Below the pieces are notes generated by a model. It searched no databases, had not been told where the DNA came from, and saw only the letters and a program-made list of their open reading frames with translations. This document shows, one piece after another, positions 1 to 64,000 of a stretch of 64,000 nucleotides of DNA; position 1 is the first letter of the stretch; every line of letters begins with the position of its first letter. Both the position numbers and the translations under genes were made by a program. Source of the DNA: an uncultured Eubacteriales bacterium (lineage in GTDB: Bacteria > Bacillota > Clostridia > Oscillospirales > Oscillospiraceae); NCBI GenBank assembly GCA_900079765.1, contig LT599017.1:3176996-3240995 (forward strand), in the 5' to 3' direction.

Positions 1-198
1 AAACTCGACCTCAGTCTCCTTTAAAACTGCATCCAGCACGATTTCAAACGAGGGGACCCCCTCACAGAGCGCCAAATCAATGACGGGAACCCCCTTGGGG
101 ATAGGCATCCCCGCGTCTCCTATCAAAAACAGCTCCATATGTCCCAGTGCCGCAATCTGTTTCATCAGTTCGGCATTGATAATACCCGTTTTCTTCAT
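1..198 (-). CDS. rbsD: D-ribose pyranase RbsD, N-terminal part (runs off the left edge)
   Basis: The visible 66 residues begin MKKTGIINAELMKQIAALGH and continue through a GDAGMPIPKGVPVIDLAL segment. This is the typical RbsD N-terminus, including the His (residue 20) and Asp (residue 28) regions conserved in the family. RbsD interconverts the pyranose and furanose forms of D-ribose so that ribokinase can use it; relatives (FucU) act on fucose. The gene follows the GH3 gene by about 40 bases on the same strand, so it probably ends the visible part of the BMP-transporter operon, and ribokinase may lie beyond the window. Only the N-terminal half is present, so the active site cannot be fully checked. 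Confidence 0.88.
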   Translation of the reverse strand, partial: MKKTGIINAELMKQIAALGHMELFLIGDAGMPIPKGVPVIDLALCEGVPSFEIVLDAVLKETEVEF

Positions 199-241
199 TT
201 TCTCATCTCATTTCCCCAGCTCCAGGCTCCGCCGGTCTTTT

Positions 242-2953
242 TCAGCATATCTTTATCACTTTAATCCCCATACTCAGGCGGATATCCTTGGAAGACGCGC
301 CAATCAGCACATCTCTCATCCCTGTGAACGTCTCGAACGCTTTATTCTTCACATCATAGTATTTGAAATACCGTTTCTCAATGGTGAACGTGACCCGCTT
401 CGTCTCGCCCGCCCTGATAAATACCCGCTTAAAATCCACGAGCATTTTGGGAACGCTCTGAATGCCTTCCGGCACATGTTCCGGCCTTCCGAGATAGCAC
501 TGGGCCACCTCGTCACCATCACGGTCACCGGTATTTTCAATGTCACAGCTTACTTCCATCGCTCCCTCCTTCCACACGGTCTCCATTGCTCCGTATGTGA
601 AGGTGGTGTAGCTCAATCCATAACCAAAGGGGTAGAGCGGTTCCCTGCCTGTCTGGTCAAACCAGCGGTAGCCATTTAAAATCCCCTCGGTAAAATGGGC
701 AGTGTTGGGGTGCTGCGCGTCTTTTTCGCTGATCCTGCCGGAAGGCGCGTAGCGCTCCGGATGCCCTGGGTCCCTGGCGGCCAGATCCTCCAGTTTTTGG
801 GGAAAAGTAATTGGGAGTCTGCCCGCCGGATTTACCTCGCCCTCCAAGACAGAGAGGGTGGCTCTCGCCCCCTCCTGTCCGGAGAACCACATTTCCAGAA
901 TGGCCTTTACCTTGTCCCCCCACGGCATTTCCACCGCGTCACCGGTGTTCAGGACAACCGCGGTATTGGGGTTGACTTTCGCCACCCGCTCGATTAGCTC
1001 GTCCTGGTTCTCCTCCAGGGCCAGCTTGTCGTTCACGCTCTGGTGCCAAGCAAAGACGATGGCCACGTCGGCCTCCCTGGCGGCAGTTTCGGCCTCAGCC
1101 ATCGCTTTTTCATACATGGCGGGCGTGGTCCAGGCAAGCCGCACGCTCAGCGGCTCCAGATAGACGCAGGTATGGTTGAAATAGATTTCGTACTGCTTGC
1201 CCTCTTCAAGGTAGACGGTGCCACCCGCGTTGTTCCAGCCGTCGGCACAGGGCACCACCTCGGAGAAGGGATTGGCGATGCCATTGGCCGATATTCTGGT
1301 GCCCAGGCCGATGCGTTCCAGGCAGCCTCCTGCCCCGACCTCCCTGATGTAGAGGTTGCCGGAAGTGGCGATGGACAGGTCCCCATTCTCCACGCCATTG
1401 CGCTCAAAGGCCTCCAGCCCCGGGAATTTACTCTGGAGACTCAGGCGATGCATGCCCGTCTCATCAGGGCACAGGTACCCGTGCCACATGTAGTATTCCT
1501 TGGGAGTCTCCTTGAAGAAACCTCTCCTCTGCTCTCGCGCCAGGGCTGGAAGGGGGTGTTTCTCGTCATGGTTCACCTCTTTGTCGATAACAAATTCCTT
1601 AGGTTGTGGGTAGGTCTCCAGGTCGCCGTTGCTCAAGGTCTCATATGTAAACCTGCCTACATAGCGTTTTAAGCCTTTTTCCTCCGAATCCAGGGAAGGT
1701 TTTAGGCAGGAGGCGGGGATCACCATTCCATCCAGGTCGTCACCCTTGGCAAAGCGGATTTTGTCCCCGTACCGCTCCTTCAGGATCTGATATATACCTA
1801 CTCTCCTGTCATCAAACCCATAGGGAGACTCCTTGAAGGTGGGCATCACCTGATTCTTCGCGCCAGGCCCGATGAGGGCGACTTTCTTTCCCTTGAAGGA
1901 GAGGGGCAGGAACGCCCCCTCATTTTTCAGCAAGACGGCGCCCTTTTCCGCTGCCTTTTTGCATATCTCGATGCTGTGTTCCTTGGTCTTCGGGTCGATG
2001 CCGCCGGGGACCCTCTGTTCCTCGTCCAGCATACCAAAGCGCTCCAGCGTGTCGAGATAGTAATAGACTGCATGGTCCAGGTCCTCCATCGTGACAGGCT
2101 GATCCGGATCCTCAATGGCTCTCAGGAGGCGCTTCCCATAGGTCGACTGGTCACTTCCCTCGTCATAGTAGTCCTCACCGGGCATCTCCAGCGTCGCGCC
2201 ATGCCGGATGGCGTTGGGGTCGTACAGGCAATACCAGTCGTCGAAAATAAAGCCCTGAAACCCCCACTGGTTTCGCGCGCACTCCTTCATCATGTCGGGG
2301 TAGTCGTAAGTCCACACGCCGTTCACCTGGTTGTAGTTCGTCATGGCGCTTGCCACCCCCGCGCGCATAACCAGCTCGTAGGGGAGCATATACAGCTCTC
2401 GTATGGTCTGCTCGTCGATGACGCAGTTTCCGGCCCCCTGGGCCGCGCCCGTGCTGGAGGCAAACATTTGCTTCAGGTTGGCCAGCGCCTGGTGCTTGTC
2501 CTGAATGCCCTTGGCCTCCTGAGCACCCATTTCCCCGTTGAGCACGGGGTCCTCACTATAGGTCTGGTAGTTGCCCCCGTTGCTCGTCCCCTTCAGGGAG
2601 ACCGGGTCGCGAACGATGTTGACTCTTGGGGTGAGAAGCAGATGGATGCCTGCCGCTTTCGCCTCTCTGCCCATGGCCTGGCCATACAGGAAGGCGCATT
2701 CCCGGTCAAAGGTAGAGGCCAGGCTCACCTTGGACGGAAATACCGTCGTCTCAAAGCCTATATTAACGCCCGATTCCCCATCCGCAATGAAGAAATCAGG
2801 GATACCCAGGCGCCCATTTCCCCGGATAAACCCGGCCTGATTGGCCCGGTACGGGTCCCAGAGCTGCCCATGCACGCAGAGAAGTTTTTCCTCCACACTC
2901 ATGGACTTGATCATATCCAGCACGCGTTTGTTGGTGAACCGTTCCATTTTCAT
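242..2953 (-). CDS. Glycoside hydrolase family 3 beta-glycosidase with PA14-like insert
   Basis: 903 residues with the two-domain GH3 layout. A TIM-barrel-like N-terminal domain carries the nucleophile motif as DDW at residues 238-240 (Asp239 expected nucleophile). An alpha/beta sandwich domain follows, interrupted at roughly residues 480-620 by a PA14-like insert (segments YMWHGYLCPDETG and YEIYFNHTC). The C-terminus is a fibronectin-III-like domain. There is no signal peptide, so it should be cytoplasmic and act on glycosides after import. PA14-containing GH3 enzymes are usually beta-glucosidases, but beta-xylosidase or other exo-activities occur. The gene lies downstream of the BMP-type ABC importer and upstream of rbsD, which suggests the imported molecule is a glycoside whose aglycone or sugar is a pentose. 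The substrate itself is inferred. Confidence 0.88.
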   Translation of the reverse strand: MKMERFTNKRVLDMIKSMSVEEKLLCVHGQLWDPYRANQAGFIRGNGRLGIPDFFIADGESGVNIGFETTVFPSKVSLASTFDRECAFLYGQAMGREAKAAGIHLLLTPRVNIVRDPVSLKGTSNGGNYQTYSEDPVLNGEMGAQEAKGIQDKHQALANLKQMFASSTGAAQGAGNCVIDEQTIRELYMLPYELVMRAGVASAMTNYNQVNGVWTYDYPDMMKECARNQWGFQGFIFDDWYCLYDPNAIRHGATLEMPGEDYYDEGSDQSTYGKRLLRAIEDPDQPVTMEDLDHAVYYYLDTLERFGMLDEEQRVPGGIDPKTKEHSIEICKKAAEKGAVLLKNEGAFLPLSFKGKKVALIGPGAKNQVMPTFKESPYGFDDRRVGIYQILKERYGDKIRFAKGDDLDGMVIPASCLKPSLDSEEKGLKRYVGRFTYETLSNGDLETYPQPKEFVIDKEVNHDEKHPLPALAREQRRGFFKETPKEYYMWHGYLCPDETGMHRLSLQSKFPGLEAFERNGVENGDLSIATSGNLYIREVGAGGCLERIGLGTRISANGIANPFSEVVPCADGWNNAGGTVYLEEGKQYEIYFNHTCVYLEPLSVRLAWTTPAMYEKAMAEAETAAREADVAIVFAWHQSVNDKLALEENQDELIERVAKVNPNTAVVLNTGDAVEMPWGDKVKAILEMWFSGQEGARATLSVLEGEVNPAGRLPITFPQKLEDLAARDPGHPERYAPSGRISEKDAQHPNTAHFTEGILNGYRWFDQTGREPLYPFGYGLSYTTFTYGAMETVWKEGAMEVSCDIENTGDRDGDEVAQCYLGRPEHVPEGIQSVPKMLVDFKRVFIRAGETKRVTFTIEKRYFKYYDVKNKAFETFTGMRDVLIGASSKDIRLSMGIKVIKIC

Positions 2954-2980
2954 CGTGCCTTTCCTAATTGATGGATGATA

Positions 2981-3913
2981 TTAAGCGTTCCCTTTCAGCG
3001 ACTTCCCCTTCTTTTGGAGCTTGTAGTAAGCGTAGATGCACATGGCCAGCAGCGTCACCACATAGGGGATCATCAGCACCAGCTGCGATGGCAGATTAAT
3101 GGTTTGCAGCGTATTCGCCGCCGCGTCCGCAACGCCGAAGAAGATGGAGGCCACCATGGCGATGACCGGATGCTGTCCGCTCATGGCGGCGGCGGCAATT
3201 CCAATCCAACCTCTGCCCGCCGTCAGGTCCTTTGCAAACCAAGACACATATCCCATGGACATATAGACGCCGCCCATACCCGAGAGAACGCCAGCTATGG
3301 TAAGCGCGATGCTCTTGGTCTTATATACGTTGACACCCACAGATTTCGCCGCGTCGGGATTTTCGCCCACTGAGCGTATCCGAAGGCCCAATGCCGTCTT
3401 GAAGAGCAGGAACCAGATGATGAATACGGTGGCAAAGGCCATGTAAGTGATGATGTTGTGCCCCGAAAGGATACCGCCCACGACCGGGATATCCTTGATG
3501 AGCGGGAGGTCCACGGCCGGCATCACCTTGCTGCTCAGGGCGGTGGAAATGCCGCGTACGCCCGTTAGGGCAAACAGCAGAAATACCGTACCACCGCTTC
3601 CTAGCAGGTTGATGGCAATCCCGGCGAGAATATCGTTTACCTGGAGCTTAAAAATGATGTAGGACAGGAGATACCCCGTAAGTCCCCCGATAACGACACC
3701 TGTGAGAAAGCCCAGCCACGCGCTGCCTGTATAGGCGGAAATCACAACACCTGTAAAGGCTGAGAGGAGCATCGTGCCCTCCATGGTGATATTACCCACT
3801 CCCGCCCGCTCCGAAATAACCGAGGCTAGCGCCGCCAGAAGAATGGGGGTCGTCAGCCTGAGCACCGAAAAGCCGAATGGTACGCTGAATACCAAACTCA
3901 AAACCTCATTCAT
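2981..3913 (-). CDS. ABC transporter permease, BMP/nucleoside type (NupQ/YufQ-like)
   Basis: 310 residues, highly hydrophobic with about eight to nine membrane segments and the GERAGVxNI-like motif near residue 35 (SERAGVGNITMEGTMLL) typical of permeases paired with BMP-family lipoproteins. It is the second of two paired permeases. Its SD (GGAGG) lies inside the last codons of the preceding permease gene, so translation is probably coupled. Known relatives import nucleosides (NupPQO, YufPQ, RnsCD). The specificity here is unproven because the operon also holds a glycosidase and RbsD. Confidence 0.9.
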   Translation of the reverse strand: MNEVLSLVFSVPFGFSVLRLTTPILLAALASVISERAGVGNITMEGTMLLSAFTGVVISAYTGSAWLGFLTGVVIGGLTGYLLSYIIFKLQVNDILAGIAINLLGSGGTVFLLFALTGVRGISTALSSKVMPAVDLPLIKDIPVVGGILSGHNIITYMAFATVFIIWFLLFKTALGLRIRSVGENPDAAKSVGVNVYKTKSIALTIAGVLSGMGGVYMSMGYVSWFAKDLTAGRGWIGIAAAAMSGQHPVIAMVASIFFGVADAAANTLQTINLPSQLVLMIPYVVTLLAMCIYAYYKLQKKGKSLKGNA

Positions 3914-3917
3914 TGCT

Positions 3918-5036
3918 TCAACCCTCCATCTCTTCCTTCGTCGTCTCCAGCCGCTTGCTCAGCGCGTACGTCTTTTTCTGCCGATATCCGGACAGGAATT
4001 GCTCTGCCAGAAGGAATACGAGGATAACGGCCTGAATGATGGAGATAAAGTCTGTCTGCATACCCGTCTTCATGCTCATCAGGTCCGCGCCCTTTCTCAG
4101 ATACGCGAGAAACAGCGCCGCCAGGGGAATATACTTGGGGTTGCGGTTGGCGAGGATGGCCAGTGTGACGCCGTCCCACCCGTGTCCTGTGAGGGAGGTA
4201 TAAGAGAATCGGGAGTACAGTCCCAATGTCTCCATCGCGCCCGCACCGCCTGCCAGGGCGCTCCCCAGCATCTGCGAGAAGATGGTTACGGAGCCGATGC
4301 CGACCCCCGTGTACTTTGCAAATTTCTCATTCTGCCCCACCAGGCGGATTTCATAGCCCCAGCGGGTGTAGTACATAAAGTAATAGACCAGCAAGACCAG
4401 CACCACGGCGGCGATGATGCCGACGTGAATATTGCTTCTCGGTATCAGCTCCATCAGCTTGGCGCTATCCGGATACTTCCTCGACGCAACGCTGCCCGCG
4501 TTGGCATCCCGGAAAAAATAGCTGATGATAAAAAGGCCCAGCTGTAAGCAGGCATAGTTGAGCATGAGGGAGGCCACCATCTCGGAAGCGCCCAGCTTGT
4601 GTCGCATGAGCGCGGGGATGGCACCCATAAGACCGCAGACCAGGGCGGCCGCCAGCACGCACACCACCGGATGGATGCCTGCCGGCAGCTGCACGGAAAG
4701 GGCCACGCCCGATGCCACCACAGCGCCAAAGAAAAACGCGCCCTCGGCAAAGAGGTTGAACTGGTTGGCGCTGAACATGATACAAACCGCAAGGCCCGTG
4801 ATGACGATAGGTATCCACATGGTGAACAGACTGTAGAAATTGTTCAAGTTGAGGAGCGGCCCTATCAGGAGGTATTTTATTGACAAGAGGGGCTCGTCGC
4901 TTACGATCAGAATGATGATGATAGAGAGCAGGATGCCGATGGAGACAGCAAGCCCGGTGCGGAGCATGGAAAATCTCTTTTCCAGAGTCTCCTGGGTCAT
5001 CACGGGTTTCTTAATCATTTTCTTCAACTTATCCAT
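3918..5036 (-). CDS. ABC transporter permease, BMP/nucleoside type (NupP/YufP-like)
   Basis: 372 residues. A charged N-terminus is followed by about ten hydrophobic segments; the NQFNLFAEGAFFFGAV segment is characteristic of the first permease of BMP-type importers. The start codon overlaps the stop of the upstream ATPase by 8 bases (ATGGATAA), which indicates coupled translation. With the adjacent permease it should form the membrane heterodimer energised by the double ATPase upstream. The family transports purine or pyrimidine nucleosides and some related ribosides. Confidence 0.9.
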   Translation of the reverse strand: MDKLKKMIKKPVMTQETLEKRFSMLRTGLAVSIGILLSIIIILIVSDEPLLSIKYLLIGPLLNLNNFYSLFTMWIPIVITGLAVCIMFSANQFNLFAEGAFFFGAVVASGVALSVQLPAGIHPVVCVLAAALVCGLMGAIPALMRHKLGASEMVASLMLNYACLQLGLFIISYFFRDANAGSVASRKYPDSAKLMELIPRSNIHVGIIAAVVLVLLVYYFMYYTRWGYEIRLVGQNEKFAKYTGVGIGSVTIFSQMLGSALAGGAGAMETLGLYSRFSYTSLTGHGWDGVTLAILANRNPKYIPLAALFLAYLRKGADLMSMKTGMQTDFISIIQAVILVFLLAEQFLSGYRQKKTYALSKRLETTKEEMEG

Positions 5037-6579
5037 GGAGTTTCCTCTCGATCTCTTCCGCAGACTGTTTCTTGATGCCGAGCATATAGAGGCCCAATTC
5101 CTCTTCCGTCAAGGCCGATGTATCCTCAAAGTATCCTGTGATCTGGCCATTATGGAACACAGCCAGACTGTCTGAAAGGCCCAGCACCTCGTTCAGGTCC
5201 GCCGAGTTGACCAAGATGGCCTTCCCCTCGTCCCTAAGCTGCACCAACCGGTTTCTGATAAAGGCGGCCGCACCGATATCGATGCCGCGGGTGGGCTGAT
5301 CCACGAGAATCACCTCTGGGTCGGCTGAGAACTCCCGGGCAACCACAACCTTTTGGATATTGCCCCCCGAGAGCATGCCGATCTCCTGCTCCCTGCCGCT
5401 GCATTTCACGCGGTATTCCTGAATCAGGGTATCCGCCTCTTCCCGAATTTGCTCCATTTTAAAGAGAACCCTTCCGGTAAAGCGGCTGCTTCTATGGCTG
5501 CCTGCCAGAATGTTGTTGGTGATACTGAGTTTCTTGGCCGTCCCCTCCGCCATTCGATCCTCAGGTATATGGGAAATGCCAGCCTCTCTAATAGCGCGGA
5601 TGGAGTGGTTGGTAAGGTCCTTGCCATCAAGCCGGATGCTCCCGGCCGAGATCGTCTCGATTCCGGCGATGGCCTCTAGAAGTTCGTGCTGTCCGTTGCC
5701 TTCCACTCCTGCAAGACCAAGGATTTCGCCTCTTCTTACGTTTAGGGAGACATTGTCCAGCAGTTTTCTCCCCGCTAAGTTACGGCAGGTGATGCCGCTT
5801 ATCTTCAGGATGATTTCGCCTGGCTTGGCCCTTTCCTTTTCGATGACCTCCACCACGTCGCGGCCCACCATCATCTTGGAGATGTCTGCTTCAGAGATGT
5901 CGGCGACGTTCCTTGTGGCAATCATCCTGCCATTTCTCATCACCGTCACACGGTCGCAGAGTTTCTTAACCTCATAGAGTTTATGGGAGATAAAGAGGAT
6001 GGTGTGGCCCTCGTCCCGCAGATGCCTCAGCTCCACGAAAAGCTCCTCCGTCTCCTGGGGCGTCAGCACAGTGGTTGGCTCGTCCAGAATCAGGATTTCC
6101 GCGCCCTTCAAGAGGGCCTTGATAATCTCCACCCGCTGTTTCAGCCCCACGGAGATGTTTTCTACCTTTTCTTTGGCCGGCACAGGCAGATTGTACTTCT
6201 TGGCTATCTCCTCTGTGACCCGGATCGCCTCCTTTGCGTCGAATCTGATTCCTTTTTTCGGCTCCACGCCAAGGACCACATTCTCTGCCACGGTGAGGGA
6301 CGGCACCAGCATGAAATGCTGGTGCACCATGCCGATGCTGTGCTCGATGGCTTTGGCGGAGGAGGTGAGATGCACCTTCTCCCCCTTCACATAAATATTG
6401 CCCTCACTGGGCTGCTCGATTCCATAGAGCATCTTCATCAGCGTGGACTTTCCGGCCCCGTTTTCTCCGCAGATGGCGTGTATTTCACCTTTCTCAGCGG
6501 AGAAATTGATGTCCTTGTTGGCCATGACGCCATTGCTGTACACCTTCATTAAATGCTCTGCCCGTAATATTTCGCTCAT
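5029..6579 (-). CDS. Double-domain ABC ATPase of the BMP-type importer (NupO/YufO-like)
   Basis: About 516 residues from the chosen ATG (MSEILRAEHLMKVYSNG). An earlier ATG at 6627 would add 16 unlikely residues. There are two fused nucleotide-binding domains. The first has Walker A GENGAGKST and Walker B LILDEPT followed by TVLTPQE. The second has the degenerate P-loop region GVEGNGQHELLEAI, an LSGGNIQK signature and DQPTRGID. This tandem arrangement is typical of sugar and nucleoside importers (RbsA, NupO). The gene follows the lipoprotein gene after a 100-base gap that holds a stem-loop. Confidence 0.92.
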   Translation of the reverse strand: MSEILRAEHLMKVYSNGVMANKDINFSAEKGEIHAICGENGAGKSTLMKMLYGIEQPSEGNIYVKGEKVHLTSSAKAIEHSIGMVHQHFMLVPSLTVAENVVLGVEPKKGIRFDAKEAIRVTEEIAKKYNLPVPAKEKVENISVGLKQRVEIIKALLKGAEILILDEPTTVLTPQETEELFVELRHLRDEGHTILFISHKLYEVKKLCDRVTVMRNGRMIATRNVADISEADISKMMVGRDVVEVIEKERAKPGEIILKISGITCRNLAGRKLLDNVSLNVRRGEILGLAGVEGNGQHELLEAIAGIETISAGSIRLDGKDLTNHSIRAIREAGISHIPEDRMAEGTAKKLSITNNILAGSHRSSRFTGRVLFKMEQIREEADTLIQEYRVKCSGREQEIGMLSGGNIQKVVVAREFSADPEVILVDQPTRGIDIGAAAFIRNRLVQLRDEGKAILVNSADLNEVLGLSDSLAVFHNGQITGYFEDTSALTEEELGLYMLGIKKQSAEEIERKLHG

Positions 6580-6615
6580 TGGGGAAGGCCACCCTCTTTT
6601 CGTCTTTTTCAGCCA

Positions 6616-6648
6616 GAAGAGAGCCACTCAAATCGAATGGCTCTCTTC
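6616..6648 (-). other. Stem-loop after the BMP lipoprotein gene
   Basis: Perfect 11-base arms (gaagagagcca / tggctctcttc) around an 11-base loop, lying between the lipoprotein gene and the ATPase gene. No T-run follows on the transcribed strand, so it looks like an mRNA processing or stability element rather than a full terminator. It is one of five such elements placed directly after substrate-binding-protein genes in this window. Confidence 0.65.
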
Positions 6649-6679
6649 CGCGTTGATCATTCGCCAGGGCCATCTTTTC

Positions 6680-7795
6680 TCACTTGATGAACTTATCTTT
6701 AAACGCGCTGATCTCCTCGGTAGACATACCGTACGCGGAAGAGACCTTGAGCTTGCCGCCAATGATGTCCTGCTTGGCCTGGGCAATCTTTGCGGCCTGG
6801 TCGGCAGTCACGTGGGCACTGAAAATATCGTTCTCCACAATGCCTACGCAGTCTTTATCGAGGCCCAGCTTCTCACAGGTACCATAAGGAATCTCGTTTT
6901 CTTTATAGAGTTCATAAGCGTGCAGCAGGGAGGTATCCACCCGTTTGAGAGAGCTGGTAAGGATGGCCTCGGACTTGGCCGGATCACTCTCCTGGAAAAT
7001 GGCAGACTGGTCGGTATCGGAGCCAATGGCCAGCTTGCCCGTCTCCTTGGCGGCCTCGAACACGCCAATACCGGCGTTGGAGGCCAGCTGGAACACCACG
7101 TCCGCACCCGCGTTATACTGGACCAGGGCCAGCTCCTTGCCTTTGGCGGAGTCGTCCCAGTTGCCGGTGTAGGAAACCATGGCTTTAATGTCGGGATTCA
7201 CGTAGGCTGCACCCTCCAAGTAGCCGACGAGGGAATCGTTTACGATGGTGGAGTCCTCGCCGCCGATGAAACCTATGACGCCCGTCTTGGAGACGCTTGC
7301 TGCCGCCATGCCGGCCAGGAAAGATCCCTCGTTGGCGTTGTAGGACATGCTGTAGACGTTTTCAATGCCCTCGATAGGCTCGTCGAAGAACCAGAATTCC
7401 TTTTCAGGATAGTCCTTTGCGGCATTTTCGATGTACTCCACCATGGTCCAGGAGCCGGCGACAATTACATCCCAATCCTCGCTCAGGGTGTCCTTGATGA
7501 TAGAGTCATATTTAGATTTGTCAGTGGTCATTTCGATGATCTTGGTCTCAACTTCGTTGGGATACTTCTCCTTGATGGCGTTAATCCCGGCGGCGGAGCA
7601 GTCATACCACGCCAGGTCTCCCAGGTAGCCGTTCAGCAGAAGGACGATTTTCGTCTTTTCGCCCGCCCCCTGGCTATCTCCCGGGCTGGCGGAATTTCCC
7701 CCGCCCGAAGCGGAGTTCCCGCAACCGGCCGCGCTAGCCAGAAGTCCTACCGCCAATATCATGCTGATGATTTTCTTGAAGCCATGCTTTTTCAT
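6680..7795 (-). CDS. BMP-family substrate-binding lipoprotein
   Basis: About 371 residues from the ATG at 7795, which has GGAGG eight bases upstream; further in-frame codons upstream lack a signal peptide. It starts MKKHGFKKIISMILAVGLLASAAGC, a lipoprotein signal with lipobox SAAGC and the acylated Cys near residue 25, followed by a Gly/Ser-rich linker. The mature part has features of the BMP (basic membrane protein, periplasmic-binding-like) family, such as GVIGFIGGEDS and VVFQLASNAGIGVFEAAKE. It should capture the substrate outside the membrane for the importer encoded downstream. BMP proteins classically bind nucleosides or related ribosides. It is the first gene of the operon. Confidence 0.9.
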   Translation of the reverse strand: MKKHGFKKIISMILAVGLLASAAGCGNSASGGGNSASPGDSQGAGEKTKIVLLLNGYLGDLAWYDCSAAGINAIKEKYPNEVETKIIEMTTDKSKYDSIIKDTLSEDWDVIVAGSWTMVEYIENAAKDYPEKEFWFFDEPIEGIENVYSMSYNANEGSFLAGMAAASVSKTGVIGFIGGEDSTIVNDSLVGYLEGAAYVNPDIKAMVSYTGNWDDSAKGKELALVQYNAGADVVFQLASNAGIGVFEAAKETGKLAIGSDTDQSAIFQESDPAKSEAILTSSLKRVDTSLLHAYELYKENEIPYGTCEKLGLDKDCVGIVENDIFSAHVTADQAAKIAQAKQDIIGGKLKVSSAYGMSTEEISAFKDKFIK

Positions 7796-7846
7796 AAATA
7801 AGTCCTCCATCCTTTTTACCTTTTGTTCTGGATCGGTTTGGCAGTC

Positions 7847-7862
7847 ATTAAAACGTTTTAAT
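7847..7862. promoter_or_regulatory. LacI-family operator O1 upstream of the BMP operon
   Basis: Perfect 16-base palindrome attaaaacgttttaat, with the central CG typical of LacI/GalR-family sites, about 50 bases before the lipoprotein start. It is flanked by a second inverted repeat (gcagtcatt at 7841-7849 and aatgactgc at 7879-7887). Its near-twin overlaps the promoter of the divergent LacI-family gene, so that protein is the likely ligand. Confidence 0.75.
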
Positions 7863-7998
7863 AATGTTAAAAAAATAAAATGACTGCGCCCCTTGTCTTT
7901 TCGCGTCATCTGACGCTTGGATATTATCATAATTGCACGACTTATGTCAATTATTTTTGGCTCTGTTTATTATTTTTGACTTTTTGCATATATTTAGA

Positions 7999-8027
7999 TT
8001 GACTATTTTGAACGAATATACTAAAAT
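7999..8027 (+). promoter_or_regulatory. Promoter of the LacI-family gene at 8085
   Basis: TTGACT (7999-8004) and TAAAAT (8022-8027) are separated by exactly 17 bases, close to the sigma-A consensus. The -10 element lies inside operator O2, so binding would block transcription. This supports autorepression. Confidence 0.75.
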
Positions 8028-8036
8028 CGTTTTAGT
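8020..8036. promoter_or_regulatory. LacI-family operator O2, overlapping the regulator's own -10
   Basis: Palindrome actaaaatcgttttagt: 7-base arms around a 3-base centre. It closely resembles O1 but the centre is one base longer. It covers the -10 box of the regulator gene. The O1 to O2 centre distance is about 173 bases, which would allow looping. Confidence 0.75.
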
Positions 8037-8084
8037 AGACAATAAGCGTTTATTAATACATAAGATCAGAAAGGCGCAGGATGT

Positions 8085-9104
8085 ATGCGGGCAACCATTA
8101 AGGACGTGGCAAAGGCCGCGGGAGTCTCTCCCTCTACCGTTTCCCTTATCATCAACGAAAAGCCGGTCCCTATTTCAAAGGGCACCCGCGAAAAGGTCAT
8201 GAGGGCGGTCAACGAACTGCACTACAGGCCGAATCAGCTTGCGGTAGGTCTCGTTACCAATACCACCAATACCATTGGACTAATTCTTCCCGATTCTAAT
8301 AACCCTTTTTTTGCCTCCCTCTCCAATCAAATTGAAATCAGGCTCCGACACGAAAATCTGAATGTGATCATCGGCAACACAGGCGGGGATCCCCAGATCA
8401 CAAGACAATACCTACGTATCTTTTCTGACCGGCGTGTAGACGGCATTGTTCTTGCCCAGCTGGATTTCGAGAACGAAGAAGAGACGGCGAAGTGTCAGGA
8501 GCTCCTAAGAAATATTGATATCCCCATCGTCTATGTGGACCGTGTGGCGGGCGACGGCAATCATTTCTCCGTGGAAGTGGATCAGACACAAATTGGATAT
8601 CTGGCGACTAAGCACCTTCTGGACCTGGGACACAGGCAGATCGGCTGCGCGTCTGGCTCTATCCGCTTAAATGTCAATGCGCGCAGATACGAGGGGTACC
8701 GTATGGCCTTCGAGGAGTGCCGTCTCAGCGTAAACCCCGACCTTCTCTTCTGCGACTCCTTGTCCATTGAGTGCGGGCGCAGGGCTCTGCCATGCCTGCT
8801 GGGACAAAACGTCTCGGCTATCTTCGCCTTTAACGACATGATCGCCTACGGCATCTACAAAGAGTGCCACAGTTATAATCTGTCCATTCCCCACAACCTG
8901 TCAGTCATTGGCGTGGATGACATCGCCTTATCCGACATCATCTACCCGCCCCTCACCACCGTTGCGCAGCCGGTATCCGAAATAGCGGAGCACGCGGTGA
9001 GTGGGATGCTGAATTTGCTGCAAAACCCGAAAGAGCACCAGAATGCAGTGGCCAAGCTGAATCCTATTCTGAAGGTACGGGGAAGCACCACAAAAACCGG
9101 GTAG
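8085..9104 (+). CDS. LacI-family transcriptional regulator of the BMP/GH3 operon
   Basis: 339 residues, the usual family length. The N-terminal helix-turn-helix reads TIKDVAKAAGVSPSTVSLII, followed by the hinge helix region (YRPNQLAVGL) and a periplasmic-binding-protein-like effector domain ending GVDDIALSDIIYPPLTTVAQP. It is transcribed divergently from the BMP importer operon, with operators O1 and O2 in between, so it most probably represses that operon and itself until a sugar or riboside effector binds. The effector is not predictable from sequence. Confidence 0.93.
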   Translation: MRATIKDVAKAAGVSPSTVSLIINEKPVPISKGTREKVMRAVNELHYRPNQLAVGLVTNTTNTIGLILPDSNNPFFASLSNQIEIRLRHENLNVIIGNTGGDPQITRQYLRIFSDRRVDGIVLAQLDFENEEETAKCQELLRNIDIPIVYVDRVAGDGNHFSVEVDQTQIGYLATKHLLDLGHRQIGCASGSIRLNVNARRYEGYRMAFEECRLSVNPDLLFCDSLSIECGRRALPCLLGQNVSAIFAFNDMIAYGIYKECHSYNLSIPHNLSVIGVDDIALSDIIYPPLTTVAQPVSEIAEHAVSGMLNLLQNPKEHQNAVAKLNPILKVRGSTTKTG

Positions 9105-9251
9105 AAACAGTAGAGACAAGAGCTCTCGGGTTCCTTCCCCAGGATGACTACACCTTCGTTCCCATCTCTGAAATCTTCCTCCCACAGCCCTACACCATCG
9201 ACCACACCGGACGGCATACTGGAGTAAATTCGCCGCCACAATAGAAAAAGC
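9105..9251. other. Short intergenic stretch without a recognised gene
   Basis: No start codon with a ribosome-binding site. One plus-strand frame gives a protein-like run (QDDYTFVPISEIF and onward to a TAA at 9226), which might be a gene remnant. I do not recognise it. Confidence 0.3.
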
Positions 9252-9301
9252 AAAGAATAACTGGGCTGAGGATGTAGACATCCCCTGCCCAGTTATTCTT
9301 T
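9252..9301. terminator. Bidirectional terminator between the LacI gene and the SLH-protein gene
   Basis: Perfect 15-base arms (aaagaataactgggc / gcccagttattcttt). The 20-base loop itself contains a small inverted repeat (gatgt/acatc). A- and T-rich outer ends serve both strands. It lies between convergent genes ending at 9104 and 9321. Confidence 0.8.
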
Positions 9302-9320
9302 ATTGTTATATCATAGCACC

Positions 9321-12300
9321 CTAGATCAGTGCTGTGATGCCGGAGACGGTTTGGCTCACAGTTTGAAAGCGCATCAAAATAGCGCTAATCTGCGCACGCG
9401 TTGCCGCGCCCTGGGGTGACAGGGTGGTCGAACTCACGCCATTGATCAGCCCCTCCCCGACAGCCCAGTTCATGGCGTCCACAGCGTAGTCGCTGATCGC
9501 ACCGGCATCGGTAAATGCCTTGAGGTGATCTGTCTCATCTTTTTCCGCTCCGCTGTAGCGGTACAGGATCGTGACGATCTGTTCCCGGGTGACGGTCATT
9601 TCGGGCGCGAACAGGGTATCGGATATCCCCTTGACCACGCCGCTGCTCGCCGCCCAGATCACAGCATCGGTGTACCAGGTGCTGCCCTTCACGTCGGCAA
9701 AGGGGTTTGCCAGGTCCTTTACGCCGGGATTGCCCGCCACACGGTATAAAATTGTAACCAGCTGATCGCGGGTCACGGTGCCATCTACATCAAAGCGGGT
9801 CTCGGACACGCCCTTCATGTAGCCGCTGGAGATCATGAATTTCACAGCCTCATAGTACCATGCGTTTCTGTCCACATCGGCGTACTTCTCCTCGGGGCTG
9901 ACAGCGGCGGCGGCCAGAGCGGCCTTTGCCTCCTTCACAACAGCCTCGACCGCATTGACGTCGGCGGCGGCGGTGATCTTCGCGCGGTAATCCCTCAGAA
10001 CATCTTGGATCACGGCTTTCTGCGAATCGTCGGCCTCTTCCGTCAGCTTTGCGGCGTAGTCGTCCAGCTCGGTCAGGGCCTGGCTCTTCTTCTGCGCCAG
10101 CACAGCCTTGGGCGTCGGCTGAGAATTTCCGCTGTCAGGCTGCTGGGGGGCCTCCGTCTTCACAGCGGCCAGCGCGTCGTCGATCTGCCGCTGGGTCGCC
10201 GCACGATCCAGCAGCACCGCGACAGCGTCGGGGTTCAGGCCCGCGGGGGCGGCCTCCACCGCGGCATCCAGCGCGGTCTTGTCCGTCTTGTCCCTGAACA
10301 GTTTCACTTTCGGCGTACCCAGGAAGCTCTCGTCCACCACGCTGCCGTCGCCCTTGATTTTCGCGGCGTACAGGCTGGGATCAGCCAGAGGGCCGGAATC
10401 GTAAGCATAGGCGCCATATACGCCGTCCGTATTGTCCATCGCAAATACGATGGCATAGTAGGTGTCGGCCTCCAGGGTCACAGGCTCACCGAAGGTCAGG
10501 GTGTTGGCGCCGCCGTTGACCACGTCCTCCACCTTCAGGCGCGCGGTTGCGATCACCCCGTCCAGGGTTTTCTTGTCGGCCTTCAGCGTGTGGATACTGA
10601 TGAGGACGTCCCCCCACGGGGCAGTGAGCTTTTTCAGATTGACCAGGATCTTGTTGAAGGTGACGGCCGCATCGCCGGTCCTGATCGTGCCGTAGCGCAT
10701 CCGCTGGTCATCCCTCTGGCCGAAGGTGGGGTCTTTCATGAAACTCACGTTGGTGTAATAATCAAAGACCACATCATAGGTCCTCAGCTCCACCAGCCCT
10801 TCGACTGCGGCCCTGATCGCCGCGGCAGCCTGCCCGAACTCGGCGGCGGTGCCGTTCTTCACCACTGCCTCAGCGGCCTCAATGGCCAGTTTCAGAGCCT
10901 TCGCGGTGGAGGTGACGTACTGGGTCTGATCCACGTTCTTGCCTTCTGCTATTACCTGCTCCAATTCCTGCCGCGCGTCATCTCGTTCAATTTGGTCCGC
11001 AACATCGCGGACCATCTCGATGGTCACAGACTTGACGCCGGCGGGGATATGGACCGCACCGGCTGCCACGTCATAGGTGCAGCCAACAGAGACGGAGTCA
11101 ATGTTGTCCACCAGAGCCAGCAGCTCCAGGCTGACAGCATTCTCCAGCGTGTCGCCGGTCAGGGTGAAGGTGATGGTCTTATCGTCGGTCTCCATCTTAA
11201 AGCCGATGCGCTTGCCGGCGTTGCACAGCCAGTTGGAGATCTCGATCTTCTCGCCGTCGCCGTTAAACTCCAGGGGCAGGCCGCGGCCCGCGATGATGGA
11301 ACCGTCACCCTTCTCCGCCAGGAACGAATCAAGCAGGACCTTGGTGGCGGTGGACTGGCCCCACATATGCTGGCAGGAGCCGCCTCCGCCATTGGAGGAC
11401 GCGCGATCCCACAGGTTGGTCGTTTCATCGGGGTAGGCAACGCCTTCCCACCAGCCGTACAGGCCGCTCATGGAATTGTTGATCATCCACAGATAGGACT
11501 CAATCCCACCATCGCGGTACTTCTCGCCACTCAGGGCCGCGGAGAAGTAGCCCGCGTTGTACGAGGAGGAGTAGAACCCATGGGGATAGCCGCCCATGTT
11601 GTAGGGGGAGTCGAATACGGCGCTCTTCTGCGCGATAATGTAGTCGTAAGTGGCATCGGTCTGATCCAAAAGCCAGGTATTCTGGTCAGCGCCAAACAGA
11701 TAGCCATCCCAGTTCCAGCGGCCGAACAGGTAATGCGCGCCCCAGTTGCCGTCACGGATATCACTGCGGGCGGACAGCTCATTGGGGACGACCATGCTGA
11801 TGGGGATGTAGCTGAAGTCATACTTCTTCATGGTATCGGCCAGAACCGCTTCCATGCTCTTGAGCAGGCTGTCGTACTCAGCCTTCGCCCAGTCAGACTC
11901 GGTCTTGTACTTTTCCTCATCAGTGAGGGCAAACAGCTCATCGCAGAGATACGAATAGGTCGTCAGGCCAAACAGAGCGGCCCAGTTGTCGATGACCCAG
12001 TAGCCATTGGAATCAATTGCGTTAGTAATTTTCATGATGCGGGCTGGTTTTCCGTCCTCATCCAAGATATTCCCGTAGACTACGCGCTCAGAGGCAATCT
12101 TGTGGGTATTGGTCTTGATACCGGCTTTCCCCCCTACATCCTCAAAGAAGGACATAACAGTCGCGGAATCGCCGGTCTTCTGCAGGTAAAGCGCAAAGGG
12201 CCAGGAGAACTTCCAGGCGGCATCGGGGTATTCAATGTTCTTCAGGATGTGCTGTGCGTAGTCAGCGAAATGCTCGGTGTGGCCGGACTCGATCAGGGAG

Positions 12301-14408
12301 GCTAGCATGCCGATCACGTCATGGTCAAAGACACGGTCGTAGCCGTTCTCGCCAACGTGCAGCTCGTAGTCGTCGGAGATGATCAGCATGTAGATGTACC
12401 CCGCCTTGTAGGCGTCGATCAGCTCCTCATACTTCGCGGGGATCGACTGGATATCAACCAGATTTGCCAGGCGGTCGTTCCAGTAAGTCTTCATATGGTC
12501 ATAATGTGCATCCCAGGAGCCCTGCGCCGCCAGAACCTCATCGGCCGGCCATGCGTAGTCTCCGCCGAAACGATCGGCACCGATGCAGTAGTCGCGCACC
12601 ACGGTCTTGCCGGCTTCGACCGTCATGGCGTTGGCCGCCGCATCACTCAGCGCGACCAGGTCGGTGCTGACCCTGGGCAGAAGTTTTGTCTCCTCGCTCT
12701 TGTTCGTTGTGGTCATGCGGGAATATGCAATCTCGTATTTTTTCCCGTCAATTACCACCAGATCGGAGAAACTTTCCACCTTGTGCGCCATGCCGTTCTT
12801 CTCATACTCGCTGACGAAACAGGGCAGATAGCCCTCAGCATTGTACCAGGAGACAGACTTCGCCCCAAGGCTGGTGACGCCAAAGGTGACGATCTTGTTG
12901 CCGTTGTCGCGCAGCTTATAGGTGCCGTCGATCCAGGCGATGGGCGCGTCCTTGTCGCCCTCCCAGCCGAAGGAGGCGGTCATGCCGGAGGCATAGGTAT
13001 TGGCGTAGTTGCCGGACGCCTGAGCGCCCTCCACCGCCTTAATGGCTTTCATCAGCAGCACATACTCCAGGTAGGCCTCCAGATTGGAGGGGTGCTCGCT
13101 CTCGGTAACAGCCCTGGCGCTATCCAGCGCCTTGGTCAGCTGCGCGGTGAAGTATTCACTGATATCCTCATTCAGCCACGCCGAGCCGGCCCTTACAGCC
13201 TCCTCCAGCAGCGCGACGTAATCGAGCGTGGTGTCCATCTCAGTGGTACTCAGGGCAACACCGCCAATAGACATGTTGCCGTCTTTATGCGCCTTACTGA
13301 CCAGCTTGCCATACACCTGGATGGAGGTGTTGGGCGCAACGGTAACCGTGTACTTCAGTAATTTGGAGGTGCCGCCGGCAGCCAGCTCGCTGTTGCCGTA
13401 AATAGGTTTCGCGGTATCGCCATTGGCATAGATATAGATCTCTGCGCTGGCCTGCCAAATACCGCTGACGAAGGTCAGCGTCTGGATGTTATCGGTTGCG
13501 GGCACCTCCAAAACCCATGCGGCCTCTTCGGTCACCTGACCTGTGGTGATGCCGCTGTAGCTCAGAACGCCGCCGGTCTTTAAATTTGCGGCGGACAGGG
13601 TGGGGACGCCGTCAGACCAGCTATAAGTAACCGCGGAGTCGCCCATGGTACTCTTCATTGCCAGCCCGCCGACCAGCTCAAAATGCAGGATACCAACAGG
13701 CTCCGGGTCGGGAAAATTACCGATCTTCACGCTCAGAGAGGCCGCGGTGTTCTCAGCGTTCCAGTTTTCAGCTGCCGCGTCCGTGATCTTCCCGCTTTCA
13801 AAGCTGGTGGTAGAGCTGCTCCACTCGTAGTAATTTTGGCCGCTCAGGGTCTTCTGTGTCATGGCAACGGCATAGGTGGTACCCGCCGTCAACTCAATGT
13901 CACCAAAATCCAGTTTCAGGGGCGTCTTGCTCACAATGTCGGCCGCGGGGATTTCGACAGTACCCAGCAGCACTCTATCGGTACTACTGTTAATCCGATA
14001 GAGCTTGGCAATCAGATCGCTGGGATCGCCTTTCTTGATCAGGGCAACCTCCAGGTCGACCAGAGCGCCGGATTTGGCGGGGGTGAAGGTCTGATAACGC
14101 CAAATCTGGTCCGCGGTTTGACCAAAGGTACGTCCGCTAGCCGCTGACGCATTCATGAAGTCGATAATATCGGGCAGCTCTTCCCCCGTGACATTCATCT
14201 TACGGTTCGTCTTTTCTGATGTAAAATGCATCCAGTCAGTGGTGCCAACCGCGGTCAGATCCATGGCGCCAGAAGCGGTTTCAACGCCAACTACCACATG
14301 GCTATTGTCGGTAACGACCTCTTCTGCCTTTGCTCCCATGGGGGCCATGAGCGGCAGCAGCAGGGCAAAGGCCATGACCACAGAGAGAATGCGCTTTGCT
14401 CTTTTCAT
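9321..14408 (-). CDS. Large SLH-anchored surface protein with six-hairpin glycosidase-like core
   Basis: 1695 residues. The signal peptide is MKRAKRILSVVMAFALLLPL with an AKA-type cleavage site near residue 28. Beta-rich N-terminal domains are followed by a helical FIVAR-like segment (about 395-465) and a core of about 470-1170. In the core, an apparent beta-sandwich leads into a Trp/Tyr/Gly-rich alpha-helical region (GNWGAHYLFGRWNWDGYLFG, YNMGGYPHGFYSSSYNAGYF, GGGGSCQHMWGQS) that resembles an (alpha/alpha)6 glycosidase. Next come a FIVAR module (about 1190-1240), a ligand-binding-like beta domain, a coiled segment and three SLH repeats (about 1510-1690) for attachment to cell-wall polymer. 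It is the last gene of the GH65/MalEFG-like operon, 45 bases after pgmB. It probably releases an alpha-glucoside outside the cell for import. I cannot assign a CAZy family. Confidence 0.8.
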   Translation of the reverse strand: MKRAKRILSVVMAFALLLPLMAPMGAKAEEVVTDNSHVVVGVETASGAMDLTAVGTTDWMHFTSEKTNRKMNVTGEELPDIIDFMNASAASGRTFGQTADQIWRYQTFTPAKSGALVDLEVALIKKGDPSDLIAKLYRINSSTDRVLLGTVEIPAADIVSKTPLKLDFGDIELTAGTTYAVAMTQKTLSGQNYYEWSSSTTSFESGKITDAAAENWNAENTAASLSVKIGNFPDPEPVGILHFELVGGLAMKSTMGDSAVTYSWSDGVPTLSAANLKTGGVLSYSGITTGQVTEEAAWVLEVPATDNIQTLTFVSGIWQASAEIYIYANGDTAKPIYGNSELAAGGTSKLLKYTVTVAPNTSIQVYGKLVSKAHKDGNMSIGGVALSTTEMDTTLDYVALLEEAVRAGSAWLNEDISEYFTAQLTKALDSARAVTESEHPSNLEAYLEYVLLMKAIKAVEGAQASGNYANTYASGMTASFGWEGDKDAPIAWIDGTYKLRDNGNKIVTFGVTSLGAKSVSWYNAEGYLPCFVSEYEKNGMAHKVESFSDLVVIDGKKYEIAYSRMTTTNKSEETKLLPRVSTDLVALSDAAANAMTVEAGKTVVRDYCIGADRFGGDYAWPADEVLAAQGSWDAHYDHMKTYWNDRLANLVDIQSIPAKYEELIDAYKAGYIYMLIISDDYELHVGENGYDRVFDHDVIGMLASLIESGHTEHFADYAQHILKNIEYPDAAWKFSWPFALYLQKTGDSATVMSFFEDVGGKAGIKTNTHKIASERVVYGNILDEDGKPARIMKITNAIDSNGYWVIDNWAALFGLTTYSYLCDELFALTDEEKYKTESDWAKAEYDSLLKSMEAVLADTMKKYDFSYIPISMVVPNELSARSDIRDGNWGAHYLFGRWNWDGYLFGADQNTWLLDQTDATYDYIIAQKSAVFDSPYNMGGYPHGFYSSSYNAGYFSAALSGEKYRDGGIESYLWMINNSMSGLYGWWEGVAYPDETTNLWDRASSNGGGGSCQHMWGQSTATKVLLDSFLAEKGDGSIIAGRGLPLEFNGDGEKIEISNWLCNAGKRIGFKMETDDKTITFTLTGDTLENAVSLELLALVDNIDSVSVGCTYDVAAGAVHIPAGVKSVTIEMVRDVADQIERDDARQELEQVIAEGKNVDQTQYVTSTAKALKLAIEAAEAVVKNGTAAEFGQAAAAIRAAVEGLVELRTYDVVFDYYTNVSFMKDPTFGQRDDQRMRYGTIRTGDAAVTFNKILVNLKKLTAPWGDVLISIHTLKADKKTLDGVIATARLKVEDVVNGGANTLTFGEPVTLEADTYYAIVFAMDNTDGVYGAYAYDSGPLADPSLYAAKIKGDGSVVDESFLGTPKVKLFRDKTDKTALDAAVEAAPAGLNPDAVAVLLDRAATQRQIDDALAAVKTEAPQQPDSGNSQPTPKAVLAQKKSQALTELDDYAAKLTEEADDSQKAVIQDVLRDYRAKITAAADVNAVEAVVKEAKAALAAAAVSPEEKYADVDRNAWYYEAVKFMISSGYMKGVSETRFDVDGTVTRDQLVTILYRVAGNPGVKDLANPFADVKGSTWYTDAVIWAASSGVVKGISDTLFAPEMTVTREQIVTILYRYSGAEKDETDHLKAFTDAGAISDYAVDAMNWAVGEGLINGVSSTTLSPQGAATRAQISAILMRFQTVSQTVSGITALI

Positions 14409-14452
14409 AGTTTTTCCTCCTTAAGATGTTTGAATGATAAAATTCAGTGCTC

Positions 14453-15085
14453 TTAACACAGTTTCAGCAGATCGGAGAAACTGCTCAGCAAGTTTTCCGC
14501 CAGCTCGCACTTTACCGCGTCCCCCATGGCCGCATTGTGGAACCCGCCGTCGTGGGCCGCCTGGATGCCGGCCTGGGCGTCCTCCACCACCAGGCACTCC
14601 TCCGGCTCCAGCTCCAGCATCTGAGCCGCCTTCAGGAACACCTCGGGGTCGGGCTTGGAATGGGCGATGTTGTTTCCGTCGGAAATGGCGTCAAAGAACT
14701 CGGTCAGGCCGATTCGACCCAGGATCAGCCTTGCGTTCCGGCTGGAAGATCCGATCGCCAAGCGCATGCCCTTCCGCCGCAGCGTCTCCAGGGTCTGCCT
14801 GGCCTCCTCCGTTACGTCCGCAGGGGTCATCCGCGTCAGCAGACTGCGGTAGGCGTCGTTCTTGGCGGCCGCCATTGTTTCCTTCTCCTCCAGGGTATGG
14901 GCTTTATCGGCGCGCTCCAGAATAATTTCCAGAGACGCCATCCGGCTCACGCCCCGAAGACGGTTGTTGATTTCGCGATCAAAATAAATATGCTCCCGGT
15001 CGGCCAGCTCTTTCCACGCCAGGTAGTGATACTCATCCGTGAAACAGATTACACCGTCTAGATCAAAGATAACTCCTCTGAGCAT
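14453..15085 (-). CDS. pgmB: Beta-phosphoglucomutase (HAD superfamily)
   Basis: 210 residues, normal for the family. The HAD motif FDLDGVI places the nucleophile Asp8 and acid/base Asp10 at the N-terminus. A helical cap follows, then motif II (AIGSSSRNARLIL) and the Mg-binding motif (HSKPDPEVFLKAA then VVEDAQAGIQAA). It converts beta-glucose 1-phosphate to glucose 6-phosphate. It sits directly after the GH65 phosphorylase gene, whose inverting phosphorolysis yields beta-glucose 1-phosphate, so the two act in sequence. The ribosome-binding site is GGAGG. Confidence 0.93.
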   Translation of the reverse strand: MLRGVIFDLDGVICFTDEYHYLAWKELADREHIYFDREINNRLRGVSRMASLEIILERADKAHTLEEKETMAAAKNDAYRSLLTRMTPADVTEEARQTLETLRRKGMRLAIGSSSRNARLILGRIGLTEFFDAISDGNNIAHSKPDPEVFLKAAQMLELEPEECLVVEDAQAGIQAAHDGGFHNAAMGDAVKCELAENLLSSFSDLLKLC

Positions 15086-15120
15086 TGTTTCCTCCTGGGC
15101 CTTGCGCCCGGTGATTCATA

Positions 15121-17460
15121 TTAAAAGACCGTTTCCCGCTGTGCCGACAGCTCCATGGGGCCTCTAATGGTCTCCACCACAATGGGGGGGCCGCCATTGA
15201 AAACGCGCACCTGCTCTTGGGTCACGGTCACCTCAAGGGGATTCCCCTGCCAACAGAACCGATAGTTCAGCCGTTTCCACGCTCTGGGCAGGTGGGGGAC
15301 AATCCGCAGGGTGTGATTGATGACCCGCATACCGCCGAAACCCATGACTGCCGCCTGCCAAATCCCGCCCATGTTGGCACTGTGGATCCCGCCTTCGCTG
15401 GAATCCGGCTCCGGCCCCAGATCGGTCTCCGCGGCCCCCCGGAACATCTCATAGGCCTCCTCCATCATGCCCAGATCGCTGGCCAGGATGCTGTGGACTG
15501 CCTTGCTCAGAGAGGAATCGTGGAGCGTGCGGGGTTCATAGTATAGATAGTTCTTCCGGCGCAGATCGCCGGGGAAAAGCTCCTCGCGCAGGAACATCAA
15601 CTGCACCACATCCGCCTGCTTTGCAACCTGGAAATTGCGCAGCATCTGGAAGTTGTAGTCCTTCAGGATCTCACCCACGCTCTGGGCATTGCGGTAACAC
15701 GTCAAATCCAGCTGCCGCTGATCCATGTAGCCGTCAAATTGGGGCACGATACCACTTTCTGGATCAGGCTGGGGTAGATACATCCTGTCCAGCCGCTCCC
15801 GCAGCCGCTCCCGCAGACCTGCCAAGCCGATCTTGGCATCCAGCCTTTGACGGAGCTCCGGATTCTGATCCAGCCGATCCAGCGCCCGCAGACCCAGCTC
15901 CATGTTCCGTGCCGCCAGATAATTGGTATAGGCATTGTTGTTCACGTCAACCTGGTATTCATCCGGGCCAATGACATGGCGGATTTCATACCGGTTCTCA
16001 TTTTTGTTCCACTCCACCCGGCTGGACCAGAATCTCGCCGTCTCCAGCAGTATCTCAAACCCGCACCGCTCCAGGAATTCCATGTCGCCGGTGGCGTTGT
16101 AGTACTGGTGCACCGCAAAGGCGATGTCCGCCGTCACATGGTGCTCGATCTCGCCGGTCTCACAGGGCAGGATTTTGCCGGTCACCAGGTCTACACCCAG
16201 ATTGTCCGGGGTCACGTCCCCATCGTCTATCCAGGCCGATTCCCAGGGGTACATGGCACCCTGGTACCCTCTCTTTTGGGCCAGAGCCCTGGCGCCAGAC
16301 AAGGTCCAATACCGGTATTCCAGCAGGTTTTTTCCAACCTCCGGCCAGGTAAACAGAAAAAAGGGGAAAATAAAAATCTCTGTGTCCCAGAAAGAATGTC
16401 CCTTATAGCCCTCACCGCTCAGGCCCTTGGCGCCGATGCCCATACGGCTGTCCCGGTGATTGGTCATGATATTCAAGTGATAGATGGCAAATCGGATGGC
16501 AACCTGATCCCGCGTATCCTCCGAGTCCAGCTGTACATCGTGTCTCTCCCAAAACCGCGTCCAGACCTTGCTGCTGGCCTCCAGCACATCGGCGTAGCTA
16601 TTACCAATGACGCCTCTGAACCGCTCCAGGCTGTCAATAAATACCCGCTCATTCGCTTCCTGGGCCCTCAGCTCCCGGTATTCCATATCCCTGCCGGTGT
16701 AGACCGACGCCAATTTCTCCAGCACCAGAGTCTGACCGGCCTCTAAGCGGAGCGTATACTCCCCGCCCAGATATCGTCTGGAGGTCACGATCTTCATTGG
16801 AATGGATTCCTCCACCCCGTCCACCAGCAATCGGTGGCTTGCATGGATCATCACCTGAATTCCAGAGTTCAGAGTCCGGCAGGGATATTCCATAATGCTT
16901 CCATCATATACGCGGGCATGGCCCTCCACCGTGTGCTGGGTGCCGGAGTTGGTCACCCGACCATCGATGCCGCTGGTGATGACCACTTCCACACTCTTAT
17001 CTGTTGTAAGGATCACCTGGGAGTCCAGCAAATGGACATCCGACATAGATACCGTCCGCCGCCAGGTCATTTTCAGCGTGGCGCCCTGCGGGCTTACCCA
17101 GCAGACCTGCCGCGTCGTTTCACCGTTGTAGAGGTTCAGTTTCTGGCTGTAGGTTTCCACCTGGCCAATCAGCATAGAAAAGTTCTGCCCGGCGATCCGC
17201 AGGCCAATATTGGTGACGTCCGGCAAGTTCGGCAGCTCAGACACCTCACTGTCATGAAACCGGTCAAAGGTACCGGATACAAACAGGTTCCGGGTCTGTC
17301 CCTCGTACTGCTCATCCAGAGCAGCGCGCTGCCCCAGATAGCCGTTACCCTGGGAAAAAATCGCTTCGTACTTTGCCATGAATTCTGGATGAAAGGTCTG
17401 TTCCTCCAGGATCCAGCCCGAAGCCATATTGGCGGTCAGCGCACCGTCCTGTGCCGTCAT
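15121..17460 (-). CDS. GH65 disaccharide phosphorylase (alpha-glucoside, beta-Glc-1-P forming)
   Basis: 779 residues from the ATG at 17460, which has GGGAGG upstream. It is full length for GH65. The N-terminal super-sandwich domain is followed by an (alpha/alpha)6 barrel with GEGYKGHSFWDTEIFIFPF, then HHVTADIAFAV, then VIGPDEYQVDVNNNAYTN, in which Glu501 is the expected catalytic acid, and a C-terminal phosphate-binding region (SSEGGIHSANMGGIWQAAVMGFGG). These enzymes split alpha-linked glucobiosides with phosphate to beta-glucose 1-phosphate. The GPDEY version of the motif fits trehalose- and kojibiose-type members better than maltose phosphorylases (GPNEY), but specificity is set by loops I cannot judge. 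It is cytoplasmic and encoded between the importer and pgmB. Confidence 0.9.
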   Translation of the reverse strand: MTAQDGALTANMASGWILEEQTFHPEFMAKYEAIFSQGNGYLGQRAALDEQYEGQTRNLFVSGTFDRFHDSEVSELPNLPDVTNIGLRIAGQNFSMLIGQVETYSQKLNLYNGETTRQVCWVSPQGATLKMTWRRTVSMSDVHLLDSQVILTTDKSVEVVITSGIDGRVTNSGTQHTVEGHARVYDGSIMEYPCRTLNSGIQVMIHASHRLLVDGVEESIPMKIVTSRRYLGGEYTLRLEAGQTLVLEKLASVYTGRDMEYRELRAQEANERVFIDSLERFRGVIGNSYADVLEASSKVWTRFWERHDVQLDSEDTRDQVAIRFAIYHLNIMTNHRDSRMGIGAKGLSGEGYKGHSFWDTEIFIFPFFLFTWPEVGKNLLEYRYWTLSGARALAQKRGYQGAMYPWESAWIDDGDVTPDNLGVDLVTGKILPCETGEIEHHVTADIAFAVHQYYNATGDMEFLERCGFEILLETARFWSSRVEWNKNENRYEIRHVIGPDEYQVDVNNNAYTNYLAARNMELGLRALDRLDQNPELRQRLDAKIGLAGLRERLRERLDRMYLPQPDPESGIVPQFDGYMDQRQLDLTCYRNAQSVGEILKDYNFQMLRNFQVAKQADVVQLMFLREELFPGDLRRKNYLYYEPRTLHDSSLSKAVHSILASDLGMMEEAYEMFRGAAETDLGPEPDSSEGGIHSANMGGIWQAAVMGFGGMRVINHTLRIVPHLPRAWKRLNYRFCWQGNPLEVTVTQEQVRVFNGGPPIVVETIRGPMELSAQRETVF

Positions 17461-17495
17461 TGGCAATCCTCCCTAAATTCTATATCGATGGGCCA

Positions 17496-18344
17496 TTAGC
17501 CCTTCAGCCCCGATGCGGCTACACTCTGTTGAACCTGTTTCTGCATGAACAGATACAAAACCACTCCGGGAACGATGACCAGCGTCAGAGCGGCAAACAT
17601 CTTCGTGTAGTCATAGGAGAAAGACTGATTGAAAAACTGCAGTGCGACGGGCATGGTGCGGGCATTCGCGGTATGGGTCAGCATGGAGGCATAGAAGTAC
17701 TCGTTCCAATTGTTCAAAAACATCAGGATGCCGGCAGTGGCCATGCCGCTCTTCGCCAGGGGCATATTGATGACCCAGAAGGTGCGCAGAAAGCCCGCGC
17801 CATCCATGCGGGCGGCCTCGTCCAGGTCCTTGGGAACGGACAGGAATGCCGCCCTCAGGATAAACAGAGACATGGCCATGCCGCTGGAAATATAGACTAA
17901 GCCAAGGCCGGTCAGGGTATTGTACAGGCCCATGTCGATGATCATGGAGAAGATGGGCTGTGCCTTAGCCGTGGAAGGTACCAGCAGCGTAATGGTGAAC
18001 AGGCCGAACAGCAACTCTCTGCCGGGGAACCGGAACTTGGCTAGGGCATAACCGGCCAAGGAGTAAATCGCCAGAGATACCGCGGTAGCGCCCAGAGATA
18101 CCATCAAAGAGTTGAAAAAGTAGGAGACAAAGTCGTATTTCTCAAAGAGGTACCGATATGCCTCCAGACCCGACTGTAGGCTTGAGGGCATCACATACGC
18201 GCCGTTGAGAATTTCCGCGTTGGTTTTAAAGGAAGATACCAGCACCCAGAGAACGGGGAATACGGAGATTACCACGGTAATGATGACGAATATGTACATG
18301 AACACCCGGGTCAGCATCCACGCTGAATTCTTCTTCTCAGACAT
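17496..18344 (-). CDS. Carbohydrate ABC permease, MalG-like
   Basis: About 282 residues from the ATG at 18344 (MSEKKNSAWM), which has GAGGAGG seven bases upstream. Six membrane segments and the EAA loop motif (EAARMDGAGFLRTFWVINMPLAKS) identify an inner permease of the CUT1 class. It partners the MalF-like permease encoded just upstream, whose reading frame nearly touches it, and the lipoprotein further up. No dedicated ATPase gene is nearby, so a shared MsmX/MsiK-type ATPase is probably used, as is common in Firmicutes. Confidence 0.92.
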   Translation of the reverse strand: MSEKKNSAWMLTRVFMYIFVIITVVISVFPVLWVLVSSFKTNAEILNGAYVMPSSLQSGLEAYRYLFEKYDFVSYFFNSLMVSLGATAVSLAIYSLAGYALAKFRFPGRELLFGLFTITLLVPSTAKAQPIFSMIIDMGLYNTLTGLGLVYISSGMAMSLFILRAAFLSVPKDLDEAARMDGAGFLRTFWVINMPLAKSGMATAGILMFLNNWNEYFYASMLTHTANARTMPVALQFFNQSFSYDYTKMFAALTLVIVPGVVLYLFMQKQVQQSVAASGLKG

Positions 18345-18355
18345 AGCGCACCTCC

Positions 18356-19261
18356 TCACGCATCGGAATCACCGATACGGAATGCCTTATTCACAGCCAC
18401 AAGGACAATGATACCGAAAATAAACATCACAACGCCGATGGCGTTGGCAAAGCCGTAGTTATAGTCAGAAATGGCCCGCATCATCAAAACAGAAAGGCTC
18501 ATGGTGTCGGCGCCGGGACCGCCGGAAGTAGTCAGCGCGATCGCCTCATACATGGCGATCCGGGAGGTGATGGAGCAGATAATCGCGGTGCCGATGGAGT
18601 TATGGCACAGCGGCAGATAGATATGGCGGATCAAATGCCAGCCGGAAGCCCCATCCAGCTTTGCGGCCTCTGTCAAGCTGGGAGAAATGGCAACCAGATC
18701 GTTATACACGATCAAGGAGACCACGACGGAATAGAACAGCCAGGTAAAGGTCACCGCCCAGAAGGCATAGGGCGATTGGAAAAACCACTGGACCTGGAAT
18801 TCTGGAAGCAGATTCCGAATCAGCACATTGACGGCTCCCACATCGTTACTGAGCAAAAACCGGAAGATCAACGCAACCGCAGCGGGAGAAATGACGTTGG
18901 GGATCATGAACACCGCTCTGCTCAACTGCCAGCCCGCAGGCCTATAAAACCAGATGAACGCCATGATTACGCCATACCCCACATGGAGGGTCATGGCGAT
19001 AACGGCCCAGTACAGCAGGTTCTTCAAAGAGATGCTCGCCGCGCTGTTGCTAATGAGTCGAATGTAATTATCGATTCCAACAAAGGAGGGCTCATTAAAG
19101 CCGTCCCACTTGGTGAAGGAAGTCCGAACAAGGACGAGGATAGGCTCTGCATAGAACATTAGGAAAACGACCAGCGTGGGAAACAGGAACAGATAGACCC
19201 ACTTAAAATATCTGCGTTCCAAACGGCCGTATTGCATCGGAGGGGAGGCTCTCATTTTCAT
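18356..19261 (-). CDS. Carbohydrate ABC permease, MalF-like
   Basis: About 301 residues from the ATG at 19261 (MKMRASPPMQYGRLERRYFK), chosen for the AAGGAG site seven bases upstream. A longer open frame to 19315 would start inside the upstream stem-loop. It has six membrane segments and the EAA motif (EAAKLDGASGWHLIRHIYLPL). It forms the CUT1 permease pair with the MalG-like protein. A hairpin separates it from the substrate-binding-protein gene. Confidence 0.92.
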   Translation of the reverse strand: MKMRASPPMQYGRLERRYFKWVYLFLFPTLVVFLMFYAEPILVLVRTSFTKWDGFNEPSFVGIDNYIRLISNSAASISLKNLLYWAVIAMTLHVGYGVIMAFIWFYRPAGWQLSRAVFMIPNVISPAAVALIFRFLLSNDVGAVNVLIRNLLPEFQVQWFFQSPYAFWAVTFTWLFYSVVVSLIVYNDLVAISPSLTEAAKLDGASGWHLIRHIYLPLCHNSIGTAIICSITSRIAMYEAIALTTSGGPGADTMSLSVLMMRAISDYNYGFANAIGVVMFIFGIIVLVAVNKAFRIGDSDA

Positions 19262-19284
19262 GGTTCTCTCCTTGCGCTGATTGT

Positions 19285-19313
19285 GGAAGTGGGCAGGAGA
19301 CCTGCCCACTTCC
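19285..19313 (-). other. Stem-loop after the sugar-binding lipoprotein gene
   Basis: Perfect 13-base arms (ggaagtgggcagg / cctgcccacttcc) with a 3-base loop between the binding-protein gene and the permease genes. No T-run follows. It fits an element that protects the upstream binding-protein mRNA, as known for malE-malF. Confidence 0.7.
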
Positions 19314-19333
19314 AAATATCAAACTGTTACTTA

Positions 19334-20704
19334 TTACTTGGTCTCCAGCGCCTTAACGGTCAGGTCGTTGCAGAACTGCTCGGGAGTCATAACGCCGTTC
19401 ACCAGTTGGACCAGGTCGGCAGCAAACACCTGCTCAGCGACAGATGCGGGCATGATGGTGGCAACGTTGGGGACGATAACGGTGTCAGCGGTGACTGCCG
19501 CCGACTGCTCGCTCAGCAGGGAACTCTCGTTCAGCTTGCTCAGAAAACCAGCGCTGTAGGTCATCTTGGGGCACTGGCCGCCTTCAATCAGCATGAAGGT
19601 CTCCAGCTCCTCCTGGGAGTACAGGAACTCGATGAAGGCCAGCGCGCAGTTCAGCTCAGCCTCAGACTTGTAGTTATTGGTCACAATCCACCGACCATAA
19701 GCGGCGGTACTGGCCAGAGCAACGTTACCGGGGTAGACATCGCCGTGAACGCTGGCACCGTTGAAATTGTTGCTCCACTTAGTAGCCGCATCGGCGGTAA
19801 ACTCGCCGTTCATCCAGGGGCCGTTGCAGATAACTGCAGCCTGGTTGCTCATGAAAGCGTTGGCAGCGTCAGCATAGGCAGCGCCCAGAGAATTGGGGGC
19901 GGCGTGATCGGCCCAGATGGCCTTCAGCTTGGTCACAGCGTTAATTAAACAGGGCTGATTGTAGTCGTATAGTTTCTGCCCATCGTACTCAGTCAGCAGC
20001 TCTTTGCCGCCCTCTTCGTTGGCAATCAGAGCGGACAGGAGGAGCATGGACGTCCACGCGTTGTCAACGGTCTGGAACGCGAACTTGTTGTCGCCCATCT
20101 CGGCAATCAACTCATCGATGGTCATGTCGGCAATTTTTTTGCTGGGGGTGAACAGGTCGGTGTTGTAGAACAGGCCGACAGTCGGGGTATAGACGGCGGG
20201 AACACCGATGACGTCGCCGCTGTCCAGAGTGCTGAACGCCATGGAGGAATCCAGGCACAGGTCGTTGATAGTTTTATGCTCTGCCAGGAAATCGTTCATG
20301 GGGTAATACAGGTTCTGGGGAACCAGCACGGTATTGACGAAGTCAGCAGTGGTGGAAGGGGCGCCGCTGACAATCAAGGGCAGGTTGCCGGTCCGCGCCA
20401 ACATAGACAGCTGGGGGAAGTACTCGTCCTCGGAGATCTCCTCCAGAACGATCTGGTAAACGCCGGCATTTTGCTCGTTGAATCTCTTGACGGCGGGCTC
20501 AAAGTAGACAGCGCCCGCGTTCTCGCCAACCATATAGGAAGGGATGGTGATGGTGGTCACATCCACGGGGGTAGGGGCAGCCGTGTCTGTTGCGACAGGG
20601 GATTGGGACGCAGGGGGGGCGCTGGTTGTGGTGCCGTCGGTCGTGCATGCGGCAACACCAAGGGCCATGGACAGAACCAGTAGCAATGCGATAAGCTTTT
20701 TCAT
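19334..20704 (-). CDS. Carbohydrate ABC substrate-binding lipoprotein (MalE/UgpB class)
   Basis: 456 residues. The lipoprotein signal MKKLIALLLVLSMALGVAAC has its acylated Cys at residue 20, followed by a Thr/Ser/Pro linker. The mature sequence has extracellular sugar-binding family features, such as FYNTDLFT, FMSNQAAVICNGPWMNGEF and GRWIVTNNYKSEAELNCALAFIEFL. It is the first gene of the importer-GH65-pgmB-SLH operon and lies next to a LacI-family gene. It should bind an alpha-glucobioside or short oligosaccharide produced at the surface; the ligand is not known. SD GGAGG. Confidence 0.92.
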   Translation of the reverse strand: MKKLIALLLVLSMALGVAACTTDGTTTSAPPASQSPVATDTAAPTPVDVTTITIPSYMVGENAGAVYFEPAVKRFNEQNAGVYQIVLEEISEDEYFPQLSMLARTGNLPLIVSGAPSTTADFVNTVLVPQNLYYPMNDFLAEHKTINDLCLDSSMAFSTLDSGDVIGVPAVYTPTVGLFYNTDLFTPSKKIADMTIDELIAEMGDNKFAFQTVDNAWTSMLLLSALIANEEGGKELLTEYDGQKLYDYNQPCLINAVTKLKAIWADHAAPNSLGAAYADAANAFMSNQAAVICNGPWMNGEFTADAATKWSNNFNGASVHGDVYPGNVALASTAAYGRWIVTNNYKSEAELNCALAFIEFLYSQEELETFMLIEGGQCPKMTYSAGFLSKLNESSLLSEQSAAVTADTVIVPNVATIMPASVAEQVFAADLVQLVNGVMTPEQFCNDLTVKALETK

Positions 20705-20778
20705 GTTCTTTCCTCCTGTTGTTTGTCTTATATGTTCAACCTATTCGGTTAAACTCGTGGTGATTTTTAGAATATGAC

Positions 20779-20792
20779 CAAAAACGTTTTTG
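20779..20792. promoter_or_regulatory. LacI-family operator before the sugar-importer operon
   Basis: Perfect 14-base palindrome caaaaacgtttttg, about 75 bases before the lipoprotein start. A one-base-shorter copy lies in front of the neighbouring LacI-family gene (21885-21897), which makes that protein the likely binder. Confidence 0.7.
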
Positions 20793-20810
20793 AAGCCCCC
20801 CAAAAGGAAT

Positions 20811-20840
20811 GGGCGAAAACAGTACATATTGTTTTCGCCC
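20811..20840 (-). terminator. Inverted repeat after the LacI-family gene, probable terminator
   Basis: Perfect 10-base arms (gggcgaaaac / gttttcgccc) and a 10-base loop, 13 bases beyond the stop of the regulator gene on the minus strand. The T-tract is weak (attccttttgg), so termination may be partial. Confidence 0.55.
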
Positions 20841-20853
20841 AAAGTACCTTAAA

Positions 20854-21873
20854 TCAGTGATGAAAGCCGACGCTTTCGGATCTAACCACCGTATATGGGA
20901 TCAGCCGCTGGCGTGGAACTCGTCTGCAATCGATGATTGCATGGAGCATCTCAGCCGCTGCATACCCTTTCTCCTCCATATTCTGATTGATTGTTGTAAT
21001 TGCAGGATCGGTCAGGCTGGCGATATGCAGCCCGTCAAAGCCGGTCACTGCGAAGTCTTTGCCCGTCAGATAGCCACTCTTGCGTATGGCGTTACTTGCA
21101 CCCAGGGCAATCAGGTCACTGGCGCACATAAATACGGACGCGCCGTCGGTCCCATGCTGCGCGATGTATTCAGAAACGATCTCCTGCGCTCGCTCGGCGT
21201 TAAAATCTGTATAATAATTTTCTTCCAGGGTCAGGTTTCGGCTCCGAAGGGCTTTCTCCAGGCCAGCCAAGCGCCGGGCACAGACAGTCGCGTTCCGTCG
21301 TCCGTTTAAGAACACCACCCGCTTATGATTGTGGCTCAGAACCAGCTCTGTCATTTCCGCAAAGGCACCCTCATCGTCGGTGCCCACATAGCCTATGTTC
21401 TTACCCTCTACCAACACGTCCACCGTGACACAGGGAGTTTGGGAACTCTTCAAATTCTCGTAGTACGCATCAGTTGTTTTCAGGCCGAAACACATAGCGC
21501 CAGTCAGACTATGCTCTCCACAGAACTGCTCAAAGCTCTTTTCCTTCTGCTGTTCTGACGACAAGACATAAACCGCAAATTCCATATCGTGGGTAATCGC
21601 ATATCTACAGGCTCCACGGAGCATCTTGATTACCAGCTCATCGGTCAGACCCCTGTCTGCCATGAATCCGGCGAGGATGATGGCCATGGTCTGACAGCCC
21701 TTGCCCGACAGGCGCTTTGCATTCAGGTTCGGAACATACCCAAGCTCCTTGGCCGCTGCCAAGATCGCCTGCTTTGTCTCCTCCCGGATATCACTGTATC
21801 CATTGAACGCTCTAGATACTGTACCAACCGATACACCTACAGCCTTGGCAACATCTTTAATTAAAACCGCCAC
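20854..21873 (-). CDS. LacI-family regulator of the GH65 sugar operon (GTG start)
   Basis: 339 residues from a GTG at 21873, which has GGAGG seven bases upstream. An apparent ATG at 21915 would encode the operator itself and is unlikely. The helix-turn-helix is LIKDVAKAVGVSVGTVSRAF, followed by a periplasmic-binding-like effector domain with VTGFDGLHIASLTDPAITTI. It lies directly upstream of, and in the same direction as, the MalE-like gene. Matching palindromes sit before both genes, which suggests repression of the operon and of itself. The effector is probably the imported glucoside or a product of it. Confidence 0.92.
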   Translation of the reverse strand: MAVLIKDVAKAVGVSVGTVSRAFNGYSDIREETKQAILAAAKELGYVPNLNAKRLSGKGCQTMAIILAGFMADRGLTDELVIKMLRGACRYAITHDMEFAVYVLSSEQQKEKSFEQFCGEHSLTGAMCFGLKTTDAYYENLKSSQTPCVTVDVLVEGKNIGYVGTDDEGAFAEMTELVLSHNHKRVVFLNGRRNATVCARRLAGLEKALRSRNLTLEENYYTDFNAERAQEIVSEYIAQHGTDGASVFMCASDLIALGASNAIRKSGYLTGKDFAVTGFDGLHIASLTDPAITTINQNMEEKGYAAAEMLHAIIDCRRVPRQRLIPYTVVRSESVGFHH

Positions 21874-21884
21874 AGCCGCTCCTC

Positions 21885-21897
21885 CAAAACGTTTTTG
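21885..21897. promoter_or_regulatory. LacI-family operator overlapping the regulator's ribosome-binding site
   Basis: caaaacgtttttg, with a perfect 10-base core aaaacgtttt, immediately upstream of the GGAGG (21881-21885) of the regulator gene. This position, close to the start codon, suggests autorepression. Confidence 0.6.
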
Positions 21898-22072
21898 TAA
21901 GCTAAATGTTAACATCTTTTTACTTTGTATTCAATTAGCGTTACTTACAACATTTTATAGGGAAATTTATGCATATTCACAGAGCCGCGTCGCTGCCGCC
22001 TGCAAACTTTCGAGCCATATTCGGATAGAATCCCTTATCTTTCTACCCCGTACAATCAGCAAGAACCCCTTT

Positions 22073-23308
22073 TCATCGGCTCCGAGCGTTGATACGCAAA
22101 ACCGACGCAGCAGCAAGGCAGGACCCAAGCACCCCCAGCAAGAACACCCCGCGCAGACCCAGCTTGGGAAGAATGTCCACGTTCCGCTCCAGAAAGCGCA
22201 CCAGCGCGGAGCAGACCACCGTGCCGACGAAGGCGCCCGCGCCGCTGCATGCCGCAACGATGGAGAAGCAGAGGCTGCGATGCTGTGGCAGTATATTTTC
22301 TACCTGAAGCTGTAAAAATCCCACCCCGGTGCCGGCAATGGGGATTTGCATCATAATGGTCCCCATTGGGTAGAGCCATAGTGCGGTTGACTCGGTGACG
22401 CAGCTCCATAGCAAAGCTGTGGCGGCGTAGAGTAACATACAACCGCAGACGACCCTGCGCCAGCCAAAGCGGCCGGCCAGTGCGGCCATTCCAGGCGTGA
22501 AAATCGCGCGGATCACGTTTGCGACTGTCGCCCAGAGCATAATTTGAAGAAATCTTACATGCAAAACTCCGACCTGGTAGACGGCGGCGTAACTGCCAAC
22601 GAAAACGCACGCAAAACTCCAAAGGCTATTCGCCAACACGACCTTGCGCAGCGAACCATCAGAGAGCGCGGTACGAAGGATGGGCAATTTTTTTATCGCG
22701 CTGTCGGGCCTATCCTCCGGGTATGGCAGTCGTACCAGCACAACAAGGCTGAACACCATAGCAAGCATGAGCAGACCGCCCACCGCCGGAAAGGCCTGTC
22801 CAATGTCACCCCTACGCTGTGCTCCGTCCAGCAGGAGATTGACGAGGCAGAAGATCGTGGAGTAGGCGAGCATGAAACACATCTCGCGCAGTGAGTAATA
22901 GCTCGCTGGCACCTTGCCCTCCACAGAGCTGACCATCCATTCCGTCTGGGCGGGGGCGGCAAATTGGAAGATGGCCACACCAATAAAAAAACAGCAGACG
23001 GCGGCAATCTTTCCAATGCTCCGCGGGAGCAGGACAGAGAAAAATGTCAGTGGCAGGAATACCCGCCAAAGGCTGTTGGTCAGACCTAAAAATCTGCTTT
23101 TGCGGCCTATACGCGCATAGCAGAGCCCACCCCAGATCTGCACGATGGACAGCGTAGCCGTGAGGCCGGTTATAACACTCGTCAGGGCGAGAGGAAGGGC
23201 ATAATAATCGGTCAGGCTGGCAATTACCGTGCCTGCGCTGGCCCAATAGACAGACATACACAGGAGATTGTCCCATAAAAAACCACGCGCGGCCTTGTCC
23301 ATTCCCAT
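22073..23308 (-). CDS. Major facilitator superfamily transporter
   Basis: About 411 residues from the ATG at 23308 (MGMDKAARGFLW); a second ATG two codons on has better SD spacing. Twelve hydrophobic segments are visible, with an MFS loop motif between helices 2 and 3 (CYARIGRKSRFLG) and a basic intracellular loop midway (YPEDRPDSAIKKLP). The substrate is unknown. The gene lies 200 bases downstream of a TudS-related gene on the same strand, so the two may be cotranscribed. Its C-terminus is slightly short but complete. Confidence 0.82.
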   Translation of the reverse strand: MGMDKAARGFLWDNLLCMSVYWASAGTVIASLTDYYALPLALTSVITGLTATLSIVQIWGGLCYARIGRKSRFLGLTNSLWRVFLPLTFFSVLLPRSIGKIAAVCCFFIGVAIFQFAAPAQTEWMVSSVEGKVPASYYSLREMCFMLAYSTIFCLVNLLLDGAQRRGDIGQAFPAVGGLLMLAMVFSLVVLVRLPYPEDRPDSAIKKLPILRTALSDGSLRKVVLANSLWSFACVFVGSYAAVYQVGVLHVRFLQIMLWATVANVIRAIFTPGMAALAGRFGWRRVVCGCMLLYAATALLWSCVTESTALWLYPMGTIMMQIPIAGTGVGFLQLQVENILPQHRSLCFSIVAACSGAGAFVGTVVCSALVRFLERNVDILPKLGLRGVFLLGVLGSCLAAASVLRINARSR

Positions 23309-23523
23309 ATCATCCTTTTCTCTTCGCAATGCAGAATGATGATATATTGTTTTTCAATGCGAGTCAAGATGCATTCCGCTCTCTGCTCCACCTCCTTGAA
23401 CCTGTTGCAAACGTTAACAGCTTGGACAAAAGACCTCCCCGCCAGCGAAATTACCCAGCGGGTGACTACCAAGGTGCAGGCCGGATCCATCGTCCTTGAA
23501 AAGCTCCTCCAGGACGGGCACAC

Positions 23524-24078
23524 CTATTTCACTAGAGAAAGCACCTTTTCCTCCTCCGGAGCAAACAGCCCCGTCAGTTTCATATCTATGCCCCGTTCCG
23601 CCAGCATTTCGCTGATTACCTCAAACAGTACGCCCGGCTCCTTTATCAGCCTGCCCTGTGCAATTACCTCATCCAGATCATTTCTGCTCCTCATGCTGCC
23701 GCCGGAGGGGCCCTCACCGGTATAATCCACTCCGCAGCTTGGGCTGCCGTCAATGCCGATAAACCCCAGCACCTCAAAGCGCTGGGGGTTTGAGAGGTAC
23801 TCCTCCAGCTCCATGAGAACTGGTTCCAGCAGCTTTCTGCAATGAGCGCGGAAAAATGGGTTGTTAAACTGGCTTTTGGTATGCCCCCAGCGGCGGCTGC
23901 CGTACAGGGTAAGCTCCGGGCATGGCAACTGCACCAACTGAATCTGCGCATCCACTGCTTGATGCAAAAAACGCTTACGAAGGCTTTCCTCCGCTTCCAT
24001 TTGCTCCTTGTTATACATCACAACCTTTGCCCCGGTGTTGAGTACACAGTTGCTGACGAAAAGTATCTTCTGTTTCAT
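23524..24078 (-). CDS. TudS-related putative desulfidase (CD3072-like, DUF523-related)
   Basis: 184 residues starting MKQKILFVSNCVLNTGAKV, with further conserved parts CPELTLYGSRRWGHTKSQF and GFIGIDGSPSCGVDYTGEG. The three conserved cysteines (near residues 11, 54 and 112) match the cluster-binding Cys pattern of the DUF523/TudS family. In that family a [4Fe-4S] cluster removes sulfur from thiouracil-type substrates; the CD3072-type branch has no proven substrate. It is cytoplasmic. An MFS gene downstream may supply or export the substrate, which is inference. Confidence 0.75.
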   Translation of the reverse strand: MKQKILFVSNCVLNTGAKVVMYNKEQMEAEESLRKRFLHQAVDAQIQLVQLPCPELTLYGSRRWGHTKSQFNNPFFRAHCRKLLEPVLMELEEYLSNPQRFEVLGFIGIDGSPSCGVDYTGEGPSGGSMRSRNDLDEVIAQGRLIKEPGVLFEVISEMLAERGIDMKLTGLFAPEEEKVLSLVK

Positions 24079-24436
24079 ATCCTTATATCCATCCTTCGTG
24101 ATTTCTTCATAGGTTCCGCATCTGTACTACTGATCACCGACTAAGATGCAAAACAAATAATATTCATTATAGCACATTGAGGCGGCAATTAGCTTCTCTT
24201 TCATTTATGAAGGGTCAAAGGAATGTATTCTGAAATAAAATATGGTGCGCTTGGACTTGATTCGGCAGCCCTGAATTCATTCTTCCAGTCTATTTTTTGC
24301 GCTTCTCAAAACACTTCAGTTTTCCCAAATCACTTCGGGTCGGCTTCAGTGAATAGCAGCATATTCAGCAGTTTATTTTATACGCCTGAAGGAGCTGTCT
24401 AGCAGGCGGGTGCCGCTTAGTAAGGAAAATGGCATA
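24079..24436. other. AT-richer intergenic region with no gene seen
   Basis: About 360 bases between the TudS-like gene and the terminator of the PTS operon. No reading frame with a ribosome-binding site, and no RNA gene or clear repeat was recognised. A promoter for the TudS-like/MFS pair is presumably in its left part. Confidence 0.5.
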
Positions 24437-24474
24437 AAGTGTGGGCTGCAGCGAAACCGCAGCAGCCCACACTT
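24437..24474 (-). terminator. Terminator of the alpha-glucoside PTS operon
   Basis: Perfect 13-base arms (aagtgtgggctgc / gcagcccacactt) and a 12-base loop, four bases after the EIIA stop. A short T-containing tail follows on the minus strand. Confidence 0.72.
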
Positions 24475-24477
24475 ATT

Positions 24478-24963
24478 TTACTTTTTTCGGAAACTGAACA
24501 GCTTATCCTTACCAGCCCGAACCTCTCCGGCAAAGATCTCCTCCACCTCAAATTCGTCTGCATTGGTGAGGAGGACTGCGGTGTGGGGCTGAAACCCGCT
24601 TTTACGGATGAGGTCCAGGTCGGCCTCGCAGAGGAGCGCTCCTGCCTTGACGGTCTGGCCCGCTGTTACATGGAGCTTGAAACCCTGCCCCTGCAGCTCC
24701 ACCGTGTCCACGCCGATGTGGATGAGAAACTCGGCTCCGTCGTCGGACACTATGCCGAGCGCATGGCCCGTCTCTGCAACAGCAGCAACCTTCCCGTCCA
24801 CTGGGGCGTAGACCTTGCCGTCGGTAGGCAACACACATACACCGTCGCCCAAGGCTGCAAAGGCGGGATCATTTATTGCACTGAGTGGGAACGCCTCCCC
24901 ACTTTGGGTCGCCAGAATCACCCGGGTCGAGTCTTCTGTTTTTTTCTTGAACATATGAAACAT
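24478..24963 (-). CDS. PTS EIIA component, glucose family
   Basis: 161 residues, the usual size of free-standing EIIA-Glc domains. The active-site motif LIHIGVDTVELQGQGF puts the phosphorylated His at residue 82, and the partner His is in the ETGHALGIVSDDG segment. It passes phosphate from HPr to the EIIB domain of the EIICB protein encoded three genes upstream in the operon. Alpha-glucoside EIICB proteins often lack their own EIIA, so this gene completes the system. SD GGAGG. Confidence 0.92.
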   Translation of the reverse strand: MFHMFKKKTEDSTRVILATQSGEAFPLSAINDPAFAALGDGVCVLPTDGKVYAPVDGKVAAVAETGHALGIVSDDGAEFLIHIGVDTVELQGQGFKLHVTAGQTVKAGALLCEADLDLIRKSGFQPHTAVLLTNADEFEVEEIFAGEVRAGKDKLFSFRKK

Positions 24964-24981
24964 AATGCCCTCCAGGCGCGG

Positions 24982-25164
24982 TCAGGGATGATAGGAGCAG
25001 AACTCTACGATATAGAGCGCCAAAGCAATGGCTATACCGATCAGCACCGCGTTTTGAAAAAATTTTTCGGACTTTTTGAATTTTAAATACCCAAAGAGGA
25101 TGACCCCAACCAGCGGAGAGAAGTAGCCCGCGCTCACGAGCGCAGCAGCTTTGATTTTTTTCAT
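24982..25164 (-). CDS. 60-residue predicted membrane protein in the PTS operon
   Basis: The frame starts MKKIKAAALVSAGYFSPLVG and has two hydrophobic segments (about 5-25 and 38-57) separated by a lysine-rich loop (KFKKSEKFF). Its ATG overlaps the TAA of the GH4 gene by one base (TAATG), and the EIIA gene follows within 20 bases. This arrangement strongly suggests a real, translationally coupled gene. I do not recognise the family. It might assist the EIICB permease, but nothing in the sequence proves a role. Confidence 0.6.
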   Translation of the reverse strand: MKKIKAAALVSAGYFSPLVGVILFGYLKFKKSEKFFQNAVLIGIAIALALYIVEFCSYHP

Positions 25165-26504
25165 TACTTCAGTTCAGGCCAATATTCCTTGTTCGCCGCG
25201 ATATAGTCGTCCAGAATCGCCTTCGCCAGCTGGGTATCATTGACACAGCGGTTGAGGGTCAGGGCGTTCCATGCCTTTTTGTAGCTGCCCTCCAGGCAGG
25301 CGTCCACGGTCAGCTTTTCATATGCATACTGATTCTCCAAAAGGCCCTTCTGGAAGGTGGGGATCTCTCCCACGTTCAGCGGCTCCACGCCGCTGGCGCC
25401 TATGCGGCAAGGCACCTCAACCATCATGCCCTCGGTGAGATTGGAGACAATGCCGGTGTTCTCGGTCATGCACAGGAATATCTCGCCGGTGTTGTTGGCA
25501 ATCGCGTTGGCCAGATCCACAATGTAGCTTGCGTGTCCGTCGGCAATACTCTCACCGGTTTCCTGCTCCGTCCCTTTCAGGGTGCCCTTCGCGATAATAT
25601 CGTCCAACCCTTCAAAGGTGAGGCGTTCGTTTCCGTCCATCACCTCGTTGGCACGGGTGTACTCCGGGTTTTCATGGCTTACCATATGCTGGGGATAGAG
25701 GTAGTACTGGAGGTAGGTGTTGGGCAGGAAATCCTCGTAATCAGAGACCATCGTCGACATAAACTGGAAGGTCTCCATCCAGCTGCTGTCAAGCTGGTGC
25801 ACCTCACCCAGTACAGGCAGGGGCTTTTTAAAAATTTCACGCAGTTTCGGCAGATAATCCTCACCGGTCTTCTTATCCAGCACCTTGGTGAACCAGCCAA
25901 AATGGTTCAGGCCGAAGTAGCGGGGCTCCAGCTCGCCGGGGTCCTTCCCCAGCGCCTTGGCATAGAAACCCATAATGCCGATGGGCATGTCGCAGATGTT
26001 GATGATGCGGAAGTCGTCCTTAAAAATCCTCTTGGTCGCCTCAGCCACAATGGCGGCGGGGTTTGAATAGTTGAGAACCCATGCCTCGGGCGCGTATTTG
26101 CGAATATCCCTGATAATATCCGCCACTGCCGGCACGCTTCTCATGCCATAGGCGAAACCGCCTGCTCCGCAGGTCTCCTGCCCGACGCACCCATGTTTCA
26201 GGGCGATCTTTTCGTCCTGCTCCCTCATTTTGAGGCGACCAGCTCGGATTTGCATAAACGCGAAATCGACCCCATCAAAGGCCTCCCGTGGGTCGGTGGT
26301 CCAGACGATATCGCATTCCGGATAGAATTCCCGGAGCAGGATTTCGCCGTATTGCCCCACCTTTGCCTGGCGCCCGGGCTCATTGTCGTACAGGGTGATT
26401 TTCTTTAGGGGGAAGCGGTCCTTCTCGCCTACCAGCATGCGCAGAATCCCTGGCGTATAGCGGGAGCCCCCGCCTACAATGCTGATGGTATATTCCTTTT
26501 TCAT
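25164..26504 (-). CDS. GH4 6-phospho-alpha-glucosidase
   Basis: 446 residues, typical for GH4. The N-terminal NAD-binding motif is SIVGGGSRYTPGI. The metal-binding pair is Cys171, in the CDMP motif diagnostic for alpha-specific GH4 enzymes, and His201 in LNHFGWFTK, almost the same numbering as in GlvA. GH4 enzymes hydrolyse by NAD+-dependent oxidation at C3 with elimination, using Mn2+. Here it should split 6-phospho-alpha-glucosides (maltose 6-phosphate, sucrose isomer phosphates) delivered by the adjacent PTS into glucose 6-phosphate and an aglycone. Confidence 0.92.
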   Translation of the reverse strand: MKKEYTISIVGGGSRYTPGILRMLVGEKDRFPLKKITLYDNEPGRQAKVGQYGEILLREFYPECDIVWTTDPREAFDGVDFAFMQIRAGRLKMREQDEKIALKHGCVGQETCGAGGFAYGMRSVPAVADIIRDIRKYAPEAWVLNYSNPAAIVAEATKRIFKDDFRIINICDMPIGIMGFYAKALGKDPGELEPRYFGLNHFGWFTKVLDKKTGEDYLPKLREIFKKPLPVLGEVHQLDSSWMETFQFMSTMVSDYEDFLPNTYLQYYLYPQHMVSHENPEYTRANEVMDGNERLTFEGLDDIIAKGTLKGTEQETGESIADGHASYIVDLANAIANNTGEIFLCMTENTGIVSNLTEGMMVEVPCRIGASGVEPLNVGEIPTFQKGLLENQYAYEKLTVDACLEGSYKKAWNALTLNRCVNDTQLAKAILDDYIAANKEYWPELK

Positions 26505-26528
26505 GTTTATTACCGTACCTTTCTTTGA

Positions 26529-28094
26529 TTATTCCAGTCCGAGAAGTTCACATATGTCCTCTCGCACCGTCTGCACCCGCATGCCGATGATGATTTGAAC
26601 GTTGTTTTCCTTTTTAACAATGCCCGAATTCTTAAATTTATTGATGCGGTCCTCTTTGATCAGCCTGTAGTCCTTTACTTCTACACGCAGTCTTGTAAAA
26701 CAGTTGTTCACCGTGACGATATTTTCTCTCCCGCCAAGACCATCAATAATATCGTTGATGTCGCCCAACTCATCCTGGACAGGGGTACCATCCGCGGCTT
26801 TTTGAGCATCCGGCCCCGGTTCTGCCTCCGCTACTGCCACCGTTTCCGCCTCGTCTTCTCTGCCGGGGGTTTTAAGATTCAGCTTTTTAATTAAGAAGGT
26901 AAAGACAAAGTACCAAATCGGAATGGCTGCGATGCCGATGCCCAGGGTAATGTACCATTTGGTAAGGTTCGCCGGCAGGGCGACCAGCGCCGGGAGCGCA
27001 TCGATAATACCCCCCGCGAATGGGAGGCGGCCGCCCAGCATAACGATAAGCACCTGGAACAGTCCATCCAGCACGGAGTGGACAAGCCAGAGTATGGGGG
27101 AAACAAAAAGGAAAGAAAACTCAAGCGGCTCGGTAATGCCCGTCAGAACAGCGACAAGTACCAGCGGAATCAGCATACCCATGACCTGTTTCTTCTTCTC
27201 CTTGGGCGCGCTTTTGATAAAGGCCAGGGTAATTCCAACGGTGCCAAACACTTTGGAGAAACCGAACATCATGTACTTTACGGAGGTATGCATCTCGGTG
27301 ATTGCGCCCGCAGCCCCCAGCTCCGCCATGAGAATTCCGTACGCGCCGCTGACGGTCTGCCCGGCAATTTCCGCGGTACCGGCGACCGGCGTAAATAAAA
27401 ACGGCATATAGACCAGGTGGTGCATACCGGTGGGAATGAGGAACCGGTTTAAAAACCCATAGATAAACAGGCCAAAGTTTCCACTCCCCTCAATAAAACC
27501 GGCGCTTGCCGAAATGCCCGCGTTTACCACCGGCCATACATAGCACATCGCAATGGCAAAGGCCCCCGTGACCAGGAACGCAATGAGATAGGCAAGCCGC
27601 GACCCGCCATAGACCCGTATCACATCGGGAAATTGCGTTTCAGAAAATTTGTTGAAGATGTAGCCCGTCAGGCAGCCGAGGATAATGCCCAGGAACACGC
27701 CCATATCCACAACCTGGACGCCCAGTACCACCGCCTGCCCTGTCCCGCTCAGGGACGCAGCCTCTACCAGCATGCCGTGGCTGGTCAGCCAGGCGTTGTT
27801 TGCATATAGAAAAATCAAAAAAATTGAAATAGACAGAATGGCCGCGTCTACTTTCTTGCGCTTGGCCAGCGCGGTGGTAATCCCGACGCAGAAAATGACG
27901 GACAACTGGTTGATGCTTGCGTTCATCACAAGCTCTTTGATAAACGCTCCGATTCCGGAAATCTGCGCCGGCATCCCATTCATCTGCAGGAGAACGCCCA
28001 CGGCCAAGAGAATTCCGGTCACAGCCATAAACATGACCGGTTGGATAATGGCCTGAGAAAACTTCTTCATGGATCCTGATAGTCTTTCTTTCAC
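26529..28094 (-). CDS. PTS EIICB permease for alpha-glucosides (GlvC/MalX/AglA class)
   Basis: 521 residues starting at a GTG with GGAGG seven bases upstream. The EIIC domain (about 1-400) starts KKFSQAIIQPVMFMAVTGIL and has many membrane segments and the conserved FLIPTGMHHLVYMPFLF. An acidic, Ala/Glu-rich linker leads to an EIIB domain (about 440-521) with the phosphorylated Cys465 in NNCFTRLRVEV. It imports and phosphorylates the sugar. It is the second gene of the operon, after the antiterminator. The pairing with a CDMP-type GH4 enzyme supports an alpha-glucoside substrate. Confidence 0.92.
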   Translation of the reverse strand: MKERLSGSMKKFSQAIIQPVMFMAVTGILLAVGVLLQMNGMPAQISGIGAFIKELVMNASINQLSVIFCVGITTALAKRKKVDAAILSISIFLIFLYANNAWLTSHGMLVEAASLSGTGQAVVLGVQVVDMGVFLGIILGCLTGYIFNKFSETQFPDVIRVYGGSRLAYLIAFLVTGAFAIAMCYVWPVVNAGISASAGFIEGSGNFGLFIYGFLNRFLIPTGMHHLVYMPFLFTPVAGTAEIAGQTVSGAYGILMAELGAAGAITEMHTSVKYMMFGFSKVFGTVGITLAFIKSAPKEKKKQVMGMLIPLVLVAVLTGITEPLEFSFLFVSPILWLVHSVLDGLFQVLIVMLGGRLPFAGGIIDALPALVALPANLTKWYITLGIGIAAIPIWYFVFTFLIKKLNLKTPGREDEAETVAVAEAEPGPDAQKAADGTPVQDELGDINDIIDGLGGRENIVTVNNCFTRLRVEVKDYRLIKEDRINKFKNSGIVKKENNVQIIIGMRVQTVREDICELLGLE

Positions 28095-28127
28095 TACTTT
28101 TCCTCCTCAACCACAATTGGGGCCATA

Positions 28128-28964
28128 TTACGCGCTGAGCATGCTATGGAGATGGACCATCAAATAAGATTCCTCCTCTCTCGTCACAACGTGCTTGAAA
28201 CGTTTCTCCACATAGGCGCTGATCTGCTGAGCGCAGGCGGACTCCTTCTTGAGCGTGACCGAGAGCTGATACCAGAGCTCATCGTCGCCGCCGGGCGGCT
28301 TGGACAGAGGCGCGATGCCGAAGACCCGCCTGGAGAAGTAGTTCAGGTGGGTGATAAAGCGCTGGTAGGAGAGGGTCTCCTCATCAAAATCGATTTTGAA
28401 ATAGGCCCGGACGATGTCCAAAATGTTGTGGATCATCTCCATCCGTCTCTGGACCTCATGGCTGTCGGCCGCCCCGGCGCTGATGAAGTGGAAGGCGATA
28501 AAGGCAGCCTCGTCCTCTGGCAGCCTCGTTCCCAAGAGTTTCTCCACAACGTCCAGCGCCAACAGGCCCGCCCGATACTCTCTGGGATAGCACTGCTTCA
28601 TCTCCCACTTGAGGCTGGAGGTCAGATCCATCCCCTCGCTGTGACGGCGCAGTGCGAAGGAGACGTGATCCATCAATGTAAGATAGATTTTTTCGTCCAG
28701 CTCATAGGGCAGCTCTCTCTTAGCCATATTGATGATTTCATCGACCACCTTGATGTGCTCCAGTGGAATGTCCTCGACGATTCGGCTGAGCTTTTCGGCT
28801 ACGTCGGTACCCTTTGGCGTGAATATCCTCTCGATTTGCGTCGTCTCGATCTCATCCCCGACCTTCTTCCCAAAGGCAAGACCGCAGCCCGCGAGGACAC
28901 ATTCGCGGTTTCTCTCATCTATCGCCAACACGATATTACGGTTTAGGATTTTATTAATTTTCAC
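28128..28964 (-). CDS. BglG/LicT-family transcriptional antiterminator (GTG start)
   Basis: About 278 residues from a GTG at 28964 with GGAGG seven bases upstream (protein VKINKILNRNIVLAIDERN). Upstream in-frame codons run through the leader terminator and are not coding. A CAT RNA-binding domain (about 1-55) is followed by two PRD domains with conserved His (DHVSFALRRH, AFIAFHFISA, HLNYFSRRVFG, YLMVHLHSML). When the cognate sugar is present it should bind the RAT in its own leader and prevent termination, switching on the PTS operon. Confidence 0.92.
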   Translation of the reverse strand: MKINKILNRNIVLAIDERNRECVLAGCGLAFGKKVGDEIETTQIERIFTPKGTDVAEKLSRIVEDIPLEHIKVVDEIINMAKRELPYELDEKIYLTLMDHVSFALRRHSEGMDLTSSLKWEMKQCYPREYRAGLLALDVVEKLLGTRLPEDEAAFIAFHFISAGAADSHEVQRRMEMIHNILDIVRAYFKIDFDEETLSYQRFITHLNYFSRRVFGIAPLSKPPGGDDELWYQLSVTLKKESACAQQISAYVEKRFKHVVTREEESYLMVHLHSMLSA

Positions 28965-28979
28965 GCGCACTCCTCCTAG

Positions 28980-29033
28980 AAAAAACAAAAAGACCTGAAC
29001 CAATCAGGCCCATGGCCCAATTAGGTTCAGGTC
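28980..29033 (-). terminator. Leader terminator of the PTS operon (antitermination target)
   Basis: 10-base arms (gacctgaacc / ggttcaggtc), extended by further partial pairing inside, are followed on the minus strand by a long T-rich run (28979-28991). It lies between the promoter and the antiterminator gene, so by default transcription should stop here. Confidence 0.85.
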
Positions 29034-29056
29034 GGCGTCCATACGGTAGCGCTCCC
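29026..29056 (-). promoter_or_regulatory. Candidate ribonucleic antiterminator (RAT) for the LicT-like protein
   Basis: The minus strand reads GGGAGCGCTACC, a short loop, then GGACGCCGACCTGAA. It resembles the LicT/SacY RAT pattern (GG..TGTTAC..., then GGC...ACCT) and its 3' end overlaps the 5' arm of the leader terminator, as the mechanism requires. Several positions differ from the Bacillus consensus. Confidence 0.6.
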
Positions 29057-29078
29057 GATACACTTATATTTCGGACAT

Positions 29079-29107
29079 AACTTACCACATCCCATAGGAC
29101 AAGTCAA
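29079..29107 (-). promoter_or_regulatory. Probable promoter of the PTS operon
   Basis: Minus-strand TTGACT (29102-29107), a 17-base spacer and TAAGTT (29079-29084). The -10 is weak, but spacing and position just upstream of the RAT are right. A weak CcpA cre-like sequence (TGAAGACGTTTTCG) lies farther upstream at 29219-29232. Confidence 0.5.
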
Positions 29108-29276
29108 TGCGTGACATGCAACATTGGACAAAATGATAAAAATAAACGTAAATTTTTGTACAAATAGCAGAATAGGATCCAATCTTTTTTCTAAACCTAG
29201 GTTAAACACGTTTGACTTCGAAAACGTCTTCACGTAGTACGATACAGTCCCCCGCTCAAAGCACTACCCGAAGTAA

Positions 29277-29329
29277 GCAGCCCTCCTATCATGCTCAGCA
29301 TACAACGCTGAGCATGATAGGAGGGCTGC
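29277..29329. terminator. Perfect 23-base inverted repeat, probable terminator of the DUF3793 gene
   Basis: The arms start gcagccctcctatcatgctc on the left and are exactly mirrored on the right, around a 7-base loop (atacaac). It lies 37 bases past the DUF3793 stop on the minus strand. There is no good T-run on either side, so its role as terminator is probable, not certain. Confidence 0.55.
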
Positions 29330-29365
29330 CCATATAATAATAGCAATTCGGCCTCGCTGCAAGCA

Positions 29366-29917
29366 TCAAGCAGCCACCGTTAGCTGCATAACAGACCTGC
29401 CCTGGCTCCAGAGGCGCAGGTACACATCCCTGCATTTTTCAAAGAGCGCGAAGGTGCGTCTTGCCTCACACTCGTTGCAGTACACCTTCCAGCACCCACA
29501 GCATTTACTGTTCTGCCCCGCGTTTTCTATGAACCCGATCACGTCCCCCAGCGGGTAACCTAAAAAGAGCCCAATCTCATGGGGAAAGCCGCTGGACTCC
29601 GCCAGCCGCGCTTTCAGGCGGCCAAGGGCGTACTCCGCGTCGGTACGAGCATAGCCATAGGAAGCCAGAAAAGCGGGCACGCCGGGGGCGCCCAAGTCCC
29701 GCTCCAGCCTGGACTTCCGGCAGACGTAGACGAGGGCCTTACCCTCCTGCCTGCGCAGCGCCAACAGCTCCACGCCCTTGCCGCAAAACTGCGCGTTCCA
29801 CTCCTCTAGGCCAAGCCGCAACGCTTCCTCGTCGGCGCAGGCAATGCTGAACAGGCTTGCCGTTTTCAGCGATGCCAGCGTGGGAGAACAGTGTTCAATC
29901 AGATGTCGTTCCAGCAT
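29366..29917 (-). CDS. DUF3793 family protein
   Basis: 183 residues. Recognised by HEIGLFLGYPLGDVIGFIENAG followed by the cysteine-rich CCGCWKVYCNEC segment (about residues 132-165), the hallmark of DUF3793 proteins of Clostridia. It is cytoplasmic with no signal peptide, and its function is unknown. The clustered cysteines might bind metal or an iron-sulfur cluster, which is speculation. It stands alone between the PTS operon and the sugar-acid operon, with its own ribosome-binding site (AGGAGCGC). Confidence 0.78.
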   Translation of the reverse strand: MLERHLIEHCSPTLASLKTASLFSIACADEEALRLGLEEWNAQFCGKGVELLALRRQEGKALVYVCRKSRLERDLGAPGVPAFLASYGYARTDAEYALGRLKARLAESSGFPHEIGLFLGYPLGDVIGFIENAGQNSKCCGCWKVYCNECEARRTFALFEKCRDVYLRLWSQGRSVMQLTVAA

Positions 29918-30177
29918 ATCTGCGCTCCTTTTGAATTTTCAATAAGTTAGCATCAACTAACTACAAGCTTACCATACTTACCCTTCCCCGTCAAGAGAGC
30001 AGGCAAGATGGACGAAAAGTACACAGGATATGCTGGACGTCCTGCCGCTCGGCGCAGGGTACTTCAAGCTGTTTGTTTGATAAAACGGGACGAGGCCGTG
30101 GACTACATGTTCCTGTTTCTGGATATGCTTAAGGCCGAGAAGGTCTCGTACTCCACAGTGCAATGTTTTCGCAACAT
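29918..30177. other. Intergenic region without a convincing gene
   Basis: About 260 bases upstream of the DUF3793 gene. A 63-codon plus-strand frame (30008-30199) runs into the terminator stem and has no good ribosome-binding site. The DUF3793 promoter is presumably here. Confidence 0.4.
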
Positions 30178-30216
30178 AAAAAAGCGGAGCCGTCTATGAG
30201 ACGGCTCCGCTTTTTT
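30178..30216. terminator. Strong terminator of the sugar-acid operon
   Basis: Perfect 18-base arms (aaaaaagcggagccgtct mirrored) around a 3-base loop with A/T runs on both ends, so it can act in both directions. Its outer end overlaps the stop codon of the VOC gene. Confidence 0.9.
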
Positions 30217-30601
30217 ATAGCTTTTGTGAAAACTCGATTTTCTCCGCGTTAGGCCCCTCGATATTGAAAAACCGCACGCCCCGCTCCCAGAACGGACGGC
30301 TCTGGATCTCCTGGTCCAGGAGCTGAAAGCCCGCCTCCTTTGCCGCGGTAAAGGCCGCTTCCACATCCTTCACATCGATGGCAAAGTGGTCGACCGCGCC
30401 CGCGCGGCCCGCGCAGGCCTCCGGCACGTAGAACTCCAGCATCAGGTTCTGCTGGCCCATGAACACGACCGGGCCGCGCAGGCCCTTGGTCCGCAGCTTC
30501 TCCTCAAAGCCCAGCTGCCCGTAAAAGGCCACAGTCTTCTCCACGTCCATTGTGGGGACGGCAATATGCTGGATGCCCAAAATATTCTCCGCAAAGGTCA
30601 T
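30215..30601 (-). CDS. VOC-family (glyoxalase-like) protein
   Basis: 128 residues forming one vicinal-oxygen-chelate domain: ILGIQHIAVPTMDVEKTVAFYGQLGF at the start, a VDHFAIDVKD strand in the middle, and a final EGPNAEKIEFSQKL with the metal-ligand Glu positions typical of VOC proteins. It is the last gene of the sugar-acid operon, 17 bases after a KDPG aldolase that itself carries a VOC domain. A role as lactoylglutathione-like lyase, isomerase or dioxygenase cannot be chosen from sequence. The context suggests it acts on a 2-keto sugar acid or a side product. Confidence 0.82.
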   Translation of the reverse strand: MTFAENILGIQHIAVPTMDVEKTVAFYGQLGFEEKLRTKGLRGPVVFMGQQNLMLEFYVPEACAGRAGAVDHFAIDVKDVEAAFTAAKEAGFQLLDQEIQSRPFWERGVRFFNIEGPNAEKIEFSQKL

Positions 30602-30618
30602 TGCTTATTCCCCTCCGT

Positions 30619-31581
30619 TCAGGCGCGGCGCAGATGCACCGCGAACCCGCCGATTTCCTCTTTCAGATAGATTGCGCCCAGCTTGCCCGCGGGGTTAATA
30701 ACGGCTGTGTCCTGATCGAGCTCCACGCCAACACGGGCAAAATAGGCCACCGCCCGGTCGATGTCACGAGTGTTGACGCCGATATGCCCCATAGTGCCGA
30801 GGAATTCGCCCTTGATCACCTCGGCGATCTCACCGGCGAAATACGAGCCGGGGAACTCCTTGACGCTCTTGCCGAAGAGCAGGGCCAGGCGGCTCGCCAC
30901 CTGTTTCGCGTCCTCAGCGTCCTTGGTGTTGATGCCCACGTGCGCAAGCTCAAAGCCGAGCATTTTTTGGATCAGCCCCTGGCACAGCGCGCTGATCTCG
31001 CTCCACTTCTTCTCCCGCACCAGGTCGTTGGGGCAGAAAAAGCTGCCGCCCACCGCCGCAACGTTGGACAGCGCCAGGTAATCCAGCATATTTTTCTCCG
31101 ATACGCCGCCGGTGGGAAGGAATTTGATCTCCCGGTACGGCCCTGCGAGAGCCTTCAGGACGTCCACGCCGCCATAGGCCTCCGCCGGGAAGAACTTGCA
31201 AAGCGTCAGGCCAAAGCGCATGGCCTGCTCGATGTCCGAGGGGGAAACGGTGCCGGGAACCACGTCCACGCCATGGTCCACACACCACCCCACGACCTCG
31301 GCGCTAAAGCCGGGCGTGACGATAAACTGCGCTCCCGCAGCCACTGCCTCCTCAGCCTGAGCCACCGTATGTACGGTGCCCGCGCCCACCAGCACCTCCG
31401 GCGCCTCCGCGGCGATCCTGCGGATACACTCGGCGGCCGCCTTGGTACGGAAGGTCACCTCCGCCACGGGGATGCCGCCCTCTGCCAGTGCTTTGGCCAG
31501 CGGCACGGCGTCTGCCGCGTCGTCCAAAACCAGCAGCGGTACAAAGCCGATCTCACTGATCTTCATAATATTCTCGCTCAT
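30619..31581 (-). CDS. KDPG aldolase fused to a C-terminal VOC domain
   Basis: 320 residues. Residues 1-205 are a class I KDPG/KHG aldolase with Glu41 in EVTFRT, VGAGTV, and the Schiff-base Lys129 in LCKFFPAE, followed by FLPTGGV. Residues about 210-320 form a VOC domain (ELAHVGINTKDAEDAK... LGTMGHIGVNTRDIDRAVAY). Normal KDPG aldolases end near 210 residues, so the second domain is an addition. The reaction splits 2-keto-3-deoxy-6-phosphogluconate into pyruvate and glyceraldehyde 3-phosphate. It follows KDG kinase in the operon, matching the order of the pathway. Confidence 0.93.
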   Translation of the reverse strand: MSENIMKISEIGFVPLLVLDDAADAVPLAKALAEGGIPVAEVTFRTKAAAECIRRIAAEAPEVLVGAGTVHTVAQAEEAVAAGAQFIVTPGFSAEVVGWCVDHGVDVVPGTVSPSDIEQAMRFGLTLCKFFPAEAYGGVDVLKALAGPYREIKFLPTGGVSEKNMLDYLALSNVAAVGGSFFCPNDLVREKKWSEISALCQGLIQKMLGFELAHVGINTKDAEDAKQVASRLALLFGKSVKEFPGSYFAGEIAEVIKGEFLGTMGHIGVNTRDIDRAVAYFARVGVELDQDTAVINPAGKLGAIYLKEEIGGFAVHLRRA

Positions 31582-31630
31582 GCTGTCTCTCTCCCTTTCG
31601 CGGCGTATCCGAGCCGGGGGCCGCGTATTC

Positions 31631-32578
31631 TTACAGGGCGTCTACGCCCATGAATTTTTTCAGCTCTTCCCGGGTAGGCAGCCCGTCGTTGTCTCCGATG
31701 CTGGTCACCTGGATCGCACCGATAGCGTTGCCCCTGCGAACCGCCTCAGGCAGGCTTTTCCCCTCAACGAGCGCGCTGATAATGCCCGCGGCAAAACCGT
31801 CGCCCGCACCTACGGTGTCCACGACCTTCTCCACCCGAAACCCGGGCACCATCTCCCGGTGGTCGGAGGTCACCAGGTAGGCGCCCTTGCTGCCCACCTT
31901 CGTGATCACGGCCTTCGCGCCCAGCCCCAGATAATAGGACCCGATGGCGTCGGCGTCGCTGCTGCCGCAGAGGATGTCACCCTCGGCCTCGCCGGGAAAT
32001 ACGTAGTCTGCCATCGCGGCCAGGTCGTTGACAGTCTTGATCATGACCTCACGGCTGGGCCAGAGTTGGGGCCGCAGGTTGGGGTCGAAGGAGACCGTAA
32101 GGCCGTTCTCCCGCGCCTTCTCGATCAGGTAGAAGGAAGCTTCCCGCGTCGATTCAGAGAGGGCGGGCAGGATGCCCGTCAGGTGGAGATACCCGTACCG
32201 GGAAAAGTCCAACCTGTCCACGTCCGCGTTTGACAGGGTGGACGCGGCCGAGTTTTTGCGGAAATAGAATATCTCCGGGTCACCCGTGCTCACCTTGCTC
32301 TTGAGCATAAAGCCTGTGGGGCGCTCCTCGGAGTAGCTGACAAACTCGCTGCCGATGCCGTTTTTCCCCAGGACATTCACGATGAGCTTGCCGAAGGGGT
32401 CGTTGCCCAGGCGAGTCATGTAGGTGACGCTGTGCTCCAGCCTCGCCAGGCCCACCGCCACGTTAAATTCCGCGCCGGCCACCACCATCGTGTAGTCGGT
32501 CACCTGGTCGAGCGAGCCCTCATTTTTCGCAATAAAGAGGCCCATCGGCTCACCGATCAGCATTACGCCTTTTTTCAT
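31631..32578 (-). CDS. kdgK: 2-keto-3-deoxygluconate kinase (PfkB family)
   Basis: 315 residues of the PfkB/ribokinase fold. The N-terminal MLIGEPMGLF and GGxx-like region is followed by LARLEHSVTYMTRLGNDPFG. The C-terminal signature VDTVGAGDGFAAGIISAL carries the catalytic Asp. KDG kinases share this profile, and the neighbouring KDPG aldolase supports the assignment. It phosphorylates 2-keto-3-deoxygluconate at C6. The gap to the next upstream gene holds a large structured element. Confidence 0.85.
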   Translation of the reverse strand: MKKGVMLIGEPMGLFIAKNEGSLDQVTDYTMVVAGAEFNVAVGLARLEHSVTYMTRLGNDPFGKLIVNVLGKNGIGSEFVSYSEERPTGFMLKSKVSTGDPEIFYFRKNSAASTLSNADVDRLDFSRYGYLHLTGILPALSESTREASFYLIEKARENGLTVSFDPNLRPQLWPSREVMIKTVNDLAAMADYVFPGEAEGDILCGSSDADAIGSYYLGLGAKAVITKVGSKGAYLVTSDHREMVPGFRVEKVVDTVGAGDGFAAGIISALVEGKSLPEAVRRGNAIGAIQVTSIGDNDGLPTREELKKFMGVDAL

Positions 32579-32596
32579 GTCGTCTCCACGCTTTCC

Positions 32597-32674
32597 AAAG
32601 ACTGACGGCGAGTGCCGCCCCCGTGGGGGCCGGGAATACCCGACTCTTCAGGGGCGGCGGCCATGTCAGTCTTT
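32597..32674 (-). other. Branched inverted-repeat element between the isomerase and kinase genes
   Basis: Nested arms: outer aaagactgac / gtcagtcttt (10 bases), inner gccgcccc / ggggcggc (8 bases), plus a small hairpin cgggaatacccg and a competing cccccgtggggg. The stop of the isomerase gene lies 11 bases before it. It has no long T-run. It could be a processing site, an attenuator or a structured RNA. Confidence 0.55.
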
Positions 32675-32685
32675 TTCTGGTTGTG

Positions 32686-33327
32686 TTATTCGCCGATGAG
32701 GTCCTTCACGTAGGCAATAAGCTCAGCGTCCTTGGCGTTCTTGTAGAAGAGCTCCTTGAAATGCTTGCCGCCCAGCGCGCCCTTGAGCAGCTCCTGGTCC
32801 AGGCCCTTGAGGATGGTGATAAGGTCTTTAAAGTTGTTGGCGCGCACCGCGTCTAGGATGCGCTTGTTCTGACGCTCTACATCGCGTTTCTCAGGGGGAT
32901 ATCCATTGCCGCTCTCAAAGCCGAAGAGTTTCTCGAAGATATACTCCAGGTTGCACTCGGCGCCCCAGCCAAAGCCCTTGGCGAAGGGCATGGAGATGGC
33001 ATTGCCGTCGTTGATCTGGGCGAACATATACGCATCGCTGGGGTCCACCACATGGCCGCAGATCACACCGGGGAAGCTGTTGAGGGACAGCATGGCGCCC
33101 TCACCCGTGCCGCAGCCGGTGATGACGTAGTCCGCAGCGCCGCTGTTGAGCAGCACCGCCGCCAGAATGCCGTTCTGCACATAGGTCAGCCACTCCTTGT
33201 CGGTGCCGGTGTACATGCCGTAGTTGTCCACAGCGTGGCCCATGGGCTCGACAACCTTCTTCAGCGTGTTGTAAATCAGCTCGTTCTTCGGAGCTTGGCT
33301 GTTCTCATTGATCAGTGCGATTCTCAT
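32686..33327 (-). CDS. RpiB/LacA/LacB-family sugar isomerase (possibly uronate isomerase, DhuI-like)
   Basis: 213 residues from the ATG at 33327 (MRIALINENSQAPKNELIYN) with AAGGAG upstream; the open frame extends far upstream through unrelated sequence. The family motif appears as ITGCGTGEGAMLSLNSFPGV, with the catalytic Cys. RpiB proper is about 150 residues; this form has a C-terminal extension of some 60 residues. Extended members of the family occur in uronate operons, where streptococcal DhuI isomerises 4-deoxy-5-hexosulose uronate. Next to a KduD-like SDR, kdgK and KDPG aldolase, that role fits better than ribose-5-phosphate isomerase, but it is inferred. Confidence 0.78.
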   Translation of the reverse strand: MRIALINENSQAPKNELIYNTLKKVVEPMGHAVDNYGMYTGTDKEWLTYVQNGILAAVLLNSGAADYVITGCGTGEGAMLSLNSFPGVICGHVVDPSDAYMFAQINDGNAISMPFAKGFGWGAECNLEYIFEKLFGFESGNGYPPEKRDVERQNKRILDAVRANNFKDLITILKGLDQELLKGALGGKHFKELFYKNAKDAELIAYVKDLIGE

Positions 33328-33373
33328 AATCAATTCTCCTTTTATTTCTCGCGGGGGGTTCTTCCCGCGGATA

Positions 33374-34300
33374 TTACAGAATCCCGCGCACTTGGGCGAG
33401 TACGCTCTCGGTATCAAGGCCGTACTCCACCAGCAGGTCGTCCGGCTTGCCGGACTGGCCGAATCTGTCCTGCACGCCGATCTTGCGGAAAGCAAAGTCG
33501 CCCTTGCCCATAAGCGCGCTGGCGACCGCGTCGCCCAGGCCGCCAATGACGCTGTGCTCCTCGATGGCGACCACCTTCTTGCACCGCTGGGCCATGCGCA
33601 GCACGCACTCCTCGTCCAGGGGCTTGATGGTGTGGATATTCACCACCGCTGCGCTGACGCCCTCCCGGGCCAGTGCCTCGGCGCAGTCCAGAGCGGTGGC
33701 AACCATGATGCCGCAAGCGAAGAGCACCACGTCGGTACCATCCCGCAGAACGTTGGCCTTGCCGATTTCGAAGGGCATCTCCTGCTCGAAAACCTTGGTG
33801 GCGGGACGGGCGAGGCGCAGATACACCGGGCCGTTCATCTCGGCCGCCACGCGCACCGCACGCTCGGTCTCCCGCGCGTCGCAGGGCACGATGACCGTCA
33901 TCCCGGGGATCACACGCATGAGCGCGAGGTCCTCGATGGCCTGGTGACTGCCGCCGTCCTCGCCCAGGGTAATGCCCGCGTGGGTCATCGCCAGCTTTAC
34001 GTTAAAGTTTGGATAGGCAATGCTGTTGCGCACCTGCTCGTAGGCGCGCCCCGCGCCGAAAATGGCGAATGTGCTGCAGAAGGGGATATACCCCATCGTA
34101 GAGAGACCGGCCGCCATGGAGACCATGTTGCCCTCCGCAATACCGGCGTTGAAAAAGCGCTCGGGATAGCGCTGGGAAAAGCCCACGGTCATTGTGGCAT
34201 GGGCGAGGTCGGCATCCAGCACGACGATCTTGTCGTTTTCCCCGCCCAGCTTTACCAGCTCGTCGCCGTAAGCGGCGCGGATCGCTTTCATCTCACTCAT
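33374..34300 (-). CDS. Transketolase C-terminal subunit
   Basis: 308 residues with the pyrimidine-binding domain (LDADLAHATMTVGFSQRYPERFFNAGIAEGNMV, then HAGITLGEDGGSHQAIEDLALMR) and the C-terminal transketolase domain. This is one half of a split transketolase. Its start overlaps the stop of the other half by 8 bases, so the two are made together. With thiamine diphosphate it moves a two-carbon ketol unit between sugar phosphates. Operon-specific split transketolases can have narrow roles, for example in apulose 4-phosphate catabolism, so it may not be the housekeeping enzyme. Confidence 0.92.
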   Translation of the reverse strand: MSEMKAIRAAYGDELVKLGGENDKIVVLDADLAHATMTVGFSQRYPERFFNAGIAEGNMVSMAAGLSTMGYIPFCSTFAIFGAGRAYEQVRNSIAYPNFNVKLAMTHAGITLGEDGGSHQAIEDLALMRVIPGMTVIVPCDARETERAVRVAAEMNGPVYLRLARPATKVFEQEMPFEIGKANVLRDGTDVVLFACGIMVATALDCAEALAREGVSAAVVNIHTIKPLDEECVLRMAQRCKKVVAIEEHSVIGGLGDAVASALMGKGDFAFRKIGVQDRFGQSGKPDDLLVEYGLDTESVLAQVRGIL

Positions 34301-35117
34301 TGCCGTCGCCCTCCAGTTCCTTCAGCGCCTTCGCCAGCTCCTCCGCGTTAGGCGCCTTGCCGTGCCAACCCACCTGGTTCTCCATAAAGGAGACGCCCTT
34401 GCCCTTGACCGTGTGGGCAAGGATGCATTTGGGCTTGCCGGGGGTCGCCGGGCGCTCCAGCGCGGTGATGACGGCGGCAAGGTCGTTGCCGTCCGCCAGC
34501 TCGATCACCTCGAGGCCGATGGCCTCCAGCCGGGCGTACAGGTTACCAAGACCCATGACCTCGTCGTTGGTTCCGTCGATCTGCAGACCGTTGTTGTCGA
34601 TCATGATGGTGAGGTTGTCCAGCTTATAGTGGGCGGCAGCGGTGCAGGCCTCCCAGGCCTGGCCCTCCTGCAGCTCACCGTCGCCGAGAACAGTGTATAC
34701 CCTCACGCCGTTCTTGGCGGTCTTAGCGCCCAGCGCCATACCCACCGCGATGGAAACCCCCTGGCCCAGCGAGCCTGTGGAGGCGTCCACGCCCGGAACC
34801 TTCTTCGCGTCGGGGTGGCCCTGCAAAATGCTGTGGAGCTGGCGGAAGTTCTTGAATTCCGCCTTGTCAAAGAACCCCATCTCGCCCAGCACGGCATAGT
34901 AGCAGGGGGCCGCGTGCCCCTTGCTGAGAACGAAGCGGTCACGGTTGGGATCGTCAGGGTGCTTGGGATCGACCCGCATCTGCGTATAGTAGGTAGCAGC
35001 CACCAGCTCCACCATGGAGAGAGATCCGCCCGGATGACCGCTGACGGCTCCGCCGACCATCTCGAGGATGTCCCGGCGCATCTGCCTGCAATTTGCTTTT
35101 AACTCTGTGTAATCCAT
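34293..35117 (-). CDS. Transketolase N-terminal subunit (TPP-binding)
   Basis: 274 residues. The motifs are SGHPGGSLSMVELVAATYYT, then HAAPCYYAVLGEMGFF, STGSLGQGVSIAVGMALGAK, and the thiamine-diphosphate/Mg motif GDGELQEGQAWEA...NNGLQIDG. It pairs with the C-terminal subunit encoded next. It sits between the RbsC-like permease and the isomerase in the sugar-acid operon. Confidence 0.92.
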   Translation of the reverse strand: MDYTELKANCRQMRRDILEMVGGAVSGHPGGSLSMVELVAATYYTQMRVDPKHPDDPNRDRFVLSKGHAAPCYYAVLGEMGFFDKAEFKNFRQLHSILQGHPDAKKVPGVDASTGSLGQGVSIAVGMALGAKTAKNGVRVYTVLGDGELQEGQAWEACTAAAHYKLDNLTIMIDNNGLQIDGTNDEVMGLGNLYARLEAIGLEVIELADGNDLAAVITALERPATPGKPKCILAHTVKGKGVSFMENQVGWHGKAPNAEELAKALKELEGDGNE

Positions 35118-35147
35118 TTTCTTCGCCTGCCTTACTTGTTTGGCTTA

Positions 35148-36149
35148 TTACTTTTTGCCGCGCGTCTTCTTCAGATAGTCGATATAGACGGCACCCAGGA
35201 TCACGCCGCCCTTGACGACGTACTGCCAATAGGTGTCGATCTTCAGCAGGTTCATGCCGTTGTTGAGCACGCCGATGATCAGCACGCCGACCACCGTGCC
35301 GCCCATGGCGCCGACGCCGCCGGACATGGAGGTGCCGCCCAGGACGGAGGCCGCGATGGCGTCGCGCTCAAAGCCCTCGCCAACGTTGGGCTGCCCGGAG
35401 TAGAGGCGGGCCGCCAGCACCACACCGGCCAGCGCCGCCATGGTGCCGCTGATCATGAACATGCGGATCTGAACCCATTTCACATTCACGCCCGCATAGC
35501 GCGCGGCCTCAATGTTGCCGCCCACCGCGTAGACGTGGCGGCCAAATCCCGTGCGGTTCATCACGAAGAACAGGATGACCATGGTGACGATCACAATGAT
35601 GACGGGGATGGGCAGGCCGAAGAGATACCCGGTGCCGAGGTTGTTGAAGACGTCGTTGGTGCTCTGGGTGGGCTGGCCGCCGGTGAGGATATAGCTCACA
35701 CCGCGGACGATGATCTGTGTGGAGAGGGTGACGATAAAAGCGGGGAGGGCGGTGTTAGAGATGACAAGCCCATTGAAGAAACCGATGACCGCGCCGAAAA
35801 GCAGCGCCACCAGTACGCACACAGGGACCGGGATGCCGGCGTTGGACATACGCACGGCCAGCACGCCTGAGGCCGCCACGACGGAGCCAACCGAGAGGTC
35901 GATACCGCCGCTGATGAGCACGCCGGTGATTCCAAACGCGATCAGGCAGTTGACGCACACATTGCGCAGCACGCTGAGCAGGTTCGTGGGCACGGCAAAG
36001 GTGCTCGTGGTAAGGGTGAGCGCCAGGCACATCGCCGCCAGAGCAATCATGGGGCCCAGGTTGCGCTTGATCCACACGAAAACGGGATTGGACACCCAGC
36101 CCTTTTGGGGAGACACGGCAACGGCGGCCCCTTTTGTTTTGTTAGACAT
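35148..36149 (-). CDS. Sugar ABC permease, RbsC-like
   Basis: About 333 residues. The start at 36149 (MSNKTKG) gives proper SD spacing (GGAGG, eight bases) and overlaps the end of the ATPase gene by 8 bases. About ten membrane segments and the family motifs ISGGIDLSVGSVVAASGVLA and GGTSMSGGVGAMGGT mark the RbsC/XylH/AraH class. It works with the ATPase and lipoprotein encoded just upstream. The imported compound is probably a uronate or other sugar acid, judged from the enzymes in the operon. Confidence 0.92.
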   Translation of the reverse strand: MSNKTKGAAVAVSPQKGWVSNPVFVWIKRNLGPMIALAAMCLALTLTTSTFAVPTNLLSVLRNVCVNCLIAFGITGVLISGGIDLSVGSVVAASGVLAVRMSNAGIPVPVCVLVALLFGAVIGFFNGLVISNTALPAFIVTLSTQIIVRGVSYILTGGQPTQSTNDVFNNLGTGYLFGLPIPVIIVIVTMVILFFVMNRTGFGRHVYAVGGNIEAARYAGVNVKWVQIRMFMISGTMAALAGVVLAARLYSGQPNVGEGFERDAIAASVLGGTSMSGGVGAMGGTVVGVLIIGVLNNGMNLLKIDTYWQYVVKGGVILGAVYIDYLKKTRGKK

Positions 36150-37650
36150 TTTCATTCCCTCCATCTACCGCATAGGACATGATGATTTCCTGAGATATCT
36201 CATCTTTCTCGGGGTCCAGTATCTTGACAAGCCGTCCCTCGCTCATGACCGCGATACGGCTGGAGTTGTTGATGATTTCCGGCAGCTCGGAGGAAATCAT
36301 GATGATGGACACGCCCTCGCGGGTGAGGTCCCGCATCAGTTTATAAATTTCGGCCTTGGCACCCACGTCGATGCCGCGGGTAGGCTCGTCTAAAATCAAC
36401 ACCTTGGGCTTGGCAGCCAGCCACTTGGAAATGACGATTTTCTGCTGGTTGCCGCCTGAGAGCTCCCGCGCCAGCTGGTCTACCGAGGCCATTCTGATGG
36501 AGAGCTTGTTTTGGTACTCTTCTATAATGCCCTGTCTCTTCTTTTTGTTGAGACGCAGCTTACTGATATACTCCTTCAATACCTGGAAGGTCAGGTTGGT
36601 CGCGATGCTATGGTCCAGGAACAGTCCCTGCCCCTTGCGGTCTTCCGGCACCAGAGCGATACCCGCGCGGATGGCGTCGGAAGGACTGTGGATTGTAGCC
36701 TGTTTCCCTTCAATGGTGATCGTTCCCGTAAGCATTTTGTCGATGCCGAACAGCGCCAGCGCCGTCTCGGTACGCCCTGCGCCCACGAGGCCGGAAAAGC
36801 CTAATATCTCGCCCTTTTTCAGGTTGAAACTGACGTCCTTTACCGCCGCGCTGGACAGGTGCTCGACCGACATGATGGTCTCGCCGCCTATTGCGCGCTC
36901 GTTGCCGTACATGTTCTCGAATTCGCGGCCCACCATCATGCTGATGAGCTCTCTCTCGTTGGTCTCGGCCGTGTTCTTCGTACCGATAAACTGGCCATCG
37001 CGCAGGACGGTTACGGTATCGCACACCCGGAAGGTCTCCTCCATGCGGTGGGAGATATAGATGATGGCGACGTTCTTTTCCTTGAGCGCCTTAATCTGCT
37101 TGAACAGGTCCTCGACCTCGTTGTTGGTCAGGGAAGCCGTGGGCTCGTCCATGATGATAATACGGGCGTTCTCGTTGATGGCCCGCGCGATTTCCAGCAT
37201 CTGCTGTTGAGCGATGGACAGGCCCGCGATCTGCCGGTGGGTGGGCAGGCTGATGCCCATTACATCCAAGGCCTTACGCGTCTCCCGGTGCATCCGCTTG
37301 ATATCAATCATGCCGAGCTTGTTCCTCACCTCGTGGCCCAGGAAAAAGTTTTCCGCCACGTTCATGCTGGACACGTTGCTGATCTCCTGATGGATAAAAC
37401 TGATGCCATGCTGGCGTGCGTCGTCTACCCGGTGAATCTCGACGTTTTCCCCGTCGATTCTGATAGAGCCCTCGTCGGCACTGTAAATGCCGCCTAAAAT
37501 TTTCATCAGCGTGGATTTGCCCGCGCCGTTCTCACCCATCAGCGCGCGTACCTCGCCGGGCTTGATTTGAATCGTGACGCCATCCAGAACACGGTTGGTC
37601 GCAAATGTTTTTACGATATTGTCCATTTCCAGGACATAATCACTTGGCAT
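36142..37650 (-). CDS. Sugar ABC ATPase, RbsA-like (two NBDs)
   Basis: 502 residues with two nucleotide-binding domains. The first has GENGAGKST, LSIAQQQMLEIARAI and IIMDEPTASLT. The second has GLVGAGRTETALALFG, LSGGNQQKIVISKWL and LILDEPTRGIDVGAK. This length and layout are those of RbsA/MglA/XylG. It powers the RbsC-like permease. It follows the binding-protein gene after a 105-base gap that contains a strong hairpin. Confidence 0.93.
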   Translation of the reverse strand: MPSDYVLEMDNIVKTFATNRVLDGVTIQIKPGEVRALMGENGAGKSTLMKILGGIYSADEGSIRIDGENVEIHRVDDARQHGISFIHQEISNVSSMNVAENFFLGHEVRNKLGMIDIKRMHRETRKALDVMGISLPTHRQIAGLSIAQQQMLEIARAINENARIIIMDEPTASLTNNEVEDLFKQIKALKEKNVAIIYISHRMEETFRVCDTVTVLRDGQFIGTKNTAETNERELISMMVGREFENMYGNERAIGGETIMSVEHLSSAAVKDVSFNLKKGEILGFSGLVGAGRTETALALFGIDKMLTGTITIEGKQATIHSPSDAIRAGIALVPEDRKGQGLFLDHSIATNLTFQVLKEYISKLRLNKKKRQGIIEEYQNKLSIRMASVDQLARELSGGNQQKIVISKWLAAKPKVLILDEPTRGIDVGAKAEIYKLMRDLTREGVSIIMISSELPEIINNSSRIAVMSEGRLVKILDPEKDEISQEIIMSYAVDGGNENV

Positions 37651-37705
37651 AAAATCACTTCCTCTTATTTAGCAGCCGCCCGGATGCAGCGCCACAATAG
37701 TAAGC

Positions 37706-37735
37706 AGCGGGGCAGAGCGGAAACTCTGCCCCGCT
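37706..37735 (-). other. Stem-loop after the RbsB-like gene
   Basis: Perfect 12-base arms (agcggggcagag / ctctgccccgct) with a 6-base loop, 20 bases past the stop of the binding-protein gene and before the ATPase gene. No T-run. It is the third of five such elements. Confidence 0.7.
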
Positions 37736-37755
37736 ATCTTCACGTCACGGTCTGC

Positions 37756-38769
37756 TTACTTCGCTACGGTGTCAACGTTGGTGGCGTCGATGATATACAT
37801 GGGGATGATGACGTCCTTCTCCACCTCTTGGCCAGCCAGCAGGGCATAAGCGGTCTCAGCGGTCTTCTGGCCGATGAGCACGGGCTCCTGGGCGGCGGAG
37901 GCGACCATCTCGCCGGCACGGATGAAGTCCTTGCCCTCGGCGGAACCGTCAACGGAGACGACCTTCACCTTGTCGATCATACCGGCCTCTTTCAGAGCGG
38001 CGATGGCGCCACGGGCGGTGGGGTCATTGATGGTGAACACGCCGTCGATCTGGGGGTTGGCGTTGATGAAGTCGACCATGATGGGCTGGGAGTAGTCGGA
38101 TGTAGCCTTCTCGACGTCCTTGCTCTGGATGATCTCGATGTCGGGGTAGTTGGCAGCCATTTCATCCTCAAAGCCCTTCTGGCGCAGGTAGCAGGTGGTG
38201 GTGGTGCTGAAGGTAATCTCAACGACCTTGCCCTTGCCGCCCAGCGACTCGGCCAGAGCCTGAGCGCACATGTGACCGGAGGCCTCGTTGTCGGAGACGA
38301 TAGTGGAAGCAACCAGGCTCTTACTGGACTCGGCTACGCCCACGTTAAAGGCGATAACGGGCACGCCGGCCTCCTGGCAGGCCTCCAGAGTGGCACGGAC
38401 GCCCTCGGAGTTGATGGGGGACAGGCCGATGACGTTGCAGCCCTGGTTGATCATGTCGGTGACATCGTTCATCTGCTTGTTCTGGTCGCCGTTGGCGTCC
38501 ATCACGATGACCTCGTCGTTGGGGCCGGTGAGAGCACTCTCGAGGCCCTCCTTAATCTGCAGGAAAAACACGTTGGTCATGTTAGGAAGGGAGATGCCGA
38601 TCTTGAGGGGAGTACCGTCGCTGGTAGCGGGGGTAGTGGCGCTGGGAGCGGTGCTGGCGCTGGAGCTAGGAGTGGCGGAGGCGGAGCCGGAGGGGGCGGC
38701 GGTTCCGCCGCAGGCAGCCAGGGACAGAATCATAGCAAGGGACAGTGCGAGAGCTGCAAACTTTTTCAT
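37756..38769 (-). CDS. Sugar ABC substrate-binding lipoprotein, RbsB-like
   Basis: 337 residues. The lipoprotein signal MKKFAALALSLAMILSLAAC has its Cys at residue 20, followed by an Ala/Ser/Thr-rich linker to about residue 50. The mature protein has features of periplasmic-binding-like family type 4 (PLKIGISLPNMTNVFFLQIK, VIAFNVG, GVFTINDPTARGAIAALKEAG). It binds the substrate for the RbsAC-like transporter. Its place between the dehydrogenase genes and the transport genes suggests a sugar-acid ligand. Confidence 0.92.
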   Translation of the reverse strand: MKKFAALALSLAMILSLAACGGTAAPSGSASATPSSSASTAPSATTPATSDGTPLKIGISLPNMTNVFFLQIKEGLESALTGPNDEVIVMDANGDQNKQMNDVTDMINQGCNVIGLSPINSEGVRATLEACQEAGVPVIAFNVGVAESSKSLVASTIVSDNEASGHMCAQALAESLGGKGKVVEITFSTTTTCYLRQKGFEDEMAANYPDIEIIQSKDVEKATSDYSQPIMVDFINANPQIDGVFTINDPTARGAIAALKEAGMIDKVKVVSVDGSAEGKDFIRAGEMVASAAQEPVLIGQKTAETAYALLAGQEVEKDVIIPMYIIDATNVDTVAK

Positions 38770-38794
38770 ACTGATTCTCCTCTTTATCTTTTAT

Positions 38795-38823
38795 ATCTTT
38801 CGTGAGCGATCCGCTCGAAAGAT
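38795..38823 (-). other. Stem-loop upstream of the RbsB-like gene
   Basis: Arms atctttc / gaaagat and gagcg / cgctc with a 2-base bulge and a 3-base loop, between the SDR gene and the binding-protein gene. It could be a processing site or a 5' stabiliser of the downstream transcript. Confidence 0.4.
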
Positions 38824-38838
38824 TGTTTTTGTTGCCTC

Positions 38839-39597
38839 TTAACAGCCGAGGTAGCCGCCGTCCACGGGGATCACAGCGCCGCTCAGATAGTCGGAGGCAT
38901 GGGAGGCCAGGAAGACGACGACGCCCTTCAGGTCATCGGGGGTTCCCCAGCGGCCCGCGGGGATGCGAGCCGTAATGGAGGCATTGCGTTTTTCGTCCTC
39001 CAGGATGCCGGTGTTCATGGTGGTGGCCATGTAGCCCGGGGCAATAGCGTTCACGTTGATGCCCTTACTGGCCCACTCGTTGGAGAAGGCCTTGGTGATC
39101 TGGGCGATGCCGCCCTTGCTGGCCGCGTAGGCGGGCACGGTGTAGCCGCCGAAGTATGCCAGCATGGAGGCAAAGTTAATGATCTTGCCGCTGCCCTGCT
39201 TGATCATCTCCCGCGCGGCCAGCTGGCAGAGCTGGAACACCGCGGTGAGGTTCACGTTCAGGACAAAGTCCCAGTCCTCCATCGGGAACTCCTCTGAGGG
39301 GTGGCGGCGCTGCACGCCGGCGGCGGGAACCAGGATGTCAATGGTGCCGCCCAGCAGGCCCAAAGCCTTGTTGAACGCCTCCACCAGTTCCTCGCGCTTG
39401 CCCAGATTCGCACGGACCGCGTGGGCTTTGAACCCCCGCGCGCTGAATTCCTGGGCCGCCTGCTCGGTGTGGTCGGAGATGTCGATGATGGCCACTTCGG
39501 CGCCCGCCTCCATGAGGCCCTCGGCAACGCCGTGGGCGAGACCCTGGGCAGCGCCCGTCACAATGGCCTTTTTCCCGGTTAAGTCAAACAGATCCAT
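38839..39597 (-). CDS. SDR-family sugar-acid dehydrogenase, KduD-like
   Basis: 252 residues. The N-terminus MDLFDLTGKKAIVTGAAQGL is very close to KduD and gluconate 5-dehydrogenase proteins. The NAD(P) motif is TGAAQGLAHG, the NAG-like motif VPAAG, and the catalytic Ser-Tyr-Lys set is in NFASMLAYFGGYTVPAYAASKGG. KduD-type enzymes reduce 3-deoxy-2,5-diketo sugar acids to 2-keto-3-deoxygluconate. That would connect the RpiB-like isomerase with KDG kinase here. Gluconate 5-dehydrogenase activity is the main alternative. Confidence 0.85.
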   Translation of the reverse strand: MDLFDLTGKKAIVTGAAQGLAHGVAEGLMEAGAEVAIIDISDHTEQAAQEFSARGFKAHAVRANLGKREELVEAFNKALGLLGGTIDILVPAAGVQRRHPSEEFPMEDWDFVLNVNLTAVFQLCQLAAREMIKQGSGKIINFASMLAYFGGYTVPAYAASKGGIAQITKAFSNEWASKGINVNAIAPGYMATTMNTGILEDEKRNASITARIPAGRWGTPDDLKGVVVFLASHASDYLSGAVIPVDGGYLGC

Positions 39598-39640
39598 AAT
39601 TCAGAAACCCTCTTTTTCTATAGTTAAAATCTCGAACCTA

Positions 39641-40597
39641 TTACTTGTTCACCACGTTCAGCAAGGGCTGGTCCAGGGCGCCGCGGGCGGCTTCCTCGGC
39701 CACCTTGCGCTCCAGCTCCAGGGCGGATTCCTCGGAGTACCAGGCAATGTGTGGAGTGGCAAGGAAGTTGTCCATGCTCAGCAGGGGGTTGTCCTTCGCC
39801 ACAGGCTCGGGGCTAAACACATCACAGGCTGCGCCCGCGATCTCGCCCGCCTTCAGGGCTTCGTACAAATCCTTCTCGTTGATGATGCCGCCGCGGGAGA
39901 CATTGATAAGGTAAGCGTTCTTCTTCATCTTCTTCAGCTGGGGTGCGGAGATGAGGTCGCGGTTCCCATCCAGAGGGCAATGGACCGAGATAATGTCGGA
40001 GCGCTCCAGCAGCTCATCCAGACTCACCATCTCCATGTATTCCTGAGTCTTCCCATTTTTGCGGGCAAATTCATCATAGGCCAGCACTTTCATGCCAAAG
40101 GCCTTGGCCCGCTCGGCAAACGCGGTGCCGATGCGCCCCACGCCGATGACGCCCACAGTCTGGGTGGACAGACGATAGATAGGCATGGCCTCCTGGTAGT
40201 TCCACACGCCGCTCTTCACCCGCTCATTGCAGAAAACGACCTTACGAGCCAGGGCCAGCATCAGGGCGATGGCATGGTCGGCCACCTCATACATGCCGTA
40301 GTCCGGCACGTTGCAGACCTTCACGCCGTGGGCGGTAGCCGCGGCCAGATCCACGTTGTCCACACCCACGCCGTACCGCACGATGACCTTCAGGTCGGGC
40401 AGCGCGTCGAACACTTTTGCCGTGAAGGGCGCATACTGGTTGATGACCGACTTAAACCCCTTGCAGTCCCGGATCAGGTCATCCTCCGTCTTGCAGTTGA
40501 ACCACGGGGCCTCCAGCCCAGCAGCGGAGAGCGCTTTCGACTCCACCTCAATATTGTCATGGTCGCAGTCCGTGATCGCTACCAAAGTCCGATTCAT
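39641..40597 (-). CDS. D-isomer-specific 2-hydroxyacid dehydrogenase
   Basis: 318 residues from the ATG at 40597 (MNRTLVAITDCDHDNIEVES) with GGGAGG six bases upstream; the longer frame lacks a site. The NAD-binding motif is GVIGVGRIGTAFAERAKAFG, followed by the catalytic Arg, Glu and His regions (NVSRGGIINEKDL, then TPHIAWYSEES). It is the first gene of the operon and close in type to 2-ketogluconate or glyoxylate reductases and CtBP-like enzymes. It may reduce or oxidise a 2-keto sugar acid; the exact substrate is not visible. Confidence 0.88.
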   Translation of the reverse strand: MNRTLVAITDCDHDNIEVESKALSAAGLEAPWFNCKTEDDLIRDCKGFKSVINQYAPFTAKVFDALPDLKVIVRYGVGVDNVDLAAATAHGVKVCNVPDYGMYEVADHAIALMLALARKVVFCNERVKSGVWNYQEAMPIYRLSTQTVGVIGVGRIGTAFAERAKAFGMKVLAYDEFARKNGKTQEYMEMVSLDELLERSDIISVHCPLDGNRDLISAPQLKKMKKNAYLINVSRGGIINEKDLYEALKAGEIAGAACDVFSPEPVAKDNPLLSMDNFLATPHIAWYSEESALELERKVAEEAARGALDQPLLNVVNK

Positions 40598-40649
40598 AAT
40601 ATCCTCCCGCAAATTAAATTTAAAATCCAAAATTCTTTGCATTGACAGT

Positions 40650-40678
40650 ATTATAATAATTCAGTTACAATAAAGCAA
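40650..40678 (-). promoter_or_regulatory. Promoter of the sugar-acid operon
   Basis: Minus-strand TTGCTT (40673-40678), a 17-base spacer, then TATAAT (40650-40655), a perfect -10. It is about 50 bases upstream of the first gene. Confidence 0.7.
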
Positions 40679-40709
40679 GATGACAAATCACCAATTCGAA
40701 TTTAAAATT

Positions 40710-40721
40710 TTTGTGCACAAA
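40710..40721. promoter_or_regulatory. Palindrome in the GntR divergent region, candidate operator
   Basis: Perfect 12-base palindrome tttgtgcacaaa just upstream of the operon promoter. GntR/FCD proteins bind short palindromes near divergent promoters, so this is a good candidate. A second inverted repeat (ctactttt / aaaagtag) lies at 40760-40784, nearer the regulator gene. Confidence 0.5.
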
Positions 40722-40861
40722 GTACAATATCGTTTTAGTTCTAAATTTCTTGCACTTTGCTACTTTTCTAACAATCAAAAGTAGTGTAATATTAGAAACA
40801 ATAAAACTAACAGCGACCCCAAAACGGCCCCGAGCCGTATTTCAAGTCTGGAGGCATATAC

Positions 40862-41542
40862 ATGGAAAGGCGTCCTGTCTCATTATTAGAGTGGGCTTAT
40901 CAGGAGATCCGGCAAATGCTGTTTTCAGGCCGACTGGCGCCGGGCGAGAAGATCGTGGTGGGCCAACTGGCGGAAAAACTATCCATTAGCCCTACCCCGG
41001 TTAAGGAGGCGCTAAATCGCCTGGTTGCGGAGGGGCTCTTAGATGCAATGCCCCGGCGCGGCTTTCAGGTCAAGCACCTCTCCGCTAAGGAGGTGCACGA
41101 CATTCTCGACTGCAGGCTCATGATGGAGGTATTCGCCGCCCGGAAGGCTGTGGAGAATTTCAAGCGCCACCCCGAGATCCGTAAGGAGATGCTGGCCGAT
41201 TTAAAGGAGCTGGAGAACGTGGAGTTCCACGACTATGTGGAGGCCACGCGGCTGGAGCAGTCCTACCACAGCTCCTTCATCCGACTGACCGAGAACCAGC
41301 ATCTCATGAATCTCTATAACATCCTCTTTGGCGTGGGGTTCTCCTTTTATGTATACGCCTCCGAAAATCACCCCATGGAGCGCCACTCAGAGGCGCAGAG
41401 CGAGCACCGCCAGATGTTAGAGGCTCTGGACCGTGGGGACGTCGAGGGACTTGAAACCGCACTGCGCAGCCATCTGGAGCGAACCATCAACCTTTACGAG
41501 ACCTTCTCCTCTGCCTTCGCGGCGGAGACCTTACATAATTAA
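40862..41542 (+). CDS. GntR-family regulator with FCD domain, of the sugar-acid operon
   Basis: 226 residues. An N-terminal winged helix (SLLEWAYQEIRQMLFSGRLAPGEKI, then LAEKLSISPTPVKEALNRL) is followed by a helical FCD ligand domain. FCD members respond to sugar acids or other carboxylates, such as glucuronate, gluconate or lactate. It is divergent from the long sugar-acid operon, with palindromes in the gap, so it is the probable repressor of that operon. The ligand would be a uronate-pathway intermediate. Confidence 0.92.
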   Translation: MERRPVSLLEWAYQEIRQMLFSGRLAPGEKIVVGQLAEKLSISPTPVKEALNRLVAEGLLDAMPRRGFQVKHLSAKEVHDILDCRLMMEVFAARKAVENFKRHPEIRKEMLADLKELENVEFHDYVEATRLEQSYHSSFIRLTENQHLMNLYNILFGVGFSFYVYASENHPMERHSEAQSEHRQMLEALDRGDVEGLETALRSHLERTINLYETFSSAFAAETLHN

Positions 41543-41550
41543 GCTCCCCT

Positions 41551-41586
41551 GCTGCTGCCCGCCTGGATGGCGGGCAGCAGCTTTTT
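41551..41586 (+). terminator. Terminator of the GntR-family gene
   Basis: Perfect 13-base GC-rich arms (gctgctgcccgcc / ggcgggcagcagc), a 5-base loop and a run of five Ts, directly after the stop codon. Confidence 0.92.
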
Positions 41587-41667
41587 AAATCGGCGCGTCC
41601 CTCTTTTGTCGGACGCTTTATCGCTTTTTGTTGAAAAAGAATTTTTTGATTATTTGTCGAATTTTTA

Positions 41668-41696
41668 TTGACTTTTAGTTGAAGTATTACTATACT
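41668..41696 (+). promoter_or_regulatory. Promoter of the DauR-like/peptide operon
   Basis: TTGACT (41668-41673), a 17-base spacer, TATACT (41691-41696). GTTGAA/GTCGAA-like copies recur around it (near 41626, 41655 and 41678), which might be regulator contacts. Confidence 0.75.
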
Positions 41697-41761
41697 CGCA
41701 ATATACAAACTTGGCTCTTCCCCACGCCGCTCATTTTATAGTAAAGAGGAGGTTTTCAATT

Positions 41762-42394
41762 ATGGATCAGGCGGAGACCTTCGAGCTGCTCTGCCGTGTG
41801 GCCCAGGGCATCGCCGGGATGTTCGGCGACAACTGCGAAACCTTGGTCCACGAGATGGACGGCAACCGGATTAAAACCGTTGCCATCTATAACGGCCACG
41901 TGTCCGGCCGGACGGTGGGCTCCACTCTGAGCATCTACGGAAACGATACCTCGGCGGACGATGACGGGGTCGTCAACCTGAATCAGGATTACTTAAACCA
42001 GATGGTGATCACCTCCGGCGGCAAGAATATCAAGTCCTCTACCTTCCATGTCTGGGGCGAGGGGTTCCACTACGCCCTGGGCATCAATTACGACATCACC
42101 GTCATGGGCCAGATGCGCCACGTGCTAGATAACATTACCGAGGCGGCGGGCAACCTGATGACCTCCCTCTCCGGGGACACCCAGACAAATCTGGAGACCC
42201 TGTTTGACGCCTGTCACAAGATCCTCAATAAGCCCCTAAGCAAAATGCGCAAGACCGACCGCCTGGCCCTGGTAGGCCTCCTCAAGGAAAAGGGCGCGTT
42301 CCAGATGCACCGCAGCGTCCCCTATGTGGCCGAGCGCATGGGAGTATCAAAGTACACCATTTATAATTACTTAAACGAGTTGGGCGAGGCCTGA
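41762..42394 (+). CDS. YheO/DauR-family regulator (PAS-like plus HTH)
   Basis: 210 residues from the ATG at 41762 (MDQAETFELLCRVAQGIAGM) with GAGGAGG upstream. An N-terminal YheO-type PAS-like domain (NCETLVHEMDGNRIKTVAIY..., then SSTFHVWGEGFHYALGINYDIT) is joined by a linker to a C-terminal helix-turn-helix (YVAERMGVSKYTIYNYLNEL). DauR, the D-arginine utilisation repressor of Pseudomonas, belongs here. It precedes an ornithine-cyclodeaminase-family gene, the same pairing as dauR and dauB. It probably controls the operon that follows. The effector is unknown. Confidence 0.85.
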   Translation: MDQAETFELLCRVAQGIAGMFGDNCETLVHEMDGNRIKTVAIYNGHVSGRTVGSTLSIYGNDTSADDDGVVNLNQDYLNQMVITSGGKNIKSSTFHVWGEGFHYALGINYDITVMGQMRHVLDNITEAAGNLMTSLSGDTQTNLETLFDACHKILNKPLSKMRKTDRLALVGLLKEKGAFQMHRSVPYVAERMGVSKYTIYNYLNELGEA

Positions 42395-42413
42395 TTGAAG
42401 GAGGGCGAGAGAG

Positions 42414-43349
42414 ATGAGAATCATCGAAGCGGCGGAGGTCCGCCGGCGGCTCACCATGCCGGTGTGTATCGATCTGATGCGCGCCGCCCTGCGCTCGTTG
42501 GAGGAGGGAGGATACACCCAGCCCCTGCGCTCCATCGCCCTACTGCCTGGGGGGGAGAAGTTCGGTTTCATGCCCGCCTGGATGGGGGATTGTTTCGGTG
42601 CCAAGGTGCTCTCCGCCTTTCCCCAGAACGCCGGGACCGGTTACCCCTCCCATATCGGCTACGTGATGCTTTTTGAGGCCGAGCATGGCAGTTTTCTCGG
42701 AATGGCGGACGCCTCAGTCATCACCGAGATACGTACCGGCGCGGTGTCCGGGGTGGCCACCGCCCTGCTGGCCCATCAGGACGCCCACACCCTCGCCATC
42801 ATCGGCGCGGGGGCTCAGGGACGCTCTCATCTGGCCGCCATGACTTTGGTGCGGGACATCCGGTCCGTTACCGTCTATGACCAAAATCCCCAGGCCGCCC
42901 GGCGGTACTGCGAGGAGATGGGCGCGATTTACCACATCCCAGTCACCTCCTCCCCCACGGTGGAGGAGGCGGTGCGGGATGCAGACATCATCTGTACCCT
43001 GACCCCCAGCAAGGAGCCCTACCTGGAAGCCGACTGGGTCTCCCCCGGCTCCCACATCAACGCCGTGGGAGCCTTCACCCCCGCCGCCCGCGAGGTCACC
43101 AGCGCCCTGGTGGCAAAATCAAAGCTCTATGCCGACCAGACCGAGGCCATGCGCAAGGAATGCGGTGAGTACCTCATCCCCCTGGCCGAGGGCCTCATCG
43201 GGGAGGAGCACATCGTCGGCTCCCTGGGCGAGGTGCTCCTGGGCCGGGCGCCCGCCCGGGAGAGAGAGGATGAGATCACCCTCTTCGACGCGCTGGGTCT
43301 CGCCGTAGAGGACATGGCCTGCGGCCGATGGCTCTGCATGAACGAATGA
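42414..43349 (+). CDS. Ornithine cyclodeaminase / mu-crystallin family enzyme (DauB-like)
   Basis: 311 residues. The family N-terminus is MRIIEAAEVRRRLTMPVCID. The NAD-binding motif is LAIIGAGAQGRSHLAAMTLV, preceded by ADASVITEIRTGAVSGVATALLA, which holds the substrate-binding Arg and Thr. Members include ornithine cyclodeaminase, ketimine reductases, L-arginine dehydrogenase (DauB), and alanine and N-alkyl amino acid dehydrogenases. It lacks features that would point to one of them. In a locus with D-amino-acid deacylases and a DauR-like regulator, a 2-ketoacid or imino-acid reductase role (racemisation route) is attractive but inferred. Confidence 0.85.
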   Translation: MRIIEAAEVRRRLTMPVCIDLMRAALRSLEEGGYTQPLRSIALLPGGEKFGFMPAWMGDCFGAKVLSAFPQNAGTGYPSHIGYVMLFEAEHGSFLGMADASVITEIRTGAVSGVATALLAHQDAHTLAIIGAGAQGRSHLAAMTLVRDIRSVTVYDQNPQAARRYCEEMGAIYHIPVTSSPTVEEAVRDADIICTLTPSKEPYLEADWVSPGSHINAVGAFTPAAREVTSALVAKSKLYADQTEAMRKECGEYLIPLAEGLIGEEHIVGSLGEVLLGRAPAREREDEITLFDALGLAVEDMACGRWLCMNE

Positions 43350-43408
43350 CCCTTGCCCCCTCGCCGGAGGCCTCCGGTGTGTAATCGACTAAAAAGGATG
43401 GAAGAACG

Positions 43409-45115
43409 ATGAAGAAAAAACTGCTTGCGACCCTGCTCTCCAGCACTCTGCTGCTGGGCGCGCTGGCCGGCTGCGGCACCTACCAGAACAGCGGCTCCAG
43501 CCCCGCCCCCTCCGGCTCCTCTACCCCCTCGGCCTCAGCAGGCCAGGGCGGCGGGACGGCTGCCGCCAGCACCGACTTCACCATGGCCTACAACGGTATC
43601 GTCACCCTTAACCCCATCATGAGCCAGTCCTCCAACGACGTGAATGTCTTCTACCTCACCCAGATCCAGCTGGTACGCTACTACGGAGACAAGATACAGG
43701 CAGACGCCGCCGAGAGCTACGACATCAGCGATGACTACACGGTCTATACCTTTCACCTGCGCGACGGCCTCACCTGGTCCGACGGGGAGCCCATCACCGC
43801 CGCCGACTTTGAGTACGCTGCCTACTGCCTTCTCAACCCCGACATGGGCAGCCCCGCGGCCTACAGCTGGTATGCCATTAAGAACGCCTCCGCTTACAAC
43901 TCCGGCGAGGTTACCGACTGGGCCGACGTGGGTGTGAAGGCCCTGGACGAAAAGACTCTGGAGATCACACTGGAGCGGCCCCTGAACACCTTCGACAAGA
44001 CCATCGCCGTCAAGGGCCTCTATCCCCTGCGCCGGGATTTTGTTGAGAAGGTCGGCAGCGACAAGCTGGGCTCCTCGGTTGACACCATGCTCTTCTCCGG
44101 CCCCTACATCATCACCGACTGGGTACTGGACAGCACCATGGAGCTGAAGAAGAACGACCTTTACTGGGACAGCGCCAACTCCTTTCCCACCGAGAACCTG
44201 CACTTTATTGAAGTAGAGGACGCCAATACCAAGGTCGCCATGTTTGAAAACGGCGAGGTGGATGCCATTGAGCAGCTCTCCAGCCAGTATTACGATCACC
44301 TGAGCGACTACCTCTACTCTTACACCGGCGGCGGTTTCATGTTCCTGTGGTTTAATCAGCTGGGCACCAGCGAGGAGACCTCCGCCCTCCTGAGCAACCA
44401 AAACTTCCGTCAGGCCCTGAACTATGGTTTTGACCGCTCCGCCACCGTGGCCGCCGTGAATCGGATGTGCCTTCCCTCCAGCCGCTTGGTGGACTCCAAC
44501 TTCACCGTGGCTGACGGCGGCAAGTTCGTGGATGAATACCCCGTAACCAGCGCCCCCCTCAGCGGCAACGTAGCCAAGGCAAAGGAGTACCTGGCCAAGG
44601 CCATGGACGAGCTGGGCTATACCGACGTGTCCCAGCTCCCCCAGCTGAGCCTTGTCACCTGGGACGCCTCCCAGCAGAAACTCCTGCTGGAGACCATCAT
44701 CGACCAGTGGAAACAGAACCTCGGCATCACCAACGTACAGCTTAACCAGTACGTTATCGGCACCGCCATTGGCTCCTTCTACAGTCTGGACTACGACATC
44801 TTCTGCATCACCTGGGAGACCGACGTGCTGCCCACCGACATCATGGAAGCCATGGCTACCGGCGGCGAGGTGAACTACGGCATCTGGAGCGATGCCAAAT
44901 TTGATGAGCTGGTAGCCCAGGCTGTGGCCGAGATGGATCCCCAAAAGCAGGCCGAGCTGACCGCCCAGGCGGAGCAGGCTTTCGTGGACGCCGCCGCCAT
45001 CCTGCCTCTCTATGAGAACAGCAACACCAGCGCGGTCCAGTCCTACGTCAAAGGTTTCCAGATGACCGCCACCAGCTCCGGCTACCAGTTCAACCACCTG
45101 ACCGTGGAGAAATAA
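43409..45115 (+). CDS. Peptide ABC substrate-binding lipoprotein (SBP family 5), first copy
   Basis: 568 residues. The lipoprotein signal MKKKLLATLLSSTLLLGALAGC has its Cys at residue 22, followed by a Ser/Pro/Ala linker. The mature domain is of the OppA/DppA type, with the signature region YTFHLRDGLTWSDGEPITAADFEYA near residue 115 and FRQALNYGFDRSATVAAVN. It captures peptides or peptide-like compounds for the permeases and ATPases that follow. A hairpin separates it from the permease genes. Confidence 0.93.
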   Translation: MKKKLLATLLSSTLLLGALAGCGTYQNSGSSPAPSGSSTPSASAGQGGGTAAASTDFTMAYNGIVTLNPIMSQSSNDVNVFYLTQIQLVRYYGDKIQADAAESYDISDDYTVYTFHLRDGLTWSDGEPITAADFEYAAYCLLNPDMGSPAAYSWYAIKNASAYNSGEVTDWADVGVKALDEKTLEITLERPLNTFDKTIAVKGLYPLRRDFVEKVGSDKLGSSVDTMLFSGPYIITDWVLDSTMELKKNDLYWDSANSFPTENLHFIEVEDANTKVAMFENGEVDAIEQLSSQYYDHLSDYLYSYTGGGFMFLWFNQLGTSEETSALLSNQNFRQALNYGFDRSATVAAVNRMCLPSSRLVDSNFTVADGGKFVDEYPVTSAPLSGNVAKAKEYLAKAMDELGYTDVSQLPQLSLVTWDASQQKLLLETIIDQWKQNLGITNVQLNQYVIGTAIGSFYSLDYDIFCITWETDVLPTDIMEAMATGGEVNYGIWSDAKFDELVAQAVAEMDPQKQAELTAQAEQAFVDAAAILPLYENSNTSAVQSYVKGFQMTATSSGYQFNHLTVEK

Positions 45116-45127
45116 GAAAGTTTCAAC

Positions 45128-45162
45128 GGGGAGAGCGGAGGCCCACAGCCCCCGCTCTCCCC
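45128..45162 (+). other. Stem-loop after the first peptide-binding lipoprotein gene
   Basis: 11-base arms (ggggagagcgg / ccgctctcccc), a 13-base loop and no T-run, between the binding-protein gene and the first permease gene. It is the fourth of five such elements. Confidence 0.65.
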
Positions 45163-45191
45163 CGCCCTTACCCACCGAAAGGAGACCCTCC

Positions 45192-46112
45192 TTGAAAAAA
45201 TACATCCTCAAGCGGCTGGTCATCTCCCTCGTCACCATCTGGCTCATCGCCACCTGCAGCTTTTTCCTCCTTCACGCTCTGCCTGGCAACCCCTTCGCCA
45301 CGCAGAAACTGATGAGCCAGGAGATGCTTGCCAAGATGATGACGTACTACGGGCTGGACCGCCCCCTCTGGGAGCAGTACCTCACCTTTATGGGCAATCT
45401 CCTCCACGGGGATTTCGGATACTCCCTCAAGTATGTGGGCAAGTCGGTCAACGGCGTCATCGCCCAAACTTTCCCGGTCTCTGCCCAATTGGGCCTCCAG
45501 GCCTACCTTATCAGTTTCCCACTGGGCGTCTTCTTCGGCATCATGGCGGCCCGGCGGCGGGGCCGCGCCCTGGACTACTCACTGGTGGCTTTCTCGGTGC
45601 TGGGGGTCTCCGTGCCGGTGTTCATCCTGGCCTCCCTTTTGCAGTACGTCTTCGCAATCCGATTAGGCTGGCTGCCCGTGGCCCAGTGGAAGAGCTTTGT
45701 CTACACCATTCTCCCCACCCTGACCCTCGCCATCGGCTCCATTGCCGGAAAGACCCGCACCATGCGCACCCTCATGCTGGAGGTCATATCAGAGGACTAC
45801 GTGAAAACTGCCAAGGCCAAGGGTCTCTCCGCCCGGCAGGTTGTCTGGAGCCACCAGATCCGCAACGCCATCATCCCTATGATCCCCTCCCTGGGCATGG
45901 AGATCGTGTCCATTCTCATGGGCTCCTTTGTGGTGGAGCAGATCTTCGCGGTGCCCGGTATCGGAGCCTACTTTGTCAGCTCGGTTCAGAGCCTCGACTA
46001 CACCATGACCTTGGGGCTGACCGTCTTCTTCGGCGTCTTCGTGGTGAGTGCCAACTTCATCATTGACCTAGTCTACGGCCTGGTCGACCCCAGGATCCGC
46101 GTTGTAAAGTGA
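45192..46112 (+). CDS. Peptide ABC permease, DppB/OppB-like (TTG start)
   Basis: 306 residues starting at TTG (protein MKKYILKRLVISLVTIWLIA), with AAAGGAG seven bases before. Six membrane segments; the N-terminal membrane anchor, the periplasmic loop with ALPGNPFATQK, and the EAA loop (EDYVKTAKAKGLSARQVVWSHQIRNAI) are typical. It pairs with the DppC-like permease next to it. Confidence 0.93.
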   Translation: MKKYILKRLVISLVTIWLIATCSFFLLHALPGNPFATQKLMSQEMLAKMMTYYGLDRPLWEQYLTFMGNLLHGDFGYSLKYVGKSVNGVIAQTFPVSAQLGLQAYLISFPLGVFFGIMAARRRGRALDYSLVAFSVLGVSVPVFILASLLQYVFAIRLGWLPVAQWKSFVYTILPTLTLAIGSIAGKTRTMRTLMLEVISEDYVKTAKAKGLSARQVVWSHQIRNAIIPMIPSLGMEIVSILMGSFVVEQIFAVPGIGAYFVSSVQSLDYTMTLGLTVFFGVFVVSANFIIDLVYGLVDPRIRVVK

Positions 46113-46123
46113 GGTGAGGAGAT

Positions 46124-47050
46124 ATGACAAGAGAATCTTCCGTCACGGATCGTGACTTTGTACGCCTCCCTGAGGGCCGGAGTCAGGCCGACGCCATCGT
46201 CCGCCCCAGCGTCAGCTACTGGCGGGATGTGCTGCGGCGCGTCACCTCAGACAAGGTGGCCCTCCTCAGCTTTGCCGTCATCGCCCTCATAACCCTCATG
46301 GCTGTCCTCGCACCCCTCCTCTCTCCCTATAGCTACGAGACCACCAGTCTCCTCGCCACCAACCTGCCCCCCAGCAGCCAGCACTGGTTTGGCACCGACT
46401 CTCTGGGCCGGGACCTGTGGGCCCGGGTGTGGGTGGGAGCCCGGGTGAGCCTCCTGATCGGCCTGGGCGGGGCCATCGTGCCCCAGCTCATCGGCGTCTT
46501 CCTTGGTGGCCTGTCCGGGTACTTCGGCGGCTGGGTGGACATGCTCATCATGCGTATTATCGACGTGGGGGTGTGCATTCCCTCCCTCGTGTACGTCACC
46601 CTCATCATGCTCTGGCTGGACGCGGGTCCGGCGGCCATCATCCTCGCCATCGCCATCACCGGCTGGATGGACTCTGCCCGCGTCGTCCGGGGGAGAATGC
46701 TCCAGTTCAAAAACCGCGAGTTCGTCCTCGCCGCTAAGACCCAAGGTGCCTCCCCTCTCCGCATCATCTTCCGGCACATCTTGCCCAACATCTTAGGCCA
46801 GCAGGTGGTCAGCATCTCCTCTGCCATCCCGGCGGCCATCTTCCTGGAGGCCTACCTCTCCTTCATCGGACTGGGCATCAAGTCCCCCATGACCTCCTGG
46901 GGCCAGCTCTGCCAGATTGGCTCTTCCTTTTACCGGCTTTATCCCTACCAGCTCTTCATCCCCGGGGGGCTTATCAGCGTGACCATCCTGGCATTCTACC
47001 TCTTCGGCAACTGCCTGCGGGACGCGCTGGACCCCCATCTGAGAGATTGA
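46124..47050 (+). CDS. Peptide ABC permease, DppC/OppC-like
   Basis: 308 residues with an N-terminal cytoplasmic segment of about 40 residues, then six membrane segments. HWFGTDSLGRDLWARVWVGARVSL is the classic OppC/DppC motif and REFVLAAKTQGASPLRIIFRHILPN the EAA loop. It forms the translocation pore with the DppB-like permease. Confidence 0.93.
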   Translation: MTRESSVTDRDFVRLPEGRSQADAIVRPSVSYWRDVLRRVTSDKVALLSFAVIALITLMAVLAPLLSPYSYETTSLLATNLPPSSQHWFGTDSLGRDLWARVWVGARVSLLIGLGGAIVPQLIGVFLGGLSGYFGGWVDMLIMRIIDVGVCIPSLVYVTLIMLWLDAGPAAIILAIAITGWMDSARVVRGRMLQFKNREFVLAAKTQGASPLRIIFRHILPNILGQQVVSISSAIPAAIFLEAYLSFIGLGIKSPMTSWGQLCQIGSSFYRLYPYQLFIPGGLISVTILAFYLFGNCLRDALDPHLRD

Positions 47051-47063
47051 GGAGGGAGAGACT

Positions 47064-48104
47064 ATGAGTGAGCATTTATTGGACGTACGAAACCTCCGGG
47101 TCTCTTTTCACACCTACGCCGGCGAGGTGAAGGCGGTGCGGGGTGTCAGCTTTTGGCTGGACGCAGGGGAGACTTTGGCCATTGTGGGGGAGTCGGGCTG
47201 CGGCAAATCGGTGACGGTGCAGACCATCATGAAACTCCTCCCCTCTCCGCCCGCCAGGATCAAGGACGGGGCCATCCTCTATCAGGGCAGGGACATCACA
47301 CGCCTCACCGACAAGGAGATGGAGAACTACCGGGGCAAGGAGTTCTCCATGATTTTTCAGGACTCCATGACCAGCCTGAACCCCACCATGCGCGTGGGCC
47401 GCCAGATGTGCGAGGGCATCCTGCGCCACCGCAAGGCCTCCCGGGAGGAGGCAAAGCATCTGGCCATTGAGCTGCTGGGCCAGGTGGGTCTCCCCAACCC
47501 GGAGCAGGCCTACCGCCGATACCCCCACACCATGTCCGGCGGGCAGCGCCAGCGGGTTATGATCGCCATGGCGATTGCCTGCAACCCCAAAATCCTCTTT
47601 GCGGACGAGCCCACCACCGCCCTGGACGTGACCATGCAGGCCCAGATCTTAGACCTGGTGAACGGCCTGAAGGCGCGCCTGGGCACTTCCGTCCTCCTCA
47701 TCACCCACGACTTAGGCGTGGTCGCCAAGATGGCGGACCGCATCGCCGTTATGTACGCAGGCAAGGTGGTGGAGTACGGGGATGCCCGCCAGGTCTTCTA
47801 CCGCCCCTGCCACCCCTACACCTGGGGCCTTCTGGGGGCCATGCCCAACCTGATCCAGGACGTGAAGAGCGAGCTGTATGCCATCCCCGGAACACCGCCC
47901 GACCTGTACTCTCCGCCCCAGGGCTGCGCTTTTGCCGCCCGCTGCCCATACGCCATGGAGGCCTGTCTGAAGGAGGACGCGCCCGAATTCTCCTGTGGGG
48001 AGGGCCACTCCTCCCGCTGCTGGCTGCTGGACCAGCGATCCGAACCCGTCATGCCGCCGGAGGGCATACCGGAGCTGCCGAGAGGAGGCGCAATCCTTGA
48101 GTGA
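47064..48104 (+). CDS. Peptide ABC ATPase, OppD/DppD-like
   Basis: 346 residues. Walker A is GESGCGKS, the signature [15 protein letters not shown], Walker [12 protein letters not shown]. The C-terminal oligopeptide/dipeptide extension has the iron-sulfur-type cysteine segment (GCAFAARCPYAMEACLKE). It hydrolyses ATP together with the OppF-like protein, whose TTG start overlaps its last codons. Confidence 0.94.
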   Translation: MSEHLLDVRNLRVSFHTYAGEVKAVRGVSFWLDAGETLAIVGESGCGKSVTVQTIMKLLPSPPARIKDGAILYQGRDITRLTDKEMENYRGKEFSMIFQDSMTSLNPTMRVGRQMCEGILRHRKASREEAKHLAIELLGQVGLPNPEQAYRRYPHTMSGGQRQRVMIAMAIACNPKILFADEPTTALDVTMQAQILDLVNGLKARLGTSVLLITHDLGVVAKMADRIAVMYAGKVVEYGDARQVFYRPCHPYTWGLLGAMPNLIQDVKSELYAIPGTPPDLYSPPQGCAFAARCPYAMEACLKEDAPEFSCGEGHSSRCWLLDQRSEPVMPPEGIPELPRGGAILE

Positions 48105-49053
48105 TACCATTTTGGAGGCCGAGAGCCTCAAAAAATATTTCCGCGTAGGCAAAGGGCAAACCCTCAAGGCAGTGGACGGCGTGTCCTTCTCCATCCAGCG
48201 GGGCAAAACTCTGGGCCTGGTGGGGGAGTCGGGCTGCGGCAAGACCACTGTCGGCCGCACCCTTCTGCGCGTCTACGAGCCCGATGGCGGCAAAATCGTC
48301 TTCGACGGACAGGATGTGAGCCGAGCCAATCATGCCCAGTCCAAGGCCCTCACTCGCAAGATGCAGATGGTTTTTCAGGACCCCTACGCCTCCCTCAACC
48401 CCTTTTTCACCGTGGGGGAGATCGTGGGCGAGGGACTGGAGATCCACAGGCTGCACGGGAACACCAGCGAGCGGCGGGAGCGGGTATACGAGCTTTTGAA
48501 CATGGTGGGTCTCAGCAAGGATCACGCCAACCGTTTCCCCCACGAGTTCTCCGGCGGGCAGCGCCAGCGGGTGGGCATTGCCCGCGCCCTGGCACTGGAC
48601 CCGGAATTCATCGTCTGCGACGAGGCCATCTCCGCCTTAGACGTATCCATCCAGGCTCAGGTGGTCAATATGCTGATGAAGTTCCAGCGGGACCTGGAGC
48701 TCACCTATCTCTTCATCGCCCACGACCTTTCCATGGTGCGGCACATAGCCGACCACACGGCGGTGATGTACCTAGGCACGGTGGTAGAGTACGGTCCCAC
48801 TCTGGAGGTATACTCCCATCCTGCACACCCCTACACACAGGGCCTGCTCTCCGCCGTCCCCGTGGCCGACCCGGACTATGAAAAGGCCCACCAGCGCATC
48901 CCCATGGACGGAGAAGTGCCCAGCCCCGTGAACCCCAGCCCTGGATGCCGGTTCTGCGCCCGCTGTCCCAGGGCTACCGACGTATGCCGCAGGGACACCC
49001 CGGCCCTGCGGGACCTGGGGGGTAGCCACAGCGCAGCCTGCCACAATCTTTGA
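48097..49053 (+). CDS. Peptide ABC ATPase, OppF/DppF-like (TTG start)
   Basis: 318 residues from a TTG at 48097 with AGGAGG eight bases upstream, overlapping the OppD-like stop by 8 bases; the longer open frame lies inside the previous gene. Walker A GESGCGKTT, signature FSGGQRQRVGIARAL, and a C-terminal Cys segment (GCRFCARCPRATDVCRRD). In the first Walker B the usual Glu is present (IVCDEAISALD). Confidence 0.93.
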   Translation: MSDTILEAESLKKYFRVGKGQTLKAVDGVSFSIQRGKTLGLVGESGCGKTTVGRTLLRVYEPDGGKIVFDGQDVSRANHAQSKALTRKMQMVFQDPYASLNPFFTVGEIVGEGLEIHRLHGNTSERRERVYELLNMVGLSKDHANRFPHEFSGGQRQRVGIARALALDPEFIVCDEAISALDVSIQAQVVNMLMKFQRDLELTYLFIAHDLSMVRHIADHTAVMYLGTVVEYGPTLEVYSHPAHPYTQGLLSAVPVADPDYEKAHQRIPMDGEVPSPVNPSPGCRFCARCPRATDVCRRDTPALRDLGGSHSAACHNL

Positions 49054-49074
49054 TTTTTTAAGGAGGAGCGCCCT

Positions 49075-49899
49075 ATGAACACACAAGAGATGGTCCAGAT
49101 CGCACTTGACCTGGCCAAATTAGACGAGCTGCCCATGGACTCGGCCATTTCGGTGGAGGGGGAGAACATCACCAGCGTGCTGGCCGGCATCGACATGGGC
49201 GCCGCCGAACTGTCCCTCGCCCGGCAGCTGGGGTATGACTGTGTGGCGCGGCACCACAACATGGTGCCGCGCCTCGGTAAGCTGGGAGATCTGGTGGCTC
49301 ACGACCACTACGAGAAGATGGTCAAGTACGGTGTGCCCGTCAACGTGGCCCAAAAGCTGCTGGAGCACCGCAAGCGGGCGGTGGAAATCATGTTCCACGG
49401 TTCCAACTTAGACGGCGCTCCCTCGGTGGCCCGGCTGCTCGGCATGCCCTACGTGGGTCTGCACACGCCCGCCGACCTGTTGGGGGAACGGGCCGTGGAG
49501 GCCAAGGTGGCCGAGGTGTGCTCTGAGAAAGAAAACCCCACCGTACAGGATGTTCTTGATAAGCTCCTGACCATCCGGGAGTATGCCCAGGCCCCCGAGG
49601 GGCAGAAGCCCGCCATCTGGGTGGGAGAACCCACCAGCTATGCGGGCAAGGTTATCGTGGAGTTTGCCGGAGGTCTCGCCGGCGAGCTGGACGAGCTGAA
49701 AGCCTACATTGACGCGGGGGTGGGAACCTTCATATGCATGCACATGGACGGCGACATTGTTAAGGCCCTGCGGGAGGACAACCGCTGCAACGTCCTGGTT
49801 ATGGGCCATATGTCAAGTGACTCCATCGGCTTTAACCAAATCCTCGACGCCTGGGAGGCCAAAGGCGTAAAGGTCACCCGCGTCGGCGGGCTGATCTGA
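49075..49899 (+). CDS. NIF3-like (DUF34) metal-binding protein
   Basis: 274 residues. ARHHNMVPRLGKLGD in the N-terminal half resembles the HH metal-binding site of NIF3 proteins, and VGLHTPADLLGERAVEAKVAE and NVLVMGHMSSDSIGFNQIL match other family positions. NIF3 proteins are widespread di-metal proteins, several with GTP-cyclohydrolase-I-like or phosphatase activity, but mostly uncharacterised. It is encoded inside the peptide-import operon, between the ATPase and the amidohydrolase genes, so here it may be a metal-dependent hydrolase for an imported compound. The match is by motif only. Confidence 0.6.
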   Translation: MNTQEMVQIALDLAKLDELPMDSAISVEGENITSVLAGIDMGAAELSLARQLGYDCVARHHNMVPRLGKLGDLVAHDHYEKMVKYGVPVNVAQKLLEHRKRAVEIMFHGSNLDGAPSVARLLGMPYVGLHTPADLLGERAVEAKVAEVCSEKENPTVQDVLDKLLTIREYAQAPEGQKPAIWVGEPTSYAGKVIVEFAGGLAGELDELKAYIDAGVGTFICMHMDGDIVKALREDNRCNVLVMGHMSSDSIGFNQILDAWEAKGVKVTRVGGLI

Positions 49900-49912
49900 G
49901 GGAGGGAGCGCC

Positions 49913-51724
49913 ATGTCTCTCCTTCTCATTCAGCACGGAACGGTGGTAGACGGCAGGGGGGCGGCGCCCTACGCCTCCGATGTGCTGGTGCGCGGCGGCG
50001 CCATCGAGGCGGTGGGCCCCGGCCTCACCCCTCCGGAGGGGGCACGAATCATCAACGCCACCGGAAAGCTGATAACCCCGGGCTTTATCAATATGCACTC
50101 CCATGCCGACTGCTCTGCCGCCATGTACCCCAACATGGAGAGCACTTTGGGCCAGGGAATCACCACTGAGTTCGCAGGCCACTGCGGGCTGGGTGTGGCT
50201 CCGGTGGGGAAGGACTGGCTCTATATGTTCCCGGAGAAGAAGGCCTTCACCCAGGTCATGCCCGAGCCCGCCGGGGGCATCAACCCCTACCACGCCTATA
50301 TCGTCCCCACCGACAGGCTCCGCGCCCCCTTTGAGCGTGCCTATGGCGAGACGCTGGATTGGTCCAGCTACGGGGAGTTTTTAGGCCACCTGCGCCGGGT
50401 GGGCACAGGGGCCAACCTGGCGGTGGTTGCGGGCCACGCCCAAATACGCCTCCAGGCCATGGGCAGCGACTACCGCCGCGCCGCCACCGAGGAGGAGCTG
50501 CGCTCCATGGAGGCCGCCCTGGACGAGGCCATGGACGGCGGCGCTCTGGGTTTGAGCCTGGGCCTAGACTACGAGCCAGGCCTTTTTGCAGATCAAGCGG
50601 AGCTGCTGCGGCTCATGAAAAAAGTGGCCGCCCGGAACGGGCTGGTTACCGCCCATACCCGCAGCCGCAGGCACGACTCCTATAACCACCCCCAGAACTT
50701 CCTGGATGGGCTGAAGGAATTCCTCTCCCTGGGCCGGGAGAGCGGCGCACGCATCCACGTAAGCCACATCCAAAGCGGCTACGAGGTCACCCCCGCCCAT
50801 GATGGACTCATCCGTGCGGCGGTGGAGGAAACCTTGTCCGAGCTGGAGCGTGCCCGGAGCGGGGGCGTGGACGTAACCTGGGACGTGATCCCGAAGTACG
50901 CCTTCGGCCCCTTCCACTACCCCCAGGCCGCCTCCATGTTCCAGCCCTATGTGGAGGCCTGCGGCGGCTGCAAGGCCTTTTCTGCCGCCCTTACTATCGC
51001 CTCCTACCGAAAACGTATCTCCGACGAAATCCGCGCGGGGAACCACGCCTCCAAGGGGGTGTTTACCCGGTTCGACCCCAAGGGTGACCCAGACTGGGAC
51101 ACAAGGCAGAAGTTCACCCGCGCTGCCCGGAACGAGGTGGTGGGGAAGACCATCTGTCAGGCTGCGGAGGGGAAAGACAGCCTCGACTTCCTCCTGGACC
51201 TGTTGACGGAGGACCCCTATGCCGCCTTGATCCCCCTGGGCCGCAGGCCGGAGCATACCCCGGACCGGGATGCCTTCGCGGCCCGGCCGGAGGCTGCCAT
51301 CGGCCTCGATACCTGGACCTTTGACTATGACGCGGCCCTCTCTGCCGGGGACATGCCCCTGGAGTGCGGCGCTCCCGCCACCTACGCGGGGATGACGGTC
51401 TTTCTCGAGACTGAGCGGAACAAGGGTGAGCCCATCCAGGCCACCGTTCAAAAGCTCACGGGCAACGCCGCCCGGGCGCTGGGCCTGGAGGACCATGGCG
51501 TCGTCGCCCCCGGTAAAGCCGCCGACCTGCTGGTGCTGGACTGGGCGCATTTCTCCGCCGAAGAGGACCTGGCCGACCCCCGCAGGGGGGCAAAGGGCCT
51601 CGACTATGTGCTGGTGGGTGGGCAGGTGGCCGTGGACCACGCAAGCCACACCCATGTCCGCTCCGGAGCCATTCTGGCCCGCTCCGCCTCCGGTCAAGCA
51701 AGCAGAAAAGAGGACGCAAAATGA
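49913..51724 (+). CDS. N-acyl-D-amino-acid deacylase-like amidohydrolase, first copy
   Basis: 603 residues. The amidohydrolase start (IQHGTVVDGRGAAPYASDVLVRGG, then PGFINMHSHAD) carries the first metal His pair. EFAGHCGLGVAPVG holds the Cys that is a zinc ligand in D-aminoacylases; later His residues are in VTAHTRSRRHDSYN and IHVSHIQSG. The family removes acyl groups from N-acyl-D-amino acids (D-Glu, D-Asp and hydrophobic types). It is longer than typical D-aminoacylase (about 480-530). It is cytoplasmic and overlaps the next gene by 4 bases (ATGA). Confidence 0.85.
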   Translation: MSLLLIQHGTVVDGRGAAPYASDVLVRGGAIEAVGPGLTPPEGARIINATGKLITPGFINMHSHADCSAAMYPNMESTLGQGITTEFAGHCGLGVAPVGKDWLYMFPEKKAFTQVMPEPAGGINPYHAYIVPTDRLRAPFERAYGETLDWSSYGEFLGHLRRVGTGANLAVVAGHAQIRLQAMGSDYRRAATEEELRSMEAALDEAMDGGALGLSLGLDYEPGLFADQAELLRLMKKVAARNGLVTAHTRSRRHDSYNHPQNFLDGLKEFLSLGRESGARIHVSHIQSGYEVTPAHDGLIRAAVEETLSELERARSGGVDVTWDVIPKYAFGPFHYPQAASMFQPYVEACGGCKAFSAALTIASYRKRISDEIRAGNHASKGVFTRFDPKGDPDWDTRQKFTRAARNEVVGKTICQAAEGKDSLDFLLDLLTEDPYAALIPLGRRPEHTPDRDAFAARPEAAIGLDTWTFDYDAALSAGDMPLECGAPATYAGMTVFLETERNKGEPIQATVQKLTGNAARALGLEDHGVVAPGKAADLLVLDWAHFSAEEDLADPRRGAKGLDYVLVGGQVAVDHASHTHVRSGAILARSASGQASRKEDAK

Positions 51725-52884
51725 CCTTTGATTTTACTACCATCGCCGACGCGGTGGATTACGGTTTCGGCTCCGACTTTACCCCCGGACACACCGTGAT
51801 GGCGGGGGCCCAGCTCCACGTGAAGACCGCTCCCTGCGTGATCGATGCGCTGACGGGCCTCGTCCAATCGGGACTATACGGCTGGACGCCCTCGGACGGA
51901 GGGGACTACCTGGGGGCCATCGTGAACTGGATGGCCTCTGTACGGAACTGGGAGATTAGCCCCAGCTGGATCGTCCCATCCTACGGTATCCTCCAGGGCA
52001 TGTGCGCCGCCATCCGGGCTTTTACTCAGCCAGGAGACGGCATCATCGTCCAGCAGCCGGTGTACCTGCTCTACGCAAGAGCCATCGCCAACTGCGGGCG
52101 TGTTCTGGTAGACAGTCCCCTCCTCTGTAAGGAAGGGCACTACGAGATGGACTTTGCCGACCTGGAGGCCAAGATGGCCGCCCCGGAAAATAAGCTTATG
52201 CTCCTGTGCAATCCCCACAACCCCACCATGGACGTGTGGGAGCGCCCGGACTTGGAGCTGGTGGCGGCCCTTGCAAAGAAACATCACGTACTGGTGGTGG
52301 TGGACGAGATTTTTGCCGAGCACGTGTGGGAACCGGGCCTGATGACCCCTTACGCCGCCCTGGAGGACGCAAAGGACAACTGCATCGTCTGCACGAGCCT
52401 GGGCAAGGCATTCAACTTCACCGGCACCAGCCACGCCAATCTCATCATTCCCAATGAGGCCCTCCGCGGCGCCTACCGCACCCAGCGGGATGCAGACCAC
52501 TACGGCAGCCTCTCCCCCTTCATGCGCACGGCGCTCCTCGCGGCCTACACCCCGGAGGGAAAGGGCTGGATCGACGCGCTGATGGACTTTACCCGTGAAA
52601 ACGAGCGTCTGGTGCGTAGCTTCTTCGGAGAGCACTTCCCCGCCGTCCGGGTTTTCCGCCACCGGGCAGGCACCCTGCTCTGGGCCGACTTTAGGCGCCT
52701 GGGCCTTACCGAACCGGAGCTGGACGCCCTTTTCCGAGCCGCCGAGGTGGAGCCTGACCTGGGCAGCAAGTACGGCACGGCAGGAACCGGGTATCTGCGC
52801 CTGCAAATCGGGATGCCCAGCTCCGAACTGACCGGGGCGTTGGACCGTCTCCTCTCTGCCGCCCGGAAACGTGGATTAGCCTGA
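51721..52884 (+). CDS. PLP-dependent aminotransferase/C-S lyase, MalY/PatB-like
   Basis: 387 residues, fold-type I. The cofactor pocket is seen in LLCNPHNPTMDVWERPDLE and VVVDEIFAEHVW, with the Schiff-base Lys in TSLGKAFNFTGTSHANLIIPN. This layout is typical of MalY/PatB cystathionine beta-lyase-type proteins, which include both C-S lyases and aminotransferases. As the last gene of the D-amino-acid-like operon it may transaminate or cleave the released amino acid. It is translationally coupled to the amidohydrolase. Confidence 0.88.
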   Translation: MTFDFTTIADAVDYGFGSDFTPGHTVMAGAQLHVKTAPCVIDALTGLVQSGLYGWTPSDGGDYLGAIVNWMASVRNWEISPSWIVPSYGILQGMCAAIRAFTQPGDGIIVQQPVYLLYARAIANCGRVLVDSPLLCKEGHYEMDFADLEAKMAAPENKLMLLCNPHNPTMDVWERPDLELVAALAKKHHVLVVVDEIFAEHVWEPGLMTPYAALEDAKDNCIVCTSLGKAFNFTGTSHANLIIPNEALRGAYRTQRDADHYGSLSPFMRTALLAAYTPEGKGWIDALMDFTRENERLVRSFFGEHFPAVRVFRHRAGTLLWADFRRLGLTEPELDALFRAAEVEPDLGSKYGTAGTGYLRLQIGMPSSELTGALDRLLSAARKRGLA

Positions 52885-52891
52885 CATAATT

Positions 52892-52926
52892 AAAGCGCGC
52901 CGCAATTTCATTTTGCGGCGCGCTTT
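52892..52926. terminator. Bidirectional terminator between the two peptide operons
   Basis: Perfect 14-base arms (aaagcgcgccgcaa / ttgcggcgcgcttt), a 7-base loop, T-run on the plus side and A-rich on the other. It sits between convergent genes. Confidence 0.9.
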
Positions 52927-52942
52927 TTTATGTTTTAAAATT

Positions 52943-54160
52943 TCAGGCCCATACCTCACGCAGAACGCGGATGGCGTTGCCGCCGATGACCTTGGCAATA
53001 TCCTCGTCACTGTACCCGTGCTTTATGAGCCAGCGGGGGATGTTCCAGCTGGCCTCTGTGGGGTTTTCCAGATATTTAACGCAGGGAACCTCCGTGTATT
53101 CAGTCTGGCTCTTAGAAGTCTCGCCGGTAGAGAGGGCCGCGGCGAAGGCGTGGTGGAGGCCCACATGGTCCCCGTACATGCAGTCCACGCCAAAGCTCAC
53201 ATGGTCGATCCCCACCAGGTTTTTCACATACTCGAAGTGCTCCATCACGCTGTCGATATCATGGGTCATCCTGGTTCGGGACATGGTGGTGTGGGGCGCG
53301 GCCTCGATACCGATGACTCCGCCCTTGGAGGCGATGGCCCGCAGGAGCTCGTCCCCGGCCATGCGCTTAATGTTCCACACACCCTTGGCCCCCACGTGGG
53401 AGGCAATGATGGGCTTAGAAGAGTGCATCACAGCGTCGTAGGCGGTCCTCTGCCCACAGTGGGACACATCGATAAGCATGCCCACCTTGTTCATCCGCTC
53501 CACACACCTCTGGCCGAATTTAGTAAGGCCGCCGTCACTGTCCTCCTTCAGGCCACTGCCCAGGGCGTTGCTCTCAGAGTAGGTAACGCCCAACTGCCGT
53601 ATGCCCAGGCCGTAGAGGATGTCGATGCGGTCTGCCTCGTTTTCAATGGGGGCCGCGCCCTCGATGACAAAGACGCAGGCAATCTTCCCGGCCCGCTTGG
53701 CGGCGAAGATGTCGTCCGCGGTCTTGCAGTGGACCAGAAGGTCCTGGTGGGCGATATCGCACAGGCGCATGCCCAGGTCATGGACGATGTCGATCCACTT
53801 CCAGCCCTCAGGGCTGGAGATGATGTTGGTGCCGTCCATCATATTGTCGAAGATACAGTCCAGGTTAGAGTACGCCAGAGCCTCGTAGCCGCAGCGGTCC
53901 CGCCCGGTACGCATGGCGTCGAAGAGCGGTTCGCAGGTGGACATGTCCCGGGTGGTGAAATCGGGATGGTCGTGGAGGCTGATGTACGGGTTTGCTTCCA
54001 GAAGAGCCCGGCAACGGGCCTCATCATCATCATTCAGCTCGATCACATGGCGCCCCGCCCAGTCCCAGTCCGCCCAGTCGATCACCTTAAAGTCCCTGCC
54101 GGGCTCCAGGTACTGGTACGCTTCATAGGGGTGGTACCCTTTTTTGAGTTTGAATTCCAT
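52943..54160 (-). CDS. Membrane-dipeptidase-family (M19) dipeptidase, tandem copy 1
   Basis: 405 residues without a signal peptide, so probably cytoplasmic. The zinc-site His/Asp are in YISLHDHPDF, the bridging Glu in FVIEGAAPIENEADRIDILY, and further His in DVSHCGQRTAYDAVMHS and IASHVGAKG. The substrate-related Asp is in FGVDCMYG. M19 enzymes split dipeptides, including L-D and D-containing ones. The usual His of the THN motif is replaced by Tyr in QLGVTYSESNALG. It is a close paralogue of the upstream gene and follows it by 62 bases. It is the last gene of the minus-strand peptide operon. Confidence 0.9.
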   Translation of the reverse strand: MEFKLKKGYHPYEAYQYLEPGRDFKVIDWADWDWAGRHVIELNDDDEARCRALLEANPYISLHDHPDFTTRDMSTCEPLFDAMRTGRDRCGYEALAYSNLDCIFDNMMDGTNIISSPEGWKWIDIVHDLGMRLCDIAHQDLLVHCKTADDIFAAKRAGKIACVFVIEGAAPIENEADRIDILYGLGIRQLGVTYSESNALGSGLKEDSDGGLTKFGQRCVERMNKVGMLIDVSHCGQRTAYDAVMHSSKPIIASHVGAKGVWNIKRMAGDELLRAIASKGGVIGIEAAPHTTMSRTRMTHDIDSVMEHFEYVKNLVGIDHVSFGVDCMYGDHVGLHHAFAAALSTGETSKSQTEYTEVPCVKYLENPTEASWNIPRWLIKHGYSDEDIAKVIGGNAIRVLREVWA

Positions 54161-54222
54161 AGGCGTTTTCCTCCGCGCCGCAGGCTAGCCCCTTCCCCGG
54201 ACGTACCCGCGGAGAATAAAAG

Positions 54223-55437
54223 TCAGTTTGCCCAGACCTCGCGCAGGACCCGGATGGCGTTGCCGCCGATGACCTTGGCAATGTCCTCCTCGCTGTAACC
54301 GTGCTTGACCAGCCACCGAACCACGTTCCAGCTGGCCTCTGTGGGATTCTCAAGCCCCCATACGAAGGGGACCTCCTCGTACTCGGCATTGGAGGTCTCG
54401 GCAGTGGAGAGGGCCGCGGCAAAGGCGTGGTGGACCCCCACGTGGTCGCCGTACAGGCAGTCCACGCCAAAGCCCACATGGTCGATCCCCACCAGATTTT
54501 TCACATACTCGAAGTGCTCCATCACACTATCGATATCGTGGGTCATTTTGGTGTGGGACATAGTGGTGTGGGGTGCGGACTCTATGCCGATGACGCCCCC
54601 CTTGGAGCCAATGGCCCGGATAAGCTCATCCCCCGCCATGCGCTTGATGTTCCACACGCCCTTGGCCCCCACATGGCTCATGAGGATGGGCTTAGAGGAG
54701 TGCACCACGGCGTCGTAGGCGGTCTTCTGTCCACAGTGGGACACGTCGATGAGCATACCCACCTTGTTCATCCGCTCCACACACTTTTGACCGAACTTAG
54801 TAAGGCCGCCGTCGTTATCCTCCTTCATGCCGTTGCCCAGAGCGTTGCTCTCCGAGTAGGTGACGCCCAGCTGGCGCACACCCAAGCCGTAGAGGATGTC
54901 GATGCGGTCCACTTCGTTCTCAATGCAGGCCGCGCCCTCGATGCATGCCACCCATGCAATCTTGCCCGCCTTCTTGGCGGCGAGGATGTCGTCCACAGTC
55001 TTGCAGTGGACCAGGAAGTCCTGATGGGCGATGTCACATAGGCGCATACCCAGGTCGTGGATGATGTCGATCCACTTCCAGCCGCCGGGGCTGGAGATGA
55101 TGTTCACGCCGTCCATCATGTTGTCGAATACGCAGTCCAGGTTGGAGTAGGACAGGGCCTCGTAATCGCAGAAGGCTCTGCCCTGCCGCATGGCGTCATA
55201 AATATGGTCGATGCTGCTCATGTCCTTGGGATAGAAGGTAGGGTGATCGTGGAGGCTGAGGTACGGGTGCTTGGCGAAAATCTCCTTCACCATGGCCTCC
55301 TGATCGGGGGCCAGCTCGATCACGTGGCGGCCTGCCCAGTCCCACTTCTCCCACTCAAACTCCTTGTAATCCTTTCCGGGCTCCAGATACTGATAGGCCT
55401 TATATCCCCGGTAGGCCGGCTTTTGTGTAAACTCCAT
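54223..55437 (-). CDS. Membrane-dipeptidase-family (M19) dipeptidase, tandem copy 2
   Basis: 404 residues, collinear with its neighbour with long identical blocks such as EHFEYVKNLVGIDHV and HDLGMRLCDIAHQD. The same metal-site segments are present (LSLHDHPTFY, CIEGAACIENEVDR, DVSHCGQKTAYDAV, ILMSHVGAKGV), and the same Tyr in VTYSESNALG. Differences cluster near the C-terminus, before a shared ending (LIKHGYSDEDIAKVIGG versus LVKHGYSEEDIAKVIGG). A recent duplication followed by specialisation for different dipeptides is likely. It follows the second binding-protein gene. Confidence 0.9.
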   Translation of the reverse strand: MEFTQKPAYRGYKAYQYLEPGKDYKEFEWEKWDWAGRHVIELAPDQEAMVKEIFAKHPYLSLHDHPTFYPKDMSSIDHIYDAMRQGRAFCDYEALSYSNLDCVFDNMMDGVNIISSPGGWKWIDIIHDLGMRLCDIAHQDFLVHCKTVDDILAAKKAGKIAWVACIEGAACIENEVDRIDILYGLGVRQLGVTYSESNALGNGMKEDNDGGLTKFGQKCVERMNKVGMLIDVSHCGQKTAYDAVVHSSKPILMSHVGAKGVWNIKRMAGDELIRAIGSKGGVIGIESAPHTTMSHTKMTHDIDSVMEHFEYVKNLVGIDHVGFGVDCLYGDHVGVHHAFAAALSTAETSNAEYEEVPFVWGLENPTEASWNVVRWLVKHGYSEEDIAKVIGGNAIRVLREVWAN

Positions 55438-55489
55438 TACAATACCTTCTTTTTATAAAAATAGTCAGGGCCTCTCCGGCTGACCATGA

Positions 55490-55524
55490 AGCAAGGGGGG
55501 CGGCTTTCGGGCGCCCCCCTTGCT
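55490..55524 (-). other. Stem-loop after the second peptide-binding lipoprotein gene
   Basis: 13-base arms (agcaaggggggcg mirrored) and a 9-base loop, 20 bases after the binding-protein stop and before the dipeptidase genes. No T-run. Last of the five such elements. Confidence 0.7.
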
Positions 55525-55544
55525 TTCAGACCTGCCGGTAAGGC

Positions 55545-57200
55545 CTATTTTGCGTAGACGTTGACGAACTGGGAGCAGGCAAGGTAGGCGGAATTGCCGG
55601 GCACCAGGTTCCAGCCCGCATACTTGGCGGTGCTGGCGGCGTAGGTGTTATTGGGGACCAGCAGGTGGCAGGTGGGCAGGTTCTCCACAAACCAGGTCTG
55701 CCACTGATCCACCATCTTCACACGGGTGGCATAGTCGGTCTCGCTCTGCATGGCCTTCAGCATATCCTCCTGCTCCTGGCTGTTGAACTCCATGAAGTTC
55801 AGCGTCTGGCCGATACCGAAACAGGTGAGCAGGGTGGTGTCCACGTCGTCGATGGTGCCCCAGCTGCTGTAGCTGATGTCGTACTTGTGGCCCTGGGTCA
55901 CGTTAGCGGAGAAGGTGGCGGCGTCCACAGGCTGCAGGTCGAGCTCAATACCGGCCTTGGCGGCTCCGTCTTTCAGGATGGACATGACGCCGTCCACATT
56001 GGTCAGAGTGCTCTTATAGGTGATGGTAAACTTGAGGGGCGCGCCGGAAGCGGACTCACGGATACCGTCGCCGTTGGTGTCCACATAGCCGGCTTCCTCC
56101 AGCAGGGCGGCCGCGGCGGTGGGATCAAAGGCGGGCTGCTGGATGTTGGAGGCGGTAAACTCGGCGTACACAGGGCTGATGGGGGTATACATGGGGGTCG
56201 CTGCCCCGGCAAAGGCCACGTTTACCAGGGCGTCTCGGTCGGCGCACATGGAGATGGCCTTGCGGACATTCACGTCGGTGAGCAGCTCGTTGGTCTGGGA
56301 GAAACTGATGAAGGCATAGCCCAGAGAGGACACGCTGCTGATCTGATAGGTGGGGTCGCCGCTCAACTGGGAGACGGAGGAGGCGCTCAGGAAGTTTGCG
56401 CAGACGTCAATTTCGCCGTTCTGGAGAGCCAGGACCATGGCGTTTTCATCGGTGTAGACGCGGAAGACCACCTCATCCAGGTAAGCACCCTGGCCATCGT
56501 TCGCTTGGGTGAAGTAAGGGTTGCGCTCCAGTACCACATACTCGCCGTCCACCCACTCGCTGATGTAGTAGGGGCCGTAACCAGCGCCGCTGTATTTGTA
56601 GGTGCTGGGATCGGTAACGCTCTCCCACTCGCTCTGGCGCATGATGGGGATCCAGAAGCCGCCGCCGTTCCAGAAGTTCACATTCCCGGAGGTCAGGCGG
56701 AAGATCACGGTACGATCATCCACAGTCTGAGAGGCGTCCAGGTCCACCTGGCCGTAGTAACTGTCGAAGAAGCCGATATGATTTTCCACACCGTACCGGA
56801 TAGTGAAGAGCAGGTCCTCCGCGGTGACGGGGGTGCCGTCGTTCCAGGCCAGACCCTCCACCAGGGTGACGGTCCACTCTGTGCAGTCGTCATTGGAGAC
56901 AGCGGACTCGGTGAGATAGTTGTACTTCTTGCCGGACTCATCCATGGCCACCAGGTTGGGACAGACAAGGTTCATAATGGTGGCAGAGTTCAAGTCGTTC
57001 TGATACCAAATGTTCTCACCCACGGGGGCGGAGTTCAGGCCAACGTTGATGGAGCCGCCGGTCTTGGGCCCGGTGGCGTCGCCTGATGCGGTAGGTGCGG
57101 CGGAGGCGCTGGGGCTAGGGCTGGCCGCAGGCGCTCCGCCGCATGCCGTCAGGGACAGCGCAAGGCAGAGCGAGAGCGCAAGGGAAACGATCCTTTTCAT
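55545..57200 (-). CDS. Peptide ABC substrate-binding lipoprotein (SBP family 5), second copy
   Basis: 551 residues from the ATG at 57200 (MKRIVSLALSLCLALSLTAC), with GGAGG eight bases upstream; the lipobox Cys is residue 20. The mature domain of DppA/OppA type contains WTVTLVEGLAWNDGTPVTAEDLLFTIRYG and VNVRKAISMCADRDALVNVAF. It differs clearly from the plus-strand copy, so the two importers probably have different ligands. It lies after the amidohydrolase gene rather than first in the operon. Confidence 0.92.
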   Translation of the reverse strand: MKRIVSLALSLCLALSLTACGGAPAASPSPSASAAPTASGDATGPKTGGSINVGLNSAPVGENIWYQNDLNSATIMNLVCPNLVAMDESGKKYNYLTESAVSNDDCTEWTVTLVEGLAWNDGTPVTAEDLLFTIRYGVENHIGFFDSYYGQVDLDASQTVDDRTVIFRLTSGNVNFWNGGGFWIPIMRQSEWESVTDPSTYKYSGAGYGPYYISEWVDGEYVVLERNPYFTQANDGQGAYLDEVVFRVYTDENAMVLALQNGEIDVCANFLSASSVSQLSGDPTYQISSVSSLGYAFISFSQTNELLTDVNVRKAISMCADRDALVNVAFAGAATPMYTPISPVYAEFTASNIQQPAFDPTAAAALLEEAGYVDTNGDGIRESASGAPLKFTITYKSTLTNVDGVMSILKDGAAKAGIELDLQPVDAATFSANVTQGHKYDISYSSWGTIDDVDTTLLTCFGIGQTLNFMEFNSQEQEDMLKAMQSETDYATRVKMVDQWQTWFVENLPTCHLLVPNNTYAASTAKYAGWNLVPGNSAYLACSQFVNVYAK

Positions 57201-57289
57201 GTTGAAACCCTCCATATCATTATATCTATAACCACGGAAAACCCGCAATTATCCTGGGAAACAGGCCGGCAGACCGGCCCGGCGGAGTA

Positions 57290-58909
57290 TCAGCCCTGGG
57301 CGTTCTTTCTCAGCACCCGCCCCGCAAAGGTTTTAAACGGCACTCCGTCTCTCAGCTCCACCTGGCCGTTGCACAGCACCAGGTCGCAGCCGGTGGCGTT
57401 CATGCGGGGGGTCTTATAGTGCTGCTGGCTCATCTCAGGGTAGCGGTAGTTGGGCAGGTCGATCACAGCCACGTCGGCGTAATTCCCCTCTGCCAGACGG
57501 CCCCGCTTGTAGATGCCGAAATGGTCGGCCACCATGCTGGTGTTTCGACGCACAATCTCCTCGTAGGGCACACCCTTTTTCAGGTACATCTGGGCAAAGG
57601 TAGCGAAGCCGCCGCGTCGACGGATCTCATACCAGTCAAAGGGGTCCAGCGGGTCGCCCATGATGGTATCGCTGCCCACGGATACATAGGGATTCGCCAC
57701 GATGGAATCGCAGTGTTCGATGAAGTTGCTGGGCACATTGGCCGCCGGGGCGTTGAGCCAGAAAACGTAATTGAGGTCGTCGGCCATCAGGTCCAGCATA
57801 CAGTCGTCCTCGTCGATGCCCCGCTCCCGGGCAATGTCCCGGATGGAGCGGTTTTCCAGGTGGGGGTCCTCGGAGTGGACGATATAGACCTTATCCTTGG
57901 GGCCCGCCATGGTGTAATTGTCCCGCTTAATGAGCGCCCGGCCCTCGGGAGTCCTGAGAGCCCGTTTCACTCCTTCTATCCCCTGGCTGAAGAGTTCGTC
58001 ACTCAGGGCCATGGTGAAGAGGAGCATCCGCTCCTTGCCGGTGCAGTGGCCCACGCTGCTGGGGATCACATCGATCCTGGCCCGGACGCCGTCCTCCCGG
58101 ATGGCCTTGAGCGCGATATCATAGGCGGAGGGAAAAGCGGAGGCGAGGTGAGAGATCTGGAGTTTCGCCCCTGTAAGGCGGCCCACCTCACAGAATTCGG
58201 CGGTGGCCTCGGGGATGCCGATCTGGTGGCGTAGATGGGCGGCAGCCACCGCGTCGTAGCGCTTGATCTGGTTGACCACGTCGCACAGCTCGTCCATGGT
58301 GGCATAGCGGCTGGGTACATAGTCAAGCCCAAAGGAAATGCCCCAGGCGCCCTGATCCATGTTGTGGCGGATGATGTTTTCGATATGGGCCTGCTCCAGC
58401 TCGTCAGGGGGGCGGTTATAGGCCCCGTGCATCACATACTGGCGGATACTGCCGTGGCCCAGCAGGGTGACGAAGTTGCAGTTGGTGCCCACCTGGGCCA
58501 CCGCGTCGCAGTAGCCGGCAAAATCGTGCCAGTCGGGCCAGCTTTCCATATAGCGCTCGTACTGCTTTAGACCCACCAGTCCGTTGCCCAGATAGTAGTC
58601 CAGGATCTCCTTCTTATGGCCGGGGACTACGCTGTGGCTGCAGTTGCCGTTGATCAGCGTGGTCACGCCCTGGGTGAGATAAGAATCGTAGGTGCCATCG
58701 TCAAAGCAGAGCCACTCCTCATGCACATGGGGGTCGATGAGCCCGGGGATGACGTATTTGCCTGCGGCGTCGTACACCTGGGCCGCCTCTTCAGTGATGT
58801 TCGGCGCGATGCGGGCAATTTGGTCGCCCTGAATTGCCACATCGGCCTTGAACGCGGGGCTGCCCGCGCCATCCACTACGAGGCCGTTTTTAATAAGAAA
58901 GTCATACAT
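57290..58909 (-). CDS. N-acyl-D-amino-acid deacylase-like amidohydrolase, second copy
   Basis: 539 residues from the ATG at 58909 (MYDFLIKNGLVVDGAGSPAF), which has GGGAG upstream. Metal His in IPGLIDPHVHEEW, zinc Cys in LINGNCSHSVVPG, further His in AAAHLRHQIGIPE and LQISHLASAFPS, catalytic Asp in VSVGSDTIMGDP. This is closer to standard D-aminoacylase length than the plus-strand copy. It removes N-acyl groups or cyclises or hydrolyses related amides of D-amino acids; the exact substrate is unknown. It lies between the permease and binding-protein genes. Confidence 0.87.
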   Translation of the reverse strand: MYDFLIKNGLVVDGAGSPAFKADVAIQGDQIARIAPNITEEAAQVYDAAGKYVIPGLIDPHVHEEWLCFDDGTYDSYLTQGVTTLINGNCSHSVVPGHKKEILDYYLGNGLVGLKQYERYMESWPDWHDFAGYCDAVAQVGTNCNFVTLLGHGSIRQYVMHGAYNRPPDELEQAHIENIIRHNMDQGAWGISFGLDYVPSRYATMDELCDVVNQIKRYDAVAAAHLRHQIGIPEATAEFCEVGRLTGAKLQISHLASAFPSAYDIALKAIREDGVRARIDVIPSSVGHCTGKERMLLFTMALSDELFSQGIEGVKRALRTPEGRALIKRDNYTMAGPKDKVYIVHSEDPHLENRSIRDIARERGIDEDDCMLDLMADDLNYVFWLNAPAANVPSNFIEHCDSIVANPYVSVGSDTIMGDPLDPFDWYEIRRRGGFATFAQMYLKKGVPYEEIVRRNTSMVADHFGIYKRGRLAEGNYADVAVIDLPNYRYPEMSQQHYKTPRMNATGCDLVLCNGQVELRDGVPFKTFAGRVLRKNAQG

Positions 58910-58949
58910 TTTTATAGCTCCCTTCCGCAAAATTTTGGCAGCGCCGCGC

Positions 58950-59795
58950 CTACTCCCGCCCCTTAGGGTTGAGGCAGTCGTTCAGGGCGGTGCCTAAGAG
59001 ATTGAAGCAGATCACATAGACCGCTATGCAGAGACTGGGGATGAGCCACCACCACCAGGGGTTGGGACTACTGATGACGGCATTCTGGCTCCAGGCCCGT
59101 TTCAGGACGGTGCCCCAGCTCCAGGTGGTGGGGTCCCCGAGGCCTAAAAAACTGAGGCTGGCCTCGGTGAGCACGGCGGAGGCCATGACCAGCGTCATGT
59201 TGACAAAAACAGGGCCGGAGGCATTGAGGAGGACGTGCTTAAACAAAACGCGCCTCTGGGGCAGGCCCAGGCATTTGGCTGCCTCGATATATTGCATTTC
59301 CCGTATTTTCAGGGTGCTGTTCTTGGTTACCCGGGCCAGTTGGGGCCAGGAGAAAACGCCCAGAATCAGGGCCACATTGGTGATGGAGGTACCCATGACG
59401 GCAGCCACAATAATCATGAGCGGCAGCATGGGCAAAGTCATGAAAATATCAATGAAGGCATCGATGATCTCGCTGAACCAGCCCTTGGTATAGCCGCATA
59501 TGAGCCCCAGCGGGATACCGATGACCCCTGAGATGAGCATGGCCAGAAGGGAGACATAGAGCGAGGTGCGGGCGCCCCACACCAGCTCCGCGAAGATGTC
59601 CAGCCCCAGGTTGTCAGTCCCCAGCCAGTGCAGGACACTGGGCGCCATCAGGATATCGGCGGTGTATCCCTCGGGCTTGGCCACCAACAGGGGGCCTACC
59701 AGCCCCAGCAGCACGATGAACAAAACGCCGACAAAGCCGATCATACCGTTGCGGTTGCGGACAAAGTAGTACAAAAAGCTCTTACGTTCTTTCAT
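58950..59795 (-). CDS. Peptide ABC permease, DppC/OppC-like (second system)
   Basis: 281 residues from the ATG at 59795 (MKERKSFLYYFVRNRNGMIG), with GGGAGG six bases upstream; an earlier TTG at 59801 is too close to the SD. Six membrane segments, the HWLGTDNLGLDIFAELVWGARTSL motif and an EAA loop (QYIEAAKCLGLPQRRVLFKHVLLN). Confidence 0.92.
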   Translation of the reverse strand: MKERKSFLYYFVRNRNGMIGFVGVLFIVLLGLVGPLLVAKPEGYTADILMAPSVLHWLGTDNLGLDIFAELVWGARTSLYVSLLAMLISGVIGIPLGLICGYTKGWFSEIIDAFIDIFMTLPMLPLMIIVAAVMGTSITNVALILGVFSWPQLARVTKNSTLKIREMQYIEAAKCLGLPQRRVLFKHVLLNASGPVFVNMTLVMASAVLTEASLSFLGLGDPTTWSWGTVLKRAWSQNAVISSPNPWWWWLIPSLCIAVYVICFNLLGTALNDCLNPKGRE

Positions 59796-59797
59796 GG

Positions 59798-60760
59798 TCA
59801 ACCTCCCAGCTTGATGCGTGGGTCCAGCCAGGCTACGACCAGATCGGTCAAAAAGCTCATGGCCACCACAGCCACGGCCATCAGGAGGAAGGCCCCCTGC
59901 AAGACCGGGTAGTCCAGCGCGTTGACAGAGTCGTAGATCAGCCTGCCAATGCCCGGCCAGGAGAACACGGTCTCCGTCACGGTGGCCCCGCCCACCATCA
60001 GGCCAATTTGCATGCCGATGACGGTAACTGTAGGGATCAAAGCGTTTTTCAGCGCGTGGACCCGGAGCACCCGCCCCTTGCTGTTACCCTTGGAGTAGGC
60101 GGTACGGATATAGTCCTCACGCAGGACGTCGATCATGCTGTTGCGGGTGTACAGCACCGCGTTGGCAAGGTTTGTGATGGACAGGGCCACGGCGGGTAGG
60201 ATTAGATGCCGTGCCACGTCCAAGTAGTAGGCCATCCCCGTCCCCTTAGGCGGGGTATAGGCGCCGCCGGTGGGGCTTATCCGCAGCTTGAAAGAGAAGA
60301 TGTACAGCAGCAGGAAGGCCATGAAGGGGATAAAGACCGAGATCCCCATGGTCACCACGATATTAATGAGCCGATCCGCCAGCTTCCCCTTATGAGCCGC
60401 GGCGAAGAGGCCCACGCTGATGCCGACCAGGATCACGATGAGCATGACTGCCAGCAGGAGCAGGAGGGTCCAGGGGAGCCGCTCCGCGAGGTATTCCGTT
60501 ACCGGGACGCGGCGTGAGAAACTGGTGCCCAGGTTGCCGGACAGCAGCTCACGCATATAGAGAAGGTACTGAACCCCGATGGGCTTATCCAAGCCGTAGG
60601 CCTGGGTGAGGGCCTGCTGAGTCTCGGCGGTCATCTGGGGACTGATCATTAGAGAGACCGGATCGGAGGGCATGGCCCGCACGATGAAGAACACCAGCGT
60701 AACGGACACAAAGATGGTAAGGACCCCGCGCCCCAGGCGACGAATCAGGTAACGAAGCAT
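59798..60760 (-). CDS. Peptide ABC permease, DppB/OppB-like (second system)
   Basis: 320 residues from the ATG at 60760, which overlaps the TGA of the ATPase gene by one base and has AGGAGG seven bases upstream. N-terminus MLRYLIRRLGRGVLTIFVSV; RAMPSDPVSLM loop; EAA loop (EDYIRTAYSKGNSKGRVLRVHALKNAL). It pairs with the DppC-like permease. Confidence 0.92.
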   Translation of the reverse strand: MLRYLIRRLGRGVLTIFVSVTLVFFIVRAMPSDPVSLMISPQMTAETQQALTQAYGLDKPIGVQYLLYMRELLSGNLGTSFSRRVPVTEYLAERLPWTLLLLLAVMLIVILVGISVGLFAAAHKGKLADRLINIVVTMGISVFIPFMAFLLLYIFSFKLRISPTGGAYTPPKGTGMAYYLDVARHLILPAVALSITNLANAVLYTRNSMIDVLREDYIRTAYSKGNSKGRVLRVHALKNALIPTVTVIGMQIGLMVGGATVTETVFSWPGIGRLIYDSVNALDYPVLQGAFLLMAVAVVAMSFLTDLVVAWLDPRIKLGG

Positions 60761-61752
60761 CACTGCACCTCCTTTGCAAAATGACAGCGAATAAAATGGC
60801 CCTCTCCCACTTTGGTCATCCCGGGTTCTTCCTCAAAGCACTTTGTCTCCGCCTTAAAACACCGCTGGCAAAACCGGCACCCCTTGGGCGGCTCCACCAC
60901 GCTGGGGATGTCCCCTTCCAGAATGATGCGTTGAGCGCGGGGGGCTGTGCTGGGCTCCGGAACGGCGGACACCAGTGCCTGGGTATAGGGGTGGGTGTTC
61001 TCCCCAAAGAGGGCGTCGTAGGGGGCAATCTCCATGACCTTTCCCAAGTACATCACCAGGATACGGTCGCTGATATAGCGAACCACCGCCAAATCATGGC
61101 CGATGAAGACATAGGTCAGGTGGAACTTTTCTTTCAGCTCGTTGAAGAGGTTTAATATCTGGGCCTGGACAGATACGTCCAGAGCAGAGACCGACTCGTC
61201 ACAGAAGAGCAGCCTGGGGTTCACTGCCAACGCGCGGACAATGCCAATGCGCTGGCGCTGTCCGCCTGAAAATTCATGGGGGAACCGGTCATACACCTCC
61301 GGGCGGAGGCCCACGGTCTCCAAAAGGTGCTTTACCTTCTCCCCAGCCTCCTTCCGGTTGGCCGCCTGGCCGCTAAGGAGCATGGGCTCTGCAATGGCCT
61401 CGCCGATCTTAATCTTGGGGTTCAGGCTGGCGTAGGGGTCCTGAAAGATCATCTGCAGCTCCCCCCGCAGGCGGCGCTTTTCCCCCGCACCGGCCTTGAG
61501 GTCAGTGATCTCCTTCCCCTCGTAGAATACCTTTCCTGCCGTTACGGGAGTCAGTGCCAGGACGGCCCGCGCCAAAGTGGACTTGCCTGAGCCGGACTCT
61601 CCCACGATGCCCAGCGTCTCACCGGTATAGACCTCAAAGCTCACATCCTCTACCGCGTGGACATACCGTTTCGGCTCAATGAGCCTGCGCTTTTTTATTG
61701 GGAAGAGTTTGGTCAGGTGTTCTACCCGCAGAAGGGGCTCCCGCTCAGTCAT
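60760..61752 (-). CDS. Peptide ABC ATPase, OppF-like (second system)
   Basis: About 330 residues from the ATG at 61752 ([20 protein letters not shown]), overlapping the OppD-like stop by 8 bases. Walker A GESGSGKST, signature FSGGQRQRIGIVRAL, Walker B LLFCDESVSALD, C-terminal Cys segment (GCRFCQRCFKAETKCFEE). Confidence 0.93.
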   Translation of the reverse strand: MTEREPLLRVEHLTKLFPIKKRRLIEPKRYVHAVEDVSFEVYTGETLGIVGESGSGKSTLARAVLALTPVTAGKVFYEGKEITDLKAGAGEKRRLRGELQMIFQDPYASLNPKIKIGEAIAEPMLLSGQAANRKEAGEKVKHLLETVGLRPEVYDRFPHEFSGGQRQRIGIVRALAVNPRLLFCDESVSALDVSVQAQILNLFNELKEKFHLTYVFIGHDLAVVRYISDRILVMYLGKVMEIAPYDALFGENTHPYTQALVSAVPEPSTAPRAQRIILEGDIPSVVEPPKGCRFCQRCFKAETKCFEEEPGMTKVGEGHFIRCHFAKEVQ

Positions 61753-62734
61753 CTCCCCCCACCTCCCCATCAAAATTCAGCCAGCACTGGACCAGATGGT
61801 CCTCCCCCACCCGCTTGACCGGCGGGACCTCCTGACGGCACCGCTCCGAACATTGCTCACAGCGGTCCGCGAAACGGCAGCCGGGGCTAAAATCATACAC
61901 GGTGGGCACCGAGCCTGGAATGGTGTGAAGGGGTTTCTTCTCGCTGCGCATCGTCGGGACTGAGGCCATCAGCCCCCTGGTATAAGGGTGAAGGGGGTGA
62001 TCGAAAATGGCCTTCAGCGTCCCCCGCTCAATGGCACGCCCAGCGTACATCACGGCCACTTCGTCACAGATCTCGGCCACCACGCCCAGGTTATGGGTAA
62101 TCACCATCAGGCTGCCGGAGGCACCTTTTAGTCTGCGCATGATGTCGAGAATCTGGGCCTGGATGGTCACGTCCAGGGCCGTGGTAGGTTCGTCCGCGAT
62201 GAGCAGCGTGGGGTGGTTGATGATCGCCATAGCAATCATCACGCGCTGACGCATGCCGCCGGAAAACTCATGGGGGTACTGCTCCATCCTGGTCTCCGGG
62301 GCGGCGATGCCCACATCGGTCAGCGCTTGAAGAACCCGTGCCCTGATTTCACCCGGTTTCAGTTCGGGGTGGTGCAGACGCAGGCTCTCGCCGATCTGCT
62401 GCCCTACGGTGAGCACCGGGTTGAGCGCGGTCATGGGCTCCTGAAAGATCATAGCAAGCTTATTACCCCGGACGTGTTCCATTTCGCTCTCGGACATATC
62501 CAGCAGGTTTTTCCCCTCGAGCAGGATTTCTCCGCCCTGGACGGTAGCGGCGTCGGGCAGAAGACGCATAAGGGACAGACTGGTCATGCTCTTTCCGCAG
62601 CCGGACTCCCCGACTACACCCAGGGCCCTGCCCTCCTCCACCCTGAGACACAACTGGTCCAAGAGGTTAAATACCTTGCCGTCGTCGTCCTTAAAGCCCA
62701 TGCTATAGTTTTTGAACTCAACGATCGCTGCCAT
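61745..62734 (-). CDS. Peptide ABC ATPase, OppD-like (second system)
   Basis: 329 residues. Walker A GESGCGKS, signature [15 protein letters not shown], Walker [13 protein letters not shown]-terminal Cys-rich segment ([18 protein letters not shown]). It is the first gene of the minus-strand peptide operon, whose order is two ATPases, two permeases, amidohydrolase, binding protein, two dipeptidases. The long upstream gap to a Crp-family gene probably holds the promoter. Confidence 0.93.
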
Positions 62735-63148
62735 GCCTTCTCCACTCCCATCCGTTTCCTATCCCCAAGCTGCGCGCTCTATTTCTCATGTATCAATGCA
62801 AATCGCTAAAGTGGTACATTATGAAAAAAGCGCGATTCCGGAAGGGGAATACAGCGCCTTTGCCGTTCCGCCCGGTGTCTCCTACCGAGCCACCAACTGG
62901 TTTTCAAACTCCATTTTGTCTTTTAAAATATTATGGTATAGTATACAAATCTCTGAAAGCGATTGTAAATGACATAGGTCACATAGAATCGACAGTCTTT
63001 TATCTTTTCCGCGCGTTTGTTTTATTGAAATCCACTTTTCATGGCCTGTCCACCATTTTTCGAGGAAAAATTGATTTTACAAAGGGGTGGTATCCTGCTA
63101 TGATATGGGTAACATAATGCCACGCTAACGCAGCAGGAGGGATTTTTG
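62735..63148. other. Divergent intergenic region between the peptide operon and the Crp-family gene
   Basis: About 410 bases, AT-rich in the right half. No gene is supported. Visible elements are the short palindrome gtatagtatac (62936-62946) in a possible promoter, and a Crp/Fnr-half-site-like inverted repeat tgacataggtca (62970-62981). Both are weak candidates for control of the two divergent units. Confidence 0.45.
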
Positions 63149-63835
63149 ATGCGGCAGGTACATGACCCGGCTCTGCTCAGGAGCTACATTGATCGATACA
63201 ACCTGCAGGACCGGTTCTCTCTTGATCTGTCCAGTGCCGCCACCCTGTTCTGCTATGAGGAGGACGAGCTCATCAGCCAGATGGGGGATCAGTTTGACCA
63301 CATCCTCATCCTGGTGGAGGGGGAGTGCATGGCCTATGTGCTCACCGGGACCGACAAGATCCACTGCGAGTCTCACTACAGGGGTCTCAACATCATGGGT
63401 ATGACGTCTGTTTTATGGGAGGAACCCAATATCAACAGCCTCCGGACCATTACGCCGTGTACTTGTCTGGCTATTCCCGCCAGCCTTTACCGGGACGCAC
63501 TGCTCAACGATGTGCGTTTCCTCCGTGCCGCTGTGCGCTCTCTCGCGTCTCATGTGAGGAAGAGCGCGGCCCATTTCGAGCCGCTGGAGACCCGACTGGC
63601 AGCCTTCATTCTGGAGATGGAACAGGAGGGCCTGTTCCGCTATAACCTGACCCTGTGCGCCGACCTGCTGGAGACCAGCTACCGCCACCTGCTGCGCACC
63701 CTGCGCACTTTCTGTGATATGGGCTTATTGCAAAAGCGGGGGAAAGCCTGCTATGAAATCATAGACCGAACCCAGCTGGAGCTTTTGCAGACAGGGGACT
63801 CCATCAGCGGCGTACAGCCGCCAAGGCCGCTTTGA
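63149..63835 (+). CDS. Crp/Fnr-family transcriptional regulator
   Basis: 228 residues from the ATG at 63149 (MRQVHDPALLRSYIDRYNLQ) with GGAGG eight bases upstream. An N-terminal cyclic-nucleotide-binding-like beta barrel (about 25-125, LISQMGDQFDHILILVEGEC) leads through a long helix (about 130-155) to a C-terminal winged helix (NLTLCADLLETSYRHLLRTLRTFCDMGLL). It lacks the Arg and Glu residues that bind cAMP in Crp and has no Fnr-type cysteine cluster, so the effector is unknown. It is divergent from the second peptide operon and a plausible activator of it. Confidence 0.87.
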   Translation: MRQVHDPALLRSYIDRYNLQDRFSLDLSSAATLFCYEEDELISQMGDQFDHILILVEGECMAYVLTGTDKIHCESHYRGLNIMGMTSVLWEEPNINSLRTITPCTCLAIPASLYRDALLNDVRFLRAAVRSLASHVRKSAAHFEPLETRLAAFILEMEQEGLFRYNLTLCADLLETSYRHLLRTLRTFCDMGLLQKRGKACYEIIDRTQLELLQTGDSISGVQPPRPL

Positions 63836-63842
63836 CGAGGAA

Positions 63843-63880
63843 AGGGCGCACCGCAAATCTTTCGGTTTGCGGTGCGCCCT
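63843..63880. terminator. Terminator between the Crp-family gene and the pirin gene
   Basis: Perfect 15-base arms (agggcgcaccgcaaa / tttgcggtgcgccct) and an 8-base loop, between convergent genes. T-runs are weak, but position and strength fit a bidirectional terminator. Confidence 0.75.
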
Positions 63881-63902
63881 CAACATTACTTGCTCCCGGA
63901 GC

Positions 63903-64000
63903 TTAACCGTGCTTGATAAAAGTCCCTTGGCGCAGCTCTGAGAAGGCGGCGTTCAGCTCGGTCTCGGTGTTCATGACGATGGGGCCGCCCCAGGCGATGG
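63903..64000 (-). CDS. Pirin-family protein, C-terminal end (runs off the right edge)
   Basis: The last 32 residues read AWGGPIVMNTETELNAAFSE then LRQGTFIKHG, which matches the conserved pirin C-terminus (GPIVMNT...EL..AF.....GTF). Pirins are cupin-fold metal proteins; some have quercetinase activity. The rest of the gene is outside the window. Confidence 0.8.
   Translation of the reverse strand, partial: IAWGGPIVMNTETELNAAFSELRQGTFIKHG

What the first reader, a model, noticed from the sequence alone, without database searches (positions are those of the whole stretch)
9321..14408. SLH-anchored giant protein with an unassigned six-hairpin-like catalytic core
The core (about residues 470-1170) has an apparent beta-sandwich followed by an aromatic, glycine-rich helical region that resembles the (alpha/alpha)6 glycosidases and phosphorylases, yet I cannot place it in a known family. 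It is the terminal gene of an operon devoted to an alpha-glucobioside (GH65 and pgmB), so it likely provides the disaccharide at the cell surface.
Basis: partly seen in the sequence, partly recalled or inferred. Interest (0 to 1): 0.6.

Follow-up and report, generated by a model that had tools for sequence, protein, structure and literature searches.

The report
Unassigned surface sugar-cutting enzyme family
A gut-type bacterium (Clostridia) carries on its surface a large protein whose core is a sugar-cutting enzyme of known overall shape but of no known family; relatives in distant bacteria repeatedly sit beside the same sugar-import and sugar-splitting genes, so it probably frees an alpha-linked disaccharide outside the cell for uptake.

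Summary
The gene is on the minus strand, 14408 to 9321 (1695 aa), last in an operon SBP-permease-permease-GH65-betaPGM-core. Three C-terminal SLH repeats are clear and the genome has csaB. The core (residues 467-1134) matches no Pfam, NCBIfam or PDB sequence, alone or as a 19-member family. AlphaFold2 gives beta-sandwich, (alpha/alpha)6 barrel, beta-sandwich (pTM 0.84). The family is rare (usually under 1% of sampled genomes) but spans Clostridia and Actinobacteria. In six lineages it sits beside GH65 and sugar-ABC genes, usually with betaPGM. The window GH65 carries the published kojibiose-phosphorylase motif (EEAP). Best reading: a secreted inverting alpha-glycosidase, predicted acid D799 or D807 and base E988, releasing an alpha-1,2-linked glucobioside (kojibiose or Glc-alpha-1,2-Gal) for import and phosphorolysis. 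Substrate, linkage and catalysis are inferred, not shown. Linked arabinofuranosidase-like GH43 with alpha-glucan-type CBMs, and galactose genes in one genus, suggest a mixed glycan. Probably a new GH family within a known superfamily; CAZy itself could not be searched.

The parts
9321..14408 (-). SLH-anchored protein, 1695 aa, with unassigned six-hairpin catalytic core
14325..14408 (-). signal peptide (residues 1-28, MKRAKRILSVVMAFALLLPLMAPMGAKA)
   Evidence: read from the sequence
14154..14303 (-). first part of the family's N-terminal accessory beta-jelly-roll domain (residues 36-85)
   Evidence: phmmer to uninterrupted copies in relatives; fold from relatives
13704..14153 (-). choice-of-anchor-R-like domain (residues 86-235) lying inside the accessory domain
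   Evidence: NF041539 26.7 bits against cut-off 30; relatives lack it at this place
13215..13703 (-). second part of the accessory domain (residues 236-398)
12516..13010 (-). core N-terminal beta-sandwich (residues 467-631)
11316..12515 (-). core (alpha/alpha)6 barrel (residues 632-1031)
11007..11303 (-). core C-terminal beta-sandwich (residues 1036-1134)
12012..12014 (-). D799, candidate general acid (loop helix 5-6)
   Evidence: invariant in 19 members and kept in a divergent paralog; role inferred
11988..11990 (-). D807, alternative candidate general acid
   Evidence: role inferred
11445..11447 (-). E988 in WWEG, candidate general base (loop helix 11-12)
   Evidence: role inferred
10299..10751 (-). 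second choice-of-anchor-R-like domain (about residues 1220-1370)
   Evidence: 28.8% identity to the first copy, E 1e-4
9339..9890 (-). three SLH repeats (residues 1507-1690)
   Evidence: PF00395
14453..15085 (-). beta-phosphoglucomutase
   Evidence: TIGR01990 234.8 bits over cut-off 189.4
15121..17466 (-). GH65, kojibiose-phosphorylase-type motif EEAPEN
   Evidence: motif from PMC8537180
17496..18359 (-). sugar ABC permease 2
18356..19315 (-). sugar ABC permease 1
19334..20704 (-). sugar ABC solute-binding protein
20854..21915 (-). LacI-type regulator upstream; terminator-like hairpin at 20810-20841 separates it from the operon
   Evidence: 61% identical to the LacI beside the Pseudobutyrivibrio homologue

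Best explanation
The protein is a secreted, SLH-anchored glycoside hydrolase of a family not yet in Pfam or NCBIfam. Its core is a six-hairpin glycosidase unit that probably works by a single-displacement (inverting) mechanism, with an aspartate of the helix 5-6 loop (D799 or D807) as acid and E988 of the WWEG motif (helix 11-12 loop) as base. It acts at the cell surface on an alpha-glucosyl-containing glycan and releases an alpha-1,2-linked glucobioside (kojibiose, or Glc-alpha-1,2-Gal), which the ABC importer takes up; GH65 splits it with phosphate into beta-Glc-1-P plus a sugar, and betaPGM turns beta-Glc-1-P into Glc-6-P. Shown here: domain anatomy, operon, conserved linkage, sequence isolation. 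Predicted here: fold. Inferred: catalytic residues, hydrolysis rather than phosphorolysis, product and substrate.
For: Fold: pTM 0.84 model; top fold matches are glycosidases and glycoside phosphorylases. Residues D799, D807, E988 and H1014 are invariant in 19 members and kept in a paralog with about 35% identity. Linkage to GH65 and sugar-ABC genes in six lineages: window; L027/L028; L031; L061; L076/L077; L078. A betaPGM-type gene is also seen in all of these but L031 and the part of L078 read. GH65 kojibiose motif EEAP in window, L028 and L078 loci, the last 44% identical to CsKP (motif, PMC8537180); the W-E pair important for kojibiose recognition (PMC8626586) is also kept in L076/L077. 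Linked GH65s keep the phosphate-site SSLS, so they should be phosphorylases. In Streptomyces, Catenulispora and Actinotalea a GDE-type alpha-glucosidase stands in GH65's place. Anchoring: SLH plus csaB.
Against: No activity data exist. Linked GH65s are of three motif types; the Actinomycetaceae ones (TQG) lack the kojibiose motif, so the product may differ between members. galK and galE (with galT in one genome) and GH43_26-like arabinofuranosidase-type neighbours hint at galactose or arabinose in the substrate. The acid/base assignment rests on conservation and loop position, not on a superposed active site; barrel loops have low pLDDT.
Confidence: 0.5

Rival explanations
1. Same enzyme class, but the released sugar is not an alpha-1,2-glucobioside: another alpha-glucobiose (nigerose, isomaltose) or an exo-acting alpha-glucosidase releasing glucose.
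For: The linked intracellular enzyme varies: three GH65 motif types, or a GDE-type alpha-glucosidase closest to an amylo-alpha-1,6-glucosidase. CBM35/6 modules of the linked GH43 resemble those of alpha-1,6-glucosyltransferase, CITase, cycloalternan-forming enzyme and isomaltodextranase, so the glycan may be an alpha-1,6 type.
Against: The window, L028 and L078 GH65s all carry the kojibiose motif; an importer plus phosphorylase would be pointless if glucose were the product.
Confidence: 0.25
2. The core acts on a heteroglycan carrying alpha-L-arabinofuranose and galactose, and the disaccharide is Glc-alpha-1,2-Gal (as on collagen-type hydroxylysine or other galactosides); GH65 yields beta-Glc-1-P plus galactose for the Leloir pathway.
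For: In one Clostridia genus the operon runs on into GH43 (exo-1,5-alpha-L-arabinofuranosidase-type, 3akf, AtAbf43C) and galK-galE, with galT in G1818; GH43 neighbours also in L030 and L032.
Against: Gal genes seen in two related species only; the window operon has none; gal genes may be adjacent by chance.
Confidence: 0.15
3. The core is a glycan-binding or transglycosylating protein rather than a hydrolase.
For: A relative in the same order (G374, L015) has lost the WWEG glutamate and most barrel residues, so non-catalytic members may exist.
Against: The window protein keeps every invariant polar residue of the family.
Confidence: 0.1

Closest known systems
GH65 kojibiose phosphorylase / kojibiose hydrolase (CsKP 3WIQ, FjGH65A 7FE3)
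   Same: beta-sandwich plus (alpha/alpha)6 barrel plus C-terminal beta-sheet; likely the same alpha-1,2-glucoside pathway
   Different: No detectable sequence similarity; secreted and SLH-anchored; keeps an invariant Glu where a hydrolase base would lie
GH94, GH95, GH78, GH63, GH15 and other six-hairpin glycosidases
   Same: Fold; Foldseek E 1e-9 to 1e-3, Z 18-23
   Different: 6-14% identity, no family stands out, no profile match
Flavobacterium johnsoniae dextran utilization locus (FjDexUL, PMC10316084)
   Same: Surface attack on an alpha-glucan coupled to a GH65 acting on kojibiose units
   Different: FjDexUL uses GH66, GH31 and GH97 enzymes with surface binding proteins and a GH65 hydrolase; here an unassigned family with an ABC importer, GH65 phosphorylase and betaPGM
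SLH-anchored multidomain polysaccharidases of Bacillota
   Same: Signal peptide, catalytic core, accessory beta-sandwiches, helical linkers, SLH triplet
   Different: Core and accessory domain are not described in Pfam or NCBIfam

Membership tests
Six-hairpin ((alpha/alpha)6) glycosidase superfamily | (alpha/alpha)6 barrel | tested here: met
   Predicted model with pTM 0.84, twelve barrel helices; fold matches Z 18-23
Six-hairpin ((alpha/alpha)6) glycosidase superfamily | Conserved acid and base carboxylates in the catalytic loops | tested here: inconclusive
   Invariant D799, D807 and E988 in loops 5-6 and 11-12; geometry not measured, no assay
GH65 | Match to GH65 N, central or C-terminal Pfam models | tested here: not met
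   None of 19 members matches at E up to 10, whereas the neighbour GH65 scores 1.9e-119; hhalign to it gives probability 0.2%
GH15, GH63, GH78, GH94, GH95 as held in Pfam | Match to the Pfam profile | tested here: not met
Any CAZy GH family without Pfam, NCBIfam or PDB representation | dbCAN/CAZy profile match | not testable with these tools
   No CAZy profiles available
SLH-anchored surface proteins | SLH repeats plus signal peptide and csaB in the genome | tested here: met
   PF00395 2.9e-30 with three repeats; TIGR03609 over cut-off; signal peptide read
Kojibiose phosphorylase (window GH65) | EEAPxx motif at CsKP positions 64, 392, 394, 402, 416, 585 | tested here: met
   EEAPEN
Kojibiose phosphorylase (window GH65) | Phosphorolysis of kojibiose | not testable with these tools
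   Needs an assay

The most novel reading that the evidence does not exclude
The core founds a new glycoside hydrolase family whose members cut an outer-surface glycan to release an intact alpha-1,2-glucobioside (kojibiose or Glc-alpha-1,2-Gal), supplying the extracellular source of kojibiose for kojibiose phosphorylase pathways in Clostridia and Actinobacteria.
Probability: 0.35. Interest if true: 0.65.

Novelty: new variant of a known kind. Interest (0 to 1): 0.5.

Why it matters
Where kojibiose phosphorylases get their substrate in nature is poorly known (general knowledge). A rare, sequence-isolated surface enzyme family recurrently linked to kojibiose-type GH65, betaPGM and sugar importers gives a direct handle: express the roughly 670-residue core, find the glycan, and a new GH family and a new degradation route can be defined. 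The set of invariant residues makes the mechanism testable by a few point mutants.

Tried and rejected
Pfam, NCBIfam and PDB profile searches for the core, singly and as an alignment: nothing. Plasmid and viral collections: nothing. hhalign of the core family to the neighbour GH65: nothing. Broad genome tallies to find richer neighbourhoods: mostly empty, showing rarity, until a class-level profile search gave the g534 genus. The idea that the core is a divergent GH65 paralog is rejected on sequence. Promoter and terminator scans: near chance level overall; only the 12-pair hairpin at 20810-20841 is used, as weak support. Literature searches found no paper describing this family. The accessory domain is a jelly-roll like many CBMs (best Z 9.2) but no CBM family stands out.

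Full report
Observation. The ORF at 9321-14408 is on the minus strand and encodes 1695 aa with a Sec-type signal peptide. Three SLH repeats lie at residues 1507-1690 (PF00395, E 2.9e-30), and the genome has csaB above the curated cut-off and about 50 other SLH places, so SLH anchoring is normal for this organism. The gene is the last of an operon on the minus strand: solute-binding protein, two permeases, GH65, betaPGM, core, with gaps under 50 bp or overlaps. The GH65 and betaPGM assignments are solid (PF03632 1.9e-119; TIGR01990 above cut-off).

Family. The core (467-1134) has no Pfam, NCBIfam or PDB-sequence match. A scan of genome contigs with its likely conserved part found 21 relatives: Kribbella, Actinoallomurus, Actinomadura, Actinotalea, Scrofimicrobium, Ancrocorticia, Streptomyces, Catenulispora, Kutzneria, Butyrivibrio, Pseudobutyrivibrio and others. 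Identity over the core is 39-53% by BLAST. Two clades appear: long proteins with two tandem N-terminal accessory domains, and short ones; the window sequence sits on a long branch with the first. The 19-member alignment also has no match in PDB sequences (E up to 10), Pfam or NCBIfam. The family is rare: only the window's own genome in 200 of its family, 3 of 345 in the order, 1 of 398 in the phylum, 1 of 346 Actinobacteria, 1 of 250 in the Butyrivibrio family, 2 of 121 Streptomyces, 5 of 283 in the class; these tallies include the genome on which each search was centred.

Fold. AlphaFold2 on the alignment gives mean pLDDT 78.5 and pTM 0.84: beta-sandwich (core 1-165), twelve-helix barrel (166-565), beta-sandwich (570-668). 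Foldseek and VIA-align return GH94, GH95, GH65, GH78, GH15, GH63, GH52, GH116 and GH127 enzymes, Z 18-23, 6-14% identity, with no family standing out. So the six-hairpin fold is supported and the family is not assigned.

Catalytic residues (inference). Of the invariant acids, D231, D263, D333, D341 and E522 (core numbering) persist in a divergent third paralog of Ancrocorticia, whereas E221, D225 and D435 do not. E522 (full E988, WWEG) is in the loop between barrel helices 11 and 12, and D333/D341 (full D799/D807) lie in the helix 5-6 loop. From general knowledge of inverting enzymes of this fold (GH15, GH63) these are the places of base and acid. An invariant glutamate at the base position suits a hydrolase rather than a phosphorylase.

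Neighbourhoods. Relatives recur beside LacI regulators and sugar ABC genes. GH65 plus sugar-ABC genes are linked in the window, L027/L028, L031, L061 (SBP-GH65-perm-perm-LacI-HAD-core paralog), L076/L077 (core-SBP-perm-perm-GH65-betaPGM-DUF4432-GH43, then galT in one genome, galK and galE) and L078 (SBP-perm-perm-GH65-core). With one to a few GH65 genes in genomes of 2.6-5.6 Mb, chance linkage within 10 kb is about 1-2% per lineage (my estimate), so six lineages of about 14 is far beyond chance. In Actinotalea, Catenulispora and Streptomyces a GDE_N_bis/MGH1-like alpha-glucosidase takes that place.

Which sugar. De Beul et al. (PMC8537180) give EEAPxx at six positions as the kojibiose phosphorylase signature. 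Numbering was checked on CsKP (E64, E392, A394, P402). The window GH65 reads EEAPEN, L028's EEAPWN, L078's EEAPWK; L076/L077 read EESP; L031/L061 read TQG. All keep SSLS, the serines of the phosphate site (PMC8626586), so they should be phosphorylases. This favours kojibiose or another alpha-1,2-glucoside in most lineages. Against a pure glucan: the linked GH43 proteins are closest to exo-1,5-alpha-L-arabinofuranosidases (3akf; 9nxg = AtAbf43C, PMC12493170), and gal genes follow in one genus. For a glucan: the CBM35/CBM6 modules of those GH43 proteins are closest to those of a GH31 alpha-1,6-glucosyltransferase (1.9e-55), cycloalternan-forming enzyme, CITase and isomaltodextranase. The natural glycan is therefore open.

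Accessory parts. Thirteen long relatives carry two tandem copies of a roughly 190-residue domain predicted at pLDDT 94.8 as a beta-jelly roll of CBM type without a clear family. The window protein has one copy, interrupted at residues 86-235 by a choice-of-anchor-R-like domain, of which a second copy follows the core. A similar module seems to precede the core as a separate domain in L076 (read from its sequence), so the window arrangement looks like a fusion or insertion.

Verdict. It is best called a probable new GH family inside a known superfamily, pending a CAZy profile check.

Noticed in passing
window 13704-14153 (residues 86-235): A choice-of-anchor-R-like domain lies inside the accessory jelly-roll domain; in 13 relatives the same domain is uninterrupted and tandemly duplicated.
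   Followed up: partly
L015:658-3288 (G374): A relative in the same order (876 aa, C-terminal membrane segment) keeps both flanking beta domains but has lost the WWEG glutamate and most barrel residues; possibly a non-catalytic descendant.
   Followed up: partly
L016:1318-1629 (G290): Short decayed remnant of the core family (68% identity over 31 residues), apparently a pseudogene.
   Followed up: partly
L034:11329-14217: GH32 gene beside the Ancrocorticia core homologue is split into two ORFs: frameshift or assembly error.
   Followed up: no
L030:13598-18344: Butyrivibrio locus has a solute-binding protein, ATPase and two RbsC-like permeases beside the core and GH43; this resembles furanose importers (YtfQRT/GafABCD, from general knowledge).
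   Followed up: no
L026:1067-3145, L035:5407-7584, L039:5497-7794: GDE_N_bis plus MGH1-like enzymes replace GH65 in actinobacterial loci; no NCBIfam name for the two tested; specificity unknown.
   Followed up: partly
G1529:C2:586217-587517 (L067, L068): A distant Streptomyces relative of the core (E about 1e-26) split over two reading frames.
   Followed up: no
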